A stretch of DNA of 64,000 bases, taken from contig NC_012522.1 in NCBI RefSeq assembly GCF_000010805.1, forward strand, positions 2,356,001 through 2,420,000, given 5' to 3'. Within the stretch, counting starts at the first letter, position 1. Every line of letters begins with the position of its first letter. Made by a program: the position numbers and the translations under genes. The notes under the pieces are model-generated. The model had not been told where the DNA came from. It made no database searches and was given only the letters and a program-made list of their open reading frames with translations. Source of the stretch: Rhodococcus opacus B4. Its GTDB lineage: Bacteria > Actinomycetota > Actinomycetes > Mycobacteriales > Mycobacteriaceae. Positions 1 to 64,000 of this stretch are shown piece by piece.

Positions 1-733
1 GGTTGCGCAGTGCCTCGACGAGAGGGATCCGCTTCTTCTCCTGCGGGGTGTCCTCGACCTTTTCGACCTTCTCGACGAATTCGGGACTCTCCTGGACTCC
101 GGCGCGGATCCACAGACCGATTCCGACCAGGACGACGCTGGCGATGAACGGAACACGCCAACCCCACTGGCTGAACGCGGTCTCGGTGGTCAGGTTGCTC
201 ATGAGCATGACGAATCCGGTGGCGAGGATGAGTCCGACCGAGTACCCGACCTGGACGCCACTGCTGTAGAACGCCTTCTTCTTCGGCGGCGCACTCTCGA
301 CGGCCATCAGTGCGGCCCCACCCCACTCGCCGCCGACCGCGAAGCCCTGGATGGCGCGCAGCGTGACGAGCAGCACCGGCGCCCACCAGCCGATCGACGC
401 GAACGACGGCAGCAGCCCGATCAGAGCGGTGCTCGTGCCCATGATCAGCACGGTGAGGATCAGCATCCGCTTGCGTCCGATGCGGTCGCCGTAGTGGCCG
501 AACACGACGCCACCGAGCGGCCGGAACAGGAATCCGACGCCGAACGTCGCGAACGCGGCGAGCGTTCCGATCGCCGGGCTGACGTTCGGGAAGAACTCCG
601 AGTTGAAGACCAGTGCCGCGACCAGTCCGTAGAGCAGGAAGTCGTACCAATCGATGACCGCGCCGACGAAGCTGCTCAGCGCTGCTCTGCGCGCCTGCTT
701 CTCGGCCGCCGGGGTGAAGGCGTGATCGCTCAT
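1..733 (-). CDS. MFS transporter, metabolite:H+ symporter (MHS) type, 3' end outside window
   Basis: Inner-membrane symporter for a small organic acid, aromatic acid or osmolyte. The N-terminal 244 residues are visible and the C-terminus lies beyond base 1. Translation from the ATG at 733 gives a short cytoplasmic start, then VIDWYDFLLYGL in the first helix and GHYGDRIGRKRML in the loop between helices 2 and 3; both are hallmarks of the MHS group (ShiA, KgtP, ProP). The gene diverges from the amino-acid permease at 978, and a 15-bp palindrome lies 24 bp upstream of its start, so it is probably repressor-controlled. The substrate cannot be told from sequence. Confidence 0.85.
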   Translation of the reverse strand, partial: MSDHAFTPAAEKQARRAALSSFVGAVIDWYDFLLYGLVAALVFNSEFFPNVSPAIGTLAAFATFGVGFLFRPLGGVVFGHYGDRIGRKRMLILTVLIMGTSTALIGLLPSFASIGWWAPVLLVTLRAIQGFAVGGEWGGAALMAVESAPPKKKAFYSSGVQVGYSVGLILATGFVMLMSNLTTETAFSQWGWRVPFIASVVLVGIGLWIRAGVQESPEFVEKVEKVEDTPQEKKRIPLVEALRN

Positions 734-756
734 TCCGATGTCCCGTCTAGTGTGAT

Positions 757-771
757 GTTCGCATTGCGAAC
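757..771. promoter_or_regulatory. Palindromic operator candidate, GTTCGCATTGCGAAC
   Basis: Perfect inverted repeat (7-bp arms, one central base) in the 244-bp divergent region between the transporter and the permease. A near copy lies at 2401-2417 upstream of the Gfo/Idh gene. Size and symmetry resemble operators of IclR- or GntR-type regulators, so the two sites probably share one repressor. No matching regulator gene lies next to them in this window. The rest of 734-977 holds no gene. Confidence 0.5.
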
Positions 772-977
772 GCATGTCCGCTGATCGAATAATGTGACGG
801 TAGCCATAGCGTTTCCGTGTTGTCAAGGCGGGTCCAGATGCGTGGTACTGCCGTTTCGTCTATCCCGGCCGGCGGAAATTCACCGAATCGGCGGTTCCGC
901 CGCACCCGCGACTCGTCCACACTTTCTCGAATCAGCGACGCACATCACATCCGGAGTAGCGCCGAAGGGATTTCTCC

Positions 978-2396
978 ATGTCAGGAACCACCGATCCGCA
1001 GCTTCAGCACACGCTGAAGAAGCGGCACCTCTCGATGATCGCTATCGCGGGGGTGATCGGAGCAGGCCTCTTCGTGGGCTCCGGGGTCGCGATCCGCGAG
1101 ACGGGCCCCGGCGTTCTGGTCGCCTACGCACTCGCCGGCATCGTCGTCATCCTCGTGATGCGCATGCTCGGCGAGATGTCGACCGCCAACCCCGAGACCG
1201 GGTCGTTCTCCGCGTACGCGGACCAGGCGATCGGCCGATGGGCGGGATTCAGCATCGGCTGGCTCTACGCGTGGTTCTGGATCATCGTCCTCGGCATCGA
1301 GGCGACCGCGGGCGCCGTCATCATGAACCGCTGGATCCCCGACGTCCCGCAGTGGAGTTGGGCACTGATCCTGATGGTGCTGCTGACACTGACGAACATC
1401 GCGTCCGTGAAGTCGTTCGGCGAGTTCGAATTCTGGTTCGCATCGATCAAGGTCGCGGCGATCGTCATCTTCCTCGGGCTCGGCGTCCTCGCGATCTGCG
1501 GAGCCCTCCCCGGCGTCGAAGCACCCGGACTCACCAACCTCACCGGTCACGGCGGGTTCTTCCCCAACGGGGCCGGTGCCGTGTTCGCGGCAGTGCTCGT
1601 CGTCGTGTTCTCGTTCTTCGGCGCCGAGATCGCGACCATCGCGGCCGGTGAATCCGCGAACCCCGTCGCCGCCGTGCGCAACGCCGTGCGGTCCGTCGTG
1701 TGGCGGATCCTGATCTTCTACATCGGATCCATCGCCATCGTCGTGACGCTGCTCCCCTGGGACGACGCCTCCGTCGCGCTGAGCCCATACGTCGCGGTCA
1801 TGGATTCGTTCGGCATTCCGGCGGCCGGCAACATCATGGACGTCGTCGTGCTCACGTCCGTGCTGTCCTGCCTGAACTCCGGCCTGTACACGGCGAGCCG
1901 GATGATCTTCTCCCTCTCCCGCCGCGGCGACGCCCCGGCCTCGCTGTCGAAGGTCGGTTCGTCCGGCGTCCCGCGTCAGGCCGTGCTCGTCTCGACGGTC
2001 GTGGGATTCCTCACCGTGGGCCTGAACTACCTGTACCCGGACACCGTGTTCCTGTTCCTCGTCAACTCGTCGGGCGCGATCGCCCTGTTCGTGTGGCTGG
2101 CGATCTCGGTGTCGCAGCTGCGCATGCGCCGGCGCCTCGAGGCGGAGGGGAAGGACCTGACGCTGAAGATGTGGCTGTTCCCATACCTGACGTGGTGCAC
2201 GATCGCCGCCATCATCGCGCTCTGCGTCGGCATGCTCGTGCTTCCGGAGACCAGGAGCCAGATGTACGTCTCGATGGGGCTCGCCGTCGTGGTGGTCGGA
2301 ATCGGGATCTACCGCCAGCGCACGCGCGGCGCCACCGAGGAGACGCCGGATCCCACGACCTCCGGCGAGGAAACGGTCGACGCCCTCCGCCCCTGA
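978..2396 (+). CDS. Amino-acid permease, APC superfamily (GABA/aromatic permease type)
   Basis: Proton-coupled amino-acid importer of 472 residues with about 12 hydrophobic segments. The N-terminal stretch LKKRHLSMIAIAGVIGAGLF is the signature of the AAT family (GabP, AnsP, AroP), with the unwound first helix GVIGAGLFVGSG. The ATG at 978 follows GAAGG at about 8 nt, which decides the start against longer frames. A cytoplasmic tail of about 35 polar residues follows the last helix. It diverges from the MHS transporter, and the next gene downstream is an oxidoreductase with its own operator. The amino acid carried cannot be named. Confidence 0.9.
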   Translation: MSGTTDPQLQHTLKKRHLSMIAIAGVIGAGLFVGSGVAIRETGPGVLVAYALAGIVVILVMRMLGEMSTANPETGSFSAYADQAIGRWAGFSIGWLYAWFWIIVLGIEATAGAVIMNRWIPDVPQWSWALILMVLLTLTNIASVKSFGEFEFWFASIKVAAIVIFLGLGVLAICGALPGVEAPGLTNLTGHGGFFPNGAGAVFAAVLVVVFSFFGAEIATIAAGESANPVAAVRNAVRSVVWRILIFYIGSIAIVVTLLPWDDASVALSPYVAVMDSFGIPAAGNIMDVVVLTSVLSCLNSGLYTASRMIFSLSRRGDAPASLSKVGSSGVPRQAVLVSTVVGFLTVGLNYLYPDTVFLFLVNSSGAIALFVWLAISVSQLRMRRRLEAEGKDLTLKMWLFPYLTWCTIAAIIALCVGMLVLPETRSQMYVSMGLAVVVVGIGIYRQRTRGATEETPDPTTSGEETVDALRP

Positions 2397-2400
2397 GCGT

Positions 2401-2417
2401 TGTTCGCATAGTGAACA
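2401..2417. promoter_or_regulatory. Palindromic operator candidate (second copy of the 757 motif)
   Basis: TGTTCGCATAGTGAACA starts 5 bp after the permease stop codon and 79 bp before the Gfo/Idh start. Its 15-bp core differs from the perfect palindrome at 757-771 at only two positions. Placement suggests it controls the Gfo/Idh gene, and that one regulator links this gene with the transporter or permease. Confidence 0.5.
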
Positions 2418-2495
2418 CTAGTCCGCTCTCGGAACTCGGCGTACAGTCCCGCCTCGGAAGGCCGGACCCACCGGCCCGGGGAAGGACCGAAGCTC

Positions 2496-3479
2496 ATGAG
2501 ATGGGCGATTCTCGGCGCGAGCAATGTCGCGGCCACCCGCGTGCTGCCCGCGTTGCGCGAGTGCGGGCAGACGGCGGCGGTGGTGCTCAGCGGTGATCCG
2601 TCGCGCGCGGAGGACTACCGGAGGACCCACGGCATCGAGTCCGCCACCGGCGACCTGCGCGAGGCGGTGGGCGGCGACGTCCGGGCCGCGTACATCTCCT
2701 CCACCAACGACAAGCACTTCGAGCACGCCATGGCCGCGATCGACGCGGGCCTGCACGTGCTGTGCGAGAAGCCTCTCTCGTTCGACATCGCTCAGGCGCA
2801 GAAGATGGTCGACGCGGCCGCAGCCGCGGGGGTGGTGTTCGCGACGAACCATCACCTCCGCAATCACCCTGTCCACCGCGCAGCCCGAAAGTTGCTGGCC
2901 GAGGGCGCGATCGGCGACATTCTGTCGGTGCGCGTCGGCAATGCCATCATGCTGCGCCAGGCCCTGCGCGGATGGCGTCTCGACGGCGTCGGCGGCGGAG
3001 TCGTCCTCGACCTCGCGGTGCACGACATCGACACTCTCCGCTTCGTCACCGGGATGGAACCGGCCACGGTCACGGCGGTGGGCGTGTGCCAGGGACTCAG
3101 TGACGGTCCGGCGGACGCCGTGATGACGAGCGGCATCCTCGGCTCCGGCACCCTGTTCTCGCTGCACGACGCGTACACGGTCCCCGGCGCCGTGACCGGA
3201 TTCGAAATCCACGGAACGGCAGGCACTCTCGCCGCCGAAGACTGCATGCGCCCCGACCCCACCGGAACGCTGCGCATGATCCGGGACGGAGACGGCACCA
3301 CCGTCCCGCTCGAAACCGTCGACAACCTGTACGCGCCGGGGATCCGGGCCTTCGTCGACGCCGTCCGCGGGGTCGGTGAACCGGTGGCGACCGGGCTCGA
3401 CGGACTGCGGTCGGTGACCGCCGCGCTGGCGATCCTGCGGTCGATCGAGGAGGGCCGGGCGGTCCGGGTCGCTACATGA
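2496..3479 (+). CDS. Gfo/Idh/MocA family NAD(P)-dependent oxidoreductase
   Basis: 327 residues. The N-terminal Rossmann half begins [20 protein letters not shown], a slightly altered GxGxxA nucleotide motif. The family signature CEKPLS lies near residue 90 and supplies the lysine that normally hydrogen-bonds substrate. The C-terminal half is the GFO_IDH_MocA beta-sheet domain, with [15 protein letters not shown] carrying the conserved D-x3-H pair. Such enzymes oxidise or reduce sugars, inositols or related polyols; the substrate is unknown. The start has GGGAAGGA about 10 nt upstream. Its 3' end overlaps the convergent phospholipase gene by 8 bp. Confidence 0.9.
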
Positions 3480-5007
3480 TCAGCCCGCTGGGCCGACGCC
3501 GCAGCGGCGACGGTTCCTGCACGGGCATCGAATTCGGCGGGACGGGGTAGGGCGCACCGGCGTTGAGCGTCCCCGCGGCCACATTCGGCCCGCACTGGGC
3601 GATCGCCGCCTGCAGACGTGGCCCCGGGTCCGTCATCGCGGGAACGCCGGCGTTCGGCGCCGACGAGAAGTCGAACGCGGACGTCATGTCGCCGACGGCG
3701 CCGCGACGCCACTCGGTGAGATTGGGGACGGGAACACCGAACCGCTGCTCGAGCAGTCGCAGTTGCGACGTGTGGTCGAACGTGTCGGACGCGACGAGGC
3801 CGCCGCGACTGTACGGCGAGATGATCAGAGACGGGACCCGGAATCCGAGCCCGATCGGTCCCGGATTGTTCTCGCTCTCGGCCACCGTGTTCAACGGAAC
3901 CGTCAGGTATTCGCCCGGGGTGCCCGGCGGCGGTGTGGGCGGGGTGACGTGGTCGAAGAAGCCGCCGTTCTCGTCGTAACTGATGATCAGCGCCGTCTTC
4001 TCCCAGATCGCCGGGTTGGAGGTGAGGATGTCGAGCACCTCGACGATCCCGACCGCACCCGCGGCCGGGGGCAGCGCCGGGTGCTCGCACGTGAAGATGT
4101 TGGGGACGATCCAGGACACCGCGGGCAGGGTGCCGTTCGCGACGTCGGCCCGGAAGTCGTTCGGGTACGTCGGATCGAGGCCGCGGCGGGCGAGTTCCGA
4201 ATTCGGGTCGCTGTATTGCTTGAAGCAGCCGAGCATCCCGTCGAGCGCGACACTCGACACCGGACCGAGGTCCTTGTTGGCGTACACCTTCCAGCCGACC
4301 CCGGCCTCCTGCAGGTTCTCCGGATAGGTGCGCCAGGAGTAGGCGAACCTCGGGATCACCGTCGGCGTCTCGACGAGCGGACCGCCCGCCAGCCCGTCCG
4401 GGTCGATGGTTCCCGTCATCCAGTAGAGCCGGTTCGGGTCCGTCGGCCCGAGCACCGAGCAGAAGTAGTGGTCGCAGATCGTGAAGGCGTCGGCGAGGTC
4501 GTAGTGCACGGGGATGTCGGCCCGCGTGTAGTAGCCCATCGTGGCGGGACCGTTGAGCGGCCCTTCGTGCGCGATGTGCACCGGCATCCACCGGTCCATC
4601 GCGCCGCCGTTCCACGCGTCGTGCTGCGGACCCCAGGAATGGGTGGGGTCGTTGATGCATTCGCCGTCGAGGTGCGTGCCCTGCGTGGTGTCGAGACGGA
4701 ACGGCTCGAGAAACCCGGTCGGGGTCGGCCCGGCGCCGGGCGTCCAGCCGTACTGCTGCCACGCCGGTGACGGGTCGTCGAATCCGCGCACCCCGGACAG
4801 CGTGCCGTAGTAGTGGTCGAACGAGCGGTTCTCCTGCATGAGGTATACGAAGTGCTCGATGTCGTTCAGCGACCCGCTGCCACCCGGATCCTGCGCGTAC
4901 GCCCTGTCGATCACCGGGCCCGCCCACGAACTGAGGAATGCGGCGCCGCCGGCCGCTGCGGCGGAGGCGAGGAACTTGCGTCGTGAGATGTCCGATGCCG
5001 GGGTCAC
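3472..5007 (-). CDS. Phospholipase C / acid phosphatase superfamily, Tat-exported
   Basis: 511-residue extracytoplasmic phosphoesterase similar in length and layout to mycobacterial PlcA-D. The N-terminus carries a twin-arginine signal, [12 protein letters not shown] at residues 8-19, ending near AYAQD. The catalytic signature [12 protein letters not shown] follows at about residue 59, with later metal-site segments [15 protein letters not shown] and [14 protein letters not shown]. The GTG at 5007 was chosen because it places the Tat motif at the very N-terminus; the open frame runs 55 codons further upstream without a signal-like start. The gene lies 56 bp downstream of the TauD-like gene on the same strand, so the two may be co-transcribed. 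Expected substrates are phospholipid head groups. Confidence 0.88.
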
Positions 5008-5063
5008 GGATCGTGACGCTAGTCGCTGCGGACGCCGCCCGCCCGGTGAATGCGCACGTTGCC

Positions 5064-5930
5064 CTACTGCGGGCCCACCGGCACATCGCCTTCCAGCGTG
5101 ATGCGGTGCATGACGCGGTGCTGGGTCCCGTAGTCGCGGTTGGCGTAGTGCGCGGTGCTGCGGTTGTCCCACAGCACGAGGTCGCCGAGACGCCAGCGGT
5201 GCCGCACGACGTGCTCCGGTTTGGTGAGGTGGGCGTACAGGAAGTCGAGAATTCCCCGGCTCTCCGCCTCGGACACCCCGGCGATGTGGGACGTGAAGCC
5301 CGGGTTCACGAAGATGCCCTTGCGCCCCGTTTCCGGGTGAACCCGCACGACGGGATGCTCGACGGGCGCGAGTGCGGTGACTTCCTCACCGTCCCAGATG
5401 TTTCCCTTGCCGCCGCGCTTCTGCGCGAGGTAGTACCCGAATTCGCGGTTGCCGTCGTGGACCGCGGTCAGCTGGTCGATCATCTGCCGGATCGGCAGCG
5501 ACAGCGATTCGTACGCCAGCTGGCTGTCGGCCCAGTTGGTGTCGCCGCCGTGCGGCGGAAGGACGACGGGACGGAGGATCGACCCGAGCGGTGGCCGCTT
5601 CATGAATGTCACGTCGGTGTGCCACACGTCGGCGAAACCGTTGTCCTTGCTGTCGAGCGCGTACACCTCCCGGGCCACGTTTCCGCTGTCGTGGACGGGG
5701 TGACCCGCGGTCAGCCGACCGAGCCGGCGACCGAACTCGATGTGGCCCCAGTCGTCGAGCGACTGGCCCCGCAGGACCAGAACCTTGTGTTCGGTCAGCG
5801 CCGACCGGATCGCGGTCACCTCGTCGTCGGTGGCGGACGCGACGTCCAGGCCGAGGATCTCGGCGCCGAACGACGGGCCGAACTTGTCGAGCGTCAGCGA
5901 CGCCGCTCTGGTCTCGAATGCAGTGCTCAT
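5064..5930 (-). CDS. TauD/TfdA family Fe(II)/2-oxoglutarate dioxygenase
   Basis: 288-residue non-haem iron dioxygenase of the taurine / alkylsulfate / 2,4-D type. It shows the facial triad HTDVTF (His and Asp) and a distal His in [13 protein letters not shown], plus the 2-oxoglutarate-binding arginine region [13 protein letters not shown]. The start MSTAFETR at 5930 is preferred; the frame extends 34 codons upstream through low-quality sequence. A cysteine-rich leader peptide (6053-6127) lies 122 bp upstream on the same strand, which suggests cysteine-responsive control and so a role in releasing sulfite or sulfate from organosulfur compounds. The family assignment is firm; the substrate is inferred from context. 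Confidence 0.88.
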
Positions 5931-6052
5931 GATTTCTTTCGCGAAGTTGTCGAGGGTCGGCCCGGACCTGCGAACGCGGAGAACGCGCGAGGAATTACCG
6001 AACGGCCGATGGCTACGAGGAGAGGACAGCACGCGTTACGCGCGCCGGACCG

Positions 6053-6127
6053 TCAGCAACAACACATGTTGGCGCACGTACGGCACAGGTCGACGGCGAG
6101 GCGTCGCACCAGGTGAGTCGTATGCAC
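6053..6127 (-). CDS. Polycysteine leader peptide (24 aa) upstream of the TauD-like gene
   Basis: A GTG-initiated frame of 24 codons begins VHTTHLVRRLAVDLCRTC and ends in three consecutive Cys codons before TGA, with five cysteines in all. The HLVRR-x-VDLCR core and Cys run match the short leaderless polycysteine ORFs described in mycobacteria as cysteine-responsive attenuators of sulfur genes. No Shine-Dalgarno precedes it. A TAGGAA hexamer on the minus strand ends 7 nt before the GTG, as expected for a leaderless transcript starting at the G. Presumably ribosome stalling at the Cys codons when Cys-tRNA is scarce permits expression of the dioxygenase. Confidence 0.72.
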   Translation of the reverse strand: MHTTHLVRRLAVDLCRTCANMCCC

Positions 6128-6182
6128 GACCCAATTCCTACCGGAAGGGAGGGAAATGAGCAAGCTCGGGGCAATCGCGCGA

Positions 6183-6944
6183 TCAGCTCCAGCGCGCCTG
6201 CCCGCCGTCGAGTGGGATGGTGGCCCCCGACAGGTATCCGGCGTCGGGGCCCACGAGGAAGACGACGGCGCGCCCGATGTCGCGTTCGCAATCCCCGATC
6301 CGGCCGAGCGGGATCGACTTCACGAACTCGGCGGCCTCCTCCGGATTGGTCTCCGTCCACCACTTCAGCCCCGGGGACAGTGCGTGCGGCGCAATCGCGT
6401 TGACGCGGATGCCGTCCGGGCCCCATTCGCTGGCCGCGGTCCGGGTGAGCGAACGCATCGCCTCCTTGGTGGCCGCGTACAGCCCGTAGCCGCTCGTGTC
6501 CCAGCGCACGGCCGAGGAGCTGACGAGGTTGACGATCGAGCCGCCGCCACGCGCCTTCAGGTGCGGGTAGCACAGCTGCATGAGGAACAGGGTGGCCACC
6601 GGACCGACGGCCATCGCGCGGTCGAGAAGCTTCGGAGTGATCTCGAGGAGCGGTCCGAGCGCGCTCGCGTTGGCGTTGTTGATCAGGATGTCGAGCCCGC
6701 CGAACACCTCGACGACGCGGTCGACCATCGGACCCAGCAGATCGCGTTTGCTGACGTCGCACACGATCGGCTCGGCGACGCCGCCGAAGTCGGCGATCGC
6801 GGCGCACGTGTCGACGAGTTTCGCCTCCGTCCGCCCGACCACCGCGATCCGCGCACCCTCCTTGGCCAGCGCGAACGCCATCCCGGCCCCCACGCCCTGA
6901 CCGGCGCCGGTGATCAGCGCAACCTTGCCGTCCAGCGTGCCCAT
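6183..6944 (-). CDS. SDR family oxidoreductase
   Basis: 253-residue classical short-chain dehydrogenase. It has the cofactor motif TGAGQGVGAG near residue 13, a modified NNAN in place of NNAG, and the active-site YAATK with an upstream serine in VSSSAVRW. The start at 6944 makes the ATG overlap the stop of the preceding SnoaL-like gene by one base, typical of translational coupling. An upstream in-frame ATG at 6959 is possible. It is the last gene of the operon running from 11663 and may act on a hydroxyl or keto intermediate of a steroid-like ring substrate. Confidence 0.85.
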   Translation of the reverse strand: MGTLDGKVALITGAGQGVGAGMAFALAKEGARIAVVGRTEAKLVDTCAAIADFGGVAEPIVCDVSKRDLLGPMVDRVVEVFGGLDILINNANASALGPLLEITPKLLDRAMAVGPVATLFLMQLCYPHLKARGGGSIVNLVSSSAVRWDTSGYGLYAATKEAMRSLTRTAASEWGPDGIRVNAIAPHALSPGLKWWTETNPEEAAEFVKSIPLGRIGDCERDIGRAVVFLVGPDAGYLSGATIPLDGGQARWS

Positions 6945-7411
6945 CAGGTGTCCGCCCATCGGTTGGCCGTGAGATGGAAACTCGGGATGTCGGCCAGCGA
7001 CACCACCGCTTCGTACGTGCGCTCGTACCCCGTGTGCGCGATCCGCCACCGACCGTCGGTGCCCCGCCGGTAGCGGTCGGAGTAGAACGCCGCCCCGCGC
7101 AGCAACATGCCGTGTTCGGGGACCAGCACGGTGTCGGAGAGATACCACCGTCCCGTCGCCGTGTCGGCGTCCACGTCGATCTCCGGGTGGCCGCAGTGGT
7201 GCTCGGTGATGGTGTTCGCCCCGAGTTTCGACTTCATGTACTCGACGAGCGCGTCGCGTGAGTCGAACGTGAGGCGCTCACCGTAGTTCGCCGTGGCGTC
7301 CGGCAGCAGAGTGTCGGCGAACTCGTCCCAGCTCTTCGTGTCGAGCGCGCGTAGGTACGCGTACTTGAGCCGGCTGATCGCCGCGACGGCCTCGAGATCG
7401 GAAACTGACAC
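6944..7411 (-). CDS. SnoaL-like / NTF2-fold protein
   Basis: About 155 residues of NTF2-like alpha+beta-barrel type. The opening is AVAAISRLKYAYLRALDTKSW, the barrel contains GHPEIDVDADTATGRWYLSD, and the end is GRWRIAHTGYERTYE. Homologous small proteins serve as dehydratases, isomerases or hydroxylases in polyketide and steroid catabolism. The GTG at 7411 is preferred because the frame's first codon (7480) would overlap the upstream SDR gene by 23 bp. It is coupled to the SDR downstream. Catalytic residues were not assigned, so the reaction remains open. Confidence 0.72.
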   Translation of the reverse strand: MSVSDLEAVAAISRLKYAYLRALDTKSWDEFADTLLPDATANYGERLTFDSRDALVEYMKSKLGANTITEHHCGHPEIDVDADTATGRWYLSDTVLVPEHGMLLRGAAFYSDRYRRGTDGRWRIAHTGYERTYEAVVSLADIPSFHLTANRWADT

Positions 7412-7457
7412 CTGTTCTACATACCACGGGCGGCGCTTCCAGCGGACCGACTCGGGA

Positions 7458-8288
7458 TTATCTACTGACGCTGCCCGCATCGACCGGCAGAGCGACGGAC
7501 GTGATGTACCGCGCCTCGTCCGAGGCCAGGAACAGCGCGGCGTTCGCCACGTCGACCGGTTCGATCCACGGGATCGGCAGCATGTTCATCGTCACCGCGG
7601 CCGCCGCGAACTCCTCCCGGGTGGGGTGCTCGAGATCGGGCCGGAACGCCCGCCGCACCATGTCGTTCTGGATCATGTCCGTGTCGACGTTGGTGGGATG
7701 CACGCTGTTGACCCGCACCCGGTGCGGCGCGAGTTCCTTCGCCAGCGACCGCATCAGCCCCACCACCCCGTGCTTGGCCGCGGTGTAGTGCGCGACGCCG
7801 ACGAGTCCGCGCAGACCGGCGATGGAACTCGTCAGGATCATCGCCCCGCCGCCCCGCTCGATCAGATGCGGGGCCGCCGCCTTGCACGTCTGCCACACCC
7901 CCGTCAGATTGACGTCGAGCATCGTCTGCCAGGTCTCGGAGTCGAGTTCCAGTGCGGCGCCCGACGACGTGATGCCCGCCGTGGCGCACACGAAGTCCAG
8001 TCCGCCCAGGTCCTCCGCCGCCGCGGTGACCGCCTCGGCCAGAGCAGCACCGTCGCGCACGTCCACCTGCGCCGTCACGATCCGCCGTCCCGTGTCCCGG
8101 ACCAGTTTCGCGGTCTGCTCCAGGTCCTCCGGACTCGCCGGCGGCGTCACCACCGTACCGACCGGACCGCACAGGTCGACGGCCACGACGTCGGCGCCCT
8201 CCTGTGCGAACCGCAACGCCTGCGCCCGGCCGATCCCGCGTGCGGCACCGGTCACCAGGACGACTCTTCCGTTCACTCGACCTGTCAT
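7458..8288 (-). CDS. Mycofactocin-coupled SDR oxidoreductase
   Basis: 276 residues. Rossmann motif TGAARGIG near residue 12; catalytic YTAAK; substrate-side serines in LTSSIAGL. It carries the insertions typical of the mycofactocin-associated SDR subfamily: an extended loop after VDLCGPVG, and the C-terminal block NMLPIPWIEPVDVANAALFL. Such enzymes hold NAD tightly and pass electrons to the peptide-derived redox carrier mycofactocin rather than exchanging NADH. It starts 2 bp after the stop of a paralogous SDR gene, so the two are co-expressed. No mycofactocin biosynthesis genes occur in this window. Confidence 0.82.
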   Translation of the reverse strand: MTGRVNGRVVLVTGAARGIGRAQALRFAQEGADVVAVDLCGPVGTVVTPPASPEDLEQTAKLVRDTGRRIVTAQVDVRDGAALAEAVTAAAEDLGGLDFVCATAGITSSGAALELDSETWQTMLDVNLTGVWQTCKAAAPHLIERGGGAMILTSSIAGLRGLVGVAHYTAAKHGVVGLMRSLAKELAPHRVRVNSVHPTNVDTDMIQNDMVRRAFRPDLEHPTREEFAAAAVTMNMLPIPWIEPVDVANAALFLASDEARYITSVALPVDAGSVSR

Positions 8289-8290
8289 CT

Positions 8291-9091
8291 CTACACCTTC
8301 TGGGTCAGTCCGGCGTCGACCACGAGTTGTGTGCCGGTGATGTATCGCGATTCGTCCGAGGCGAGGAACAGCAGCGCATTGCTGACGTCCCGCGAGTCCA
8401 GCCACGGAATGGGCAGCATGTGGTTCGCCGAGAGGACGGGAACGATGTCCTCGGCGGCCGGGTTGTCGAGGTCCGGCCGCAGCCGCGCCATCGTCGCCGG
8501 GTTCAGGGTCATGCCGGTGCCGACGGCGCCGGGGTGCAATACGTTCACCCGGATGAACAGCGGTCCGAGTTCGTTGGCGAGGGTCCGGGCCAACCCCACC
8601 ACGGCGGTCTTGGAAACCGAATAGTGGGCGGCCCCGGCCACCGACTTGATGCCGGCGGTCGAACTGACGATCACGACGGAACCGCCACCGTCGCGCATCG
8701 CCGGGACCGCGGCGGTCGCCGTGTTCCAGACGCCTGTGAGGTTGACGTCGAGCGATCGGTGCCAGATGTCGTCGTCGATCGTCCACGCCGGGCCGGGGTT
8801 GTCGCAGACACCCGCGTTCGCGACGACGACGTCGAGGGCACCCAGCTCCTCCACCCCCGCGGCGACCGCCGCACGCAACGCGGACGGATCCCGCACATCG
8901 GCGTGCGCGACGACCGCCCGGCGGCCGAGTTCGCCGACCAGCCTGCGGGTCTCGGCGAGATCGGCCTCGGCCGACGGCAGATCGACGGCGACGACGTCGG
9001 CGCCCTCCTCCGCGAGCCGGACCGCGTGACTGCGTCCCATGCCGTTTCCGGCACCGGTGATGAAGGCGACCTTGCCTGCCATCCGTGACAT
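8291..9091 (-). CDS. Mycofactocin-coupled SDR oxidoreductase (paralogue)
   Basis: 266 residues, clearly paralogous to the neighbour at 7458-8288. Cofactor motif TGAGNGMG, catalytic YSVSK, and the subfamily C-terminal block HMLPIPWLDSRDVSNALLFL. The start at 9091 has GGAG 8 nt upstream; an internal ATG at 9082 is the alternative. The pair probably oxidises two alcohol positions of the substrate of this operon, which also contains a KstD-like dehydrogenase. Confidence 0.83.
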   Translation of the reverse strand: MSRMAGKVAFITGAGNGMGRSHAVRLAEEGADVVAVDLPSAEADLAETRRLVGELGRRAVVAHADVRDPSALRAAVAAGVEELGALDVVVANAGVCDNPGPAWTIDDDIWHRSLDVNLTGVWNTATAAVPAMRDGGGSVVIVSSTAGIKSVAGAAHYSVSKTAVVGLARTLANELGPLFIRVNVLHPGAVGTGMTLNPATMARLRPDLDNPAAEDIVPVLSANHMLPIPWLDSRDVSNALLFLASDESRYITGTQLVVDAGLTQKV

Positions 9092-9103
9092 CGGTTGTCT
9101 CCT

Positions 9104-9358
9104 CTAGTCCAGGCGGCCGGGAGTCGGGTAGCTGCGCAGGGACAGCCCCACCCGCCCGTCCTCCACCGCATCGTCGATCGATCCGCGCAGCGCGCCGCAG
9201 GTGGGAACGAACATCGAGTGCTCCCCCGCCTCGGCGCGCGACGCGAACTCCGGGCACGTCCGCTCGGCGTCGTCCAGCCACTGCACGCTGGTGTGCGCCT
9301 CGCTGTATTTCTCCACCAGCACCGCGTTGCCGCAGCGCCGACATTCGACGGGGAGCAC
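9104..9358 (-). CDS. Small Cys4 protein coupled to the KstD-like gene
   Basis: 84 residues, GTG start directly abutting the TGA stop of the upstream KstD-like gene. Cysteines at positions 6, 9, 35 and 54 (C-R-R-C-G near the start, later T-C-P and T-C-G) look like a metal-binding ribbon or a partial iron-sulfur site. The C-terminal part ALRGSIDDAVEDGRVGLSLR is not cysteine-rich. No function was recognised. Tight coupling suggests a partner or electron-transfer accessory of the flavoprotein, which is inference only. Confidence 0.65.
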   Translation of the reverse strand: MLPVECRRCGNAVLVEKYSEAHTSVQWLDDAERTCPEFASRAEAGEHSMFVPTCGALRGSIDDAVEDGRVGLSLRSYPTPGRLD

Positions 9359-11026
9359 TCAGCTCACCGCCCCGGCTGCATGGCGCGCACCGACCCAGCC
9401 GAACACCATCGCGGGGCCGATCGTCGCGCCGGCGCCGGCATAGTCGTTGCCCATCACGGACGCCGACGTGTTGCCTGTGGCGTAGAGCCCGGGGATCGGT
9501 TCGCCGGTGCCGCTGAGCACCTGGCTGTGCTCGTTGCACACGAGACCGCCCTTGGTGCCGAGGTCGCCGGCCTCCATCCGCACCGCGTAGTACGGGGCCT
9601 TGTCCACCTCGTCCAGGGTCGGGTTGGGCAGCCGCGGGTCGCCGTAGTAGCGGTCGTACGCGCTGTCGCCGCGACCGAAGTCGGCGTCGACCCCCGCGCG
9701 GGCGAACCCATTGAACCGGGCGACCTCCGCGGACAGCGCCTCGGCCGGAACGCTCATCTTCTGCGCAAGTTCGCCGAGCGTCGCGGCGCGGAGCATCAGC
9801 CCCGTCTCGAACCATTCCGCCGGGAACTTCTGTCCGGGCATCACACCGCCGAACTGGTAGCGGCTCTTGGCCTTCGAGTCGAACACGAACCACACCGGGT
9901 CGTGTCCGCCGGCGATCTGGTCGTGCACGAACGACACGTACGGGGACGCCTCGTTGGTGAACCGCTTGCCGTTCTGGTCGACGATCAGCGACGGCGGGAT
10001 CGACCGCTCCGACACGAGGACGTGCATGATGCCGTCCGGACGCCGGAACGACGGCATCCACCAGGCGTCGTCCATCAGGTCGACGGCGGCGCCGACCTGC
10101 TCGCCGGCCACAATGCCGTCACCGGTGTTGTCGGGTGACCCGGCGCTGTAGTTGTCCTTGCCGCCCTCCCGGAGGTACCGCTTGCGCATCTCCTCGCTCT
10201 GCTCGAATCCGCCGGTGGCCACCATGACGCCGTCACGGGCGCGGATCCGCAGTTCGCGCGTCCCGGATCCGACGACCGCGCCCGTGACGGCCCCGGAATC
10301 GTCCGTGATCAGGCTCTTCAGCGGGGAGTTCAGCCACAGTGGGACGCCCGCCTCCTGGAGACTGAGCCGGAGCCGGCCGACGAGAGCCTGCCCCAGGGTT
10401 TCCATCCGCCTGCGCCGCACCATCGCCACCACCGAACGCCAGCCGACGCCCAGCGCGGTTCGCCGACCGGCCCAGGTACGGAAGAACATGTTGAGGTGCC
10501 GGAACTCGGTGGAGGTCATGTAGAGCCCGCCCGGCATCGCCAGGGAGTTCGGGCGCTGCAGTTCGCGGTCGGCGCCGAGCCGGTTCATGTCGAACGGCAG
10601 CGGTTCGACCGTCCGCCCCTTCGGCCGTCCGCCCACGTTCTCGGGGTGGTAGTCGGAATAGTCCTCGCACCAGGAGAACCGGAGGTGCGGGCAGTGCTGT
10701 TCGAAGAACTGCATCATCGCCGGCCCCTGCTCGATGTACGCGTCGAGGCGTTCGGCGGGCACGCTGTCGCCGACAATCGACTCCAGGTACTTCCGGACGT
10801 CGCCGGGGTCGTCGGCGCGGCCTTCACGGACGAGGATCGGCGAGTTGGGAATCCACAGGGCGCCACCCGACAACGCCGTCGAACCGCCGTACACGCCGGA
10901 CTTTTCGACGACGAGGGTGTCGAGTCCCCGCTCGGCCCCGGCGAGGCCGGCGGTCATGCCACCCGCACCGCTGCCGATCACCAGGAGATCGACCTCCCGG
11001 TCCCAGTTCTGCTCGTCTACGCTCAT
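9359..11026 (-). CDS. kstD: 3-oxosteroid delta-1-dehydrogenase-like FAD flavoprotein
   Basis: 555-residue flavoprotein of the fumarate reductase / KstD family. The N-terminal dinucleotide motif is VIGSGAGGMTAGL, followed by EKSGVYGGSTALSGG. The C-terminal catalytic segment PYYAVRMEAGDLGTKGGL and NDYAGAGATIGPAMVFGW match KstD, which introduces the C1-C2 double bond in 3-ketosteroid ring A. The start at 11026 has AAGG 8 nt upstream; a GTG nine bases earlier is possible. It sits between a flavin reductase and two mycofactocin-type SDRs. A related 3-keto-ring substrate cannot be excluded, so the steroid role is probable rather than proven. Confidence 0.82.
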   Translation of the reverse strand: MSVDEQNWDREVDLLVIGSGAGGMTAGLAGAERGLDTLVVEKSGVYGGSTALSGGALWIPNSPILVREGRADDPGDVRKYLESIVGDSVPAERLDAYIEQGPAMMQFFEQHCPHLRFSWCEDYSDYHPENVGGRPKGRTVEPLPFDMNRLGADRELQRPNSLAMPGGLYMTSTEFRHLNMFFRTWAGRRTALGVGWRSVVAMVRRRRMETLGQALVGRLRLSLQEAGVPLWLNSPLKSLITDDSGAVTGAVVGSGTRELRIRARDGVMVATGGFEQSEEMRKRYLREGGKDNYSAGSPDNTGDGIVAGEQVGAAVDLMDDAWWMPSFRRPDGIMHVLVSERSIPPSLIVDQNGKRFTNEASPYVSFVHDQIAGGHDPVWFVFDSKAKSRYQFGGVMPGQKFPAEWFETGLMLRAATLGELAQKMSVPAEALSAEVARFNGFARAGVDADFGRGDSAYDRYYGDPRLPNPTLDEVDKAPYYAVRMEAGDLGTKGGLVCNEHSQVLSGTGEPIPGLYATGNTSASVMGNDYAGAGATIGPAMVFGWVGARHAAGAVS

Positions 11027-11086
11027 CGTGCACACCTTCCGAAGTGGTCTCGATCACACCTTGCCGGTGTCAATTGCTCTTTCCCA

Positions 11087-11139
11087 CAGCACCTCCCGCG
11101 GAGCGGGAGACAACAGCACCTCCGCGGAGCGGGAGACGA
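11087..11139. repeat. Tandem 26-27 bp repeat with hairpins inside an operon
   Basis: Two adjacent copies, each beginning CAGCACCTCC and ending GGAGCGGGAGAC, differ by one inserted C. The first copy contains a perfect stem, CTCCCGC-GGA-GCGGGAG (11093-11109). The second contains CTCCGCGGAG. They lie in the 118-bp gap between the flavin reductase and the KstD-like gene, and may form a partial terminator or an RNA-processing site that tunes downstream expression. Confidence 0.6.
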
Positions 11140-11144
11140 CGCGA

Positions 11145-11663
11145 TTACGTCGCCGCGGTGAAGATGCCGAGCCCGCCGCGGTACACCAGGAGCGGGGGCA
11201 CGTCCCGCAGCACGTCCAGTCCGGTCACGCGCGCGACGACGATGGTGTGGTCGCCGGCGTCGTGCTCGAACTCGACGGTCGCCTCCACCTGGGCGAGCAC
11301 GCCGTCCAGCGCCGGGGCGCCGTTGCCGGCGTGCGACCACCCCACGCCGGCGAACTTGTCGGCGCCGCTCGTCGCGAAGGTCCCGCACACGTCCCGCTGG
11401 TCGTGCGCGAGCACGTTGACGCAGACGTGTTCGCTCGCCCGCAGCCGGGGCCAGCTGGTCGACGTGCGTGCGGGGCTGAACGACACGTACGGCGGGTCCA
11501 GCGACAGCGACACGAACGACTGGCACGTGAAGCCGTGCGGACTCTTGCCGTCGTGCGCGGTGATCACCGTGACGCCGGTGCAGAAGTGCCCGAGCACCGA
11601 CTTGAGGTCGGCGGGGGCGAAGCGGCGCACCACCGGCGACGCGGGTTCTTCGGTACGGGTCAT
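11145..11663 (-). CDS. Flavin reductase component (HsaB/HpaC type)
   Basis: 172 residues of the FMN-binding flavin-reductase family. Motifs LGHFCTGVTVITAHDG, HGFTCQSFVSLSLDPPYVSF and ANVLAHDQ-like NVLAHDQRDV match the reductases that supply reduced flavin to HsaA-type monooxygenases. The start at 11663 has GGAG 5 nt upstream; the longer frame is not needed. It is the first gene of the minus-strand operon and diverges from the PadR regulator. It may serve the HsaA-like oxygenase at 15402-16583, because no reductase lies beside that gene. Confidence 0.83.
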   Translation of the reverse strand: MTRTEEPASPVVRRFAPADLKSVLGHFCTGVTVITAHDGKSPHGFTCQSFVSLSLDPPYVSFSPARTSTSWPRLRASEHVCVNVLAHDQRDVCGTFATSGADKFAGVGWSHAGNGAPALDGVLAQVEATVEFEHDAGDHTIVVARVTGLDVLRDVPPLLVYRGGLGIFTAAT

Positions 11664-11791
11664 CGTGTCTCCTCGGATCGACGGGTTGCGATCAGCCTCG
11701 CCGCGGCGGCAGCCCCGCGGAACGCCCCGTCCCACCCAGCGGCAGCCTTTCGCGTGCCTACGCCCGAACATCCGGTTGATAGGCTCGGGAA

Positions 11792-12529
11792 ATGCCTTCG
11801 TCCGATCCCACACAGAGTTCCGGGTTCGCCGGCCTCCGCTCCACGAGCTGGCCGGTGCTCGGCATCCTGTCGTTCGGCGAGGAGATGTCGGGTTACGACC
11901 TGAAGAAGTGGGCCTCGTACAGTGTGCGGTTCTTCTACTGGAGCCCGTCGTTCAGCCAGGTGTACTCGGAGCTGAAGAAGCTCGAGGACGCGGGGTACGT
12001 GACGTCGAGGACGGTCGTCGACGATGCGGCGCGGGTGAAACCCAAGCGCCTGTACAAGATCACGGACTCCGGGATGGCCGTCATCCGCAGTTGGGCACGG
12101 GAGGCGCCGATCGATCCCCCGGTCCTCAAGCACGGGGTGATGCTGCGAATGTGGCTCGGCCACCTCACGGAGCCCGAACAGCTCAAAGAAGCTCTCGAGG
12201 AGCACATCTCGTATGCGGAAGGGATGAGCAGGCAGGCCGCGCTCGACGCCCGCGATTCCGACGTCGAACCCACGTGGGCATTCGCGCACATGGTCAACAA
12301 GTGGTCCGAGCGCTATTACGCCGCAGAGAGCGAACTCGCGAAGCAGATGCTCGCCGACATCGACGAGGCCGCCCTGCGGATGCGCGGCGAGGGCACACCG
12401 GAGCATCCCGGTGTGCCGAAACCGACCGAATCGCATTCGATCCGGCGCTCCCGTGAGGCACAGCAGGAGTACCAGGCCGCGATGAAGGCGGCGCGGGACG
12501 TGGACTACGAGGCCGAGAGCGAGGACTAG
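11792..12529 (+). CDS. PadR family transcriptional regulator
   Basis: 245 residues. The N-terminal winged helix reads PVLGILSFGEEMSGYDLKKW, then SFSQVYSELKKLEDAGYV, the standard PadR recognition and wing region. The C-terminal half is the helical Vir_act_alpha_C dimerisation and ligand domain. Divergent placement 128 bp from the flavin reductase-KstD operon suggests it represses that operon until an aromatic or steroid-like ligand appears. Its last bases overlap the convergent esterase gene by 4 bp. Confidence 0.88.
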   Translation: MPSSDPTQSSGFAGLRSTSWPVLGILSFGEEMSGYDLKKWASYSVRFFYWSPSFSQVYSELKKLEDAGYVTSRTVVDDAARVKPKRLYKITDSGMAVIRSWAREAPIDPPVLKHGVMLRMWLGHLTEPEQLKEALEEHISYAEGMSRQAALDARDSDVEPTWAFAHMVNKWSERYYAAESELAKQMLADIDEAALRMRGEGTPEHPGVPKPTESHSIRRSREAQQEYQAAMKAARDVDYEAESED

Positions 12530-13479
12530 CCGGACGGGGTGCGGACCGGTTCGGCGACCAGGTCCCGGAGCCGAGGCCACAGTTCCCGCCGCTCGCTCTG
12601 CGCCGCGGTCATCGCGTCGATCGTCAAGAATCCGTGGAACATTCCCGCGGCCCGCCTGCACTGCACGGGCACACCGGCGTCGGCCAGCGCCGCGGCGTAC
12701 TTCTCCCCCTCGGACCGGAGTGGATCGCGTTCGGCGGTGATCACGATCGCGGGCGGGAGTCCGCCGAGATCCTCGGCGCGCACCGGGGCCGCGTAGGCGG
12801 GTGCGCCGTCGCGGTGGGTGGGCAGGTACTGATCCCAATACCATTGCATCGCAGAGCGGGTGAGGAAGTGGCCCTCCGCGAACTCCTCGTACGTTTCGGT
12901 GTCGAAGACCGGTTCGATGACGGGGTACATCAGCAACTGCCCGAGGACGGACGGCGCTGCCCGGTCGCGGGCCATCAGCGCGGCGACGGCCGCGAGGTTG
13001 CCGCCGCTGCTGTCGCCGGCGACGAGGAGCCTGGCCGGGTCGGCGCCGAGTTCGCGGGCGTGCTGGGCGACCCAGCACGTCGCGGCGTAGGCGTCGTCCG
13101 CCGCGGCCGGCCACTGCGATTCCGGGGCCAGACGGTAGTCGACGGAGACGACGACGGCGCCGATCCCGTTGCACATAGCGCGGCAGAACCCGTCGTGGCT
13201 GTCGAGGTCGCAGATCACGAACCCGCCGCCATGGAAGAAGACGACGACGGGCAGCAGCTCCGCAGAATGCGTCGTCGGTGTGTAGATCCGCACCGCGATC
13301 GGCCCGGCCCCGCCGGGAATGTCGCGGTCCAGCACGCTGCCGACCGGTTCGGGGTCCGCGGCGGCCTTGCGTCCCGCCTTCGTCGCCGCGCGGGCCTCGG
13401 CGCCCGTCATCGTCTCGACCCGGGGAAAGTTCTCGTTCAGGCCCCGGAGAATGGTCGCGGCCTGCTCGTCGAGCGGCAT
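12526..13479 (-). CDS. Alpha/beta hydrolase, hormone-sensitive lipase (HSL/type IV esterase) family
   Basis: 317-residue cytoplasmic esterase. HGGGF at 83-87 is the oxyanion-hole motif of the HSL family. The nucleophile elbow GDSSGG places Ser157, with acid and base in ITAERDPLRSEG and GMFHGF. The start at 13479 follows AGGAG. It lies 17 bp downstream of the iclR stop on the same strand, so iclR and this gene probably form one transcript. It may open a lactone or ester produced by the local ring-degrading or Baeyer-Villiger enzymes. Confidence 0.87.
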   Translation of the reverse strand: MPLDEQAATILRGLNENFPRVETMTGAEARAATKAGRKAAADPEPVGSVLDRDIPGGAGPIAVRIYTPTTHSAELLPVVVFFHGGGFVICDLDSHDGFCRAMCNGIGAVVVSVDYRLAPESQWPAAADDAYAATCWVAQHARELGADPARLLVAGDSSGGNLAAVAALMARDRAAPSVLGQLLMYPVIEPVFDTETYEEFAEGHFLTRSAMQWYWDQYLPTHRDGAPAYAAPVRAEDLGGLPPAIVITAERDPLRSEGEKYAAALADAGVPVQCRRAAGMFHGFLTIDAMTAAQSERRELWPRLRDLVAEPVRTPSG

Positions 13480-13496
13480 CTGTGCTCCTCGGTCTC

Positions 13497-14288
13497 TCAG
13501 GCGGAGTATCGGTCGGTGCGGCCGCCGGCCGGTGTCGCGGTCGACATGTAGTTGCGCCAGGTGCCCTTGGCGGACATGCGAATCGGCGCGGTCAGACGGT
13601 GATCGAGCTTGATCTGGCTGCTCGGACCGCACACGGAGATGGCCGCGACGACGTTGTCCTCGGTGCCCACGGGCACGGCGACACAGCTGACGCCGACGAG
13701 ATCCTCCTCGCGGTCGTATGCCGCTCCGCGTTCGCGGGTCTTCTGCAGTTCGGCGCGGAACGCGGTCGGCGAGTCGATGCTGAATCGCGTGCTGCGGGGC
13801 AGGCCGGCCTCGACGACACGGTCGACCACGGATTCGGGCGAGTGGGCCAGCAGCACCTTGCCGACGCTCGTGCAGTGCGCGGGCTGGCGGCCGCCGACGC
13901 GGGACGGCAGCCCGACGCCGAATCGTCCGGCGATCTTCTCCAGGTAGACCACGTCGATTCCCTCCAGCACCGCGAGGTGCACGGCGTGCCCGGTGAGGCG
14001 GTGCAGTTCGTGCAGGAAGGGCAGCGCGGCCCGGTGCAGGCGGTCCTGGTGGACGGCCAGTGACCCGAGTTCGAACAGCCGCATACCGAGTTCGTAGTCC
14101 CTGCCTTCCCGGCGGAGCCACCGCAGCTGGACGAGACGTTCGAGCATCCGGTGCGCGGAGGATCGCGGAAGCCCCGTGCGGCGCACGATCTGCGCGAGCG
14201 TGAGCCTGCCCGGACCGTCGAACGCGTCGAGGAGCAGTGCGGCGCGATCGAGTCCGGCGGTGGGCGTGGGGCTGAGTGACGTAGTCAT
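13497..14288 (-). CDS. IclR family transcriptional regulator
   Basis: 263 residues. An N-terminal winged helix (LDRAALLLDAF through SSAHRMLERL) is followed by the IclR effector domain with GVSCVAVPVGTEDNVVAAISV. The ATG at 14288 has GGAGG 6-7 nt upstream. The alternative GTG at 14345 would sit upstream of the predicted transcription start and is rejected. A strong promoter with an embedded 20-bp palindrome (14348-14376) argues for autoregulation. It follows the kshA-hsaA-hsaC operon, which it probably also controls. Confidence 0.9.
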   Translation of the reverse strand: MTTSLSPTPTAGLDRAALLLDAFDGPGRLTLAQIVRRTGLPRSSAHRMLERLVQLRWLRREGRDYELGMRLFELGSLAVHQDRLHRAALPFLHELHRLTGHAVHLAVLEGIDVVYLEKIAGRFGVGLPSRVGGRQPAHCTSVGKVLLAHSPESVVDRVVEAGLPRSTRFSIDSPTAFRAELQKTRERGAAYDREEDLVGVSCVAVPVGTEDNVVAAISVCGPSSQIKLDHRLTAPIRMSAKGTWRNYMSTATPAGGRTDRYSA

Positions 14289-14347
14289 GGGGACCTCCGT
14301 AGCGGCGCAGCTCGATGCGGCGACGCGGTGTGTGACTGGCGACACTT

Positions 14348-14376
14348 ACTATAAATAGGCATATGCCTATTTGCAA
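14348..14376 (-). promoter_or_regulatory. Predicted sigma70-type promoter of iclR with operator in the spacer
   Basis: On the minus strand, TTGCAA (-35, 14376-14371) and TATAGT (-10, 14353-14348) are separated by exactly 17 bp. A perfect 20-bp palindrome, AAATAGGCATATGCCTATTT (14353-14372), fills the spacer and touches both boxes. A protein bound there would block RNA polymerase. The transcript would start near 14341, giving a leader of about 50 nt before the ATG at 14288. Confidence 0.7.
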
Positions 14377-14405
14377 TAGTGCGTCGCCCACGTCCCCGAA
14401 CAGGC

Positions 14406-14447
14406 AAAAGGCCCGGCGCGCGCATCGGCAGATACGCGCACCGGGCC
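14406..14447 (-). terminator. Intrinsic terminator after the kshA-hsaA-hsaC operon
   Basis: On the minus strand a stem of GGCCCGG-x-GCGC pairing with GCGC-x-CCGGGCC is followed by TTTT (14409-14406). It lies just beyond the hsaC-like stop codon and before the iclR promoter, so it separates the two transcription units. Confidence 0.75.
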
Positions 14448-14458
14448 CCGGCGTCGCT

Positions 14459-15364
14459 TTACATCGCCGCCAGCGGCTCACTCCCCGACCAGTCGTGACC
14501 CCAGTAGCTGTCGGCGGTGATCTCCTCCGCGGAGTAGTACTTCTCGTCCACCTTCATGCCGTCGGTGCCGAACTCGATGTCCCAGCCGCCCGGCGCCCGG
14601 ACGTAGAACGACACCATCTTGTCGTTGGTGTGGCGACCGAGCGTCGAGGAGACGGAGAACCCGTCCTTCACGACGCGGTCGAGCGCCTGGCCGACGGCGT
14701 CGAGCGTGTCGACCTCCACCATGATGTGCACCAGCCCGGGCGCACCCCCGTGCGGCGCGGGGCACAGCGCCAGGCTGTGGTGACGTTCGTTGACACCCAT
14801 GAAGCGCACCCGCATCGGACCGAACTCCGGCGGCGCCGGGATGCGGAAGGCGCCGCGGGGCAGGAAGCCCAGCACCTCGGTGTAGAAGTCGAAGGCTCCG
14901 CTGAAGTCCATCACCGGCAGCACAACGTGGCCGAGGCCCTGCGCCCCGGTCACGAACTTCGCTCCGAACGGGGTGACCACCGGGCTGTGGTCGAGGACGG
15001 CGCCGTGGAAGATCTCGATCGTCGCGCCGGTCGGGTCCTGGAACGTGATGACCTCCTCGACGCGCCGTGCGTCGGCCTCCTCCACCGACAGCGGCTTGAC
15101 GGCGATACCGGCTCCCTCGACCGCCTCCTGGACACGGACCAGGCCCGCGTGATCGCGGACCTCCCACCCGATGGTGACGACCTCGTCCGTCTCGCCCGGC
15201 ACGATCACGATCCGCGCCGCCCGCTCGTCCATGCGGAGGTAGAGAGCGTTCTCGTCGGGCCCGCTGCCCTCGGCGAATCCGAGGACGTCGAAGGCGAAGG
15301 TGCGCCAGCGCTCGAGGTCGTTGGTCTGGATCTTGACGTAGCCCAGTCCCTTGATGTCTGTCAT
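14459..15364 (-). CDS. hsaC: HsaC-like extradiol catechol dioxygenase
   Basis: 301-residue type I extradiol dioxygenase with two vicinal-oxygen-chelate domains. Predicted Fe(II) ligands are His146 (GLGHVVLP), His213 (LVHIMVEV) and Glu264 (WDIEFGT). The second-shell His196 and His245 and Tyr254 are present. HsaC performs meta-cleavage of the catecholic A ring (3,4-DHSA) in steroid degradation; related 2,3-dihydroxybiphenyl dioxygenases look alike. The start has no close AGGAGG but follows an untranslated gap of 37 bp after hsaA. Grouping with KshA- and HsaA-like genes supports the steroid-type call. Confidence 0.85.
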   Translation of the reverse strand: MTDIKGLGYVKIQTNDLERWRTFAFDVLGFAEGSGPDENALYLRMDERAARIVIVPGETDEVVTIGWEVRDHAGLVRVQEAVEGAGIAVKPLSVEEADARRVEEVITFQDPTGATIEIFHGAVLDHSPVVTPFGAKFVTGAQGLGHVVLPVMDFSGAFDFYTEVLGFLPRGAFRIPAPPEFGPMRVRFMGVNERHHSLALCPAPHGGAPGLVHIMVEVDTLDAVGQALDRVVKDGFSVSSTLGRHTNDKMVSFYVRAPGGWDIEFGTDGMKVDEKYYSAEEITADSYWGHDWSGSEPLAAM

Positions 15365-15401
15365 GTGTTGTCCTTCTACTGTTTTCGAGGTCTGACGCCG
15401 G

Positions 15402-16583
15402 TCAGATCATCGACTTGAGGTTGTCGGCCGGGTCCAGGCCGAGCGAGCTGAGCGCCGAGGCGTGGTACACGGTGCTCGGCACGTGGATCGCGTGCGCCAG
15501 GCCGGCGTGCGCGTCACGCCAGTACCGCTGCAGGGGCTTGTCCATGCGCAGCGCGTTGCCGCCCGACCGTGCGAAGATCTGGTCGACGGCGGTGACCGCA
15601 CGCCACGCGGCCCGCACCTGGGTGCGACGTCCGGCCGCGCGGTCCTCGAACGTGACTTCCTTGCCCGACTCGACGAGATCCCAGATCTTGTCGACGTTGG
15701 CGAGCAGTTCCTGGCGGGCGGCGTTGATGTCGGCCGCGGCCTCGCCCACGGCGAACAGCACGTACGGGTCGTCCTTGATCGCAGTGCCCTGCGCGCCGAC
15801 GCGGTCGCGCTGGTAGTCGAGGTGAGCGGCCAGGGCGCCCTCCGCGATTCCCACGACGGCGGAGGAGATGCCGAGGGGGAACATCGTCGACCACGGCATG
15901 TTGTACAGCGTCTCGGTGCGGCCGAACTTCTGCACCGCGGTGCCGTTCATGACCTCGTCGGCGTCCATCACCCGGTAGTCGGGGACGAAGGCGTTCCGGA
16001 CGATGATGTCCTTGGACCCGGTGCCCTTGAGCCCGACGACGTTCCACGAGTCCTCGACGATCTCGTAGTCGCTGCGCGGCAGGATCATGTGCAGCATCTT
16101 CGGCGGCAGCGCCATGGCGCCGTCCTTGTCGCCGAGCATCGCCCCGAGGAAGATCCAGTCGCAGTGATCGGTACCCGAGGAGAACTGCCAGCGGCCGTTG
16201 AAGAGGTAGCCGCCGTCGACGGGGGTCGCGATCCCGGTGGGTGCGTACGGCGAGGCCATCCAGGTGTCGGTGTCGGACCCCCACACCTCGTCCTGCACCT
16301 TCGGGTCGGCGAACGCCAGCTGCCAGGGATGCACGCCGACGATGCCGCACACCCAACCGGTGGCCGGGTCGAGCGACGCCGCGGCCATCACCGTCTCCGC
16401 GAATTCACGCGGGTGCGCCTCGAAGCCGCCGTACTTTCCGGGCTGCAGCAGCTTGATCGGCCCGGCCTCGCGGAGCTTCTTCGCCGTGTCGTCGGGCAGC
16501 CGGCCGATCCGCTCGGCCTCGGGAGCCTGATCGCGGAGTTGATCCGCGATCGCCATGATGTTGTCGAGAACCTCGTGGGTCAT
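15402..16583 (-). CDS. hsaA: HsaA-like flavin-dependent monooxygenase (acyl-CoA dehydrogenase fold)
   Basis: 393 residues, the length of HsaA (3-HSA hydroxylase oxygenase). Acyl-CoA dehydrogenase fold with LLQPGKYGGFEAHPREF, FNGRWQFSSGTDHCDWIFLGA and the C-terminal RDAHAGLAHAIHVP. It uses reduced flavin supplied by a separate reductase to hydroxylate the phenolic ring opened by KshA and KstD. No reductase gene is adjacent; the one at 11145-11663 is the nearest candidate. The next gene downstream is the hsaC-like ring-cleavage enzyme, matching pathway order. Confidence 0.85.
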   Translation of the reverse strand: MTHEVLDNIMAIADQLRDQAPEAERIGRLPDDTAKKLREAGPIKLLQPGKYGGFEAHPREFAETVMAAASLDPATGWVCGIVGVHPWQLAFADPKVQDEVWGSDTDTWMASPYAPTGIATPVDGGYLFNGRWQFSSGTDHCDWIFLGAMLGDKDGAMALPPKMLHMILPRSDYEIVEDSWNVVGLKGTGSKDIIVRNAFVPDYRVMDADEVMNGTAVQKFGRTETLYNMPWSTMFPLGISSAVVGIAEGALAAHLDYQRDRVGAQGTAIKDDPYVLFAVGEAAADINAARQELLANVDKIWDLVESGKEVTFEDRAAGRRTQVRAAWRAVTAVDQIFARSGGNALRMDKPLQRYWRDAHAGLAHAIHVPSTVYHASALSSLGLDPADNLKSMI

Positions 16584-16611
16584 CTGTGGTGTCCTTCTTC
16601 TGCGAGCGGGC

Positions 16612-17772
16612 TCAGGCGTTGGTGTCGAGCGGCACGACGCCGTTGGCGAGGTTGTCGGCAACCTCCGCTTCCCAGCTCTGCACCGCCCTGGTGGTGTCGA
16701 TCTCGAATTCGAAACGCTTGGTCATGTCTTCGGTGATGTCCTCGACGTCCACGTAGAACTGCTGGTACCAGCGGCGCAGCTGGTAGACGGGACCGTCCTC
16801 CTCCGACAGCAGCGGGTTGTCGATCCGCGACTTGTTCAGCCAGATGTCGACGTCCTGCTTGAATCCGAGCTCGACGCCCTCGGCGAACTGCGCCGCCATG
16901 CCGTTCGCGACCTCGTCCGACAGCCCCTCGGGCTTCTTGACCATGGCGCCCCACTGCAGGACGAACGAGTCGGCGCTGACCGGGTAGTGGCAGTTGATCA
17001 GCACCGTCTCGATCATCATGCCGTTCGCTTCGCTCCACAGCTTGTCGATCATGTAGGACGGGCCGAAGTACGACGCGTCCGAGCGCAGCGTGGAGTTGGG
17101 GTCGTCGTAGCTGGTGCCGACCGAGATGTCGTGGCGCGGCGTCGACTGCATGTATTGGGTGGCCACGTGCCCTTCGAAGACGTTCTTGAAGTAGCGCGGG
17201 AACGAGAAGTGGACGTAGTAGAAGTGCGCCATGTCGACCACGTTGTCGACGATCTCGCGGCAGTGCGAACCCTCGACGAGCAGCGAATTCCAGGTCCAGT
17301 CGGTCCATTCCGGGGAGCCGAATCCCTCGATCTCGGGAATCGTCACGTCGGCGGGCGGCGGGTTGCCCTGCGGGTCGTTCCAGACGTACAGCTGGCCGTT
17401 GCGCTCGATGGTCGTCCAGGCCCGGGTCCGGGCGAGCGGCGGGACGCGTCGCGCGTACGGGATTCCGGTGCACTTGCCGTTGCCGCCCCAGCGCCAGTCG
17501 TGGAACGGGCAGGCGATGGAGTCGCCCTTCACGGTGCCATGCGCCAGGTTGCCACCCATGTGGCGGCAGTAGGCGTCGAGGACGCTGAGCGTCCCGTCGG
17601 ACGTCTCGAACACCACCAGCGACGTGCCGAACGCGTCGATCTGATGCGGGGCGCCGTCCCTGAAGGTCTTCGCCAGACCCAGGCAGTGCCACCCGCGCGC
17701 GAAACGCGTTGGTGCCGATCCCACTTCGATCATCCGGACTTCGTCGCCGTCAACGGCACTGTTGCGCGCCAT
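16612..17772 (-). CDS. kshA: KshA-like Rieske oxygenase (3-ketosteroid 9-alpha-hydroxylase oxygenase)
   Basis: 386 residues. Rieske [2Fe-2S] ligands are Cys69/His71 (YCRHMGG) and Cys88/His91 (CPFHDW). Mononuclear iron ligands are His183 and His188 in NVVDMAHFYYVHF, with Asp307 in FKQDVDIW as the third. This spacing and the N-x2-D-x2-H-x4-H helix are characteristic of KshA. The start follows GGAGG at 5-6 nt. It heads the kshA-hsaA-hsaC operon. Rhodococci carry several KshA paralogues with different substrate ranges, so the natural substrate here is uncertain. A KshB-type reductase is not in the window. Confidence 0.88.
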   Translation of the reverse strand: MARNSAVDGDEVRMIEVGSAPTRFARGWHCLGLAKTFRDGAPHQIDAFGTSLVVFETSDGTLSVLDAYCRHMGGNLAHGTVKGDSIACPFHDWRWGGNGKCTGIPYARRVPPLARTRAWTTIERNGQLYVWNDPQGNPPPADVTIPEIEGFGSPEWTDWTWNSLLVEGSHCREIVDNVVDMAHFYYVHFSFPRYFKNVFEGHVATQYMQSTPRHDISVGTSYDDPNSTLRSDASYFGPSYMIDKLWSEANGMMIETVLINCHYPVSADSFVLQWGAMVKKPEGLSDEVANGMAAQFAEGVELGFKQDVDIWLNKSRIDNPLLSEEDGPVYQLRRWYQQFYVDVEDITEDMTKRFEFEIDTTRAVQSWEAEVADNLANGVVPLDTNA

Positions 17773-17801
17773 GTCTACCTCCGCCTCGCTGTACGTCAAG
17801 A

Positions 17802-17816
17802 ACACCCTCGGGGTGT
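17802..17816. promoter_or_regulatory. Short palindrome upstream of kshA
   Basis: ACACCC-TCG-GGGTGT, perfect 6-bp arms, lies 30 bp upstream of the kshA start in the 226-bp region shared with the divergent gene at 17999. It is an operator candidate. It does not resemble the AT-rich palindrome in the iclR promoter, so the two may bind different proteins. Confidence 0.35.
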
Positions 17817-17998
17817 GGTGTAGCTCATAGTCGGCGCACGCGGCGCGCTGCGGTACCCGACTCTCCCACTCAGCGAGAGGCTTTCGTATCCGGCCGTCGC
17901 GGCGGATTTTCGACGTCCCGATCACAGGGACCACGCCCCCCGTTTCCGGGCTGCGGCGACTACCGTCCGGACTACAGACCCGTGATTTGGGAGGAACG

Positions 17999-18496
17999 AT
18001 GGCCGCACTCATCTCTTCGCAGCCGTGCACAGCGGAGATCCGCCGGCTGTGCGCCGACGCCGTCCCGGCCGGGGTGGTCGTCGCACCCGAACCGGGAGCG
18101 GCCGTCGAGCAGGACCTCCTCCTGCTGCGGCCCACGACCGCCGACCTGTCGCCGGTGGTCCGCAGGGTCGGCGACCACGACCTCCTCGTGCAGTTCCGCA
18201 ACCGCGACGAGCAATTGGTCTACGAGTTCTGGACGAACAGCTTCCCCGGCACGGCCGCCCCCGAGGATCGATCGGCGGACCTGCTCGAGCGCCACTGCGC
18301 CGGACAGTTCCCCGGTGACCTCCGCAGGTTCCGCACCCGCATCCGCCTGGCGGTGCCGTCCGAGGCGGAATTCACGTCGTCACTGCAGCAGACGTACGTC
18401 CGGGACGGCGTGCGCATGACCGATGTCACCGTCACGTGCGCGGTCGACGGTGACATGCTCGCCCGGGCCTGGGCCACGTACGCACTGCCCGACTGA
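17999..18496 (+). CDS. Hypothetical protein, divergent from kshA
   Basis: 165 residues, not recognised. GGGAGG lies 5 nt before the ATG. There is no signal peptide, no membrane segment and no clear catalytic motif. The middle contains DLLVQFRNRDEQLVYEFWTNSFPG and the end is VTCAVDGDMLARAWATYALPD. Composition is like its neighbours, so it appears native and translated. Divergent position suggests it could share control with the kshA operon. Confidence 0.7.
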   Translation: MAALISSQPCTAEIRRLCADAVPAGVVVAPEPGAAVEQDLLLLRPTTADLSPVVRRVGDHDLLVQFRNRDEQLVYEFWTNSFPGTAAPEDRSADLLERHCAGQFPGDLRRFRTRIRLAVPSEAEFTSSLQQTYVRDGVRMTDVTVTCAVDGDMLARAWATYALPD

Positions 18497-18513
18497 GCGC
18501 TCTTCGCCCACGA

Positions 18514-18555
18514 ATTGGTCAGCCGCGCAGGCAATTGCCTGCGCGGCTGACCAAT
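18514..18555. terminator. Perfect 42-bp palindrome between convergent genes
   Basis: The arms (ATTGGTCAGCCGCGCAGGCA on the left) pair without mismatch and with no unpaired loop in the DNA. It lies between the stop codons of the hypothetical gene (18496) and the Baeyer-Villiger gene (18566). There is no long T-tract on either side. It most likely ends both transcripts. Confidence 0.75.
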
Positions 18556-18565
18556 GTCCGGGAAA

Positions 18566-20227
18566 CTATCCCACCGGGTCGGCGAGCCTGGTGCGGGACC
18601 GGCTGAACTCGAACCCGCGGAATCCCTCCTCCGCGACGTCGGCGCAGATCCGCCCGTACGCGCCGAAGCCGCCGATGTACGGCATGAACACCCGAGGTTT
18701 GCCCGGAATGTTGGCGCCCATGTACCAGGAGTTCGCCAGCGGGAACAGGGTCTGCGCGGCGAGTTCGCGGCAGTGCTCCACCCACTGCTCGGTGGCCGGG
18801 ACCGACGCCTCGACCGCGTCGTAGTCCTTTTCCCACAGGTGCTCGATGCAGTCCGCGATCCAGTCGACGTGCTGCTCGGCGCCGAGCACCATGTTCGCCA
18901 GCACCGACGGGCTGCCCGGACCCGTCACGACGAACAGGTTCGGGAACCCCGGAACACCGAGACCCAGATAGGTTTTCGGCCCCTCACTCCAGTACTCGGC
19001 GAGGGACGCCCCGCCCCGGCCGACGATCCGCATGCGGTCGAGGGCGCCGGTCATGGCGTCGAATCCGGTGGCGAACACGAGCGTGTCGAGGCCGTAATCG
19101 GCGTCGGTGGTGGTGATCCCCGACGGGGTGATCGACTCGATCGGCGCCGCCTTGAGGTCGACGAGGGTGACGTTCGGCCGGTTGTACGTTTCGAAGTAGT
19201 TCGTGTCGGTGACGATCCGTTTGGTGCCGATGGGGTGATCGTTCGGGATCAGCGTGTCCGCGACCGCGGGGTCGTCGACGAGGCGGCGGATCTTCTCCTC
19301 CGCGAACTCCCGCGCGGTCGCGTTCGCGGCCTCGGTCTTCGTCTGGTCCGGAAAGGTTTTCGCGAACAGCACCCCGCCGAGCTTCCATCGCGTCTCGTAC
19401 GCGTCGCGGCGCTCCTCGTCGGACACCTCGAGCGCCGACTTCGGGTGCGCGTTGTACGGCGAGCCGCCACCGCTCTCCCGGGACAGGCGCCGGCGCTCGT
19501 CGTACCCCGCCTTGATCGCGCGCCGCATCTCGTCGTCCCACGTCTCGTTCCCGGCCGGGACGCTGTAGTTGGCGCTCCGCTGAAACACGTACAGGTGGTC
19601 GGCCTGCTCGGCGATGACGGGAATCGACTGGATACCCGAGGAGCCGGTACCGATGATCCCGACCCGCCGGCCGGTGAAATCGACACCCTCGTGCGGCCAG
19701 TGACCGGTGTGATGCGTGTCGCCCGTGAAGGATTCGCGTCCCGGGATGTTCGGCATGTTCGCGGTGGACAGCGCACCGGTCGCGAAGATGCAGTACCGGG
19801 CGGACAGGACGTCGCCGCGGTCGGTGCGCACCTCCCACCGCAGCGTGTCCTCGTCCAGTTCCGCGGACGTCACGCGGGTGCCGAACAGGAAGCGGTCGCG
19901 GAGGTCGAACCGGTCGGCGACGTGTTCGATGTACGCCAGGATCTCGGGCTGGGTGGCGTACTTCTCGCTCCAGTCCCACTCCTGCTCGAGTTCCCGTGAG
20001 AACGAGTACGAGTAGTCGACGCTTTCCACGTCGCACCGGGCGCCGGGATAGCGGTTCCAGAACCACGTTCCGCCGACGCCGGCGGCCGCCTCCACCCCCT
20101 GGACCGTCAGACCCAGGCTCCGTAGTTTGTGGACGGCGTACAGACCCGCGAATCCCGCGCCGACGACGACCGCGTCCACGTCGCCGATCCGATTCGCCCG
20201 AGCATCAACTTCGGTGCGTGCACTCAC
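18566..20227 (-). CDS. Baeyer-Villiger monooxygenase (class B flavoprotein)
   Basis: 553 residues. FAD motif VVGAGFAGLYAVH near residue 19 and NADPH motif IGTGSSGIQ frame the Baeyer-Villiger fingerprint FTGDTHHTGHWP, which fits FxGxxxHxxxWP. GGTWFWNRYPGARCD is also typical of cyclohexanone/cyclopentadecanone-type enzymes. The GTG at 20227 was chosen for its GAGGAG 8 nt upstream. The enzyme inserts oxygen next to a ketone to give an ester or lactone. Transcription ends at the palindrome at 18514-18555. Confidence 0.9.
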   Translation of the reverse strand: MSARTEVDARANRIGDVDAVVVGAGFAGLYAVHKLRSLGLTVQGVEAAAGVGGTWFWNRYPGARCDVESVDYSYSFSRELEQEWDWSEKYATQPEILAYIEHVADRFDLRDRFLFGTRVTSAELDEDTLRWEVRTDRGDVLSARYCIFATGALSTANMPNIPGRESFTGDTHHTGHWPHEGVDFTGRRVGIIGTGSSGIQSIPVIAEQADHLYVFQRSANYSVPAGNETWDDEMRRAIKAGYDERRRLSRESGGGSPYNAHPKSALEVSDEERRDAYETRWKLGGVLFAKTFPDQTKTEAANATAREFAEEKIRRLVDDPAVADTLIPNDHPIGTKRIVTDTNYFETYNRPNVTLVDLKAAPIESITPSGITTTDADYGLDTLVFATGFDAMTGALDRMRIVGRGGASLAEYWSEGPKTYLGLGVPGFPNLFVVTGPGSPSVLANMVLGAEQHVDWIADCIEHLWEKDYDAVEASVPATEQWVEHCRELAAQTLFPLANSWYMGANIPGKPRVFMPYIGGFGAYGRICADVAEEGFRGFEFSRSRTRLADPVG

Positions 20228-20344
20228 GGGCGCGCTCCTCTCCCATTCGACAGACACATTTCGGCAGCAAAGGCCTGTCTGGGACGGTAGGTCGGAGCAC
20301 CCGGGCAACCACAGGTTCGTTCCCGGTGAGCGGTCGGGCAGCGG

Positions 20345-21121
20345 CTAACTCGACACGACGGGAGCCAGTTCCGGGTCGATCACGTCGGCCAGGTCGTCCC
20401 AGGGCACGGTGATCGTGACGAGTCCGATGGCGTGCGGCCCCACCTGGTAGTCGTTGAAGTGGATCTCCATGCCCGCCGGGGTGGCCAGCCAGTTGGCGAA
20501 GTTCGCCTCGGTCGGCTCGATGCCCGATCGCTCGAAGTCCGGTCCGGCGACCGTCTCGGGGAGCAGGCGCGCGGAACTGTCCGACAGCGCCTGCAGCCCG
20601 GCCGGCAGGTCGGGGAAGAGGTCGTCGAGCGTGATCGGTGCGGCCGTATCGGCATTCACCACCACCGTCGCGACGATCGGCGTGGGATGCGCCCCGGGCG
20701 GATCGGCGTTCCACGACGTCACCAGCAGCCCGCTGACCACGTGCTCACCGATGTGCGCCACGCTGTGTTCCTGGCTGCTCAGCGTGAACGCGTCGGTGCC
20801 CCAGCCGTCGATCTGGTCCTGGAGCGCGGCCCGCATCGATTCGTTGAACTCGGCGGTGACCGCCGGATCGCCGCCCTCGATCTGCGGGATGAGCACGTCG
20901 TAGGTGACGCGGCCGGTGGAACCGGTGACCTGCAGTTCGGTCTCCGTGTACGGCAGGCTCGCGGACGTGGTCGCCTCATCCCCCGTCGGATCCGCGGCGG
21001 AGACGGTCGTCGTTGCCGGCGGCTCGCTCACCGCCGTGCCGGACCGGTCGGAGCACGCGGCCGGCGCGAGGAGCACGACGCCGACCAGTGACACCACAAT
21101 CGATTTCCGCACGCCCCTCAT
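20345..21121 (-). CDS. Lipoprotein with DUF3298/RsiV-like domain
   Basis: 258 residues. The N-terminus is a lipoprotein signal with lipobox LAPAAC near residue 23, so the protein is predicted to be anchored outside the membrane. A Thr/Ser/Pro-rich linker follows, then a domain with LPYTETELQVTG and VVVNADTAAPITLDDLFPD, as in DUF3298/RsiV-type proteins. Molecular function is unknown. It diverges from the luciferase-like gene at 21175. Confidence 0.78.
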   Translation of the reverse strand: MRGVRKSIVVSLVGVVLLAPAACSDRSGTAVSEPPATTTVSAADPTGDEATTSASLPYTETELQVTGSTGRVTYDVLIPQIEGGDPAVTAEFNESMRAALQDQIDGWGTDAFTLSSQEHSVAHIGEHVVSGLLVTSWNADPPGAHPTPIVATVVVNADTAAPITLDDLFPDLPAGLQALSDSSARLLPETVAGPDFERSGIEPTEANFANWLATPAGMEIHFNDYQVGPHAIGLVTITVPWDDLADVIDPELAPVVSS

Positions 21122-21174
21122 CAGCCATATTTATCACGAGGCGACGATCCCGCGAGGCGAGTAGCGTCGAACGG

Positions 21175-22159
21175 GTGACTATTCGCCTTGGATACCAGAT
21201 GCCGAATTTCAGTTACTCCACCCCCGTCGCGGACCTGTTCCCGACTGTCATCGCGCAGGCCCGTGAGGCCGAATCCGCGGGCTTCGACACCGCATTCGTG
21301 ATGGATCACTTCTATCAGCTGCCGGGTCTCGGTGCGCCCGACGAACCGATGCTCGAGGCGTACACCGCACTCGGCGCCCTCGCCACGGCCACCGAGAACA
21401 TTCAGTTGTCCGCCCTCGTCACCGGCAACACGTACCGCAACCCGCCCATGCTCGCGAAGGCGGTGACCACCCTCGACGTCGCCAGCGGCGGACGCGCCGT
21501 CCTGGGAATCGGCGCCGGCTGGTTCGAACTCGAGCACCAGCAGTACGGCTACGAGTTCGGCACGTTCACCGACCGGTTCGAACGGCTCGACGAGGCGCTG
21601 CAGATCATCGCGCCGATGCTGCACGGACAGCGGCCGACGTTCGACGGCAAGTGGTATCACGTCGAGAACGCGATCAACGAGCCGCGGATCCGCGACGACC
21701 TGCCGATCATGCTCGGTGGCGGCGGGGAGAAGAAGACGTTCGGTCTCGCCGCCCGGTTCGCCGATCACCTCAACATCATCTGCAACACGAGCGAGTTGCC
21801 GCGCAAGCTCGAGGCCCTCGACGCGCGGTGTTCGGAGATCGGCCGCGACCGGTCCACGCTGGAAACCAGCTATCTGGCGTTCGTCATCATCGACGAGGAC
21901 GGCGACCGCGCCCGGCAACTCCAGCACGAGTTCCTGCTCGAGCGCGGCGTCGACCTGTCGAAGGCGTCGGAGGAGGAACGCGCCGCCGCCACCGACCGGC
22001 AGTTCTGCGGCGCCCCCGGACGAGGTGGCGGAGCAGTTGAAGACCCGGGTCCTCGACGTGGGAATCGACGGCGTCGTCCTCAATCTCGTCGCCAATGGGC
22101 ACGAACCCGGCATCGTCGAACTCACCGGGCACACGTTGCGGCCACTCGTCGACGCCTGA
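21175..22159 (+). CDS. F420-type luciferase-like (LLM) oxidoreductase, frameshifted near the 3' end
   Basis: The first 281 codons read as a typical LLM-class F420-dependent oxidoreductase: VTIRLGYQMPNFSYS, FDTAFVMDHFYQLPG, GRAVLGIGAGWFELEHQQYG and MLGGGGEKKT. At the C5 run 22013-22017 the frame shifts: removing one C restores GAPDEVAEQLKTRVLD and the normal C-terminus ending at 22159. Without correction the frame runs to 22221 with a foreign basic tail. The GTG at 21175 gives the family's usual N-terminus. It may be a genuine single-base insertion or a sequencing error in a homopolymer. Confidence 0.8.
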
Positions 22160-22174
22160 CACCGGCCAGGAATA

Positions 22175-22214
22175 CGCGCACTACCTCCGCGGTTGTACCC
22201 GGAGGTAGTGCGCG
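22175..22214 (+). terminator. Hairpin downstream of the first LLM gene
   Basis: A perfect 15-bp stem (CGCGCACTACCTCCG with its complement) and a 10-nt loop begin 15 bp after the true stop codon. No T-tract follows. It lies between two tandem LLM genes and probably separates their transcripts. Note that the frameshifted reading frame would run through it. Confidence 0.65.
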
Positions 22215-22257
22215 AGGCTAACCTCTCGCACCTCGGTGACGAAAGGTGAAGAAGCCC

Positions 22258-23262
22258 GTGAGTGCTGTCCTGTCGATTCTGGATCTGGCCTACATCCGCG
22301 AGGGCGACACTGCGCGGGACAGTTTCGACGCGAGCGTGAAACTCGCGCAGCTCGCGGAGACCCGCGGGTACCGCCGCATCTGGTACGCCGAGCACCACAA
22401 CATGCCGTCGATCGGTTCCTCGGCCACGAGTGTCCTCATCGCGCACGTCGCCGCGCACACCGACAGCATCCGGCTCGGCGCGGGCGGCATCATGCTGCCC
22501 AACCACGCGCCGCTGACGATCGCCGAGCAGTTCGGAACCCTCGCGACCCTGCACCCCGGCCGCATCGACCTCGGTCTCGGCCGCGCCCCCGGCAGCGACC
22601 AGAAGACGATGTACGCGCTGCGCCGCGACGCCGCGTCCGCGGACCGGTTCCCGCAGGACGTGCTGGAACTCCAGGCGTACCTCAAAGGCGTGTCACGGGT
22701 TCCCGGCGTCGACGCGATCCCCGGCAAGGGCACCGACGTTCCGCTGTACATCCTCGGATCGTCGCTGTTCGGCGCGCAGCTCGCCGCGAAGCTCGGCCTG
22801 CCCTACGCCAACGCGTCCCACTTCTCCCCCGACTCCCTCGTCGACGCCGTCACGCTGTACCGGGAGCGGTTCGAACCGTCCGGGGAGCTGTCCGAGCCGT
22901 ACGTGATCGCCGGCGTCAACGCCATTGCCGCCGACACCACCGAGGACGCGCACCGGCAGTTCGAGGCCTCGCTGCGGCGGCGGGTGGTGCAGATGGTCGG
23001 ACGCGGGCGGACGTTCACCCCCGAGGAGGTCGACCTCATCATGACGTCCCCGGCGGGTCAGCAGGTCGCGCAGATGGTGCGCTACTCCGCCGTCGGCACA
23101 CCCACCGAGGTCAAGACGTACCTCGACGAGTTCGCCGAGCACGCACAGGCCGACGAGCTGATCGTCGCGTCCCACGCCGAGAACACCGAGTCCTGGCTGA
23201 AGACGTACGACCTGCTCGCCGACGTGTGGCACTCCGCACCCGTGCGCCTTTCTGGTAGCTAG
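22258..23262 (+). CDS. Luciferase-like (LLM class) flavin-dependent oxidoreductase
   Basis: 334 residues. Begins [17 protein letters not shown], with [19 protein letters not shown] and [13 protein letters not shown], the signatures of the MsnO8/alkanal monooxygenase-like branch, which generally uses FMN rather than F420. The GTG at 22258 has AAAGGTGA about 9 nt upstream; a GTG at 22246 is less well spaced. The 3' end of the coding sequence itself forms the left arm of the terminator at 23237-23286. It appears to be monocistronic. Confidence 0.83.
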
Positions 23263-23286
23263 CACAACCAAAAAGGCGCACGGGTG
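23237..23286. terminator. Bidirectional terminator overlapping the end of the LLM coding sequence
   Basis: CACCCGTGCGCCTTT and its exact complement form a 15-bp stem around a 20-nt loop. The left arm codes for the last residues of the LLM protein. The right arm ends 11 bp before the stop codon of the convergent alcohol dehydrogenase. The stem ends in AAA/TTT next to the loop rather than in a flanking T-tract. Confidence 0.75.
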
Positions 23287-23296
23287 GCGAAGCCGC

Positions 23297-24406
23297 CTAC
23301 GCGTGGACGATCACACCGCGCAGGTTCTTGCCGTCCCGCAGATCCTGGTAGCCCTCGTTGACCTGCTCGAGCGTGTACTTGGTGGTGATCAGCTCGTCGA
23401 GCTTGAGCTGACCCGCGTCGTACAGCCGCAGCAGGCGGACGATGTCGTATTGCGGGTTGGCCGAACCGAACAGCGTGCCCTTGATCGTCTTCTGGTTCAG
23501 GGTGAGGTCGGTGCCCGACACGTGCACGGTCAGCTTGGCGGGGTCGGCGAGACCGGTGATGACGACGGTGCCGCCCTTGCCGATGACGGCGGTCGCGTTC
23601 TGCACCACCTCTTCGTCGACGGTCCCGACCAGGATGAGGGCCTGGTCGGCGCCCTGTCCCCAGGTCAGTTCGTTGACCTTCGCGGCAGCCTCGGCGGCAT
23701 CGGCGAACGCGTGGGTGGCACCGAACTTCAGAGCGGCCTCCCGCTTCATCGCCACCGGGTCCACGACCACGACGTACTTGGCGCCGGCGCTGACGGCGCC
23801 CTGCACGGCGTTGATGCCGAGTCCGCCGATGCCGTAGATGACGACGGTGTCACCGGCGCGGACTCCGCCCGCGTACACCGCGGTGCCCCAACCGGACGGC
23901 ACACCGCAGCCGACGAGGACGGCCGTCTCCAGCGGCAGCCAGTCATCCACCTTCACCACCGAGTGCTGCGAGATAGTGGCCCGCTCCGAGAACGTGCCGA
24001 GCATGCACATGGCACCGAAATCGTCCTTGCCCGAGTGGAACCGGAAGGAGCCGTCGGGCATCGAACCCTCGAGAATGGTGGCACCCATGTCGCACAGGTT
24101 CTGGCGACCGGTGGCGCAGTAGCGACACGTCCCGCAGTTCGGGATGAAGCTGCAGACCACGTGGTCGCCGGGCTTCACCTTGGTGACACCGGGGCCGACT
24201 TCCTCGATGATGCCCGACCCCTCGTGCCCGCCGACGATGGGATAACGCGGCGGCAGATCGCCGTCGGTGAGGTGCAGGTCCGAGTGGCACAGGCCTGCCG
24301 CGACGTACTTGATGAGCACTTCGCCGGGTCCCGGACCGTCCAGTTCGAGTTCCATGATCTCGAACGGCTTGCCGGCTTCGAGCAGAACCGCTGCTTTGGT
24401 CTTCAT
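23297..24406 (-). CDS. NDMA-dependent (mycofactocin-type) zinc alcohol dehydrogenase
   Basis: 369-residue medium-chain dehydrogenase. Catalytic zinc site Cys40 and His61/Glu62; structural zinc site Cys91, Cys94, Cys97 and Cys105. The Rossmann motif is [14 protein letters not shown]. The overall pattern, including [18 protein letters not shown], fits the actinobacterial NDMA-dependent family, which keeps its NAD bound and hands electrons to mycofactocin. The 41-bp gap to the aldehyde dehydrogenase gene on the same strand indicates an operon that oxidises a primary alcohol to the acid. Confidence 0.88.
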
Positions 24407-24447
24407 GTCTTCACTTCTCCTCTTCGAGTGACGATGCCGAGTGACGG

Positions 24448-25956
24448 TCAGAGTGCGATGTTGACGGCTTTGGTCTGGGTGTAGAGGTCGATGGCGGTGG
24501 CCCCGAGTTCACGCCCCCACCCGGACTGCTTGTATCCACCGAACGGCATGGCGGTGTCGAACCCGTTGTACTGGTTGATCCACACCGATCCGGCCTTGAG
24601 CTGGCGGGCGGTGAGGTGCGCCTTGGACAGGTCCTTGGTCCAGATTCCGGCGGCGAGACCGTAGATACTGCTGTTCGCCGCCTTCGCGACTCCCTCCTCC
24701 GCGTTGAAGGGCAGCGCCGCGACGACCGGGCCGAAGATCTCTTCCTCGACGATGCTGAATTCGGGCTTCACGTCCACGAACACCGTCGGCTCGACGTAGA
24801 AGCCGGTGTCTCCCCAGCGCTTTCCGCCGGTGAGGGCACGGGCGCCGTCGGCGAGTCCGGCAGCCAGGTAGCCGGTGACCTTGTCGAACTGCTCCTGCGA
24901 CACGAGCGGTCCGAGCTGGGTGGCAGGGTCGAGTCCGGGGCCGATCTTCACCTGGCTCGCGGCCTCGGCGACCGCGGCGGTGAAGTCGTCGAAGATGCTG
25001 TCCTCGACGAACATCCGGGTGCCGGCGACGCAGCACTGGCCGTGGTTGAACAGCCAGGCGTTGAGCGATCCGGTGACGGCGGCGTCGAAGTCCGCGTCCG
25101 CGAACACGACGTTGGCGCTCTTGCCGCCTAGTTCGAGCGACACCTTCTTCAGGTTGCCGCGGGCGGCGTCGACGATCTTCTTGCCGACCTCGGTGGATCC
25201 GGTGAACGCGATCTTGTCGACGTCGTCGTGAGCGGAGAGCGCGGCACCGGCGTCGCCGTAGCCGGTGACGATGTTGACGACGCCGGGCGGGAATCCGGCC
25301 TCCTCGAACACCTCGCCGAGCAGGAGCGCGGTGAGCGGCGTCTGCTCCGCGGGCTTGAGGATCACCGTGTTGCCCGCCGCGAGCGCGGGGGCCAGCTTGA
25401 ATGCGGCCATCAGCAGCGGGAAGTTCCAGGGAACGATCAGTCCGCAGACACCGACGGGTTCACGCAGCGTGTACGCGTGGAACTGGCCGCCGGGAACGAA
25501 CGGCATGCTCACGTTGACCGTGCTGCCCTCGATCTTGGTGGCCCAGCCCGCGAAGTAGCGGAAGATGTCGGCCGACCACGCGACGTCGACGGCGGCAGCG
25601 ATGCCTGCCGACTTGCCGTTGTCCAGCGCCTCGAGCTGTCCGAATTCCTCGGCGCGCTCGGAGAGGATGTCGCCGACCCGCCAGATCAGGCGTTCACGCT
25701 CGTTGGGCTTCATGGTGGACCACGGGCCCTCGTCGAATGCGGTGCGTGCGGCGCGGACTGCGCGGTCGACGTCCTCGGCGCCACCGCGTGCGACGGTGGT
25801 CAGCACCTGCCCGTTGGCGGGGTCGATGGTCTCGAACGTCTCGCCGCTCGCCGATTCCACCCACTGCCCGCCGACGAGGAATCGCTTGGTGCCGGACAGA
25901 AAGTTCCGTACCGACGGCAAGAGTTCCGCTTGGCTGGGTTCGATCGTCGCTGTCAT
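24448..25956 (-). CDS. Aldehyde dehydrogenase (NAD(P)-dependent)
   Basis: 502 residues, the normal family length. Catalytic elements are VPWNFP (Asn178), LELGGKSA (Glu275) and FNHGQCCVAG (Cys308/309). The start at 25956 is preferred because GGAGG lies about 7 nt upstream; the frame extends 12 codons further. It precedes the NDMA-type alcohol dehydrogenase and follows the AcoR-type regulator. A TGTCC-N7-GGACA site at 26017-26037 in its leader region suggests direct control by that regulator. Confidence 0.92.
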   Translation of the reverse strand: MTATIEPSQAELLPSVRNFLSGTKRFLVGGQWVESASGETFETIDPANGQVLTTVARGGAEDVDRAVRAARTAFDEGPWSTMKPNERERLIWRVGDILSERAEEFGQLEALDNGKSAGIAAAVDVAWSADIFRYFAGWATKIEGSTVNVSMPFVPGGQFHAYTLREPVGVCGLIVPWNFPLLMAAFKLAPALAAGNTVILKPAEQTPLTALLLGEVFEEAGFPPGVVNIVTGYGDAGAALSAHDDVDKIAFTGSTEVGKKIVDAARGNLKKVSLELGGKSANVVFADADFDAAVTGSLNAWLFNHGQCCVAGTRMFVEDSIFDDFTAAVAEAASQVKIGPGLDPATQLGPLVSQEQFDKVTGYLAAGLADGARALTGGKRWGDTGFYVEPTVFVDVKPEFSIVEEEIFGPVVAALPFNAEEGVAKAANSSIYGLAAGIWTKDLSKAHLTARQLKAGSVWINQYNGFDTAMPFGGYKQSGWGRELGATAIDLYTQTKAVNIAL

Positions 25957-26016
25957 CAAAACCTCCGAAGTTGTGAATGTGACGTGGCTCATAGTGCACT
26001 GATTGCCATATCACTA

Positions 26017-26037
26017 ACTGTCCTGACTTCGGACACC
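26017..26037. promoter_or_regulatory. Operator candidate ACTGTCC-N7-GGACACC upstream of the ALDH-ADH operon
   Basis: Inverted repeat in the 116-bp gap between the regulator stop and the aldehyde dehydrogenase start, about 61 bp upstream of the latter. The same ACTGTCC-N7-GGACA pattern occurs as a perfect palindrome at 27855-27875 upstream of the regulator gene, which makes the AcoR-type protein the likely ligand. Confidence 0.55.
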
Positions 26038-26072
26038 TCCGGACGGTCGCTCTTCTGTGGGGAAACCCGCTG

Positions 26073-27788
26073 CTAGACGGTGATGTCGAGGGCCCGCATC
26101 CGGACGTACAGCGTGCTTCGGCTGATGCCCAGTGCGGCCGCGGCGTGCACCTTGTTGCCGCCGCTTTCCTGCAATGCGTCGACGATGGCCTGGCGTTCGG
26201 CGCGCTCACGGCCCGCGAGCCGCGACACCCGCGTCGGGGTCCGGTAGATCTCGGGCAGATCCGCGACGGCGAGGTGCGCACTGGTGCGCCCGCGCGCGGC
26301 CGCCTGCAGCACGACCGACAGTTCCGCGATGTTGCCCGGCCAGTCGCGAGCGATCAGAGCGTCGAGCGCGCTCGCGGACAGCCGAAGGCCCGGCTCGACG
26401 GAATCGAGGACCGCCTGCGCGATGTCCGCGAATTCGCGGGTCCGTTGCCGCAGCGGCGGCAGCACCACCTGTCCGGGGCACCGGCCGACCAGACCCGCCG
26501 CGCCCGGCGGCAGGTCCGCGAGGGGCGAACTGGTCATCACGATCCGGGGCCCCGCGTCGGCCGCCAGCATCTTCACGACCAGCGGCAGCATCGATTCGGG
26601 CAGCAACTGCACCTCTTCGATCGCCAGGACCGCGGAGGGTCCGGCCGCCAGGGCGAGCAGCCGGTCGATCCAGGCGTCGACGCCGTCGAGGGCGATCGCG
26701 GCAGCGTCCATACATACGAGCGACCGGTCCCCCGCCAGATCACGGACCGCGGTGGTCCTGCCGGTTCCCGGTTCGCCGCTGATCACCACGGGATCCCGGG
26801 TCTCGCGCAGCCGCGACAACTCCGACCTGCTGCGTTCGACGACGGAACTCGACGGCGACTTGCCGCGACGGATGGGGGTGCTCGTCCGGCGGTCCGGGCG
26901 GACGACGAACACCGCACCGCCGTCGGTGCCCGCCACGTGGTCGGCCCGGACCAACGCCGGTTCGCCCGAGGACAATTGGATCCGCACCGTCTTCGACTGC
27001 TCCGGACGCAGGTTCGCCGCAAGCCCCCGCAGGGTCGCGTGATCGGACACCTGGAGCAGGTCGAGCGCGACCCGGTTGCTGAGGAGGATGTCCTCCCCGA
27101 TCGCGGTGACCGCCATCTGGTTCTGCGGCGACACCCGCTGGAACGCGTCCACGAGCCGCTGCTGCGACACCCGGGACCCCTCGAGCAACCGTCGTTCGAT
27201 GTCGCCGGCCGCGCGCGCCAGGAACGGGGCGAACAGCGGGTTGGCCCGCGACGCGACGCCCGTCATGTCGAGGATGCCCTCCACGCGGCGCGTCACCGGA
27301 TGCACGATCGGGTGTCCGTAACAGCTGAGGTCCTTGAACCGCTCGAGGTAGTGCTCCTCGCCGTGGATCACGACACCGCGCCGGACCTCCAGCGGCGTCC
27401 CCAGCGCGGTGGTCCCGACGTGGTCCTCGCCGAATCTCGACCCCAGCACCGCCCCGGCGGAGTCGATCAGGCGCTCGAGTTTGCGGCCGTCGAAGAGCCG
27501 GGCGACGATGCGGCAGTCGCGGTCGGCGAGCAGGACGCAGAAACCGGTGCCCTGGATCTGCTGTTCCATCTCGTCGAGGACGGGCCGGGCCGCCTGCAGC
27601 AGCCGGCTGGACTTGTCCAGGTCGGGGCAGGGATCACCGGTCGGCGTCGACGTCGGTTCCAGCCCGTTGAGCGCCGAACGCTTCCAGGACAATGCGATCT
27701 CCGGCCGCATCGCCGCGTGCCCGGTCGTGCCGCCAAACTCCAACCTCGACTCCTTGCCGCGCGCGGATCCGGTCGTGCAGAGGTGCAC
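26073..27788 (-). CDS. AcoR/MimR-type regulator with GAF domain and degenerate AAA+ module
   Basis: 571 residues in four parts: RPEIALSWKRS at the N-terminus; a GAF-like sensor (about 80-220); an AAA+-derived domain (about 300-500); and a Fis-type helix-turn-helix at the C-terminus (GGNKVHAAAALGISRSTLY). Walker A is degenerate, GEPGTGRTT with Arg in place of Lys. The GAFTGA loop that contacts sigma54 is absent, in keeping with actinobacteria lacking sigma54. Such proteins activate alcohol, alkene or acetoin genes by another route. A GTG start at 27788 is used; an ATG 27 codons in is possible. The regulator sits directly upstream of the ALDH-ADH genes. Confidence 0.85.
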   Translation of the reverse strand: MHLCTTGSARGKESRLEFGGTTGHAAMRPEIALSWKRSALNGLEPTSTPTGDPCPDLDKSSRLLQAARPVLDEMEQQIQGTGFCVLLADRDCRIVARLFDGRKLERLIDSAGAVLGSRFGEDHVGTTALGTPLEVRRGVVIHGEEHYLERFKDLSCYGHPIVHPVTRRVEGILDMTGVASRANPLFAPFLARAAGDIERRLLEGSRVSQQRLVDAFQRVSPQNQMAVTAIGEDILLSNRVALDLLQVSDHATLRGLAANLRPEQSKTVRIQLSSGEPALVRADHVAGTDGGAVFVVRPDRRTSTPIRRGKSPSSSVVERSRSELSRLRETRDPVVISGEPGTGRTTAVRDLAGDRSLVCMDAAAIALDGVDAWIDRLLALAAGPSAVLAIEEVQLLPESMLPLVVKMLAADAGPRIVMTSSPLADLPPGAAGLVGRCPGQVVLPPLRQRTREFADIAQAVLDSVEPGLRLSASALDALIARDWPGNIAELSVVLQAAARGRTSAHLAVADLPEIYRTPTRVSRLAGRERAERQAIVDALQESGGNKVHAAAALGISRSTLYVRMRALDITV

Positions 27789-27854
27789 GACTCACATCCG
27801 AACGTACCCACACAGTGTGACCCACGCCATAGTGCCCGTGAGCCGCGGCGAGCA

Positions 27855-27875
27855 ACTGTCCGGATTCTGGACAGT
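27855..27875. promoter_or_regulatory. Operator candidate ACTGTCC-N7-GGACAGT upstream of the AcoR-type gene
   Basis: Perfect 7-bp arms in the gap between the lipase stop (27887) and the regulator start (27788). It shares its core with 26017-26037. Probable autoregulatory site of the AcoR-type protein. Confidence 0.55.
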
Positions 27876-27886
27876 GCCCCGATCGG

Positions 27887-29041
27887 TCAGCCGAACAGGC
27901 CTCGCACGAACGGGATGGTGTCGGCCTGCGAATCGACGAGCGTGCCGCTGTGGTCGGTGGGATAGGCCTTGAACGTGACCGGCTCGCCGTTCGCGGTGAG
28001 CGCGGCGACCAGCGAGAGCGCGGACGGGGCGGGCACGTCGATGTCGGTGAGCCCCTGCCCGATGAACAGGGGACGGTCGTACCCACTCGTCGGGACGCCC
28101 ATGTAGTCCACGAGCAGGCCGTGGAAGTTCGGGATCTGGTTCAGCGGCCTGCTGAACAGGTCGCCGACCACCACGCCTTCCGCGGCGTCGTGAAGTTCGT
28201 TGACGCACAGCTGTTCCGCGGCGTCCACGTAGTGCGCGCCCAACGGGGTGAGATACGAGTCGAGGTCGATCTCGGGGTGCGCCGACCGCAGTCCCGCGAG
28301 GATGTAGAACAGGTACGACGTGAGGCCTGCGGGGATCGCGGTGGGCGGCACCCCCGGGCCGAGCGGCAGCAGTGCCAGTTCGATGTTCGCGGGGGCCCCC
28401 GTTCCCACGGCCCCGCGGTAGTCCAGCGTCTCCCCGCCGAACTCGGTGGCGTAGCGGGCGGTGGTGATCGCGGCGCCGCCACCCTGTGACTGTCCGACCA
28501 CCACCCACTTGTTCGACAGCGACCCGTCGACGGTGCGGGCGGCCTTCACCGAGTCGACGACGCTGTGCGCCTCGACCTTTCCGTCGAGGTACGGCATCAC
28601 ACCGGGGGTGCCGAGACCGACATAGTCGGTGGAGACGACGGCGTAGCCCTGCTCGAGCCAGCGTCCGAGGTACGGATAGTCCCGCTCGGGAAGGGCGGGG
28701 CCGACGCGCGAGGGTGCGCAGTCGTCCGCGAGTCCGGACGTGCCGTGCGCCCACGCGACCACCGGCCAGCCCCCGTCCGGCGCCTCCCCCGGTGGGACGT
28801 ACACCGCGCCGCTGCTGAGTGCGGCGTTTCCGTCGGACCCGATGGACCAGTAGGTGATCCGCTGCGCGTCGGCGGTGCCGGGAATCCAGAGGTCCGCGGG
28901 CAGCGGTTCGACCTCGACGACGCTACCCGGCGCCCGGTCGGGCTCGTCGGCGAACGCGGCCGGGGCGGCGAGGCAGGTGCCGCCGACCGTCAGGGAGGCG
29001 ATCGCGACGGTAACCGCGGCCCGTGCCAGTCGTGTCTTCAC
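27887..29041 (-). CDS. Secreted lipase family alpha/beta hydrolase
   Basis: 384 residues with a Sec signal peptide (hydrophobic run 8-30, predicted cleavage after AFA near residue 31). The nucleophile elbow GQSQGG gives Ser185, WAHGTSG near residue 97 forms the oxyanion region, and the late Asp and His lie in GLTDIDVP and TDHSGT. This is the pattern of secretory (LIP-type) triacylglycerol lipases and esterases. The start lies only 18 bp beyond the stop of the TnpB-like gene, so any promoter must lie within that element or its gene. Confidence 0.85.
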   Translation of the reverse strand: MKTRLARAAVTVAIASLTVGGTCLAAPAAFADEPDRAPGSVVEVEPLPADLWIPGTADAQRITYWSIGSDGNAALSSGAVYVPPGEAPDGGWPVVAWAHGTSGLADDCAPSRVGPALPERDYPYLGRWLEQGYAVVSTDYVGLGTPGVMPYLDGKVEAHSVVDSVKAARTVDGSLSNKWVVVGQSQGGGAAITTARYATEFGGETLDYRGAVGTGAPANIELALLPLGPGVPPTAIPAGLTSYLFYILAGLRSAHPEIDLDSYLTPLGAHYVDAAEQLCVNELHDAAEGVVVGDLFSRPLNQIPNFHGLLVDYMGVPTSGYDRPLFIGQGLTDIDVPAPSALSLVAALTANGEPVTFKAYPTDHSGTLVDSQADTIPFVRGLFG

Positions 29042-29059
29042 AGTCTCAAGATAGAGCGT

Positions 29060-30865
29060 CTACGTAGATCTCATACTGTCTGCCACTTGCGTGGCGTGTG
29101 TCGGAGATGGACGTGTGTCACGGCTACCCGTGTCACCGTGAGGTGGTGCGGGTTGGACCGTGTCCCACACCGACGCTTCGAGTGCAGGAACATGCTGCTT
29201 CTTAGTCACCCCCGCCCGCGCTGTCACGGTGGGCAGGCTGTGGCGGACCCGGCGGTGCCGCGGCCTGCTCGGGGTCGGACTGGTCTTGTCCCGGGACTTG
29301 CGGACCGGCGCGTGCTCGGCGACCCGGACCGCGGGCAGCTGCCCCCGCCGCCGGGTGACCTTGCCTTTGCCGAGGAGTGCGCGTTTGGCCAGGTTCACTC
29401 CGGCGATATGGTCGCGGTTGCCACTGACCCGGCAGTGTGAACACCATGCGGTGTGGTAGCCGCCGGGACGCGCAAGGGGTGCGTCGCAGCCCGGACATTG
29501 CGCGGAGGAGCCGCGGGCCGGCACCGAGACCACCGTGATGCCGACCTCTGCGGCGGTGTGCGCGAGGGCGATCACCGCCTTTCGGCGGGCGGACTGCGCG
29601 GCCCGATTGTTGTTGACCCGACCGTGCCCGCGGGACTCGAGGGTGGTCAAATCCTCCACCGCGATCACCCGCGCCCCCGCCGAGGCGGCGTAGTCGGTGA
29701 CCTGGCGGGCGAAGTGGAATCCCAATTCCCGGTTGATCTTGCTCCGTTTGACGCCCACCGCGGTGCGGTGGTCGTTGAGGACGGCGATCTTCGCCTCCAG
29801 CCTGGTGCGGACCTCGGGTTCGGCGTTGGTGGCCAGTTGCGTCAGCCGAGCGGCCTTGCGGTGCAACATCTGCCCCTCCGATTGCAGGCGGGCCAGTTTG
29901 GTCCCGAGGCCGCGGTCGTCGTACGTCCAACCCCGAAAGTCCGAGGACAACCCGTCCGGGTTCTCGGTGGTGATGGCGGCGGCACCGAGAGTAGACGGGG
30001 ACCAATCCACCCCCACCGCGACCGTGCCGGCCATCAGATCGGCGGCGGGGACGAGTTCGGTCGCCGCGCACCGCAACAACAGACCCCTTTGGTCGAGGAC
30101 CAGGGTCGGCAGATGCCAGCCGCTGACCGCCCGGCCGTCCAGGTGCCCGGGGATGGCGGCGGTCAGCCGAACCCGCCGCCACTGCGCCCGCCCCGCCGGG
30201 ACCGGGCAGGTCGGCAGCTTCACCGTCAACGTCATGACGGCATCTGAGACGGCGATGTGTGCGAGTTGTCGATCCGCGGCCGACAGCCGGGCCATCGCCG
30301 CGACCTGAGGCGGGCCCTGCATGTCGGTGATCCGCAACCGACCGGCCAGTGCCCCGCCCTCGCGGCGGGCGCGGGCAATCAGCTGGCGCCGCACGCCCCG
30401 GGCGAAACCCAATGGCACCCAGTCGCCCGGTTCGGTCGGCGGCGCCAGAGCGCCCGTGGCCGGGTCGAACCGCTGAGAGAGCGATGTGATCGCGGTGTCC
30501 CGGTAAGCGAGGATCCGCAGGGTGGCCATCACCTGCGCGGTCACCACCCGGGTCACGCGTGAGGGCACGTACACCCCGTCCGGGTAGTGCGGGTTCCAGC
30601 CGAGGCGGGCCGCGGCGACGTGCCCCTGTGCGGGCAGCCTTCGGTCCTGGTGGTCCCGTCCGGCCGCGAGGACGTCGAAGGTGACCGGCTGCCACAGCCG
30701 TGCCGTCAACTCGGCGCCGGCCGCGGCGATCAGGTCGAGCAACCACCCCACCCGGGTGTCGACGTCGTCGAGACCGATCGGCTCGCCGGTGATGTCGTCG
30801 ACCGCCACGTGGGCGCGGGTGGTGAACGCGAACTGCCGCGGCGCAGTCGATCCCGGCCCGGTCAT
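29060..30865 (-). CDS. TnpB-like RNA-guided nuclease (IS200/IS605-type OrfB), solitary
   Basis: 601 residues. The RuvC catalytic triad appears intact: Asp287 (GVDWSPSTLG), Glu404 (AVEDLTTL) and Asp485 (GNRDHIAGVNLAKR). A zinc ribbon of Cys457/460 (CPGC) and Cys475/478 (CSHC) sits between Glu404 and Asp485, as in TnpB and Cas12 proteins. An N-terminal region of about 280 residues makes it longer than ordinary TnpB. The last 100 residues are basic and low in complexity, as expected where a guide (omega) RNA overlaps the 3' end. No TnpA transposase, resolvase or CRISPR array is nearby. It may be an immobile remnant or a domesticated nuclease. Confidence 0.82.
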   Translation of the reverse strand: MTGPGSTAPRQFAFTTRAHVAVDDITGEPIGLDDVDTRVGWLLDLIAAAGAELTARLWQPVTFDVLAAGRDHQDRRLPAQGHVAAARLGWNPHYPDGVYVPSRVTRVVTAQVMATLRILAYRDTAITSLSQRFDPATGALAPPTEPGDWVPLGFARGVRRQLIARARREGGALAGRLRITDMQGPPQVAAMARLSAADRQLAHIAVSDAVMTLTVKLPTCPVPAGRAQWRRVRLTAAIPGHLDGRAVSGWHLPTLVLDQRGLLLRCAATELVPAADLMAGTVAVGVDWSPSTLGAAAITTENPDGLSSDFRGWTYDDRGLGTKLARLQSEGQMLHRKAARLTQLATNAEPEVRTRLEAKIAVLNDHRTAVGVKRSKINRELGFHFARQVTDYAASAGARVIAVEDLTTLESRGHGRVNNNRAAQSARRKAVIALAHTAAEVGITVVSVPARGSSAQCPGCDAPLARPGGYHTAWCSHCRVSGNRDHIAGVNLAKRALLGKGKVTRRRGQLPAVRVAEHAPVRKSRDKTSPTPSRPRHRRVRHSLPTVTARAGVTKKQHVPALEASVWDTVQPAPPHGDTGSRDTRPSPTHATQVADSMRST

Positions 30866-31643
30866 GCCGGCCGACCCGGCGCCAGGAACAACCCGAACTA
30901 GCCCAGGCCGATCTTCTCTTCCGAGAAGAGCCGCCGCCGCCCGACAAGCTCATCGATCACCCCCCTTTCCCGCCCTCTGCCACCCCACCTCTCGCAGGGC
31001 CTCGACTGTAACGCCGACCTCCGAGGCCGAGGGCCGCGCGATCGTCACGGCGCGATACAAACCCAACCCACGACGACGCGACAACGTCCGACACAAGAGG
31101 ATGCGTGAGCGCCGCAAGCAGGCGGCGGGCCAGGAGTCCCAGGAGTCGCGATGCGCTCCAACATCCCAGCCCGCCGAAACCCAGCCTACGAGCCGTCAGG
31201 TGGCTTGACCTCCGTTAGGAACTCAAGAACCGCTCGATCCGCGCCACCTATGAACTAAGCGAGTCGATCCCGCCGCACCGCACCACCGTGGGCCGGCCCA
31301 CAGGCCGCGTCGTCGAGCATCCGCCCGCGCCCCGCCCGCGCCCCGCCCGCTGCTCCCCGGGACACGAACCGCGATCCTCCCCAATAGATACCTCCGCCCT
31401 CCCGGGAGTCGCTCCCGCACACCCCGATACAGTTCTGCCCAGATCGGCGCCCCGGGTCCGCGAGGCCACAGAGTTGGGGACCCGAACCCGCGCGCCGAGA
31501 CGGCACCCGGGCCTCCGTCGGCGCCCTTGCGCACCCGACGACCGACAGCCCACGAACTCCGCAGACGCCAATCCGCGGTGACAGACAGGGCCAGAAACTG
31601 ACAGAGAGTATTAGATACATTGGCAACAGATGAGAGCCCCCAG
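30866..31643. other. Gene-poor tract beside the TnpB-like gene
   Basis: No reading frame here has a protein-like composition. The open frames are Arg/Pro/Ser-rich shadows without ribosome sites. One small hairpin, CTTCTC-TTCC-GAGAAG, is seen at 30913-30928 and may belong to the left end of the TnpB element. The stretch 31606-31630 is unusually AT-rich for this genome. Remnants of transferred DNA are likely, but no family was recognised. Confidence 0.5.
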
Positions 31644-31683
31644 GTGAGCGGCAATGCGTACCGGAGCACGCTTTGCCACTCAC
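31644..31683. repeat. Dispersed palindromic repeat (CACGCTTTGCCACTCACGTG family), copy 1
   Basis: A hairpin with 16-bp arms and two mismatches begins 6 bp beyond the stop codon of the MFS gene at 31690, a terminator position. Bases 31667-31686 are identical over 20 nt to 49931-49950 in another palindrome of this window. Confidence 0.65.
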
Positions 31684-31689
31684 GTGCCC

Positions 31690-33018
31690 CTACTGCTGGG
31701 CCGCGAGATCCCGTCCCCGGGTCTCCGGGATCGTGACCAGCGCGGCGATCGAGACGGCGATCAGCGCGAGTGCGTACCACTCGAACAGCTCCGGCGTGCC
31801 GCGGTCGGCGAAGAACGTCTGGACGTACGCCGCCGTCCCACCGAACGCCGCGACCCCGATCGAGTACGGCACCCCGACACCGGCGGCACGCAACCCGGTG
31901 GGGAACAGTTCGGCCATCATTGCCGGCATGACCGCCAGGATCGCGCCCATCACGAACAGTGCGATCGCCATCGCGAAGAACAGGGTGATTGCGCTGTGGC
32001 CGATCATGGCATTGAGTGGAAACAGCAGGGCGGCGATGCCGAGGTTGCCGATGTACAGCACCGGTTTGCGCCCGATCCGATCCGACACGGCGCCCCAGAA
32101 GGGCAGCGACGCAATCAGAACGAGGTTCGCCCCGACCCCGGCCCACAGAGCACCCGACGGGTCGATGCCCCGGACCGCGATCGCGTACGCCGGCGCCGAC
32201 ACCGCCCACACGTAGTAGACGACGGTGCCACCGACCGTGAAGAACAGGATCTGGAACACCTGCCTCCGGTGCGCCACGAACAGCTGCCACATCGACTGCT
32301 TCGCGGTGTCGTCACCCGACTCCTCGTAGACCTCGGTCTCGCTCATCCGGGACCGCATCCACAGCACGAACAGGCCGAGCACACCCCCCAGCAGGAACGG
32401 CACCCGCCAGCCCCAGTCGGCCATCTGCTCCGAACTCAGCGTCGTCGTGAGCAGTGCGCCGAGCAGCGTGCCCACGACAACTCCGGTGGTGTTGGAGATG
32501 TAGATGAGGCTGGACCACAGCCCGCGCCGCGCCGTCGGCGCGAATTCCACGATGTACGTCTGCGCGGACGGCAACTCGCCGCCGTGGGCGACGCCCTGCG
32601 CGAGCCGCGCCACGACGAGCACCACCGCCGCTGCGATGCCGATCGTCTGATGGGTCGGGGTCAGCCCGATGACGAGGCTGCCGACGGCCGCCAGTCCGAC
32701 GGCGAGCGTCATGGACAGCTTGCGTCCCCGGCGGTCCGACAGCCAGCCGAACAGCAGACCGCCGAACGGCCGGGCGACGAATCCGACGGCGAAGACGCCG
32801 AACGACGCGAGCAGGTCGGAGACGGCAGATCCGGTGTGGAAGAACTGCGGGGCGAAGAACGCGGCGAACGTGGCGTAGACGGTCCAGTCGAAGTACTCGA
32901 TCCCGTTGCCCGTGCCGACGCCGACGATCGCGCGCGCCTTCTCCCAACGCTCGGACCGCGGACGGACAGTGGGCGTGCCTGCGTTCACGGACCCGCTCTC
33001 GGTGGCGATCCCGGTCAT
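31690..33018 (-). CDS. MFS transporter, MHS type
   Basis: 442 residues with about 12 membrane segments. NGIEYFDWTVYATFAAFF in helix 1 and FGWLSDRRGRKLSM in the loop after helix 2 place it with the MHS sugar/aromatic acid symporters, like the gene at 1-733. The ATG at 33018 overlaps the stop of the M20 amidohydrolase gene (ATGA). It presumably imports the amide or amino-acid conjugate that the hydrolase splits. A hairpin follows its stop codon. Confidence 0.9.
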   Translation of the reverse strand: MTGIATESGSVNAGTPTVRPRSERWEKARAIVGVGTGNGIEYFDWTVYATFAAFFAPQFFHTGSAVSDLLASFGVFAVGFVARPFGGLLFGWLSDRRGRKLSMTLAVGLAAVGSLVIGLTPTHQTIGIAAAVVLVVARLAQGVAHGGELPSAQTYIVEFAPTARRGLWSSLIYISNTTGVVVGTLLGALLTTTLSSEQMADWGWRVPFLLGGVLGLFVLWMRSRMSETEVYEESGDDTAKQSMWQLFVAHRRQVFQILFFTVGGTVVYYVWAVSAPAYAIAVRGIDPSGALWAGVGANLVLIASLPFWGAVSDRIGRKPVLYIGNLGIAALLFPLNAMIGHSAITLFFAMAIALFVMGAILAVMPAMMAELFPTGLRAAGVGVPYSIGVAAFGGTAAYVQTFFADRGTPELFEWYALALIAVSIAALVTIPETRGRDLAAQQ

Positions 33019-34259
33019 CGTGCGTCGCTTCCCGCCGCTGCTGCGGCTGTGTCGAGACGGGCCTTGTCCAACCGTCGAACGGCGAGACCGGCGTAGATGG
33101 TGGCGGCGTCGGCGAGCACCGCGTCGTCGAATTGCGCTCGGGGCGAATGGTTCATGGGGGCGGCCTCGGGGTCGGCGCCCGGCATGCACGCTCCCAGTCC
33201 GATGAAGGCGCCGGGCACTTCCTGCAGCACGTAGGAGAAGTCCTCGGACCCCGACATCGGGTGCGTCACCGTCTCGTACCGGTCCTCGCCCATGAGGTCG
33301 CTGACCACCTCGGCACCGAACGCGACCTCTTTACCGTCGTTGACGGTCATCGGGAACTCGGGGTCCACGGCGACGTCGACGTCGACGCGTTGCGCGGACG
33401 CCACCCCTTCGAGCACCCGTCGCAGCGCCGCGGGCACCTTCTCGTAGGTGGCGGGCGAATAGCACCGGACCGTCGCCTCGAACCGCGCGTCGTCCGGGAT
33501 GATGTTGTGCCGCGAACCGGCCTGCACGTTCGCGACCGTGACGACGACCGGGTCGAAGACGTCGAATGTGCGGGTCACCATGGTCTGCAGCGACGTGATC
33601 ATCTCCGCCATCGCGGTGATCGGATCGCGCGCGGTCGACGGGGAGGAACCGTGTCCGCCCGCCCCGCGCACCGTGACGGTCAGCTTGTACGACGCCGCGA
33701 GCAGGGTGCCCGCCTTGGAGAAGAACCGTCCCTGCGGCTTCTGGCAGGAGAAGACGTGCATGCCGTACGCGGTGTCGGCGCGGCGACCGGACGCGTCGAG
33801 GACACCCTCGTCGACCATCACCTTCGCGCCGTCCCACCCTTCCTCCCCGGGCTGGAACATCAGGACGACGTCGCCCGCCAACCTGTCGCGGTGACGGCTG
33901 AGCAGTTGCGCGGCTCCGACGAGCGCCGCGGTGTGCAGGTCGTGCCCGCACCCGTGCATGGCGCCGTTCTGCGCCGCGTAGTCGAGTCCGGTCTGTTCGG
34001 TGACCGGGAGCCCGTCCATGTCGGCGCGCAGCAGCACCGTCTGTGCGTCGGCGGCCGAGCGTCGGCCGCCCCGGAGCACCGCGGTGACGGATGTCGTGCG
34101 GGTTCCCGTCGAGATCTCGAGCGGCAGTCCGTCCAGCGCCGCCAGGACCGTCTCCTGTGTGCGCGGCAGGTCCAGCCCGACCTCCGGTTCGCGGTGCAGT
34201 ACGCGCCGCAACTGCACGAGGTCGCCCTGTAGAGCGCGGGCGTCGTCCAAGAGATCCAT
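33015..34259 (-). CDS. M20 family amidohydrolase (hippurate/N-acyl amino acid hydrolase type)
   Basis: 414 residues of the M20D amidohydrolase/carboxypeptidase group. Metal-binding signatures are MHGCGHDLHTA (near residue 100) and FQPGEEGWDGAK, with a lid domain containing GRGHGSS-like RGAGGHGSSPS and the distal HPMSGSEDFS. Such enzymes remove acyl groups from amino acids. AAGGGAGAG precedes the ATG at 34259. It is the first gene of a two-gene operon with the MFS transporter and diverges from a double-domain Lrp-type regulator. Confidence 0.9.
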   Translation of the reverse strand: MDLLDDARALQGDLVQLRRVLHREPEVGLDLPRTQETVLAALDGLPLEISTGTRTTSVTAVLRGGRRSAADAQTVLLRADMDGLPVTEQTGLDYAAQNGAMHGCGHDLHTAALVGAAQLLSRHRDRLAGDVVLMFQPGEEGWDGAKVMVDEGVLDASGRRADTAYGMHVFSCQKPQGRFFSKAGTLLAASYKLTVTVRGAGGHGSSPSTARDPITAMAEMITSLQTMVTRTFDVFDPVVVTVANVQAGSRHNIIPDDARFEATVRCYSPATYEKVPAALRRVLEGVASAQRVDVDVAVDPEFPMTVNDGKEVAFGAEVVSDLMGEDRYETVTHPMSGSEDFSYVLQEVPGAFIGLGACMPGADPEAAPMNHSPRAQFDDAVLADAATIYAGLAVRRLDKARLDTAAAAAGSDAR

Positions 34260-34272
34260 TGCTCTCCCTTAT

Positions 34273-34311
34273 GTCGGTGGTCACTTTGGGGACCGAATGC
34301 GTCGGTGGTCA
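34273..34311. promoter_or_regulatory. Direct repeat GTCGGTGGTCA x2 in a divergent promoter region
   Basis: Two identical 11-mers start at 34273 and 34301, 28 bp apart, immediately upstream of the M20-MFS operon. Lrp/AsnC proteins bind spaced repeats, so these may be sites for the divergent regulator at 34388. Confidence 0.4.
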
Positions 34312-34387
34312 TATGCTGTGATCCACGGACCGGCGGACCGTCGAGAACGTCGAAAACGATCATTTGAACCGACCTGAGAGGTCGTAT

Positions 34388-35407
34388 ATGACTGAAATGC
34401 TGACTGAATCCGAGCTTTCGCTCATTCATGCGCTGCAGATCCGCCCGCGGGCGACGTGGGCCGAGCTGGCCCCGATCCTGCGGACGACGCCCGCGACCCT
34501 CACACGGCGGTGGGAGTCGGTCACCGAGCGCGGACTGGCCTGGATCACCGCCTACCCCGCCCCGATGACGGGTGCGGGCGCGTTCACCGCCATGATCGAG
34601 GTGACGTGCGACCTCGCCGGCACGAAGGCGCTGGTCGAGGCGCTCACCCGGGACCCGCGGGTGTCGTCGATCGAGCACGCGGCGCGCGGCCGGGACCTCA
34701 TCCTGACCGTGCAGACGGGGTCGTTGCACGAATTGTCGGACCTGGTGCTCGAGGAGCTGCCCCGTCACCCGAGCGTCAATTCGACCCGGACGCACACGTG
34801 CACCGCACTCCACGCCGAGGGCAGCCGGTGGCGCCTCGATTCCCTGGACACCGCGCAGTCCGCCGCGATCGCGGCGCTGGAGAACGTCCCTCCGCAGTCC
34901 GGATCGAGCCGGCCGGAGAGCCTGACGGACGAGGTCGCCCGCGCGCTCGTCCGCGAACTCACGCGGAACGGCCGGGCGTCGGCGCGCGAGATCGCCGCGG
35001 TGATCGACCGGCCCGCGTCCTCGGTGCGCAGGCAACTCGCGGGACTGCTGCGCTCCCGCGCGGTGGTACTGCGCTGCGACGTCGCCCAGGACGCGACGCG
35101 GTGGCCCATCACCGTCACGTGGTGGTGCCGCCTGCCCGTGCGCGCGCACCGCGACGTCGTGGAGATCGTCAACACCCGCCCCGAACTGAGACTGTGCATG
35201 TCGATGACCGGACCCGCGAACTTCCTCGTCAGCATGTGGGTGTCCTCGCTTCCCGACCTGCTGCGGGTGCAGGAGTGGCTGGAGACCCGCGCCCCCAGCC
35301 TGGAGATCATCGACTCCTCGGTGACTCTCCGATCCCGGAAGCGGATGGGGTGGGAACTCGACACCCACGGCCGCGCGACCGGTTTCGTCACGGCACACGG
35401 CGACTGA
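34388..35407 (+). CDS. Lrp/AsnC family regulator, duplicated two-domain form
   Basis: 339 residues, about twice the length of a normal Lrp. The first unit has a winged helix (SELSLIHALQIRPRATWAEL) and a RAM/AsnC-like domain. The second repeats this: ARALVRELTRNGRASAREIAAVIDRPASSVRRQL followed by PELRLCMSMTGPANFLVSMWV. The ATG at 34388 has GAGAGG 6-7 nt upstream. It likely senses an amino acid or related product and controls the divergent M20 amidohydrolase-MFS operon. Confidence 0.88.
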   Translation: MTEMLTESELSLIHALQIRPRATWAELAPILRTTPATLTRRWESVTERGLAWITAYPAPMTGAGAFTAMIEVTCDLAGTKALVEALTRDPRVSSIEHAARGRDLILTVQTGSLHELSDLVLEELPRHPSVNSTRTHTCTALHAEGSRWRLDSLDTAQSAAIAALENVPPQSGSSRPESLTDEVARALVRELTRNGRASAREIAAVIDRPASSVRRQLAGLLRSRAVVLRCDVAQDATRWPITVTWWCRLPVRAHRDVVEIVNTRPELRLCMSMTGPANFLVSMWVSSLPDLLRVQEWLETRAPSLEIIDSSVTLRSRKRMGWELDTHGRATGFVTAHGD

Positions 35408-35449
35408 CCGCTACGGTCGAACTCGCCACCATCGGACCGGCTGGAGCAG

Positions 35450-35989
35450 GTGATCACCGTAACCTCTACTGCGAAAACATCGACGACCGGCGAGCGTGCC
35501 GACTTGCTGGAAACGCTGGCGAAACACCGCTACTTCCTCCGCTACACCGTGCGCAATCTCACCGACGAACAGGCCGCGCAGCGCACGACGGCGAGCGTGC
35601 TGTGCCTCGGCGGGCTCGTCAAGCACGTGTCGGACACCGAGCGGGTGTGGGCCGACTTCATCGTGCGCGGCACCGATGCGGTGCGGGGCGGTCCCGTGGA
35701 CGGCACCGGCACCGGCAACCGCGAGAAGGAGTTCACCCTCCGCGACGACGAGACACTGGCCGGCGTCCTCGACCGCTACGCGCAGGTGGCGCACCGGACC
35801 GACGAGATCGTCGCCGCGCTGCCCGACCTCGACATTTCGCATCCGCTGCCGAAGGCGCCGTGGTTCGAACCGGGATCGCGCTGGTCCGCGCGTCGCGTCC
35901 TGCTCCACATCATCGGTGAGACCGCTCAGCACGCCGGGCACGCCGACATCATCCGCGAAGCCCTCGACGGGTCGAAGTCGATGGGCTGA
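35450..35989 (+). CDS. DinB-like / DUF664 family protein
   Basis: 179 residues forming the DinB four-helix bundle pattern. The metal-site histidines fit LVKHVSDTERVWADF and LLHIIGETAQHAGHADIIRE. Members include mycothiol-dependent and maleylpyruvate isomerase-like enzymes, though most are uncharacterised. The GTG start at 35450 has GGAG very close upstream. The gene is convergent with the methyltransferase at 35991, with a gap of one base. Confidence 0.83.
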   Translation: MITVTSTAKTSTTGERADLLETLAKHRYFLRYTVRNLTDEQAAQRTTASVLCLGGLVKHVSDTERVWADFIVRGTDAVRGGPVDGTGTGNREKEFTLRDDETLAGVLDRYAQVAHRTDEIVAALPDLDISHPLPKAPWFEPGSRWSARRVLLHIIGETAQHAGHADIIREALDGSKSMG

Positions 35990-35990
35990 G

Positions 35991-36752
35991 TCAGTCCCGT
36001 CGGCGGGCTTCGATCAGGAACCGGCTCGAGTGAGCGACGAACGGACCTTCCGCCTCGATCAGGTCGTGGAGCTCCCGCAGACGCTCCCGGTACTGCGGGA
36101 CGGTGAAGCCGGGCACCATCCAGATGACCTTGCGCAGGAAGTAGATGACGGCGCCGATGTCGAAGAACTCCATCCGCAGGGATTCGAAACGGAGGTCGAC
36201 GACCTCGAGACCGGCGGCCTCCGCGTCGGCACTTTCGTCCTCGTAATGGCGTCCGCGTCGCACCCGCTCGGGTTGCGGACCCAGGAAGTACTCGACGAGT
36301 TCGAACACGCTCACGTGCCCGACGTGCTGGGAGAAGTACGTGCCTCCGGGGTGCAGGACGCGAGCGATCTCGTCCCACCACACCGTGGCGGGATGCCTGC
36401 TGGTCACCAGGTCGAAGGCGCCGTCGGCGAACGGCAGGGGCGGTTCGTCGGAGTCGGCCACCACCACCGCCCCGAGCGGATGCAGCAGGGCCGTGGCCTT
36501 TGCGATGTTCGGTGGCCAGGATTCCGTGGCCACCATCACGGGCGGCATCGTCGCCGCGCCGGCAAGGACCTCCCCGCCGCCGGTCTGGATGTCCAGAGCC
36601 GCTTGCGCACGGGCGAGCCGTTCACCCATCAGGCGCTGGTACCCCCACGACGGCCGCTGTTCGGTGGCCCGGCCGTCGAGCCAGGAGAAATCCCAGCCGT
36701 CCACCGACACGGATTCCGCCTCGGCCACCAACTCCTCGAATGTTCGCGCCAT
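35991..36752 (-). CDS. Class I SAM-dependent methyltransferase
   Basis: 253 residues. Motif I is altered (ALDIQTGGGEVLAG), motif II region ADSDEPPLPFADGAFDLVTSRHP, and motif III RVLHPGGTYFSQHVG are as in UbiE/Methyltransf_11 enzymes. A C-terminal extension carries VIYFLRKVIWMVPGFTVPQYRE. Start MARTFEELVAEAES at 36752; the frame runs upstream but only through antisense sequence of the DksA-type gene. Substrate unknown. Confidence 0.85.
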   Translation of the reverse strand: MARTFEELVAEAESVSVDGWDFSWLDGRATEQRPSWGYQRLMGERLARAQAALDIQTGGGEVLAGAATMPPVMVATESWPPNIAKATALLHPLGAVVVADSDEPPLPFADGAFDLVTSRHPATVWWDEIARVLHPGGTYFSQHVGHVSVFELVEYFLGPQPERVRRGRHYEDESADAEAAGLEVVDLRFESLRMEFFDIGAVIYFLRKVIWMVPGFTVPQYRERLRELHDLIEAEGPFVAHSSRFLIEARRRD

Positions 36753-36825
36753 GCCGGGAAGCCTGACAGAAATTTCCGGATCGATCGAGCGGATTACCCG
36801 GGGAAGCAGCGACGTTGAAGGGGAC

Positions 36826-37167
36826 ATGACCGTCCCGGAGCATCGCGTCCGAATTGCCGAGGAGCGCGCCGACGCCGAGCGTCGAATTGCGTCGCTGACG
36901 GGGCGTTTCACCGCGATCGTGGAGGGGTCGGAATTCACCACGGACGACGACGAACACGACCCCGAGGGCTCGACCATCGCCTTCGAGCGGGCCCAGGTCT
37001 CGGCACTGCTGGCCGACGCCCGCCGCGAGGTGGAGGATCTGGTGGCGGCGCAGCAGCGACTCGACGTCGGGACGTACGGCGTCTGCGTCCGGTGCGGCCT
37101 GCCGATCGCCGAGGTCCGGCTCGACGCGCTCCCGGCCGCCCAGACCTGTATCGATTGCGCCGGCTAG
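36826..37167 (+). CDS. TraR/DksA-type zinc-finger protein
   Basis: 113 residues. An N-terminal helical region (ERADAERRIASLTGRFTAIVEG) is followed by the C4 zinc finger CVRCGLPIAEVRLDALPAAQTCIDC, the zf-dskA_traR signature ending PAAQTCIDCAG. GAAGGGGAC lies before the ATG at 36826. Proteins of this kind bind the secondary channel of RNA polymerase; whether this short form does so is unknown. It diverges from the methyltransferase with only 73 bp between starts. Confidence 0.85.
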   Translation: MTVPEHRVRIAEERADAERRIASLTGRFTAIVEGSEFTTDDDEHDPEGSTIAFERAQVSALLADARREVEDLVAAQQRLDVGTYGVCVRCGLPIAEVRLDALPAAQTCIDCAG

Positions 37168-37478
37168 GGAAGCAGTGCTCCCCACTCCCGGGCGGCCACC
37201 GCGCGCGCCCGGCGATGGTCGTCGGTCTCGGGACGGATTCCGTCGGCGAGGTCGGCGAGTGCTTCCGCCAGATCACCGACATCTACCTGATGCCGCATGG
37301 AGGAGTCGAGTAGTTCGTCGAAGGCCTGGTCCGCACTGTACGAGCTTCCGCGCGCGGTGGTCAGGAACTGAATTGCAGCGTCCAATGCGGACAGGTGCCG
37401 TGTCGCGCGGGTGTCGCGGTGAGCTTCGATCGTCAATATTCCGCCTCTGAGGTGTCGCCACTGGGCGTTGCCGGTCAC
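37164..37478 (-). CDS. Small ANTAR-like protein
   Basis: Up to 104 residues. The segment LDAAIQFLTTARGSSYSADQAFDELLDSSMRHQVDVGDLAEAL resembles the C-terminal helices of the ANTAR RNA-binding domain (compare AFxxLxxxSxxxNxxLxxVAxxL), but no sensor domain is attached. The start is uncertain: GTG at 37478 lacks a ribosome site, while a TTG at 37434 follows GAGGCGG. Its 3' end overlaps the convergent DksA-type gene by 4 bp. If real, it may be an antitermination or mRNA-binding factor. Confidence 0.6.
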   Translation of the reverse strand: MTGNAQWRHLRGGILTIEAHRDTRATRHLSALDAAIQFLTTARGSSYSADQAFDELLDSSMRHQVDVGDLAEALADLADGIRPETDDHRRARAVAAREWGALLP

Positions 37479-37798
37479 TTGTAAGCCACATCACATCACG
37501 AACCGGACGTCTGTGCCACCGAATCGTGACCGTGTCCGAAAGTTGTTTCTCGACAGGCGGATACGAACTCCGGAGAGATACTTGTAACTTCCGTTACTAC
37601 CGCGAAGTTCTACCCGGCAGTAGGTAGCCCGCGGCATCACATTTCTGAACGGCTCCAGAACAGCGGATCGAAACCGCACAGACCGCCCGCTCCGTAATAC
37701 TGGGTTCCAGGGGAGGAGTTCTCGCCCCGCCGCGATCGGACGGCCGTGCGCCGCGCAGCCCTTGTGGATACGTGTGACCAGAACTGTTCAGAATCGGG
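37479..37798. promoter_or_regulatory. 320-bp leader region of the ferredoxin-reductase-P450 operon
   Basis: No coding frame is supported. It contains a small palindrome GTAAC-TTCC-GTTAC (37584-37597) and a GAACTGTTC palindrome about 15 bp before the ferredoxin start. Both are operator candidates for the P450 operon. The region is less GC-rich than the flanking genes. Confidence 0.45.
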
Positions 37799-38017
37799 AT
37801 GATTGACGTGAAACTCGTCGTCGACCTCAATCGGTGCCAGGGTTACGCGCAGTGCGTGTTCCTCGCACCCGACGTCTTCACTCTGCACGGAGAAGAGGCC
37901 CTGCTCTACGACGCGGGCCCCGCCGACGGAGAACGCGACCACGTGTCGCAGGCTGCCGCCGCCTGCCCGGTGCATGCCATCACCACGGACCTCCCCGATC
38001 ACCACCATGGGGAGTGA
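37799..38017 (+). CDS. [3Fe-4S]-type ferredoxin partner of the P450
   Basis: 72 residues with cysteines in CQGYAQC and AACPVHAI; the second cysteine of the usual 4Fe motif is replaced, as in actinobacterial P450 ferredoxins with a [3Fe-4S] cluster. ATG at 37799; a GTG three codons later would also fit. The next gene is a ferredoxin reductase, then a cytochrome P450, so a complete class I electron-transfer chain is encoded in order of use. Confidence 0.88.
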   Translation: MIDVKLVVDLNRCQGYAQCVFLAPDVFTLHGEEALLYDAGPADGERDHVSQAAAACPVHAITTDLPDHHHGE

Positions 38018-38018
38018 C

Positions 38019-39371
38019 GTGCGGATCGTCATCGTCGGTGCGTCGCTCGCCGGGGTGCGCGCCGCGGAGGCGCTACGGGGGCAGGGCTTCGACGGTTCCC
38101 TGACCCTGATCGGCGACGAACCCTACGAACCGTACGACCGGCCCCCGCTGTCGAAGGCCGTGCTCCTCGGGATCATGCCGCCCGAACACGCGGCACTCCC
38201 CTACCGTTCCGACCTCGACGCGAAGTGGCGACTCGGCGTGCGGGCCACCACCCTCGACCTGGAGAACAACCGGGTGGTGCTGAGCGACGGCGACACCGTC
38301 GAGTTCGACAAGGTACTGATCGCGACCGGCGTCCGCGCCCGGCCGTGGTCGAACTCGTCCGAGGCGGCACTCGACGGCGTCTTCACCGTCCGCACCTGCG
38401 ACGACTCCCGGCGTCTGAACGAACGGCTGTCCGCCGGACCGCGGCACGTCCTCGTGATCGGCGCCGGTTTCACCGGCTCCGAGATCGCGTCGGTGTGCCG
38501 GGAGCGCGGGCTGTCGGTGACGGTCACCGAGCGCGGCCCGGCACCACTGGTCGGTGCGCTCGGCGGGGTGGTGGCGGCGGTTGCCGCCGACATGCAACGC
38601 GACCACGGCGTCGACCTGCGCACCGGGGTCACGGTGACCGGGCTCGACGGCGACAGCGATGGGCGGCTGTGCCGCGCGCACCTCTCGGACGGGACCGCAC
38701 TCGACGTCGACGTCGCGATCGTCGCGCAGGGCAGCATCCGCAACACCGACTGGCTGGCCGGCTCCGGCCTCGCCGCGGGCCCCCGGGGAGTCACGTGCGA
38801 CGCGGGCTGCCGTGCGTTCGACATCAACGGCATCGTCACCGACAACGTTTTTGTCGCCGGTGACGTTGCGCGGCAACCGCATCCGCTCTACGACTATCAG
38901 TTGCTGGCACTGGAGCACTGGGGCAACGCGATAGGCCAGGCCGAGGTGGCGGCGCACAACATGATCCACGACGGCCTCCGACGGCGACCTCACCTGGAGA
39001 TTCCGGCGTTCTGGTCCAGCCAGTTCGGCGTCAACATCAAGTCCGTGGGCATTCCCACCTACTCCGATCAGGTGGTGATCACACAGGGTTCGGTCGCCGA
39101 CCGGCGATTCGTGGCGGCGTACGGCTTCCGTGGTCGCGTCACCGCGGCGGTCGCGTTCAACCAGGGAAAGTGGCTCGACTTCTATCGGGGGCTGATCGAG
39201 TCGGCGGCGGCGTTCCCCCCGGACTTCGACGTCATGGACCGGGCAGAGCCGTTCGAGGTGCGGGCGTCGGAGTTGCCCGACCCGGCAGTTCTCAGCCACG
39301 GCCCGACCGTCGCGGTGACCGGTCACCTGCCCACCGAACGTCGTGTCGAGTTCGTCTCGCTACCGAAGTAA
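38019..39371 (+). CDS. NAD(P)H:ferredoxin reductase (FAD-dependent)
   Basis: 450 residues of the rubredoxin/putidaredoxin reductase family. FAD motif VRIVIVGASLAGVRAAEAL at the N-terminus, PYDRPPLSKAVL, NAD motif VIGAGFTGSEIASVC, and the C-terminal FAD contact NVFVAGDVA. The GTG at 38019 has GGGGAG (38009-38014) just upstream. The in-frame ATG at 38007 would overlap the ferredoxin by 11 bp and has no ribosome site, but cannot be excluded. It reduces the ferredoxin encoded directly upstream. Confidence 0.88.
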   Translation: MRIVIVGASLAGVRAAEALRGQGFDGSLTLIGDEPYEPYDRPPLSKAVLLGIMPPEHAALPYRSDLDAKWRLGVRATTLDLENNRVVLSDGDTVEFDKVLIATGVRARPWSNSSEAALDGVFTVRTCDDSRRLNERLSAGPRHVLVIGAGFTGSEIASVCRERGLSVTVTERGPAPLVGALGGVVAAVAADMQRDHGVDLRTGVTVTGLDGDSDGRLCRAHLSDGTALDVDVAIVAQGSIRNTDWLAGSGLAAGPRGVTCDAGCRAFDINGIVTDNVFVAGDVARQPHPLYDYQLLALEHWGNAIGQAEVAAHNMIHDGLRRRPHLEIPAFWSSQFGVNIKSVGIPTYSDQVVITQGSVADRRFVAAYGFRGRVTAAVAFNQGKWLDFYRGLIESAAAFPPDFDVMDRAEPFEVRASELPDPAVLSHGPTVAVTGHLPTERRVEFVSLPK

Positions 39372-39385
39372 CAGGGAGAGTGTCC

Positions 39386-40597
39386 ATGTCGCGTGCGCAG
39401 CTGTTCGAGCGGATCACCGACCAGGCGAACCGGCCGAATCCGTATCCGCTGTACGAGGAACTTCGTGAGACGCGGGTGGCGCCGCAGGACAACGGGTCCT
39501 TTCTCGTCGGCCGGTATTACGACGTGATGGCGCTTCTCCACGATCCGAGGATCAGCTCCGACCTGCACAACCGGGGGCCGGGGCTTCCCGGAGCGGATCG
39601 CGCGGGCGACGGGCCGGAGTCCTTCCTCAAGCTGGATCCGCCCGAGCACGATCGGTTGCGCCGACTGACGACCCGGCAGTTCGGCCCGCCGCACAGCCCC
39701 GACCGGATCGACTCGATGCGCGGCGAACTCGCGACCCTCGTCACTGATCTCGTCGACGGGCTCGACGGGAAGGGTCGCATCGACATCGTCGACGACTTCG
39801 CATACCCGTTCCCCGTCACCGTCATCTGCCGTCTGCTCGGCGTGCCTCACGAGGAGGAACCCCGGTTCCACGCCTGGGCCGACGCGTTGGTGGCGGCCAT
39901 CGACCCGCGGCGTTCCAGCGCCGACAACGAGCAGGTGAAGGCGGCGCAGCAGGCCCAGATGGAAATGGCCATGTTCATGGCCGGTCTCATCGAGGACCGC
40001 CGCCACAATCCCGGTGACGACATGCTGTCGGGGCTGGCCAACGATTCGGGGCCCGACGGCCAGTTGAACACGGTCGAGTTGGTCACCAACTCCATCCTGC
40101 TGTTCATCGCCGGACACGAGACCACCGTCAACCTGATCACCAACGGCATGCTGACCCTGCTTCGCAATCCCGACGTTCTCGAACGGCTTCGCGCGGAGCC
40201 CGAGTTGATGCCGGCGGCTGTGGAGGAATTGCTCCGCTTCGAACCGCCCGTACACCTGCTGGGCCAGCGAACGCCGATCGTCGACATCGAAATCGACGGC
40301 GTCACGGTACCCAAGGGGTCGCCTCTCGTCCTGGCGTTGGCGTCGGCCAATCGCGATCCCGAACGCTTCGTCGATGCGGACCGGTTCGTCCCCGACCGCG
40401 AGGACAACCAGCACGTCGGTCTCGGCAGCGGCATCCATAGTTGCTTCGGCGCTCCCCTCGCCCGCCTCGAAGGGCAGATGGCGCTCACCGAACTCATCCG
40501 CCGCCTCCCGAATCCGCGTCTCGTGGAGGACCCGCCGCCCTACCGGCCCAACCCGGTGCTGCGCGGTCCGCGGCACCTGTTGGTGGACTGTGGGTGA
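39386..40597 (+). CDS. Cytochrome P450 monooxygenase
   Basis: 403 residues, soluble bacterial P450. I-helix oxygen-binding motif AGHETT (242-247), the ExxR pair Glu281-Arg284, and heme loop GSGIHSCFGAPLAR with Cys353. The first residue of the FxxGxHxC motif is Leu rather than Phe. AGGGAGAG precedes the ATG. Third gene of the ferredoxin-reductase-P450 operon. Substrate unknown; no regulator gene is directly attached. Confidence 0.92.
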   Translation: MSRAQLFERITDQANRPNPYPLYEELRETRVAPQDNGSFLVGRYYDVMALLHDPRISSDLHNRGPGLPGADRAGDGPESFLKLDPPEHDRLRRLTTRQFGPPHSPDRIDSMRGELATLVTDLVDGLDGKGRIDIVDDFAYPFPVTVICRLLGVPHEEEPRFHAWADALVAAIDPRRSSADNEQVKAAQQAQMEMAMFMAGLIEDRRHNPGDDMLSGLANDSGPDGQLNTVELVTNSILLFIAGHETTVNLITNGMLTLLRNPDVLERLRAEPELMPAAVEELLRFEPPVHLLGQRTPIVDIEIDGVTVPKGSPLVLALASANRDPERFVDADRFVPDREDNQHVGLGSGIHSCFGAPLARLEGQMALTELIRRLPNPRLVEDPPPYRPNPVLRGPRHLLVDCG

Positions 40598-40613
40598 CGG
40601 GGGCTGACCTGCC

Positions 40614-40964
40614 CCTCCGCGCACGGTCGATCAACTCCCCGGGGTGGTGCCGGTGGTTGATGCGTGGTCTTCGGGTGGGGTCGATGTGTGGTGGCGGGAT
40701 CCATTCTGTCCGGCCCGGGTGCGCGGAATGGCCGGGCGCGGACCGTGTCGCCCACCCGGTGGGGCCGTCGTGGACCTGGGCATGGCAGGCGTCGCACACC
40801 AGGGCCAGGCCGTCGATGTCGGTGCGCCCACCCTTGTGCCCGCCCGTGACGTGGTGCACCGCACACAGACTCGCCGGCGCGCCGCACCCGGGCCGGGTGC
40901 AACCCGCATCCGCCGCGATCAGGACCCCCCAGTCGAACTCATGCGCGAAGACTATCGCGGGGGT
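40614..40964 (-). pseudogene. Remnant of a DUF222/13E12-repeat HNH endonuclease gene (3' part)
   Basis: The minus strand encodes FDWGVLIAADAGCTRPGCGA, then ASLCAVHHVTGGHKGGRTDIDG and ALVCDACHAQVHDG: the C-terminal HNH domain of the actinobacterial DUF222 family, with its Cys pairs and His-Asn-His-like core. The N-terminal DUF222 part is missing and the remaining piece starts abruptly beside the AraC gene. Its open frame runs on into antisense of the P450 gene. It is probably a decayed copy. Confidence 0.65.
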
Positions 40965-40974
40965 TCGACAGGTT

Positions 40975-41922
40975 TCAGAGCCCGCGGTCGCGCAGTGACT
41001 CGGACGGGGTCACACCGTACTTGCGACGGTAGGCGGCGGCGAATCTGCCGGTGTGCATGATTCCCCAGCGGGTTGCCACCTCGGAAACGGTTGCACAGGA
41101 ACTGCTTCCGGTCAGGTCGGCGTGGACGCGCTCGAGTCGCACGTCGACGAGGTACTCCGTCGGCGTCATGCCCACGTATTCGCGGAACCCCTGCTGCATG
41201 CGCCGGACGCTGACGCCGACGAGTTCGGCCATCTCTCCCGCGGTCCAGGGGCGCGCCGGGTCTTCGTGAATGGCGTCGATGACCCGTTTGACGATGCGCG
41301 GGCGGATACCCGGCGAGCTCGTGTCGTCCTCCGGCATCGCAGTGAGCACGAGAGCGGTCGTCAGAGCACCGCACAGTTGCTGCGACACCTGGTCACTGCG
41401 CAGGAGAATGCTGTCGTGCAACGCCTGGTCGGCGATGGAACGCACGAACCGGAGCCACTCCGCACCGGAGCCGGACCGCAGATCGAGTTGCCGCGGCAGC
41501 ACTCGCCCCGGCCGGCCGAGGACGCGGTCCATTTCCCGCTGCAGGTAGTCGCGGTCCACCTTGAAGCCGATGATCTCGCACGAACTGCTCCAGTTCGTGA
41601 TCACCGTCCGGGTGTCGGGCGGGCAGATGGTCGCCAGCCCCGGTGTCGAGGTCACTTCGGTGCCGCCGGTGACGGACACGATGCGCCCGGCCAGCGGGAT
41701 GTTGATGCCGTACGCACCGGGGTGGTCGGACTCGATGGACACGGGCGCCCCGAATCCGATCCGGGCGAGCCGAGACGCACCCACCTGGGAAGACTCGAGC
41801 GATGAGCGCGCCGCCGTGTCTCGGGACAGCGGACGCAACTCGTGCGGGAAGTACGCGTCCGCGACCACCTCGTGAACCTCGTCCCAGTCGGTGAACCCGG
41901 GACCTTCCAGCTGTCCTCGCAT
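40975..41922 (-). CDS. AraC family regulator of the phenol hydroxylase genes (PheR/NphR-like)
   Basis: 315 residues: an N-terminal AraC_binding_2-type sensor with AYGINIPLAGRIVSVTGG, and a C-terminal AraC DNA-binding domain (WTAGEMAELVGVSVRRMQQGFREYVGMTPTEYL split over two helix-turn-helix units). It diverges from pheA2-pheA1-catA by 238 bp, the arrangement seen in rhodococcal phenol and 4-nitrophenol clusters, where such activators respond to the phenol. ATG at 41922 is used; a GTG ten codons upstream has no ribosome site. Confidence 0.85.
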   Translation of the reverse strand: MRGQLEGPGFTDWDEVHEVVADAYFPHELRPLSRDTAARSSLESSQVGASRLARIGFGAPVSIESDHPGAYGINIPLAGRIVSVTGGTEVTSTPGLATICPPDTRTVITNWSSSCEIIGFKVDRDYLQREMDRVLGRPGRVLPRQLDLRSGSGAEWLRFVRSIADQALHDSILLRSDQVSQQLCGALTTALVLTAMPEDDTSSPGIRPRIVKRVIDAIHEDPARPWTAGEMAELVGVSVRRMQQGFREYVGMTPTEYLVDVRLERVHADLTGSSSCATVSEVATRWGIMHTGRFAAAYRRKYGVTPSESLRDRGL

Positions 41923-41989
41923 GCGTCGTACAGACCTCTCACCTCGCGCCACGACCGCGCATGGGCAACTCCCGACCCTAGCATCGCCT

Positions 41990-42003
41990 GTGACTCACGT
42001 CAC
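41990..42003. promoter_or_regulatory. Palindrome GTGAC-TCAC-GTCAC in the pheR-pheA2 divergent region
   Basis: Perfect 5-bp arms in the middle of the 238-bp divergent region between the AraC-type gene and pheA2. Candidate regulator site. Confidence 0.35.
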
Positions 42004-42082
42004 TGCAAGCGCCGGCCCTCCCCGTCCGGCAAACCCGTTTCGCGTTCCGGATCGCGGCTTCGCAATGCGGATCGACGAACTG

Positions 42083-42094
42083 TGACGGCCGTCA
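42083..42094. promoter_or_regulatory. Palindrome TGACGGCCGTCA next to the probable pheA2 promoter
   Basis: Perfect 12-bp palindrome directly followed by TACGTT, a plausible -10 box, 61 bp before the pheA2 start. Activator or repressor binding here would overlap the promoter. Confidence 0.35.
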
Positions 42095-42160
42095 TACGTT
42101 GTGCAGGTCCCCATCGCAGGGGGTTATCGCACGAATCGTGCAGAAAGGCGGTCAGGAGAA

Positions 42161-42733
42161 ATGGACCAGCGCACTCTGCGTAACATTTTCGGCCAGTTCG
42201 CCAGTGGCGTCACCGTCATCACGTGCGCCAATGCCGACGGCGAGCCGCACGGAGCGACGGTCACGGCTTTCACGGCCGTGTCGATCGAACCTCGGCTCTG
42301 CCAGGTGACGTTGACCCGGAAGTCGAAGGCGTGCAGCTACCTGGACCGTGCACCCTTCGCCGTGAACATCCTGGCCGCCGATCAGCTCGACACGGCCATG
42401 CACTTCGCAGGCAAACCTCAACGGACCGAACCGGCGTGGGATTCCGCCGGCATCGCTCCCGCCCTGTCCGGCAATGCGGCGACGCTGACGTGCTCGCCGT
42501 GGGCGTCCTACGACGGCGGCGACCACGTCATCTTCATCGGCGAGATCGTCGACGCGTCCGTCGACCCCACCAAGGACCCACTGCTGTTCTACCGCAGCAC
42601 GTTCCACGATCTCGGTGCCGCCTCGGGCAGCACGGCGTGGAACGGCTGCCTCGACGACCCCCACAGCGGATGGTTCGACGCCGCCGCATCGTTCACTCCG
42701 CTCCACCTGCAGCTTGCCCAGGCTGCCTCGTAA
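42161..42733 (+). CDS. pheA2: Flavin reductase component of phenol hydroxylase
   Basis: 190-residue flavin reductase. Motifs [38 protein letters not shown] and NILAADQ are those of the HpaC/PheA2 type. AGGAGAA precedes the ATG at 42161. It supplies FADH2, made with NADH, to the large oxygenase encoded 20 bp downstream. It is distinct in sequence from the reductase at 11145. Confidence 0.9.
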
Positions 42734-42753
42734 TCCTCATCGAAGGGAACACC

Positions 42754-45236
<2,483 letters not shown>

Positions 45237-45250
45237 GATACCGACCATTA

Positions 45251-45284
45251 CCCTGGGCGACGCGAGACATCGCGTCGCCCAGGG
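45251..45284 (+). terminator. Intrinsic terminator of the pheA2-pheA1-catA operon
   Basis: Perfect 15-bp stem (CCCTGGGCGACGCGA with its complement), loop GACA, then TTT. It begins 14 bp after the catA stop codon. Confidence 0.88.
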
Positions 45285-45310
45285 TTTCCGACGTTTCCGG
45301 AGGAAGCATC

Positions 45311-46102
45311 ATGTCGAGCACACAGGCGCGGACGACGGAGTTCGTGCACACCGCGACCGCGGTGATCGAGGTCGTCGTCGAAGGTAGCGGACCGACGGTG
45401 GTCCTGCTGCCGTCGCTCGGCCGGGAGTCGTACGACTACGACGGGGTCGCGGACGGTCTCGCGCGGAACGGTTTCCGGGTTTCCCGCCCCCAACCCCGCG
45501 GAATCGGACGGAGCACAGGACCACTGGAGAACATCACGTTGCACGACCTGGCCGCCGACGTCGGAGCGGTGATCGAGGCGCAGGGCAGCGGTGCGGCCGT
45601 CGTGGTCGGGCACGCGTTCGGGCACTACGTCGCGCGGATGCTGGCCGCCGACCGGCCAGACCTGGTACGCGGCGTCGTGGTGGCCGCGGCCGGTGCCCGC
45701 AACTACCCTGCCACGCTGACCGCACTGGCGGTGAAGTGCGCGGATTCCTCGCTGCCCGACGAGGAGCGGATCGGCTACCTGCAGACCGGATTCTTCGCCC
45801 CCGGCAACGATCCGGCGGAGTGGCTCACCGGCTGGTATCCGGAGGTGTCGCGGCGTCAGCTCGCCGCCTCGGCCGCCACCCCCAAGGAGGAGTGGTGGGA
45901 GGTCGCGCACCAGCCGATCCTCGACCTGCAGGCCGCTCTCGACCCGTTCCGTCCCCGCGACACGGCGAACGAATTGCGGGACCGGTTCGGGGATGTGGTC
46001 ACCGTGTCCGTCGTCCCGAACGCGAGCCACGCGCTCATGCCGGAAGCGCCCGCACACGTTGTGCGGGCGCTCACCGACTGGATTCGGGCTCTCGACAGCT
46101 GA
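45311..46102 (+). CDS. Alpha/beta hydrolase lacking the nucleophile serine
   Basis: 263 residues of the alpha/beta-hydrolase fold (VVLLPSLGRESYDYDGVA; PQPRGIGRSTGP). The nucleophile elbow reads VVGHAFGHYVARM, so Ala102 stands where the catalytic Ser of G-x-S-x-G is expected, while the late His (PNASHALMPE) is kept. Such GHAFG proteins exist among actinobacterial paralogues; they may be inactive for ester hydrolysis or use another mechanism. It lies downstream of the catA terminator and ends 4 bp before the convergent thiolase. Confidence 0.85.
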   Translation: MSSTQARTTEFVHTATAVIEVVVEGSGPTVVLLPSLGRESYDYDGVADGLARNGFRVSRPQPRGIGRSTGPLENITLHDLAADVGAVIEAQGSGAAVVVGHAFGHYVARMLAADRPDLVRGVVVAAAGARNYPATLTALAVKCADSSLPDEERIGYLQTGFFAPGNDPAEWLTGWYPEVSRRQLAASAATPKEEWWEVAHQPILDLQAALDPFRPRDTANELRDRFGDVVTVSVVPNASHALMPEAPAHVVRALTDWIRALDS

Positions 46103-46106
46103 GTGG

Positions 46107-47342
46107 TCAGATCCTCTCGAAGATCGCGGTCAGCCCCTGGCCGCCGCCGATGCACATCGTCTCGAGACCGTAGCGGGCGTCGCGACGCTCCATCTCCCGC
46201 AGCAGGGTCGTGAGGATCCGGACGCCTGTCGCCCCGACCGGGTGCCCGAGCGAGATTCCCGAACCGTTGACGTTGGTGCGGGCGAAATCCTGTGCGCCGA
46301 AATTCCATTCGCGGGTGACCGCGAGCGCCTGCGCCGCGAAGGCCTCGTTCAGTTCGATCAGGTCGATGTCCGCGAGTGTCAGCCCGGCACGCTTCAGGGC
46401 CCGCTCGGTGGACGGCACCGGCCCGATGCCCATCTCGGACGGCTCCACACCCGCGACCGCCCAGGTGACCAGCCGGGCGAGCGGGCGGAGACCGAGGCGC
46501 TCCGCCTCCGCCCGGGTGGTGACAAGACAGGCCGCCGCACCGTCGTTCTGTCCGCTGGCGTTGCCGGCGGTGACGGTGGCGTCGGGGTCGGTGCTGCCCA
46601 TGATGGGCCGCAGGCGTGCCAGCGATTCGGTCGTCGTGTCGGCGCGGGGGTGCTCGTCCCGGTCCACGACCTGCGGATCGCCCTTACGGACCGGCACTTC
46701 CACCGGAACGATCTCCTCGGCGAACTTCCCCGAATCGATCGCGGCCACCGCCCGCCGATGGGAGCTGACCGCGAGTTCGTCCTGCTCCCGACGACTGATG
46801 CTGTACTTGCGGCGCAGGTTCTCCGCGGTCTCCAGCATGCCGCCGGGTACCGGGTAGCGGCGTCCGCCGGCGGTGACGCGGCCGCGGGCGAGCCGGTCGT
46901 GGAGCGCTGCCGGGGCGCCCTTCGCTCCCCAGCGCATCGACTCCGTGTAGTACTCGGCGCGGCTCATCGATTCGACGCCACCGGCGATCACCAGTTCCGC
47001 GACTCCCGTCTGCACGCGCATCGCCGCATCGAGCACGGCCTGCAGGCCCGATCCGCAGCGGCGGTCGAGTTGCTGACCGGGAACCGTCACCGGCAGGCCC
47101 GCGTCGAGTGCCACGACGCGGCCGATGGCGGGCGCCTCGCCGTTCGGGTAGCACTGGCCGAAGATCACGTCGTCGATGCTGCCCGGATCCACCTTGGTGC
47201 GGGCGAGGAGTTCGGATACCACCCGCGCGCCGAGGTCGGCGGCGGGAACGTCCGTGAACTGTCCGCCGTATCGTCCGACGGCGGTGCGGAGAGGCTCGCA
47301 GACGACGACATCGCTGCCCTGGGCGTTCGAATTCTCAGGCAC
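46107..47342 (-). CDS. Acetyl-CoA acetyltransferase (thiolase)
   Basis: 411-residue thiolase. Nucleophile Cys in LDRRCGSGLQAVLDA (near residue 95), NEAFAAQA, GHPVGATG with the catalytic His, and CIGGGQG with the second Cys. The GTG start at 47342 overlaps the ligase stop by 8 bp. Last gene of the five-gene operon, where it would release acetyl-CoA in a beta-oxidation-like cycle. Confidence 0.92.
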   Translation of the reverse strand: MPENSNAQGSDVVVCEPLRTAVGRYGGQFTDVPAADLGARVVSELLARTKVDPGSIDDVIFGQCYPNGEAPAIGRVVALDAGLPVTVPGQQLDRRCGSGLQAVLDAAMRVQTGVAELVIAGGVESMSRAEYYTESMRWGAKGAPAALHDRLARGRVTAGGRRYPVPGGMLETAENLRRKYSISRREQDELAVSSHRRAVAAIDSGKFAEEIVPVEVPVRKGDPQVVDRDEHPRADTTTESLARLRPIMGSTDPDATVTAGNASGQNDGAAACLVTTRAEAERLGLRPLARLVTWAVAGVEPSEMGIGPVPSTERALKRAGLTLADIDLIELNEAFAAQALAVTREWNFGAQDFARTNVNGSGISLGHPVGATGVRILTTLLREMERRDARYGLETMCIGGGQGLTAIFERI

Positions 47343-49041
47343 TGCGGAAATCCCTTTCGTGATCGGTCCACTGCTGCGCCCATTCGCGCAGTTCGACCGC
47401 TCGGATCTTGGCTCCGTTGCCGCCTACGGTGGTCGGCATCTCCTCGATCATGTGTACGGCGGCGGGAACCTTGAAGGCCGCCAACGACTCTGCGCACCAG
47501 GCCTTGAGCTCGGCGGCGTCCGCGCGGGTCCCCTCGGTCGGGACGACGAACGCGACGGCCTCGGTGTATCCGCCCCGGCCGGTGATGCCGACGACCTTCG
47601 TGAGATGGACGGCGTCGTGTTCGGCGAGCCGGTGCTCGATCTCGGCGGGATCCACCAGGAAGCCGCGTAGCCGGAGCACGTCGCCCATCCGGCATACATA
47701 CGTATAGCCGCCGTCGCCGGTGGCGACCGCGAGGTCACCGCTGCGGAACCACCCGTCCGACGTGAACGCGCGCGCGGCAGCCTCGGGATTACCGAGGTAC
47801 GCGTCGACGACGTTCGGTCCGCGGACCTGTAGCTCACCCTGCTCACCGTCCGGAAGAGCCGAGTCGTCGAGCGGGTCGGCGATCCGAATCTCGATGGCGG
47901 GTTCCACCGGACGTCCGCCGCCGTTCCAGCGCACCGATTCCGGATCGGTGACGTCCCACAGCAGCATCAGCGCGAACACCTCGGAAGACCCGAAGACTCC
48001 CGTGGTGACGGCATCGAATTCGTCGCGGACCCACGCGGCCACCTCGTGCGAACGCCCGAGGAAATCGGCGATCCCGAGCCGTTTCAACGACGACAGGTCG
48101 GCGCGTTCACCCCCGTGCCACGTGTCGTGGAGTCGGGTGAAGAGGTCGTCGCCGCCGACCACGTGCGTCACCTTCAGTGACTGCATGCGCCTCAGTGTGA
48201 CCGCGGCGTCGAAGACGGGTTCCATGAGCAGGGCGCCGCCACCGGCGAGGGTCGCCAGGGCGGTGCTGAATCCGAACACCCCGGACACCGGCAGCACGCA
48301 CAGGGTGACGTCGCCGGGTTCGACGCCGAGGACGGCGGCGTCGGCCCGCGCGTGCCGGACCACCGCGGATTCGCGATGGGCCGCGAGCTTCGGGACGCCG
48401 GTGGATCCAGACGTGGTGAAGGCGACCGCGAGCGGATCGTCGACGGCCGCCCGCTCACCTGCAACGGTCGTGGTCGCCGTGTCGGGGGTCGCCGGCACCT
48501 GAACACCGCCGGTGTCGGCGCTTTCCGCCGTCCAGGCTCCGCCGCCGAGGTCGAAGCGCGTCGGGTCCGGAATTTCGCTCGTGGTCCCGGGACGGCGCAC
48601 CACCGCGACCGCCGGGGCCGGGAGATCGACGGAGTACTGGGCCTCACCGAGTCGCGCGAACAGGTCGAGGCCATGGAATCGATCGGCCACGGCCACCACC
48701 GCGGGGCGCGCCGACGTGAGGATGTGCGCGATCTCGTGCGTGTTGTACCGGGTGTTGACCCCGATGACGTGTGCGCCGACGGCGGACGAGGCCAACTGCC
48801 AGACGATGGCGTCCGACCAGTTCGGCAACAGCACGGCCACACACTGGCCGCGGCGCACACCGACCTTGACGAGTTCCGACCTCAGTGCCTCGACGCGCGC
48901 GCGGAGTTCGGCCCGGTTCGTGACGATCGGCTCACCGTCGACGACGTCGAGGGTCGCGGCGGCCTCCGGATCGGCCGTGACGAGTTCGTCGAGCAGTGAC
49001 GCGAGAGTGTCACGGCGTGTCGCCGTGCCGTGGGCCGTCAC
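47335..49041 (-). CDS. AMP-dependent acyl-CoA synthetase/ligase
   Basis: 568 residues of the ANL superfamily. P-loop TTSGSTGVPK, the middle GVFGSSEVFAL aligning with the YGxTE region, GWFRSGDLAV, and a C-terminal catalytic lysine in GGNGAKIRA. The GTG at 49041 overlaps the upstream hydrolase stop (GTGA). It activates a carboxylic acid, possibly aromatic, to its CoA thioester for the acyl-CoA dehydrogenase and thiolase of the same operon. Substrate unknown. Confidence 0.88.
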   Translation of the reverse strand: MTAHGTATRRDTLASLLDELVTADPEAAATLDVVDGEPIVTNRAELRARVEALRSELVKVGVRRGQCVAVLLPNWSDAIVWQLASSAVGAHVIGVNTRYNTHEIAHILTSARPAVVAVADRFHGLDLFARLGEAQYSVDLPAPAVAVVRRPGTTSEIPDPTRFDLGGGAWTAESADTGGVQVPATPDTATTTVAGERAAVDDPLAVAFTTSGSTGVPKLAAHRESAVVRHARADAAVLGVEPGDVTLCVLPVSGVFGFSTALATLAGGGALLMEPVFDAAVTLRRMQSLKVTHVVGGDDLFTRLHDTWHGGERADLSSLKRLGIADFLGRSHEVAAWVRDEFDAVTTGVFGSSEVFALMLLWDVTDPESVRWNGGGRPVEPAIEIRIADPLDDSALPDGEQGELQVRGPNVVDAYLGNPEAAARAFTSDGWFRSGDLAVATGDGGYTYVCRMGDVLRLRGFLVDPAEIEHRLAEHDAVHLTKVVGITGRGGYTEAVAFVVPTEGTRADAAELKAWCAESLAAFKVPAAVHMIEEMPTTVGGNGAKIRAVELREWAQQWTDHERDFRSA

Positions 49042-49886
49042 GAGAGCACCGCCGCCGCACGCAGTTCTGTCAACCAGCCGTCCGCCACCACGGCGAAATC
49101 GTCGATCTCCTCCATGGGGTAGTGGCCGATGTCGTCCAGCAGGGTGAACGTCGTAAGTCCCGGGCGGGCGGCGTCGATGCGCGACGCGGCCTGCTCGACG
49201 AGACCGGTCTGGATCCACGGGTCCTGCGCTCCGGCGACGAGCCGGATGGGGCAGGTGATGTCGGCGAGACGGTCCCGCACGTCGTGTGTTCCCCAGGCGA
49301 TGAGGTCGGAGGACGAGATCTCCGGGTCCTCACGCTTGTGCATCGTGGCGATCAGACGGGCCTGCACCTCGGGCACGGTCCGCCCGATGGACGCCAGGGT
49401 GCCCAGGTACGTGCGGTCGGAACGGCTGGGTCCGGCGACGTCCTCGAGTTCGCGGCGCAGTCCGCCGACGTTGACGCGGCCGGGACCGGCCTCGGCTTCC
49501 ATCGCGATCGCCCCGGCCAGCGGTCGGGTCGGCCTGGTGGCCAATTCGAGGGTCAGCTTGCCCCCGATGGAACATCCCATGACGAAAGGCCGTTCGACGG
49601 CGAGGGCGTCGAGGACCTTCCCGAGCCAGTCGCCGAACGTCACAATGCTGGTGACGGGGCCGTCGACCGCGGGCTCGGAACGACCGTGCCCCGGAAGGTC
49701 GGGGACGATCACCCGGTAGCCGCGGTCGGCCAGGGCGGACGCGACGTGGCGCCACTGGACTCCGCTCTGCCCCGCGGTGTGCAGGCACAGAACGGTGGGC
49801 ATCACGGTGTCCGAGTAGTTCTCGGGAGTGACGATCTCGACGAAGCCGAGCGCCCCGTCGATCTCCAGGTACCGGGCCTCGATCAT
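49038..49886 (-). CDS. Alpha/beta hydrolase with intact nucleophile
   Basis: 282 residues. LCLHTAGQSGVQWRHVASAL gives the oxyanion loop, GHGRSEP follows, and the nucleophile elbow is MGCSIGGKLTLEL (Gly-Cys-Ser-Ile-Gly). The acid and base lie in GAQDPWI and DIGHYPMEE. GGGAGG precedes the ATG at 49886, whose first bases overlap the stop of the fusion protein upstream. It may hydrolyse a ring-cleavage product, ester or thioester in the operon pathway. Confidence 0.86.
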   Translation of the reverse strand: MIEARYLEIDGALGFVEIVTPENYSDTVMPTVLCLHTAGQSGVQWRHVASALADRGYRVIVPDLPGHGRSEPAVDGPVTSIVTFGDWLGKVLDALAVERPFVMGCSIGGKLTLELATRPTRPLAGAIAMEAEAGPGRVNVGGLRRELEDVAGPSRSDRTYLGTLASIGRTVPEVQARLIATMHKREDPEISSSDLIAWGTHDVRDRLADITCPIRLVAGAQDPWIQTGLVEQAASRIDAARPGLTTFTLLDDIGHYPMEEIDDFAVVADGWLTELRAAAVLS

Positions 49887-50686
49887 GACCGAGCCTCCCT
49901 TCCGCACGTGAGTGGCAAAGTGTGCCCCGCCACGCTTTGCCACTCACGTGCGGCGGTGCGGGCATGGGCGATGACGATGTCGAGCGGCTTGGTGAGTCGC
50001 AGGTACTCGTACCCGTCACCGCTGGAGGAGAATTCACCGCGGATGGCGCGGCGCATGAAATCGTTGTGGTCGGCGAACATCAGGTCGACCCACGTCTCGG
50101 CGGGCGCGACGAGCGTGAACGTCGCCCCACCCGGGACACGTCGCGCCACGTCGATGATCCGGCCGCGGTAGATCCGCAGGTGCACCTCACGGGCCCCGCC
50201 CGAGGCGTCGGTGCAGCGCAGGCCGACCGTGCCGTCCCACGTCGACAGCGAGGACGCAAAGTCGGGGTCGGCGGACAGGGATTCGCGGAGGATCTCACCC
50301 CACGCGGGGGTGCAGAAGTCGACCGCCGGATCGTATCGGACGTCGGATGATTCGCGCAGAAGCCACGTCTCGATCCCCTGCTCGCGCACCGACCCACCGT
50401 GGTCGACCAGCCGCACGTGACGATCGATGATGGTCCCGTCCGCTGACTGCTCGACCCGCGTGACAACGGACTCGACGTGGACGACGTCGGGACCTGTCAC
50501 CGCGCACTCCGCATTCCATTGCAGCCCGGTGCGGGTGGCTTCGGCGGTCGGTCGGGGAGTGAGCATTCCCGCGAGAACGATTCCCGTCAACGACGGTTCC
50601 GGCAGGGACGGTCCGAATTCGGAGACTCGCCTTGGTTCGCTCACAGTGCGATCGCCGACAGCGATGCTTGTGGTGAGTGTGCTCAT
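49883..50686 (-). CDS. Hotdog-type domain fused to an SCP2-like sterol-binding domain
   Basis: 267 residues. The first ~120 residues resemble a MaoC/hotdog acyl-CoA-binding unit (SLTGIVLAGMLTPRPTAEA; ESVVTRVEQSADG). Residues ~130-260 fit the SCP2 sterol-carrier fold, with VHLRIYRGRIIDVARRV and AETWVDLMFADHNDFMRRAI. The domain assignment is by pattern only. It overlaps its neighbours by 4 bp on both sides. Its last ~20 codons contain the dispersed palindrome 49903-49952, which may have replaced the original C-terminus. Confidence 0.68.
   Translation of the reverse strand: MSTLTTSIAVGDRTVSEPRRVSEFGPSLPEPSLTGIVLAGMLTPRPTAEATRTGLQWNAECAVTGPDVVHVESVVTRVEQSADGTIIDRHVRLVDHGGSVREQGIETWLLRESSDVRYDPAVDFCTPAWGEILRESLSADPDFASSLSTWDGTVGLRCTDASGGAREVHLRIYRGRIIDVARRVPGGATFTLVAPAETWVDLMFADHNDFMRRAIRGEFSSSGDGYEYLRLTKPLDIVIAHARTAAREWQSVAGHTLPLTCGREARS
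49903..49952. repeat. Dispersed palindromic repeat (CACGCTTTGCCACTCACGTG family), copy 2, inside coding sequence
   Basis: 22-bp arms with one mismatch and a CCCCGC loop. The 20-mer at 49931-49950 is identical to 31667-31686. Here the element lies inside the 3' end of the hotdog-SCP2 gene, in the middle of an overlapping operon, rather than after a gene. Confidence 0.75.
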
Positions 50687-51876
50687 TCGCCCGTCCTCCC
50701 CAGCAATTCATCGGAGATGATGCGCATCTGGATCTCGCTGGTGCCCTCGAAGATCTTCGTCAGCCGCGCATCCCGCCAGTGCCGTTCCACCTGGAAGTCG
50801 GTGGTGTACCCGGCACCGCCGTGAATCTGCACCGCCTCACTGGTCACCCGCTCCGCCATCTCCGTCGCCACCAGCTTGCACATCGACGCCTCCAACGAAC
50901 ACCGCCGCCCGGTATCGATATCCGTCGCCACCGAATACATCAACTGCCGCGCCGCCTCGATATCGGCGGCCATCTTCGCGACCTTGAACCGCAGGTGCTG
51001 GAAGTCGGCCAGTTCGTGCCCGAACTGACGACGGGTGTGCAGATACGCAATCGAATCCTCCAGCGCACCGCGGGCCAACCCGATCGCCCGAGCCGCGGTG
51101 TGCGCCCGCCCCACCTCCAGACCACTCACCGCAAGATAGAAGCCCTTGCCCTCCTCACCGAGCATCGCCGTCGCCGGCACCCGGAAGTTGTCGAACGACA
51201 GCTCCCACGTGCTCCACCCGAAGTACCCGATCTTGCGGATCTTCGTCCCGCTGATCCCCTCCGGGAACCCGCCGCGCTGCTTATCGATCAGGAACGCGCT
51301 GATCCCGCGGTGCGGCTTCGCCGGATCCTTGTGCGGATCGGTGCGCGCGAACAGCACCAGGTAGTCGGCCTCGTCGGCGTACGTGCACCACATCTTCGTG
51401 CCGTTGACCACCCAGTCGTCGCCGTCGCGGGTGGCGCGGCAGGAAATGTTCGCCACATCGGATCCGGCCTCGGCCTCCGACAGGGCGTACGCGCCGAGGT
51501 ATTCACCCGCCGCGACCTTCGGCAGCAGCGCCGCCTCCTGCTCGGGGGTGAATCCGCCGCCCATCCCGTTGCCGCGGGCCAGCAGCCCGGACACACTCAT
51601 CCACGCCCGCGACAACTCCTCGGCGACGAGGCAGTACTCGAACACCCCCAGACCGAGTCCGCCGTGCTCCTCCGGGATCATGATCCCGAAGAACCCGACC
51701 TCGGCCATCGCCTTCTTGAGCGTGTCCGGGATGGTGCCCTGCACCGGATCGAGTTCGTTCGCGATCGGGAGCACCTGCTTCATCGCGAAATCGCGAGCCA
51801 GGTCCCGGATCGCCAGGCGGTCCTCGGTGAGATACCGCGGTGAGTCTGTACGCGGCTGCGACGGCCGGTGAGTCAT
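50683..51876 (-). CDS. Acyl-CoA dehydrogenase
   Basis: 397 residues with the full ACAD fold. YALSEAEAGSDVANISC is the FAD signature, EVGRAHTAARAIGLARGA and QIHGGAGYTTDFQVERHWRDAR hold the catalytic and adenine-binding regions, and IFEGTSEIQ closes the active site. The ATG at 51876 follows GAGGAG. First gene of the operon running to 46107; the following genes are translationally coupled. It oxidises an acyl-CoA to the enoyl-CoA. Confidence 0.93.
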   Translation of the reverse strand: MTHRPSQPRTDSPRYLTEDRLAIRDLARDFAMKQVLPIANELDPVQGTIPDTLKKAMAEVGFFGIMIPEEHGGLGLGVFEYCLVAEELSRAWMSVSGLLARGNGMGGGFTPEQEAALLPKVAAGEYLGAYALSEAEAGSDVANISCRATRDGDDWVVNGTKMWCTYADEADYLVLFARTDPHKDPAKPHRGISAFLIDKQRGGFPEGISGTKIRKIGYFGWSTWELSFDNFRVPATAMLGEEGKGFYLAVSGLEVGRAHTAARAIGLARGALEDSIAYLHTRRQFGHELADFQHLRFKVAKMAADIEAARQLMYSVATDIDTGRRCSLEASMCKLVATEMAERVTSEAVQIHGGAGYTTDFQVERHWRDARLTKIFEGTSEIQMRIISDELLGRTGE

Positions 51877-51947
51877 GGACACTCCTCATCCACTCGAACT
51901 ACGGGGCGCGCGAAACGGGAGAACTCGAAGTTCCACACTCGGATCAC

Positions 51948-51962
51948 ATTAACGCTTGTTCA
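51948..51962 (-). promoter_or_regulatory. Operator candidate TGAACNNNNGTTAAT upstream of the beta-oxidation operon
   Basis: On the minus strand TGAACAAGCGTTAAT, about 72 bp upstream of the acyl-CoA dehydrogenase start. The same pattern, TGAACGGTTGTTAAT, occurs at 52748-52762 between tetR and the SnoaL-symporter operon. Both arms fit a TetR-type site. Confidence 0.5.
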
Positions 51963-52010
51963 CCCAGTACAACACGGACGCGGTCGAACGTCAACGTCCG
52001 ATCCCCCAAT

Positions 52011-52616
52011 TCAGGCGGGACGGAATCCGACAAGATTGAGCGCGTAGACGCCGTACGAGTCCGCCACCGCCTGTGCAGTGAGCGGCCCGTCCGGCCGGTA
52101 CCAGAGGGCAATACCCGCACACATGGTCAGCACGGCGGTCACCGCCTGGTGGACGTGCGGAACGTCGAAGTCTCCGCTGGCCACACCCGCTTCCGCGATG
52201 GTGACGAACAGGTGCTCCTGAGCGTCGCGCGAACCCACGACCCGCTTGCGATCCACCTCGTCGAGATAGCGCAGTTCAGTGTTGGCCACCAGGCACGCGC
52301 GCTGGTTGCGCGCGGTGTACAGCGAGTGCGCGACCACTGCGGCCGTCCACTGCTCCGCGGGTGCGGGACCCGCCTTACGCAGGGCGTTCCGGGTGGCGGT
52401 GAACTGCTCGTCGCTGGCCGCGCGCAGGATCTCGACGAGGAGTTCGTCCTTGTTGTCGAAGTGGTTGTAGACGTTGGCGGCGCTGCATCCGGCGCGTTTG
52501 GCGATGGTGCGCATGGTCGCGGCATGAAAACCGGCGGTGTAGAACTCGTCCAGCGCCGCGTCCAGAATCCGCTGCCTGACGGTAGGAATCACCGCACTGC
52601 TTGACCGAGTGTTCAT
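52011..52616 (-). CDS. TetR family transcriptional regulator
   Basis: 201 residues. The N-terminal helix-turn-helix is RQRILDAALDEFYTAGFHAA then TMRTIAKRAGCSAANVYNHF, typical of TetR_N. The ligand domain resembles the KstR2/acyl-CoA-responsive kind (TetR_C_33-like), though this is uncertain. ATG at 52616; the ribosome site is weak. It lies between the beta-oxidation operon (same strand, downstream) and the divergent SnoaL-DUF485-symporter operon. Matching sites near both suggest it controls the two together. Confidence 0.87.
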   Translation of the reverse strand: MNTRSSSAVIPTVRQRILDAALDEFYTAGFHAATMRTIAKRAGCSAANVYNHFDNKDELLVEILRAASDEQFTATRNALRKAGPAPAEQWTAAVVAHSLYTARNQRACLVANTELRYLDEVDRKRVVGSRDAQEHLFVTIAEAGVASGDFDVPHVHQAVTAVLTMCAGIALWYRPDGPLTAQAVADSYGVYALNLVGFRPA

Positions 52617-52747
52617 CCCTCGGAGGGTAGGTGCAGCACGCGGTGTGAGCAAGGAAGCCTCCGGAAGATGCAGCTCAACCGCCCCTGAACAGCGAACGGC
52701 GGTACGTGTTGACCGAGAACAGCATGTCCGTTATGGTCCCCATCACA

Positions 52748-52762
52748 TGAACGGTTGTTAAT
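52748..52762 (+). promoter_or_regulatory. Operator candidate TGAACNNNNGTTAAT in the tetR-SnoaL divergent region
   Basis: TGAACGGTTGTTAAT, 47 bp upstream of the SnoaL-like start. It overlaps a second small inverted repeat, CGGTT-N6-AACCG (52752-52767). It shares the pattern of 51948-51962. Confidence 0.5.
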
Positions 52763-52808
52763 AACCGATTCCCACATTCCGCACACCGCACCGTGGAGGT
52801 ATGCCACC

Positions 52809-53288
52809 TTGAGCACCCTCGAAGAACGAATCCGCCGCCTGGAAGACCTGGAAGCCATCCGCTACCTCGACGCGCAGTACTGCCGCCATCTCGACGACGG
52901 CAACTGGGACGCGCTGATGGACTTGTTCACCGAGGACGGCGAATTCGACGGACTGTCGAACCCGAAAGGCAAGAGCGAGATGCGGGAGTTCTTCGCCGGC
53001 CTCGCCGCCGGTGGGCTCACCGCGTTCTGGCACTTCATCACCAATCTGGAGATCGACCTCGACGGCGACCGCGCGACCGTCCGCTCGTTTCTGTGGCAGC
53101 CGTGCGTGTCCGACGGCGCCGCCTCCATCGCCGCCGGCCGCTACACCGACGAAGCCGTCAAGGTCGCGGGTCGCTGGCTGTACCGGGTCAAGCAGGTACG
53201 TTTCCACTACTTCGGGCCGCTGGCCGAGGGCTGGGACGAGAACCAGTTCGCCCTCGACACGGCACGCCGCGCGGCGGTGAACGCATGA
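52809..53288 (+). CDS. SnoaL-like / NTF2-fold protein
   Basis: 159 residues with the SnoaL_4 pattern: LEERIRRLEDLEAIRYLDAQYCRHLDDGNW, then LFTEDGEFD and RWLYRVKQVRFHYFGP. The TTG at 52809 is the chosen start because GGAGG lies 9-10 nt upstream; the frame continues upstream without a better site. It overlaps the following DUF485 gene (ATGA). It probably acts on the compound imported by the symporter in the same operon. Confidence 0.8.
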   Translation: MSTLEERIRRLEDLEAIRYLDAQYCRHLDDGNWDALMDLFTEDGEFDGLSNPKGKSEMREFFAGLAAGGLTAFWHFITNLEIDLDGDRATVRSFLWQPCVSDGAASIAAGRYTDEAVKVAGRWLYRVKQVRFHYFGPLAEGWDENQFALDTARRAAVNA

Positions 53289-53638
53289 CCACCGAGTCGC
53301 CCACCACCGCGCCGGCCGCGCTCGTGTGGTCGCCGATTCTCGCGCTGCCGGAGTTCGTCGAATTGCGGCGCCGCCGCCGGGCCGTCACCACCGCTCTCGG
53401 CCTGATTGCGATCGCACTCTTCTCGGCGTTCCTCGTCGGATTCGCCTACTTCCCCGAATTCCTCGGCGACAACAGCGTGTTCGGGATTCCACTGTCACTG
53501 TGGGTGGTCTTCTCCCAGTTCGCCGGCACCTGGGTGCTGGTATTCGCGTACTTCCGGCTCTCCCGCACGTTCATCCAGCCCGCCGCCGATGCCGCCGTCC
53601 TGGCCATCGCACACCGTGATCAGGAGCTTGCATCATGA
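53285..53638 (+). CDS. DUF485 membrane protein, accessory to the solute symporter
   Basis: 117 residues with two transmembrane helices (about 37-58 and 72-92) and the family motif LRRRRRAVTTALG before the first. DUF485 (YjcH) genes commonly precede ActP-type sodium/solute symporters, as here. It overlaps both neighbours by 4 bp. Confidence 0.88.
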   Translation: MTTESPTTAPAALVWSPILALPEFVELRRRRRAVTTALGLIAIALFSAFLVGFAYFPEFLGDNSVFGIPLSLWVVFSQFAGTWVLVFAYFRLSRTFIQPAADAAVLAIAHRDQELAS

Positions 53639-55239
53639 CCGGCGACGCCGATTTCCTCGCCATCGGCATCTGTGCCGCCGTCATCTCCCTCACGTTGTGG
53701 GTGACGTTCGCCGCTTCCCGCCGAAGTCGCAGTGCCACCGGATTCTTCGCCGCGGGCCGCTCGATCACCGGGTGGCAGAACGGGTTCGCGATCGCCGGTG
53801 AGTTCATCTCCGCGGGCAGTTTCCTGGGTACTACGGGCCTGATCTTCTACAAGGGCGTCGACGGCGCCGTCATCCTGTGCACGTCGGTGGTCTCCTTCCT
53901 GCCCGTCCTGTTCCTCCTCGCCGAGAAGATGCGGAACGTCGGAAAGTTCACTCTCGCCGATGTTCTGGTGTTCCGGACCGGTGCACGACGCGTCCGGGTG
54001 GTGGTTGCGCTCAGCACCATCGTCACCGGCACGTTCGTGCTGCTCGCCCAGCTCGTCGCGGCGGGCGTCCTCCTCGAGTCGGTGTCGGGGATCCCGTTCG
54101 GCCTCTCCGTCGTGGTCGCCGGATCGCTGATGGGGATCTACGTCTTCGTCGGCGGAATGCTGGCGACCACGTGGGTTCAGGTGATCAAGTCGTCCATCCT
54201 GTCGATCCTGGCGGTCGTGGTGTGCCTCGGAATCCTCGCGAAGTTCGGCTTCAGCCTCCCCGGCATGCTCGGGGCGGCAACATCGAATGCGAAGGCCGGA
54301 GACGCCATCCTCTCGCCGGGACTGATCTTCGGGCAGACCGGTGCGATCAACCTGATCTCGTACTCCCTCGCATTCGCCCTCGGCACGGCAGGCATGGCAC
54401 ACATCCTGATCCGCTTCTTCACCGTCCCCGAGGCCGCGACGGCGCGGAAGTCGCTCGGCTGGACCGTCGCGCTGTGCAGCGTGTTCTACCTGATCGTCAT
54501 CGTGATGGGCTTCGGCACCGCAGCGCTCCTCGGCCCGGAAGGCGCGGATCGCGTCGGCGCAGGCGGCAATCTCGCGGCACCCACGCTCGTCACGGAACTC
54601 GGCGGGGGCGTCGGCACCGTCGGCGGATCGATCGCGCTGGCCATGGTGGCGGCCGTCGCGTTCGCGAGCATCGTCGCCGTCGTCGCCGGTGTGGTGATCT
54701 CGGCGGCGGGAACGTTCGCGCACGACGTGTGGCCGACCCTCACCCGCAGGAGGGCAGCCGAGCCCGACACGGAGACGTCCGACGCTCGCGAGGCCAAGGT
54801 CGCCCGGTTTGCGGCCGTGGGGTTCAGCGTCATTGCGATCGCGCTGACGATGGCGATCGGCGACACCACGAACATCACGTACTTCATGGGAATGGCGTTC
54901 ATGGTCGCCGGCAGCGCGCACCTGCCGAGCCTGCTGCTCAGCCTGGGCTGGCGGCGGTTCAACAGCACCGGCGCCGTGTGGGGCATCTCGGTGGGACTCG
55001 CATCCACCGTGGTCAGCCTGATGTTCACGGAGGCGCTCTGGCTGGGTAGTGGCCCGGCGCCGCTGACCATCCAGTTGCCGGTGATCATCACCATGCCGCT
55101 CGGGTTGGCCGCCGCCGTCTTCGGTTCGCTCGCCGGCGAACGCCGTCACGGACGTTCGGCCGATCGGGACGAGAAGTTCGCCGAGATGCTGGTGCGCGCC
55201 GAAACCGGAATCGGCGCGGAACTCGCCGAGGCGCACTGA
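53635..55239 (+). CDS. Sodium:solute symporter (ActP-like monocarboxylate permease)
   Basis: 534-residue SSS-family permease with about 13 membrane helices. SRRSRSATGFFAAGRSITGWQNGFAIAGEFISAGSF-type opening (helix 2 and sodium-site region), GGMLATTWVQVIKS and a long ALMVAAVAFASIVAVVAGV segment are as in ActP. The cytoplasmic tail has KFAEMLVRAETGIGAEL. With the SnoaL and DUF485 genes it forms a coupled operon, probably importing an acetate- or propionate-like acid for the nearby CoA ligase and acyl-CoA dehydrogenase. Confidence 0.9.
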   Translation: MTGDADFLAIGICAAVISLTLWVTFAASRRSRSATGFFAAGRSITGWQNGFAIAGEFISAGSFLGTTGLIFYKGVDGAVILCTSVVSFLPVLFLLAEKMRNVGKFTLADVLVFRTGARRVRVVVALSTIVTGTFVLLAQLVAAGVLLESVSGIPFGLSVVVAGSLMGIYVFVGGMLATTWVQVIKSSILSILAVVVCLGILAKFGFSLPGMLGAATSNAKAGDAILSPGLIFGQTGAINLISYSLAFALGTAGMAHILIRFFTVPEAATARKSLGWTVALCSVFYLIVIVMGFGTAALLGPEGADRVGAGGNLAAPTLVTELGGGVGTVGGSIALAMVAAVAFASIVAVVAGVVISAAGTFAHDVWPTLTRRRAAEPDTETSDAREAKVARFAAVGFSVIAIALTMAIGDTTNITYFMGMAFMVAGSAHLPSLLLSLGWRRFNSTGAVWGISVGLASTVVSLMFTEALWLGSGPAPLTIQLPVIITMPLGLAAAVFGSLAGERRHGRSADRDEKFAEMLVRAETGIGAELAEAH

Positions 55240-55247
55240 CCCTCGAC

Positions 55248-55277
55248 CCAGGGCGCGCTGCTTCTCGCGCGCCCTGG
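55248..55277 (+). terminator. Hairpin after the symporter gene
   Basis: CCAGGGCGCG and its complement form a 10-bp stem around a 10-nt loop, 8 bp after the symporter stop codon. No T-tract follows. Confidence 0.65.
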
Positions 55278-55538
55278 ATCACGCCGCGCGCGTTCACCGA
55301 CGCGACTCGGAACGAACCGGGCAACCTGTGGTTCTACTGGTCGCGCGCGGTGGAGGATCCGAACCTGTACGTCCTCGTCGAAGCGTTCCGCGACGACGCC
55401 GCCGCCCACGTGCAGAGCGACCATTTCCGGAACGCGCTGGCCACCTTGAAGCCGGCCCTCGCCCAGACGCCGCGGATCATCAACACCACGATCGACGCCA
55501 CCGAGTGGCCCCTGATGGGTGAACTCGAAGTGGACTGA
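55278..55538 (+). pseudogene. 5'-truncated antibiotic-biosynthesis monooxygenase (YgiN-like) remnant
   Basis: The plus-strand frame ending at 55538 encodes FTDATRNEPGNLWFYWSR, then VEDPNLYVLVEAFRDDAAAH and SDHFRNALATLKPALAQTP: the C-terminal two thirds of an ABM-fold small monooxygenase or quinol oxidase-like protein. The N-terminal beta-strand and start codon are missing; the sequence begins directly after the symporter terminator. A GTG at 55350 could start a 62-residue stub, but it lacks a ribosome site. Confidence 0.65.
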
Positions 55539-55590
55539 CCCCGTCCGGCTTCACCCTGAAGCCGCGAGCACGGCGCGTTAGCCTGGAATC

Positions 55591-56289
55591 GTGGCTTCCG
55601 ATCTCACCGACTTCGACGCAGTGATCTTCGACTTCTCCGGCACGCTGTTCCGGCTGGAGGAGGACGACAGTTGGATGTCCGACCTCACCGACCACGACGG
55701 TGAACCGTTCGACCTCCACCAGCAGGCCGAGTTGATGCGGCGCATGACGGCGCCGGTCGGCCAGACCGTCGAGATGGACGCCGCCGAACACCACGCATGG
55801 ACCAACCGCGACCTCGACCCCCGCTTCCACCGGCAGGCGTACCTCGACGTGCTGCGCAAGTCCGGGGTCGCGCACGAGGACCAGGCGGTCGGGCTGTACG
55901 AGCGGCTGATCGACCCGGGGTGCTGGAGCGCGTACCCCGACACGGCGGAAGTGCTTGCGGCACTGAAGGACCGTGGAATCAAGGTCGCCGTGCTGAGCAA
56001 CATCGCGTTCGACATCCGGCCCGCGTTCGTGGATCTGGGTGTGGAACACCTCGTCGACGAGTTCGTGCTGTCGTTCGAGGTGGGTGCGGTCAAACCAGAC
56101 CCGAAGATCTTCGAGCACGCCCTCGCCGCGCTCGGCTCCGAGCCCGGACGCACCCTGATGATCGGCGACAGCGAGGAAGCCGACGGCGCCGCGCGGAAGG
56201 TGGGCTGCGCCTTCGCCCTCGTCGACCCCGTCCCCCTCGCGGAACGTCCGGACGGCCTGCGAACTGCGTTGAGTGCCTTCGGCCTGTGA
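55591..56289 (+). CDS. HAD family hydrolase
   Basis: 232 residues. Motif I is VIFDFSGTLF, so the nucleophile Asp14 is present but the usual second Asp is Ser16. Motif II lies in VAVLSNIAFD, the lysine in GAVKPDPKIF and motif IV in MIGDSEEADG. The first Asp and DS pair suggest activity, though the Ser change is unlike ordinary phosphatases. GTG start at 55591. Its TGA stop is formed by the left arm of the palindrome 56286-56325. Confidence 0.87.
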   Translation: MASDLTDFDAVIFDFSGTLFRLEEDDSWMSDLTDHDGEPFDLHQQAELMRRMTAPVGQTVEMDAAEHHAWTNRDLDPRFHRQAYLDVLRKSGVAHEDQAVGLYERLIDPGCWSAYPDTAEVLAALKDRGIKVAVLSNIAFDIRPAFVDLGVEHLVDEFVLSFEVGAVKPDPKIFEHALAALGSEPGRTLMIGDSEEADGAARKVGCAFALVDPVPLAERPDGLRTALSAFGL

Positions 56290-56325
56290 GTACTTGTTGA
56301 CGTCCCGCGGTTAACAAGTACTCAC
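56286..56325. repeat. GTGAGTACTT palindromic repeat, copy 1 (shared terminator)
   Basis: Arms GTGAGTACTTGTTGAC and GTTAACAAGTACTCAC pair over 16 bp with one mismatch. The arms supply TGA stop codons for both converging genes: 56287-56289 for the HAD gene and 56324-56322 for the DapB-like gene. Three related copies or parts occur at 57463, 61622 and 62107. Confidence 0.8.
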
Positions 56326-57398
56326 GAGCGCAGCAAACCGCGACCCGTGACGAGCGGCAGGTCGAGTGCGGTCACCAGGCCGGGCTTCGCCTCGACCACC
56401 GCCCGCACCGAATTCACCAGGCGCATCGCGGTGACGATCATCCCCGACACGTTGTGGTCGCCGTTCTCGCCGTGGTGATTGAACTCGACGGTCATCATCG
56501 GTTCGCCGGTGATGTCGATGCGGTAGCACCCGTCGCCGCGGGTGGGTTTCGGCCAGTCCGGTTGCTGGTCGGGGTGCGTGCGGGTGACGTGCTCGAGGAC
56601 CACACGGGGCACCCCGTCGACCGAACCGATGACTTCGAACCGCACCGCCGCCGCCGTCCCCTTCGCGATGTGGCACGACAGTATGTCCAGGTCTTCCTCG
56701 GCGGGGACGCGTTCGAACTTCTCGACAAGCGGTTCGTCCAGGGTGACGTCCAGTCCCGCGGCGATCTGGCGGACGACGCTTCCCCACGCCAACGACAGCA
56801 CCCCAGGCTGGAACAGCATCGGCGTCTCCTCGACGGGTTTGCCGAAGCCGAAGATCTCGCTCATCACCACCGGCTGGTAGTAGGTGGAGTAGTCGGCGAT
56901 CTCGGAGCAGCGCACCTCGTCGATCCGCTGCGACAGGCTCGTCATGGCCAGCGGGAGAACGTCGTTCGCGAACCCGGGGTCGATACCGTTCACGTGGAGA
57001 CTCGCGCCTCCCCGCTCGCCGGCGCCGCGGATGCGGTCGACGAGTTCATCGGGGACCACGCCGATCGGGTACTGCAACAGAACCGGACCCGAGGACACGA
57101 CGTTGATGCCGGCCTCGAGGAACGAGATCAGGTCCTCGATGGCGTCGAAGATGCGGTCGTCCGTCATCGCGGTGTGCACGATGCAGTCGGGTTTCAGGGC
57201 GAGAAGCGCCGCCTTGTCGTCGGTTGCCGTCACCCCGAGATCCCGTCCGAGGCCCGCCAGCTCACCGGCATCCTTCCCGGCCTTCTCCGGGTCGGACACC
57301 CACACGCCGACCAGTTCGAGGTCGTCGCGGGCGTCGATGCCTGCGATGGCGTGACGCCCGACCGTACCGGTGGACCATTCGACGACGCGATAGCTCAT
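56322..57398 (-). CDS. DapB-like NAD(P)-dependent oxidoreductase
   Basis: 358 residues. MSYRVVEWSTGTVGRHAIAG is a Rossmann start with GTVG, and FEAGINVVSSGPVLLQYP, GIDPGFANDVLPLAMTSLS and SEIADYSTYYQP recur in proteins annotated as dihydrodipicolinate reductase-like or 2,4-diaminopentanoate dehydrogenase-like. It is not a classical DapB; rhodococci have several such paralogues with unknown substrates. It is followed by the shared palindrome 56286-56325. Confidence 0.83.
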   Translation of the reverse strand: MSYRVVEWSTGTVGRHAIAGIDARDDLELVGVWVSDPEKAGKDAGELAGLGRDLGVTATDDKAALLALKPDCIVHTAMTDDRIFDAIEDLISFLEAGINVVSSGPVLLQYPIGVVPDELVDRIRGAGERGGASLHVNGIDPGFANDVLPLAMTSLSQRIDEVRCSEIADYSTYYQPVVMSEIFGFGKPVEETPMLFQPGVLSLAWGSVVRQIAAGLDVTLDEPLVEKFERVPAEEDLDILSCHIAKGTAAAVRFEVIGSVDGVPRVVLEHVTRTHPDQQPDWPKPTRGDGCYRIDITGEPMMTVEFNHHGENGDHNVSGMIVTAMRLVNSVRAVVEAKPGLVTALDLPLVTGRGLLRS

Positions 57399-57462
57399 GA
57401 GTTCTCTCCCTGTCCAGAAGTAGTACCCCTCCCGCGAATGTAACAGGTTCTAGTGCTCCGGT

Positions 57463-57504
57463 CGTGAGTACTTGTCAACCACGGGCGGTTAATAAGTACT
57501 CACG
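57463..57504. repeat. GTGAGTACTT palindromic repeat, copy 2
   Basis: 18-bp arms, CGTGAGTACTTGTCAACC and GGTTAATAAGTACTCACG, with two mismatches. Unlike copy 1 it lies between the starts of two divergent genes (57398 and 57531), so it is not in a normal terminator position. Confidence 0.75.
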
Positions 57505-57530
57505 GGTGCGGAGCGCCCTAAGCTGGGTCG

Positions 57531-57881
57531 ATGAGCGAAGCCGACCCGCAACGAGTGGGTGCTCTCGACGTCGTGGCCTTCGCCTGTGAGATCGCGATGC
57601 TGGTCCTGCTCGCTGTCGCGGGGTGGTCGCTCGCGAACTCGACGGTCGTTCAGGTGGTACTCGCGTCGCTCCTCCCGGTGGCAGCTGCCACGATCTGGGG
57701 TGTCGCCATGGCACCGAAATCGAGCCGACGACTACCCAACCCCGCACGACTGGTCGCCCAGACCGCTCTGTTCGCGGCGACCGGCGTACTCGTTGCATCC
57801 GCCGGTCACCCGTGGTGGGGGTTGGCCTTCGCCGTCGTGGCGACGGCGACGTTCGCGGCTCGCTCACACACACCGGAGTAG
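57531..57881 (+). CDS. DUF2568 (YrdB-like) membrane protein
   Basis: 116 residues with four predicted transmembrane helices (about 13-33, 38-60, 72-88 and 92-112). The central WGVAMAPKSSRRLPNPARL matches the DUF2568 loop. Function is unknown. ATG at 57531, close to the palindrome at 57463-57504. Confidence 0.83.
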   Translation: MSEADPQRVGALDVVAFACEIAMLVLLAVAGWSLANSTVVQVVLASLLPVAAATIWGVAMAPKSSRRLPNPARLVAQTALFAATGVLVASAGHPWWGLAFAVVATATFAARSHTPE

Positions 57882-57885
57882 AGGA

Positions 57886-57954
57886 CTACCAGCGGTACCC
57901 GAGCAGGCCGAGAACGAATTCGAGCCAGTCGGGCAGTCCGGGGTCACGGAACAT
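57886..57954 (-). CDS. Candidate 22-residue small protein upstream of alkB
   Basis: ATG at 57954, preceded by AAGGAG at 6-8 nt, opens 22 codons beginning MFRDPGLPDWLEFVL and ending GYRW before TAG. The peptide is amphipathic, with three aromatic or Trp residues. It is antisense to nothing annotated and converges on the DUF2568 gene with 4 bp between stop codons. It could be a genuine small membrane-associated peptide or chance; no homologue is claimed. Confidence 0.45.
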   Translation of the reverse strand: MFRDPGLPDWLEFVLGLLGYRW

Positions 57955-58031
57955 CGGGGGCTCCTTCACACGGTGAAACGGTGTCGCACTGTCCATCGGC
58001 CGGCATGCCTCCGCCGTTAGAGCGTCGCGTC

Positions 58032-58045
58032 AGATTTACAAATCT
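58032..58045. promoter_or_regulatory. Operator candidate upstream of alkB
   Basis: AGATTT-AC-AAATCT, perfect 6-bp arms, lies in the AT-rich part of the 189-bp region between the small ORF and alkB, 99 bp before the alkB start. AlkU, the TetR repressor encoded at the end of the same operon, is the likely ligand. A second imperfect repeat (TCTAGA ... ATCTA) follows within 20 bp. Confidence 0.45.
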
Positions 58046-58143
58046 CTACTTTTGTCTAGACCTTGGATCTAAGTGCGTGTACTGTCCATTCCAGAGTGAG
58101 CTGGTTCATACCGCGACAGCTACTGGACGAGGAGGTTCGGACC

Positions 58144-59376
58144 GTGACGACGTCGGATATCGGCAGAACGACAGAGGAAGCACCACCGGAAGCCTGGCGC
58201 GACCGCAAGCGCTACCTGTGGCTGATGGGGTTGATACCCCCGACCGCGCTGTTCCTCGCCGCGGGGCTGGTGTGGGCCTTCAACCAACTCGGATGGTCGG
58301 CGGTGGCTCCGGTGTGGTGGTGGATCGGCGCCCTGTTGCTGTTCATCGTGCTCCCGATCCTCGACAGGTTCTTCGGACCCGACGGCCAGAATCCGCCCGA
58401 GGAAGTGATGGAACAGCTCGAGAACGACAGGTACTACCGGTACTGCACCTACATATTCATTCCGTTCCAGCTGGCGAGCCTGGTGTTCGCGTGCTACCTC
58501 TGGTCGGCGGACAGCCTGTCCTGGCTCGGCATCGACGGCGGCCTCGGACTGGTGTCGAAGATCGGTGTCGCGTTCAGCGTCGCCGTCATGGGCGGCATCG
58601 GCATCAACACCGCCCACGAGATGGGTCACAAGAAGACCGACCTCGAACGCTGGCTGGCCAAGATCACTCTCGCGCAGACCTTTTACGGCCACTTCTACAT
58701 CGAGCACAACCGCGGCCACCACGTCCGGGTCGCGACACCCGAGGACCCGGCGAGTTCACGTTTCGGAGAAAGCTTCTGGACGTTCCTCCCCCGCAGCGTG
58801 TGGGGCAGCCTGAAGTCGTCGTGGGAGCTCGAGAAATCCCGGATGCAGCGACTCGGCAAGAGCACGTGGAGCATTCACAACGACGTGCTCAACGCGTGGC
58901 TCATGTCGGTGGTGCTGTTCGGCGCGCTCATCGCGATATTCGGTCCGGTCGTCATCCCGTTCCTGGTCATCCAGGCCGTCTACGGTTTCTCGCTCCTCGA
59001 AACGGTCAACTACCTCGAGCACTACGGCCTGATGCGTCAGAAGACCGCCAGCGGCCGATACGAGCGTTGCGCGCCCGCACACAGCTGGAACTCCGACCAC
59101 ATCGTGACCAACATCTTCCTGTACCACCTGCAGCGCCACAGCGACCATCACGCGAACCCGACGCGGCGGTACCAGACGCTGCGGAGCATGGACGGCGCCC
59201 CCAATCTGCCCAGCGGATACGCCAGCATGATCACGCTCGCGTACGTCCCGCCGCTGTGGCGCAAGGTGATGGACCACCGGGTGCTCGACCACTACGACGG
59301 CGACATCACCCGCGTGAACATCCAACCCGGTAAGCGCGAGAAGGTTCTGGCCAAGTACGACGGCGGAGTTCGGTGA
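58144..59376 (+). CDS. alkB: Alkane 1-monooxygenase
   Basis: 410-residue integral-membrane non-haem di-iron enzyme with six membrane segments. Histidine boxes are HEMGH (His158/His162), EHNRGHH (His188, His192, His193), NYLEHYG (His293) and LQRHSDHH (His332, His335, His336), the full AlkB set. The GTG at 58144 follows GAGGAGG at 8-9 nt; the longer frame is not needed. It hydroxylates medium-chain n-alkanes at C1 using electrons from the rubredoxins encoded next. The stop overlaps rubA1 (TGATG). Confidence 0.96.
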   Translation: MTTSDIGRTTEEAPPEAWRDRKRYLWLMGLIPPTALFLAAGLVWAFNQLGWSAVAPVWWWIGALLLFIVLPILDRFFGPDGQNPPEEVMEQLENDRYYRYCTYIFIPFQLASLVFACYLWSADSLSWLGIDGGLGLVSKIGVAFSVAVMGGIGINTAHEMGHKKTDLERWLAKITLAQTFYGHFYIEHNRGHHVRVATPEDPASSRFGESFWTFLPRSVWGSLKSSWELEKSRMQRLGKSTWSIHNDVLNAWLMSVVLFGALIAIFGPVVIPFLVIQAVYGFSLLETVNYLEHYGLMRQKTASGRYERCAPAHSWNSDHIVTNIFLYHLQRHSDHHANPTRRYQTLRSMDGAPNLPSGYASMITLAYVPPLWRKVMDHRVLDHYDGDITRVNIQPGKREKVLAKYDGGVR

Positions 59377-59543
59377 TGGCCGCCTACCAGTGCCCGGTCT
59401 GCGACTATGTCTACGACGAAGCGTCCGGCGCACCCCGTGAAGGATTCCCCGCAGGCACCCCGTGGGCCGATGTTCCCGAAGATTGGCCGTGTCCCGACTG
59501 CGGGGTCCGCGAGAAGATCGATTTCGAAACGAAGGTGGCGTGA
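59376..59543 (+). CDS. rubA1: Rubredoxin (first of pair)
   Basis: 55 residues, too short for most ORF filters. Two C-x2-C knuckles, [10 protein letters not shown] and CPDCGVREK, bind one iron. It is shorter at the N-terminus than the second rubredoxin. In rhodococci the first of the two is the AlkG1 type, often unable to reduce AlkB by itself. The ATG overlaps the alkB stop by one base. Confidence 0.92.
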
Positions 59544-59544
59544 C

Positions 59545-59730
59545 ATGAGTACCGATTTCAAGCTTTTCCGCTGTGCCCAATGCGGATTCGAGTACGACGA
59601 GGCCGAAGGCTGGCCGGAGGACGGCATCGAGCCGGGCACCAGGTGGGACGACATTCCCGACGACTGGTCGTGCCCCGACTGCGGGGCAGCCAAGGCCGAT
59701 TTCGACATGGTCGAGGTCAGCCGGGCGTGA
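59545..59730 (+). CDS. rubA2: Rubredoxin (second of pair, AlkG2-like)
   Basis: 61 residues with [19 protein letters not shown] and [16 protein letters not shown], the extended form that passes electrons to AlkB. It starts one base after the rubA1 stop and its stop overlaps the rubB GTG (GTGA). Confidence 0.94.
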
Positions 59731-61001
59731 GTACCGTGCCGAATCCGTCCACCGCACTGTCGACGGTCGTGATCGTCGGGTCGGGCATCGCGGGGGCGAG
59801 CGCCGCGCAGACGCTCCGCTCGGAAGGTTTCCGCGGGCGCGTCGTCCTGATCGGCGACGAACCCTCGCCGCCGTATCGCCGCCCGACGGTGTCGAAAGAC
59901 CTCCTGTCCGGTGCCATCGCCGCGGAGAAGGCTGCGCTGAAGCCGGACTCGTTCTGGGACGAGCAGGACATCGAATTGATCGCCGGTGCAACGGCAGTCG
60001 AACTCGACGCACGACAGAAGACGCTGACGTTGTCCTCCGGGGAAACACTGCATTTCAGTGCTCTGCTGCTCGCGACCGGCGGCCGCGCCCGCCGACTCGA
60101 CGGCGTCTCCGGTGCGGACGTCTTCACACTGCGCTCGATGGCCGATGCCGATCCGCTTCGGGCGTCGATTCAGCGGACCGGTTCCCTCCTCGTGATCGGT
60201 GGGGGCTTGATCGGGTGTGAGGTCGCCGCGACGGCACGGTCGCTGGGCGCGGAGGTCACCGTTCTCGAACGGGATCCGTCGCTCCTCAGTCGCATCGTGC
60301 CCCCGGACGTCTCGACGATGATCGCCGCACTGCATTCCGACAACGACGTCGACGTCTGCACGAACGTCGCGCTCGTGTCGCTCCATATGAGCGGCGACGG
60401 ATCCGCCGTGGCCACGGCGGCCGATGGCCGCACCTGGAGTGCCGGGACCGTCCTCGTCTCGGTCGGCACCGTCCCCGAGGTGACACTTGCCGTCGCGGCG
60501 GGACTGCGCGTCGACAACGGCATCACCGTCGACGGGCATTTTCGCACGTCGGCCGACGGCGTCTTCGCCGCCGGCGACGCCGCCGACATTCCCGGGGCGC
60601 GTAACGGCGAACGGTATCGCTCCGAGCACTGGAACGGCGCTCAGGCACAAGGGATTGCCGCCGCGCACTCCATCCTCGGCAATCCCGTACCGTTCAAGGA
60701 CGTCCCGTGGGGGTGGTCCACGCAGTACGGCCACACCGTGCAGTTCGCCGGCGCAACCCGCTTCGACGACGACTACGTGGTCCGCGGTTCGATCGCGGAT
60801 CGCGATTTCACGGCGATCGCGGTACGCGACAACACACCGGTCGGAGCCATCGCCGTGGGCCGTCCGAAAGACCTCCGGACCGTGCGCACGATGATCGCCC
60901 AAGGCGGGACGGTCGACCGCACCGCGTTGGCTGACGAGTCGGTCGCGCTCACAGACGTGCCCGCCGGCGAGCGGAAAGGGTTGGTAACGCCCGCCCGCTA
61001 G
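59727..61001 (+). CDS. rubB: Rubredoxin reductase (FAD, NADH-dependent)
   Basis: 424 residues. FAD motif [35 protein letters not shown] motif [15 protein letters not shown], and the C-terminal [12 protein letters not shown]. It belongs to the same reductase family as the protein at 38019 but has its own partner. GTG start at 59727 overlaps rubA2. It supplies electrons to the two rubredoxins. Confidence 0.93.
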
Positions 61002-61011
61002 CATCGACGTC

Positions 61012-61626
61012 ATGTCCGCACACGACCGCGCCGAGCGTCAGAGCCGGTACCGGCTCGCCGCGACGTCGCTGATGCGGGAGACGACCCTCGATGCGCTGCG
61101 GGAACTGCTCCTCGAACGTCCGTGGCCGACGATCACCATGACCGACGTCGCGGTCGCCGCCGGCATGAGCAGGCAGACGATCTACAAGGAGTTCCGGTCG
61201 CGGCGCGGCCTGGCGGAGGGATACGCCCTTCGGCTGACCGACAGCCTCGTCACCGTCATCGAGTCCGCGTTGTACGACAACCCTGGCGACGTGACAACCG
61301 CTCTGCGGCAAGGCTATGCGACGTTCTTCGAACTCAGCGGCGCCGATCCCCTGGTGCTGTCGCTGCACCAGGGGCAGGCGCCCGAGGACCTGCTGCGCTT
61401 GATCACCACGGACAGCGACATCATCATCCGCCCCGCGGCCGAACGGCTCGCCGAGACATTGCAGCGGTCGTGGGTGAACGCCTCCCCCGAAGACGCGGAC
61501 ATCCTCGCGCACGCCATCGTCCGGCTTGCGTTGAGTTTCATCGCCAACCCACCGGAAGACACCGCGACCGCGTCGGCGAACACGGCCCGGCTCTTCGCGC
61601 CGTTTTTGCGCCTTCGGCGCCCGTGA
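61012..61626 (+). CDS. alkU: TetR family regulator of the alkane operon
   Basis: 204 residues. Helix-turn-helix DALRELLLERPWPTITMTDV then AVAAGMSRQTIYKEF. It ends the alkB-rubA1-rubA2-rubB cluster, the standard rhodococcal position for AlkU. It probably binds near the palindrome 58032-58045. Its TGA stop (61624-61626) lies in a half copy of the palindromic repeat family, CGTGAGTACTTATTAA, at 61622-61637. Confidence 0.9.
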   Translation: MSAHDRAERQSRYRLAATSLMRETTLDALRELLLERPWPTITMTDVAVAAGMSRQTIYKEFRSRRGLAEGYALRLTDSLVTVIESALYDNPGDVTTALRQGYATFFELSGADPLVLSLHQGQAPEDLLRLITTDSDIIIRPAAERLAETLQRSWVNASPEDADILAHAIVRLALSFIANPPEDTATASANTARLFAPFLRLRRP

Positions 61627-61904
61627 GTACTTATTAAAGAAGGTGCAACGACGTCCACCTTTGTCCCCAGCAATTCGGACAGTTCGTCGGCCAGGCCCAG
61701 CATCGACACAACCTGCTCGTAGTCCGGAGCATCGATACTGACCAACAAATCGATATCACTGTCAGCCCCCGCGTCGCCTCGGGCGACCGACCCGAACAAC
61801 TGGACATCGAATGCACCGTACTTCGTGAAGACCCGTCGCACTTCGTCGCGATGTGCGGTCAGGACCGCTCGCAGCCGTTCGCTGTGGGGCGTAGGTGCAG
61901 CCAT
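61314..61904 (-). pseudogene. MNT-type nucleotidyltransferase with replaced C-terminus
   Basis: From the ATG at 61904 (GGAAGG 8 nt upstream) the first ~88 residues are a minimal nucleotidyltransferase: FGSVARGDAGADSDIDLLVS carries Gly38-Ser39 and the Asp50/Asp52 pair. Ordinary family members end about 15-25 residues later. Here the frame instead enters the palindrome half at 61637 and runs antisense through alkU to 61314, giving a foreign basic tail. No HEPN-type partner gene is seen. It is probably a broken toxin-antitoxin-type gene. Confidence 0.65.
61622..61637 (+). repeat. GTGAGTACTT repeat, left half only (copy 3)
   Basis: CGTGAGTACTTATTAA matches the left arm of the complete copy at 62107-62148 exactly, but the right arm is missing here. 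The intervening 470 bp carries a nucleotidyltransferase fragment. The two identical left arms flank that segment like a target duplication. Confidence 0.65.
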
Positions 61905-62106
61905 GTCGACGTCCTTCCGCTGCCGACGCTCGCTTTCACGGTACCTTTCATCCGCGCGAGTGTGACGACATCTACATCGCACTCGACGTACATTCGATTC
62001 GAACTGATGTGCCGTTCGCATTGACCACGTTCCTCCGTCCCACCTCCCGAGCGCACCGATTGGCTTCAGCAGCAAGAGGATTTGCGTGTTCGGGGGCTCC
62101 ACCCCT

Positions 62107-62148
62107 CGTGAGTACTTATTAACCGCCCGACGTTAATAAGTACTCACG
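62107..62148. repeat. GTGAGTACTT palindromic repeat, complete copy 4
   Basis: Perfect 17-bp arms (CGTGAGTACTTATTAAC with its complement) around an 8-nt loop, 6 bp beyond the pobA stop codon. It fits a terminator for pobA and is the best-preserved member of the family in this window. Confidence 0.82.
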
Positions 62149-62154
62149 GGCGCG

Positions 62155-63333
62155 TCAGCGCAAAGGGGTGCCGACATAGTTCTCCGCGATGAGGGTGCGG
62201 CCGGCGACGGAGCGGGTGACCATGTCGAGTTCGGCGACCTGCCGCTTGTGGCCGAATCCGGTGTCGTCGGGGAGGCGGTGCAGCATCGAGGACATCCACC
62301 AGGAGAAGTGCTGGGTCCGCCACACGCGTGGGAGGACGCTGTCGGTGTAGCCCTCGAGTCCGGCCCGGCTGCGGGTGGCGAAGAATTCGCCCATCGCCTC
62401 GGACAGGAAGTAGACGTCGGCGATCGCGAGGTTCATGCCCTTGGCGCCGGTGGGCGGCACGGTGTGGGCGGCGTCGCCGGCGAGGAAGAGGTTGCCGTGC
62501 TGCATGGGTTCGCACACGAAGCTGCGGAACTGCAGGATCGACTTCTGGAAGATCTTGCCGTCCTTGATCTCCGCGCCTTCGCCGTCGACGCGGGCGTGCA
62601 GTTCCGACCAGATGCGGTCGTCGGACCAGTTGTCGACGGAGTCGTCCGGATCGACCTGCAGGTAGTGCCGCTGGACGTCGGGGGTGCGGGTGCTGATGAG
62701 GGCGAAGCCGCGCGGGTGGTTGGCGTAGATCAGTTCCTCGGACGACGGCGGGGCCTCGGCGAGGATGCCGAACCAGGCGAACGGGTACTGGCGGAAGTGG
62801 TCGGTGCGCACGGTGGTCTCGGGGATGAGTCCGCGGGTGGAGGTTCGCGACCCGTCGCAGCCGGCGACGAGCGCGCAGGTGAGCGTCTGTTCGTTTCCGT
62901 CGGCGTCGACGTACGTGATCTTCGGGGTGTCGGACGTGTGGCCCAGGACCTGTACGTCGGAGACGCCGAAGCGGATGTCGCCGCCGTCCTCGAGGCGCCG
63001 GGCGATGAGGTCCTTGAGGACTTCGTGCTGCGGGTAGACGGTGACGGCGCGGCCGTTCGTCAGTTCGTCGAAGTCGATGCGGTGGCCGCGGCCGCCGAAC
63101 CGGAGTTCGATGCCGTGGTGGGTGAGTCCCTCACGCTTGATGCGGTCGCCGAGTCCGGTGTCGACCATCAGGTCGACGGTGTTCTGCTCCAGCACACCGG
63201 CGCGGATGGTGCCTTCCACCTCCTCGCGGGTGCGGCTTTCGAGCACGACGGAATCGATGCCCTTCAGGTGCAGGAGATGGGACAGCATCAGTCCTGCGGG
63301 ACCCCCGCCGACGATCCCGACCGGTGTGTTCAT
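62155..63333 (-). CDS. pobA: 4-hydroxybenzoate 3-monooxygenase
   Basis: 392 residues, the length of PobA. FAD motif VGIVGGGPAGLMLSHLL, RAGVLEQNTVDLM, DG motif VAGCDGSRTSTRG, and the second FAD motif LFLAGDAAHTVPPTGAKGMN are all present. GAGGAG precedes the ATG at 63333; the longer frame is rejected. It converts 4-hydroxybenzoate to protocatechuate with NAD(P)H and O2. An IclR-type gene lies directly upstream on the same strand. No protocatechuate dioxygenase gene is in the window. Confidence 0.95.
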   Translation of the reverse strand: MNTPVGIVGGGPAGLMLSHLLHLKGIDSVVLESRTREEVEGTIRAGVLEQNTVDLMVDTGLGDRIKREGLTHHGIELRFGGRGHRIDFDELTNGRAVTVYPQHEVLKDLIARRLEDGGDIRFGVSDVQVLGHTSDTPKITYVDADGNEQTLTCALVAGCDGSRTSTRGLIPETTVRTDHFRQYPFAWFGILAEAPPSSEELIYANHPRGFALISTRTPDVQRHYLQVDPDDSVDNWSDDRIWSELHARVDGEGAEIKDGKIFQKSILQFRSFVCEPMQHGNLFLAGDAAHTVPPTGAKGMNLAIADVYFLSEAMGEFFATRSRAGLEGYTDSVLPRVWRTQHFSWWMSSMLHRLPDDTGFGHKRQVAELDMVTRSVAGRTLIAENYVGTPLR

Positions 63334-63402
63334 GAGCAGACTCCTCGCGTAGTTCGTGACACCAGTCACTGTGCTGCGCAGAAGCGGCCGGCAACACCCC
63401 CA

Positions 63403-63419
63403 CTTTCACTGAGTGAAAG
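63403..63419. promoter_or_regulatory. 17-bp perfect palindrome between iclR and pobA
   Basis: CTTTCACT-G-AGTGAAAG, 8-bp arms and one central base, lies in the 91-bp gap between the regulator stop (63425) and pobA (63333). It is the probable operator of the IclR-type regulator (PobR-like) on the pobA promoter. Confidence 0.6.
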
Positions 63420-63424
63420 ACAAG

Positions 63425-64000
63425 CTAGGCGACGCCGCGGGAGATGCCTCGCGCCGCCGCCCGGACAGCCGGGATCAGGGGCGCGGGATCCTTGTCCGCC
63501 GGAACGACGACGGACACCGCCGCCACCACCTCCCCCGTGGTCCGCGACACGGGTGCGGCCACGGCGAGGGTTCCGACGTTGAGGTGTTCGCGGCACGTGA
63601 CCCACCCGGTCCGGCGGATGTCGTCGAGGGTGCTGCGCAGGCGATGTTCGGTGGTGATGGTCGACGGGGTGAAGCGTTCGAGGCCCGCGGCAAGTACGTC
63701 GTCGAGCAGGTCCTTGCCCCCGAACGCCAGCAGCACGAGGCCGCCGCTCGACGCGTGCAGCGGTAGCCGGCCACCGGCCCTGCCGACGACGGTGACGGCA
63801 CCGCGCGCCGACAACCGCTCGAGGTAGAGCGCCTCCAGATCCTCCCGGACCACGAGCTGGACGTTCTCGCGCGTCGCCTCGTACAGGTCCTCGAGGTACG
63901 GCAACGCCACCTGCCGCAGTCCGTGGGCGCGGGGCGCGAGCGCACCCAACTCCCACAGTCGCACCCCGATCTCGTACTGCCCGTCGTCGACGCGTTCGAG
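63425..64000 (-). CDS. IclR family regulator (PobR-like), N-terminus outside window
   Basis: 192 C-terminal residues are visible. They comprise the end of the wing (GQYEIGVRLWELGALAPRA) and the IclR effector domain, with LYLERLSARGAVTVVGRAGG, LPLHASSGGLVLLAFG and GTLAVAAPVSRTTGEVVAAVSV. The DNA-binding part begins beyond base 64000. Adjacent to pobA with a palindrome between, it is probably the local activator or repressor for 4-hydroxybenzoate use. Confidence 0.85.
   Translation of the reverse strand, partial: LERVDDGQYEIGVRLWELGALAPRAHGLRQVALPYLEDLYEATRENVQLVVREDLEALYLERLSARGAVTVVGRAGGRLPLHASSGGLVLLAFGGKDLLDDVLAAGLERFTPSTITTEHRLRSTLDDIRRTGWVTCREHLNVGTLAVAAPVSRTTGEVVAAVSVVVPADKDPAPLIPAVRAAARGISRGVA

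Follow-up and report, generated by a model that had tools for sequence, protein, structure and literature searches.

The locus analyzed here raises the question of why a very short, cysteine-rich open reading frame should lie directly in front of the gene for a generic dioxygenase, and whether it controls that gene. In the window, by which we mean the whole 64,000-nucleotide stretch of Rhodococcus opacus B4 DNA under study, this small ORF (sORF) was recognized by ORF reading and conservation on the minus strand from 6127 to 6053, where it starts with GTG and encodes the 24-codon peptide VHTTHLVRRLAVDLCRTCANMCCC, followed by a stop codon; no such ORF exists on the plus strand of 6053-6127. Five of the 24 codons specify Cys (positions 15, 18, 22, 23, and 24), and the frame ends with TGT TGT TGC TGA. 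The three terminal Cys codons (codons 22 to 24, 6056-6064) are the proposed sensing codons, as judged from the conservation of a Cys/Arg run at this position. Further upstream, codons 8 to 16 (6080-6106) form a conserved peptide core, RR-LA-VDLCR, whose pattern [KR]RxxVD[LF]CR is common to other leaders. The original prediction described a 24-codon GTG-started ORF with HLVRR-x-VDLCR and three terminal Cys codons. The ORF, its start, and the Cys run stand, but the spacing does not: the one-residue gap was a misreading, and two residues separate RR from V in the actual motif, HLVRR-LA-VDLCR. When the own genome was searched with the one-residue-gap motif, only chance-like matches were obtained, equal in number to the control. 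The distance of 122 bp to the dioxygenase gene had been read correctly, as the ATG of tauD lies at 5930 on the minus strand, 122 nt downstream of the sORF. Within the 64-kb window, the sORF is the sole ORF of up to 30 codons that ends in three Cys codons and a stop, and 30 order-1 Markov shuffles of the window yielded none. We read it as a leaderless, translated sORF, a cis-acting attenuator through which tauD would respond to cysteine, and we assign this reading a probability of about 0.8.

A leaderless transcript is made plausible by the position of two promoter-like elements relative to the start codon. A -10-like TAGGAAT is located at 6134-6140 on the minus strand, its TAGGAA (6140-6135) ending 7 nt before the GTG, and a -35-like TTGCTC (6163-6158), a putative promoter element, precedes it by 17 nt. 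A strict sigma-70 consensus scan did not score the TTGCTC/TAGGAA pair as a promoter. TTGCTC is kept across the opacus-group relatives with the exception of L012, which has TTGCCC, and in most of the 28 leaders compared the -10-like box reads TAGGAAT or TAGGGTT, TAGTAAT, TATGAAC, or TACAACC, with unchanged spacing to the start codon. A same-strand SDR gene ends 55 bp upstream of the leader, so read-through transcription is possible, and the leader contains a conserved AT-richer block, GGTAATTCCTC. Both features would fit an sORF that is a mere bystander, with tauD either served by a promoter downstream of the sORF or read from the SDR gene. However, whereas the remainder of the leader region has diverged between clades, the leader itself, its -10-like box, and its position ahead of tauD or transporter genes are retained, and we therefore regard a bystander as very unlikely.

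We searched for TauD relatives in 61 genomes, scanned the genome contigs, and read the regions upstream of the orthologs. The leader precedes the orthologous tauD, in the same frame, in the R. opacus/wratislaviensis/jostii/koreensis group, in most Rhodococcoides-type genomes, and in Antrihabitans. Among these relatives GTG and ATG alternate as the start codon, the stop is TGA or TAG, and all leaders compared end in CCC, CCR, or a shorter Cys/Arg run, some core-bearing leaders (L066, L070, and L077) having only one or two terminal Cys residues. For 26 leaders of 24 codons, pN/pS was 0.41 in frame compared to 0.90 and 2.62 when the frame was shifted. A search with the degenerate pattern LVRRxxVD[L/F]CR gave one match in the own 8.8-Mb genome and matches in 65 of 401 family genomes sampled, at most two per genome, against a single match for a reversed-pattern control. 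The original prediction had staked itself on relatives keeping the frame and the Cys codons; upon inspection, the frame, start, -10-like box, and Cys run all proved to be conserved. The leader is not a product of chance but is conserved and under in-frame selection. Its shortness and GTG start are what one would cite for a chance ORF without function, an explanation that is contradicted by the conservation, the in-frame selection, and the empty shuffles and can be considered refuted in silico. In the fetched flanks of two close tauD orthologs of Rhodococcoides type (L067 and L068), a recognizable leader was not found. Leaders of the VHTTHLVRRLAVDLCRTCANMCCC type were also considered before tauD of Gordonia, Streptomyces, Nonomuraea, and Sphaerisporangium, and none with a -10-like box was seen. 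In one Rhodococcus genome, tauD and its leader are duplicated in inverted orientation ∼55 kb apart (L074 and L076; G347:C1:14022 and 68666).

The gene behind the leader (5064-5930, minus strand) encodes, according to Pfam, NCBIfam, and PDB matches, a TauD-family Fe(II)/2-oxoglutarate dioxygenase of 288 amino acids without any Cys. The protein matches Pfam PF02668, the TauD/TfdA fold family, at 1.6e-64 (218.8 bits versus a cut-off of 27). Its best match among solved structures is E. coli TauD (228 bits), followed by AtsK (194) and Rv3406 (177), and the Fe-binding HxD...H motif is present, with WHTD and AHYAN aligning with the E. coli motifs in the 1gqw alignment. Because the NCBIfam taurine dioxygenase equivalog was matched with 276.5 bits, below its cut-off of 313, we go no further than to call the enzyme a TauD-like sulfonate dioxygenase, sulfonates being the predicted substrate class; it probably releases sulfur from compounds resembling taurine. 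Cys is nearly absent from these enzymes, with none in the window TauD and two in total over 36 TauD orthologs, compared to ∼1% in the coding-like ORFs of the window. Since Cys is low in TauD with or without the leader, this bears on the role of the enzyme and not on the leader. Sulfate-starved R. qingshengii IGTS8 induces TauD-family proteins and taurine/sulfonate transporters, which does not imply orthology to the window TauD, and the low sulfur content of such starvation-induced proteins was noted in the same study (PMC8557817). A gene for a Tat-signal-like phosphoesterase (3472-5010, minus strand) begins ∼55 bp after tauD and may share its transcript. Its product belongs to Pfam PF04185, of the phosphocholine-specific phospholipase C type, and the same gene order is found in R. 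opacus (L062).

In the window clade, the leader has tauD alone behind it. Genes for a permease, a binding protein, an ATPase, and TauD come after the leader in a distant Rhodococcus (G002), Rhodococcoides (L065 and L069), and Microbispora. In G009 the leader precedes three transporter genes, and the 6.5 kb that were read show no tauD-like ORF behind these; in G108 it likewise precedes transporter genes. Pfam confirmed the ABC components behind the leaders; the binding proteins and the ATPase scored best with taurine ABC models, below the equivalog cut-offs. In Antrihabitans stalagmiti a TauE/SafE exporter gene comes after tauD. For the TauA-type binding protein of G002, the nearest homologue in the own genome shows only 33% identity. 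The occurrence of the leader ahead of taurine/sulfonate-type transporter genes and tauD in relatives strengthens an organosulfur role, and with it the sulfur link that had been suggested for an otherwise generic dioxygenase. In genus g48 (L189:530 and L192:7297) the leader is located not before tauD but before the gene for a flavoprotein reductase, which we take to be FprA-like; no curated model reached its cut-off with this protein. Two Rhodococcus genomes (L066:11669 and L070:11897) carry a third leader type, WRRLHVDLCRVxTCVC, ∼5 kb past tauD.

Conserved Cys-rich leaderless uORFs have been described before cysA2, nirA, and Rv0485 in mycobacteria, the one at cysA2/Msmeg_5788 belonging to a DUF4395-rhodanese type of locus (Shell 2015, PMC4633059). 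Cysteine-responsive attenuation by poly-cysteine leaderless sORFs in mycobacteria was reported by Canestrari 2020, as cited in PMC9094748, PMC9031893, and PMC13236596. We found two further leaders with the same core in the own genome, VQTRRELLLTRRRTVDLCRVGGCCCLWRR and VQSSHELMLTRRRTVDLCRLGACCCTCC, both before DUF4395-rhodanese genes. One of these two poly-Cys leaders (L195; G000:C5:3222575) precedes a fused DUF4395-rhodanese gene, and the other (L196; G000:C5:5337310) precedes genes for DUF4395, rhodanese, and SseC-type DUF1416 proteins. Genomes of genus g50 carry VSARLELMLTKRRAVDLCRVAGCCCCCCSC at the corresponding DUF4395 locus, and the leaders at cysA2/DUF4395-type loci, KRRAVDLCRVAGCCCCCC in g50 genomes and RRRTVDLCRLGACCC in the own genome, have the core in common with the window leader. 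The earlier claim that the sORF matches the mycobacterial cysteine-attenuator type was thus borne out by sequence, in that the layout of [KR]RxxVDLCR followed by a Cys run recurs at own-genome DUF4395-rhodanese genes. The feature that marks membership, a short ORF with a run of Cys codons near its end and directly upstream of sulfur genes, is present. On these sequence features, the best reading is that the window leader joins the poly-cysteine leaderless attenuators and would extend them to organosulfur acquisition. The conservation of amino acids beyond the Cys codons could also point to a Cys-rich micro-peptide that binds thiols or metals and acts in trans, its proximity to tauD reflecting mere co-regulation. 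Against this, leaders lie 5′ of sulfur-linked genes in cis in nearly every context read, the presumed FprA-like gene of g48 being the exception, and the number of terminal Cys residues varies, which leaves such a micro-peptide with little credibility.

Under the preferred reading of a leaderless, cis-acting, cysteine-responsive attenuator, RNA polymerase would start at or beside the GTG, and the ribosome would load directly on the 5′ end of the transcript. With Cys-tRNA plentiful, the ribosome would reach the stop codon and downstream expression would be low. When cysteine is scarce, it would stall in the terminal Cys codons and presumably alter the folding of the mRNA behind the leader. Stalling would thereby switch on tauD, and possibly the phosphoesterase gene behind it, so that sulfur is drawn from taurine-like sulfonates. 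The downstream step in the window clade may be translational, by exposure of the ribosome-binding site (RBS), or transcriptional, by way of a hairpin after the leader.

Folding placed a 9-bp G+C-rich hairpin without a U tract 5 nt after the sORF stop codon (6047-6027, minus strand). The 32-nt stretch 6052-6021 has a predicted energy of -16.8 kcal/mol (z -3.2), and the stem columns are invariant in 9 species, that is, in all nine clade sequences, so that a covariation test of the hairpin is impossible. An intrinsic terminator with a U tract was looked for behind the leader and none was found, and the full window leader was not more stable than shuffles. By sequence reading, the tauD ribosome-binding region spans 5931-5946 on the minus strand, with GAAAG at 5940-5936. 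In equilibrium folding of the window clade, accessibility of the RBS (∼0.58 for the window sequence) was unchanged by a ribosome on the Cys codons. This insensitivity, together with the strong and invariant hairpin just behind the stop codon in every clade sequence, favors attenuation by premature transcription termination, in which a ribosome stalled on codons 22 to 24 would cover the foot of the hairpin (6047-6027) and block termination. However, the hairpin has no U tract and is absent from the Rhodococcoides consensus fold, in which sequestration of the start codon is predicted instead. We therefore treat termination as a tentative alternative, one that deserves attention although we lean against it.

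In Rhodococcoides, the Met-Cys codons CAUGUGU pair with ACACAUG at the tauD start, and this pairing is invariant in 12 sequences. Blocking the last third of the leader increased the predicted RBS accessibility ∼2-fold in Rhodococcoides, L077, L091, L092, L197, and L190; in Rhodococcoides and the other responsive leaders, the effect did not distinguish a ribosome on the Cys codons from one on the stop codon. RBS sequestration by the Cys codons is thus predicted for the Rhodococcoides clade but not for the window clade. Covariation is nearly absent because the leader sequences are too alike. We also tried duplex energy as a general test of sequestration, but Cys-region/RBS pairs in general scored no better than mismatched species pairs, and the measure was not discriminating. 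A CGACAAC:GUUGUUG helix that would join the Cys codons to the sequence immediately upstream of the tauD RBS looked good in the window; it was neither conserved nor favored in the ensemble.

The peptide core calls for an account of its own. Unrelated loci within the own genome, and other actinomycetes as well, share [KR]RxxVD[LF]CR, and leader relatives ending in VDLCRVATCLC or similar were observed in many actinomycetes (L171, L207, L214-L223, L053, and L054). Because the class-wide pattern searches select for the core, they show its spread and not its necessity; such selection played no part in finding the DUF4395 leaders and the tauD leaders of close relatives. In the window leader, a hairpin CGACG...CGUCG overlaps the core. 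By inspection, neither the g32 nor the DUF4395 leaders form this hairpin, and an RNA-based explanation of the core therefore does not cover all cases. The core could act within the nascent peptide to set or sharpen the stall, which would make these leaders cysteine-sensing arrest peptides and not plain codon-starvation attenuators; we consider this unlikely, if worth stating.

Taken together, these data would tie a generic dioxygenase to cysteine supply through its leader. They suggest that the poly-cysteine leader network of mycobacteria may also cover organosulfur scavenging in Rhodococcus and that, judged by sequence, its reach extends to transporter-tauD operons in organisms as distant as Microbispora. 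In fuel desulfurization, for which rhodococci are employed, one limit named in PMC9426449 is that sulfate, methionine, and cysteine repress the dsz operon. A ribosome-based cysteine sensor on other sulfur-acquisition genes would be relevant to this application.

The operons of the relatives hold the same transporter-plus-TauD gene set as tauABCD/ssuEADCB of E. coli. The E. coli operons are controlled via the activators Cbl and CysB and are not known to depend on a Cys-rich leader. Like classical attenuators such as the M. tuberculosis ilvB1 uORF (PMC13236596), the window leader is a short ORF with a run of codons for the amino acid in short supply, placed ahead of genes that would make up for the lack. 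It differs from them in that it seems to begin directly at the 5′ end without a Shine-Dalgarno sequence, has no intrinsic terminator that we could find behind it, and would target sulfur scavenging instead of amino-acid synthesis. The mycobacterial poly-cysteine attenuators have been described at loci that include cysA2, nirA, and Rv0485, whereas the gene here is that of a taurine/sulfonate-type dioxygenase, within a transporter operon in relatives, and their RBS-sequestration step is not predicted in the window clade. Like them, however, the window leader would start at the predicted 5′ end of its transcript, carries its Cys run near the C terminus, has the [KR]RxxVDLCR core that also occurs at the DUF4395/cysA2-type locus in g50, and stands first before sulfur genes.
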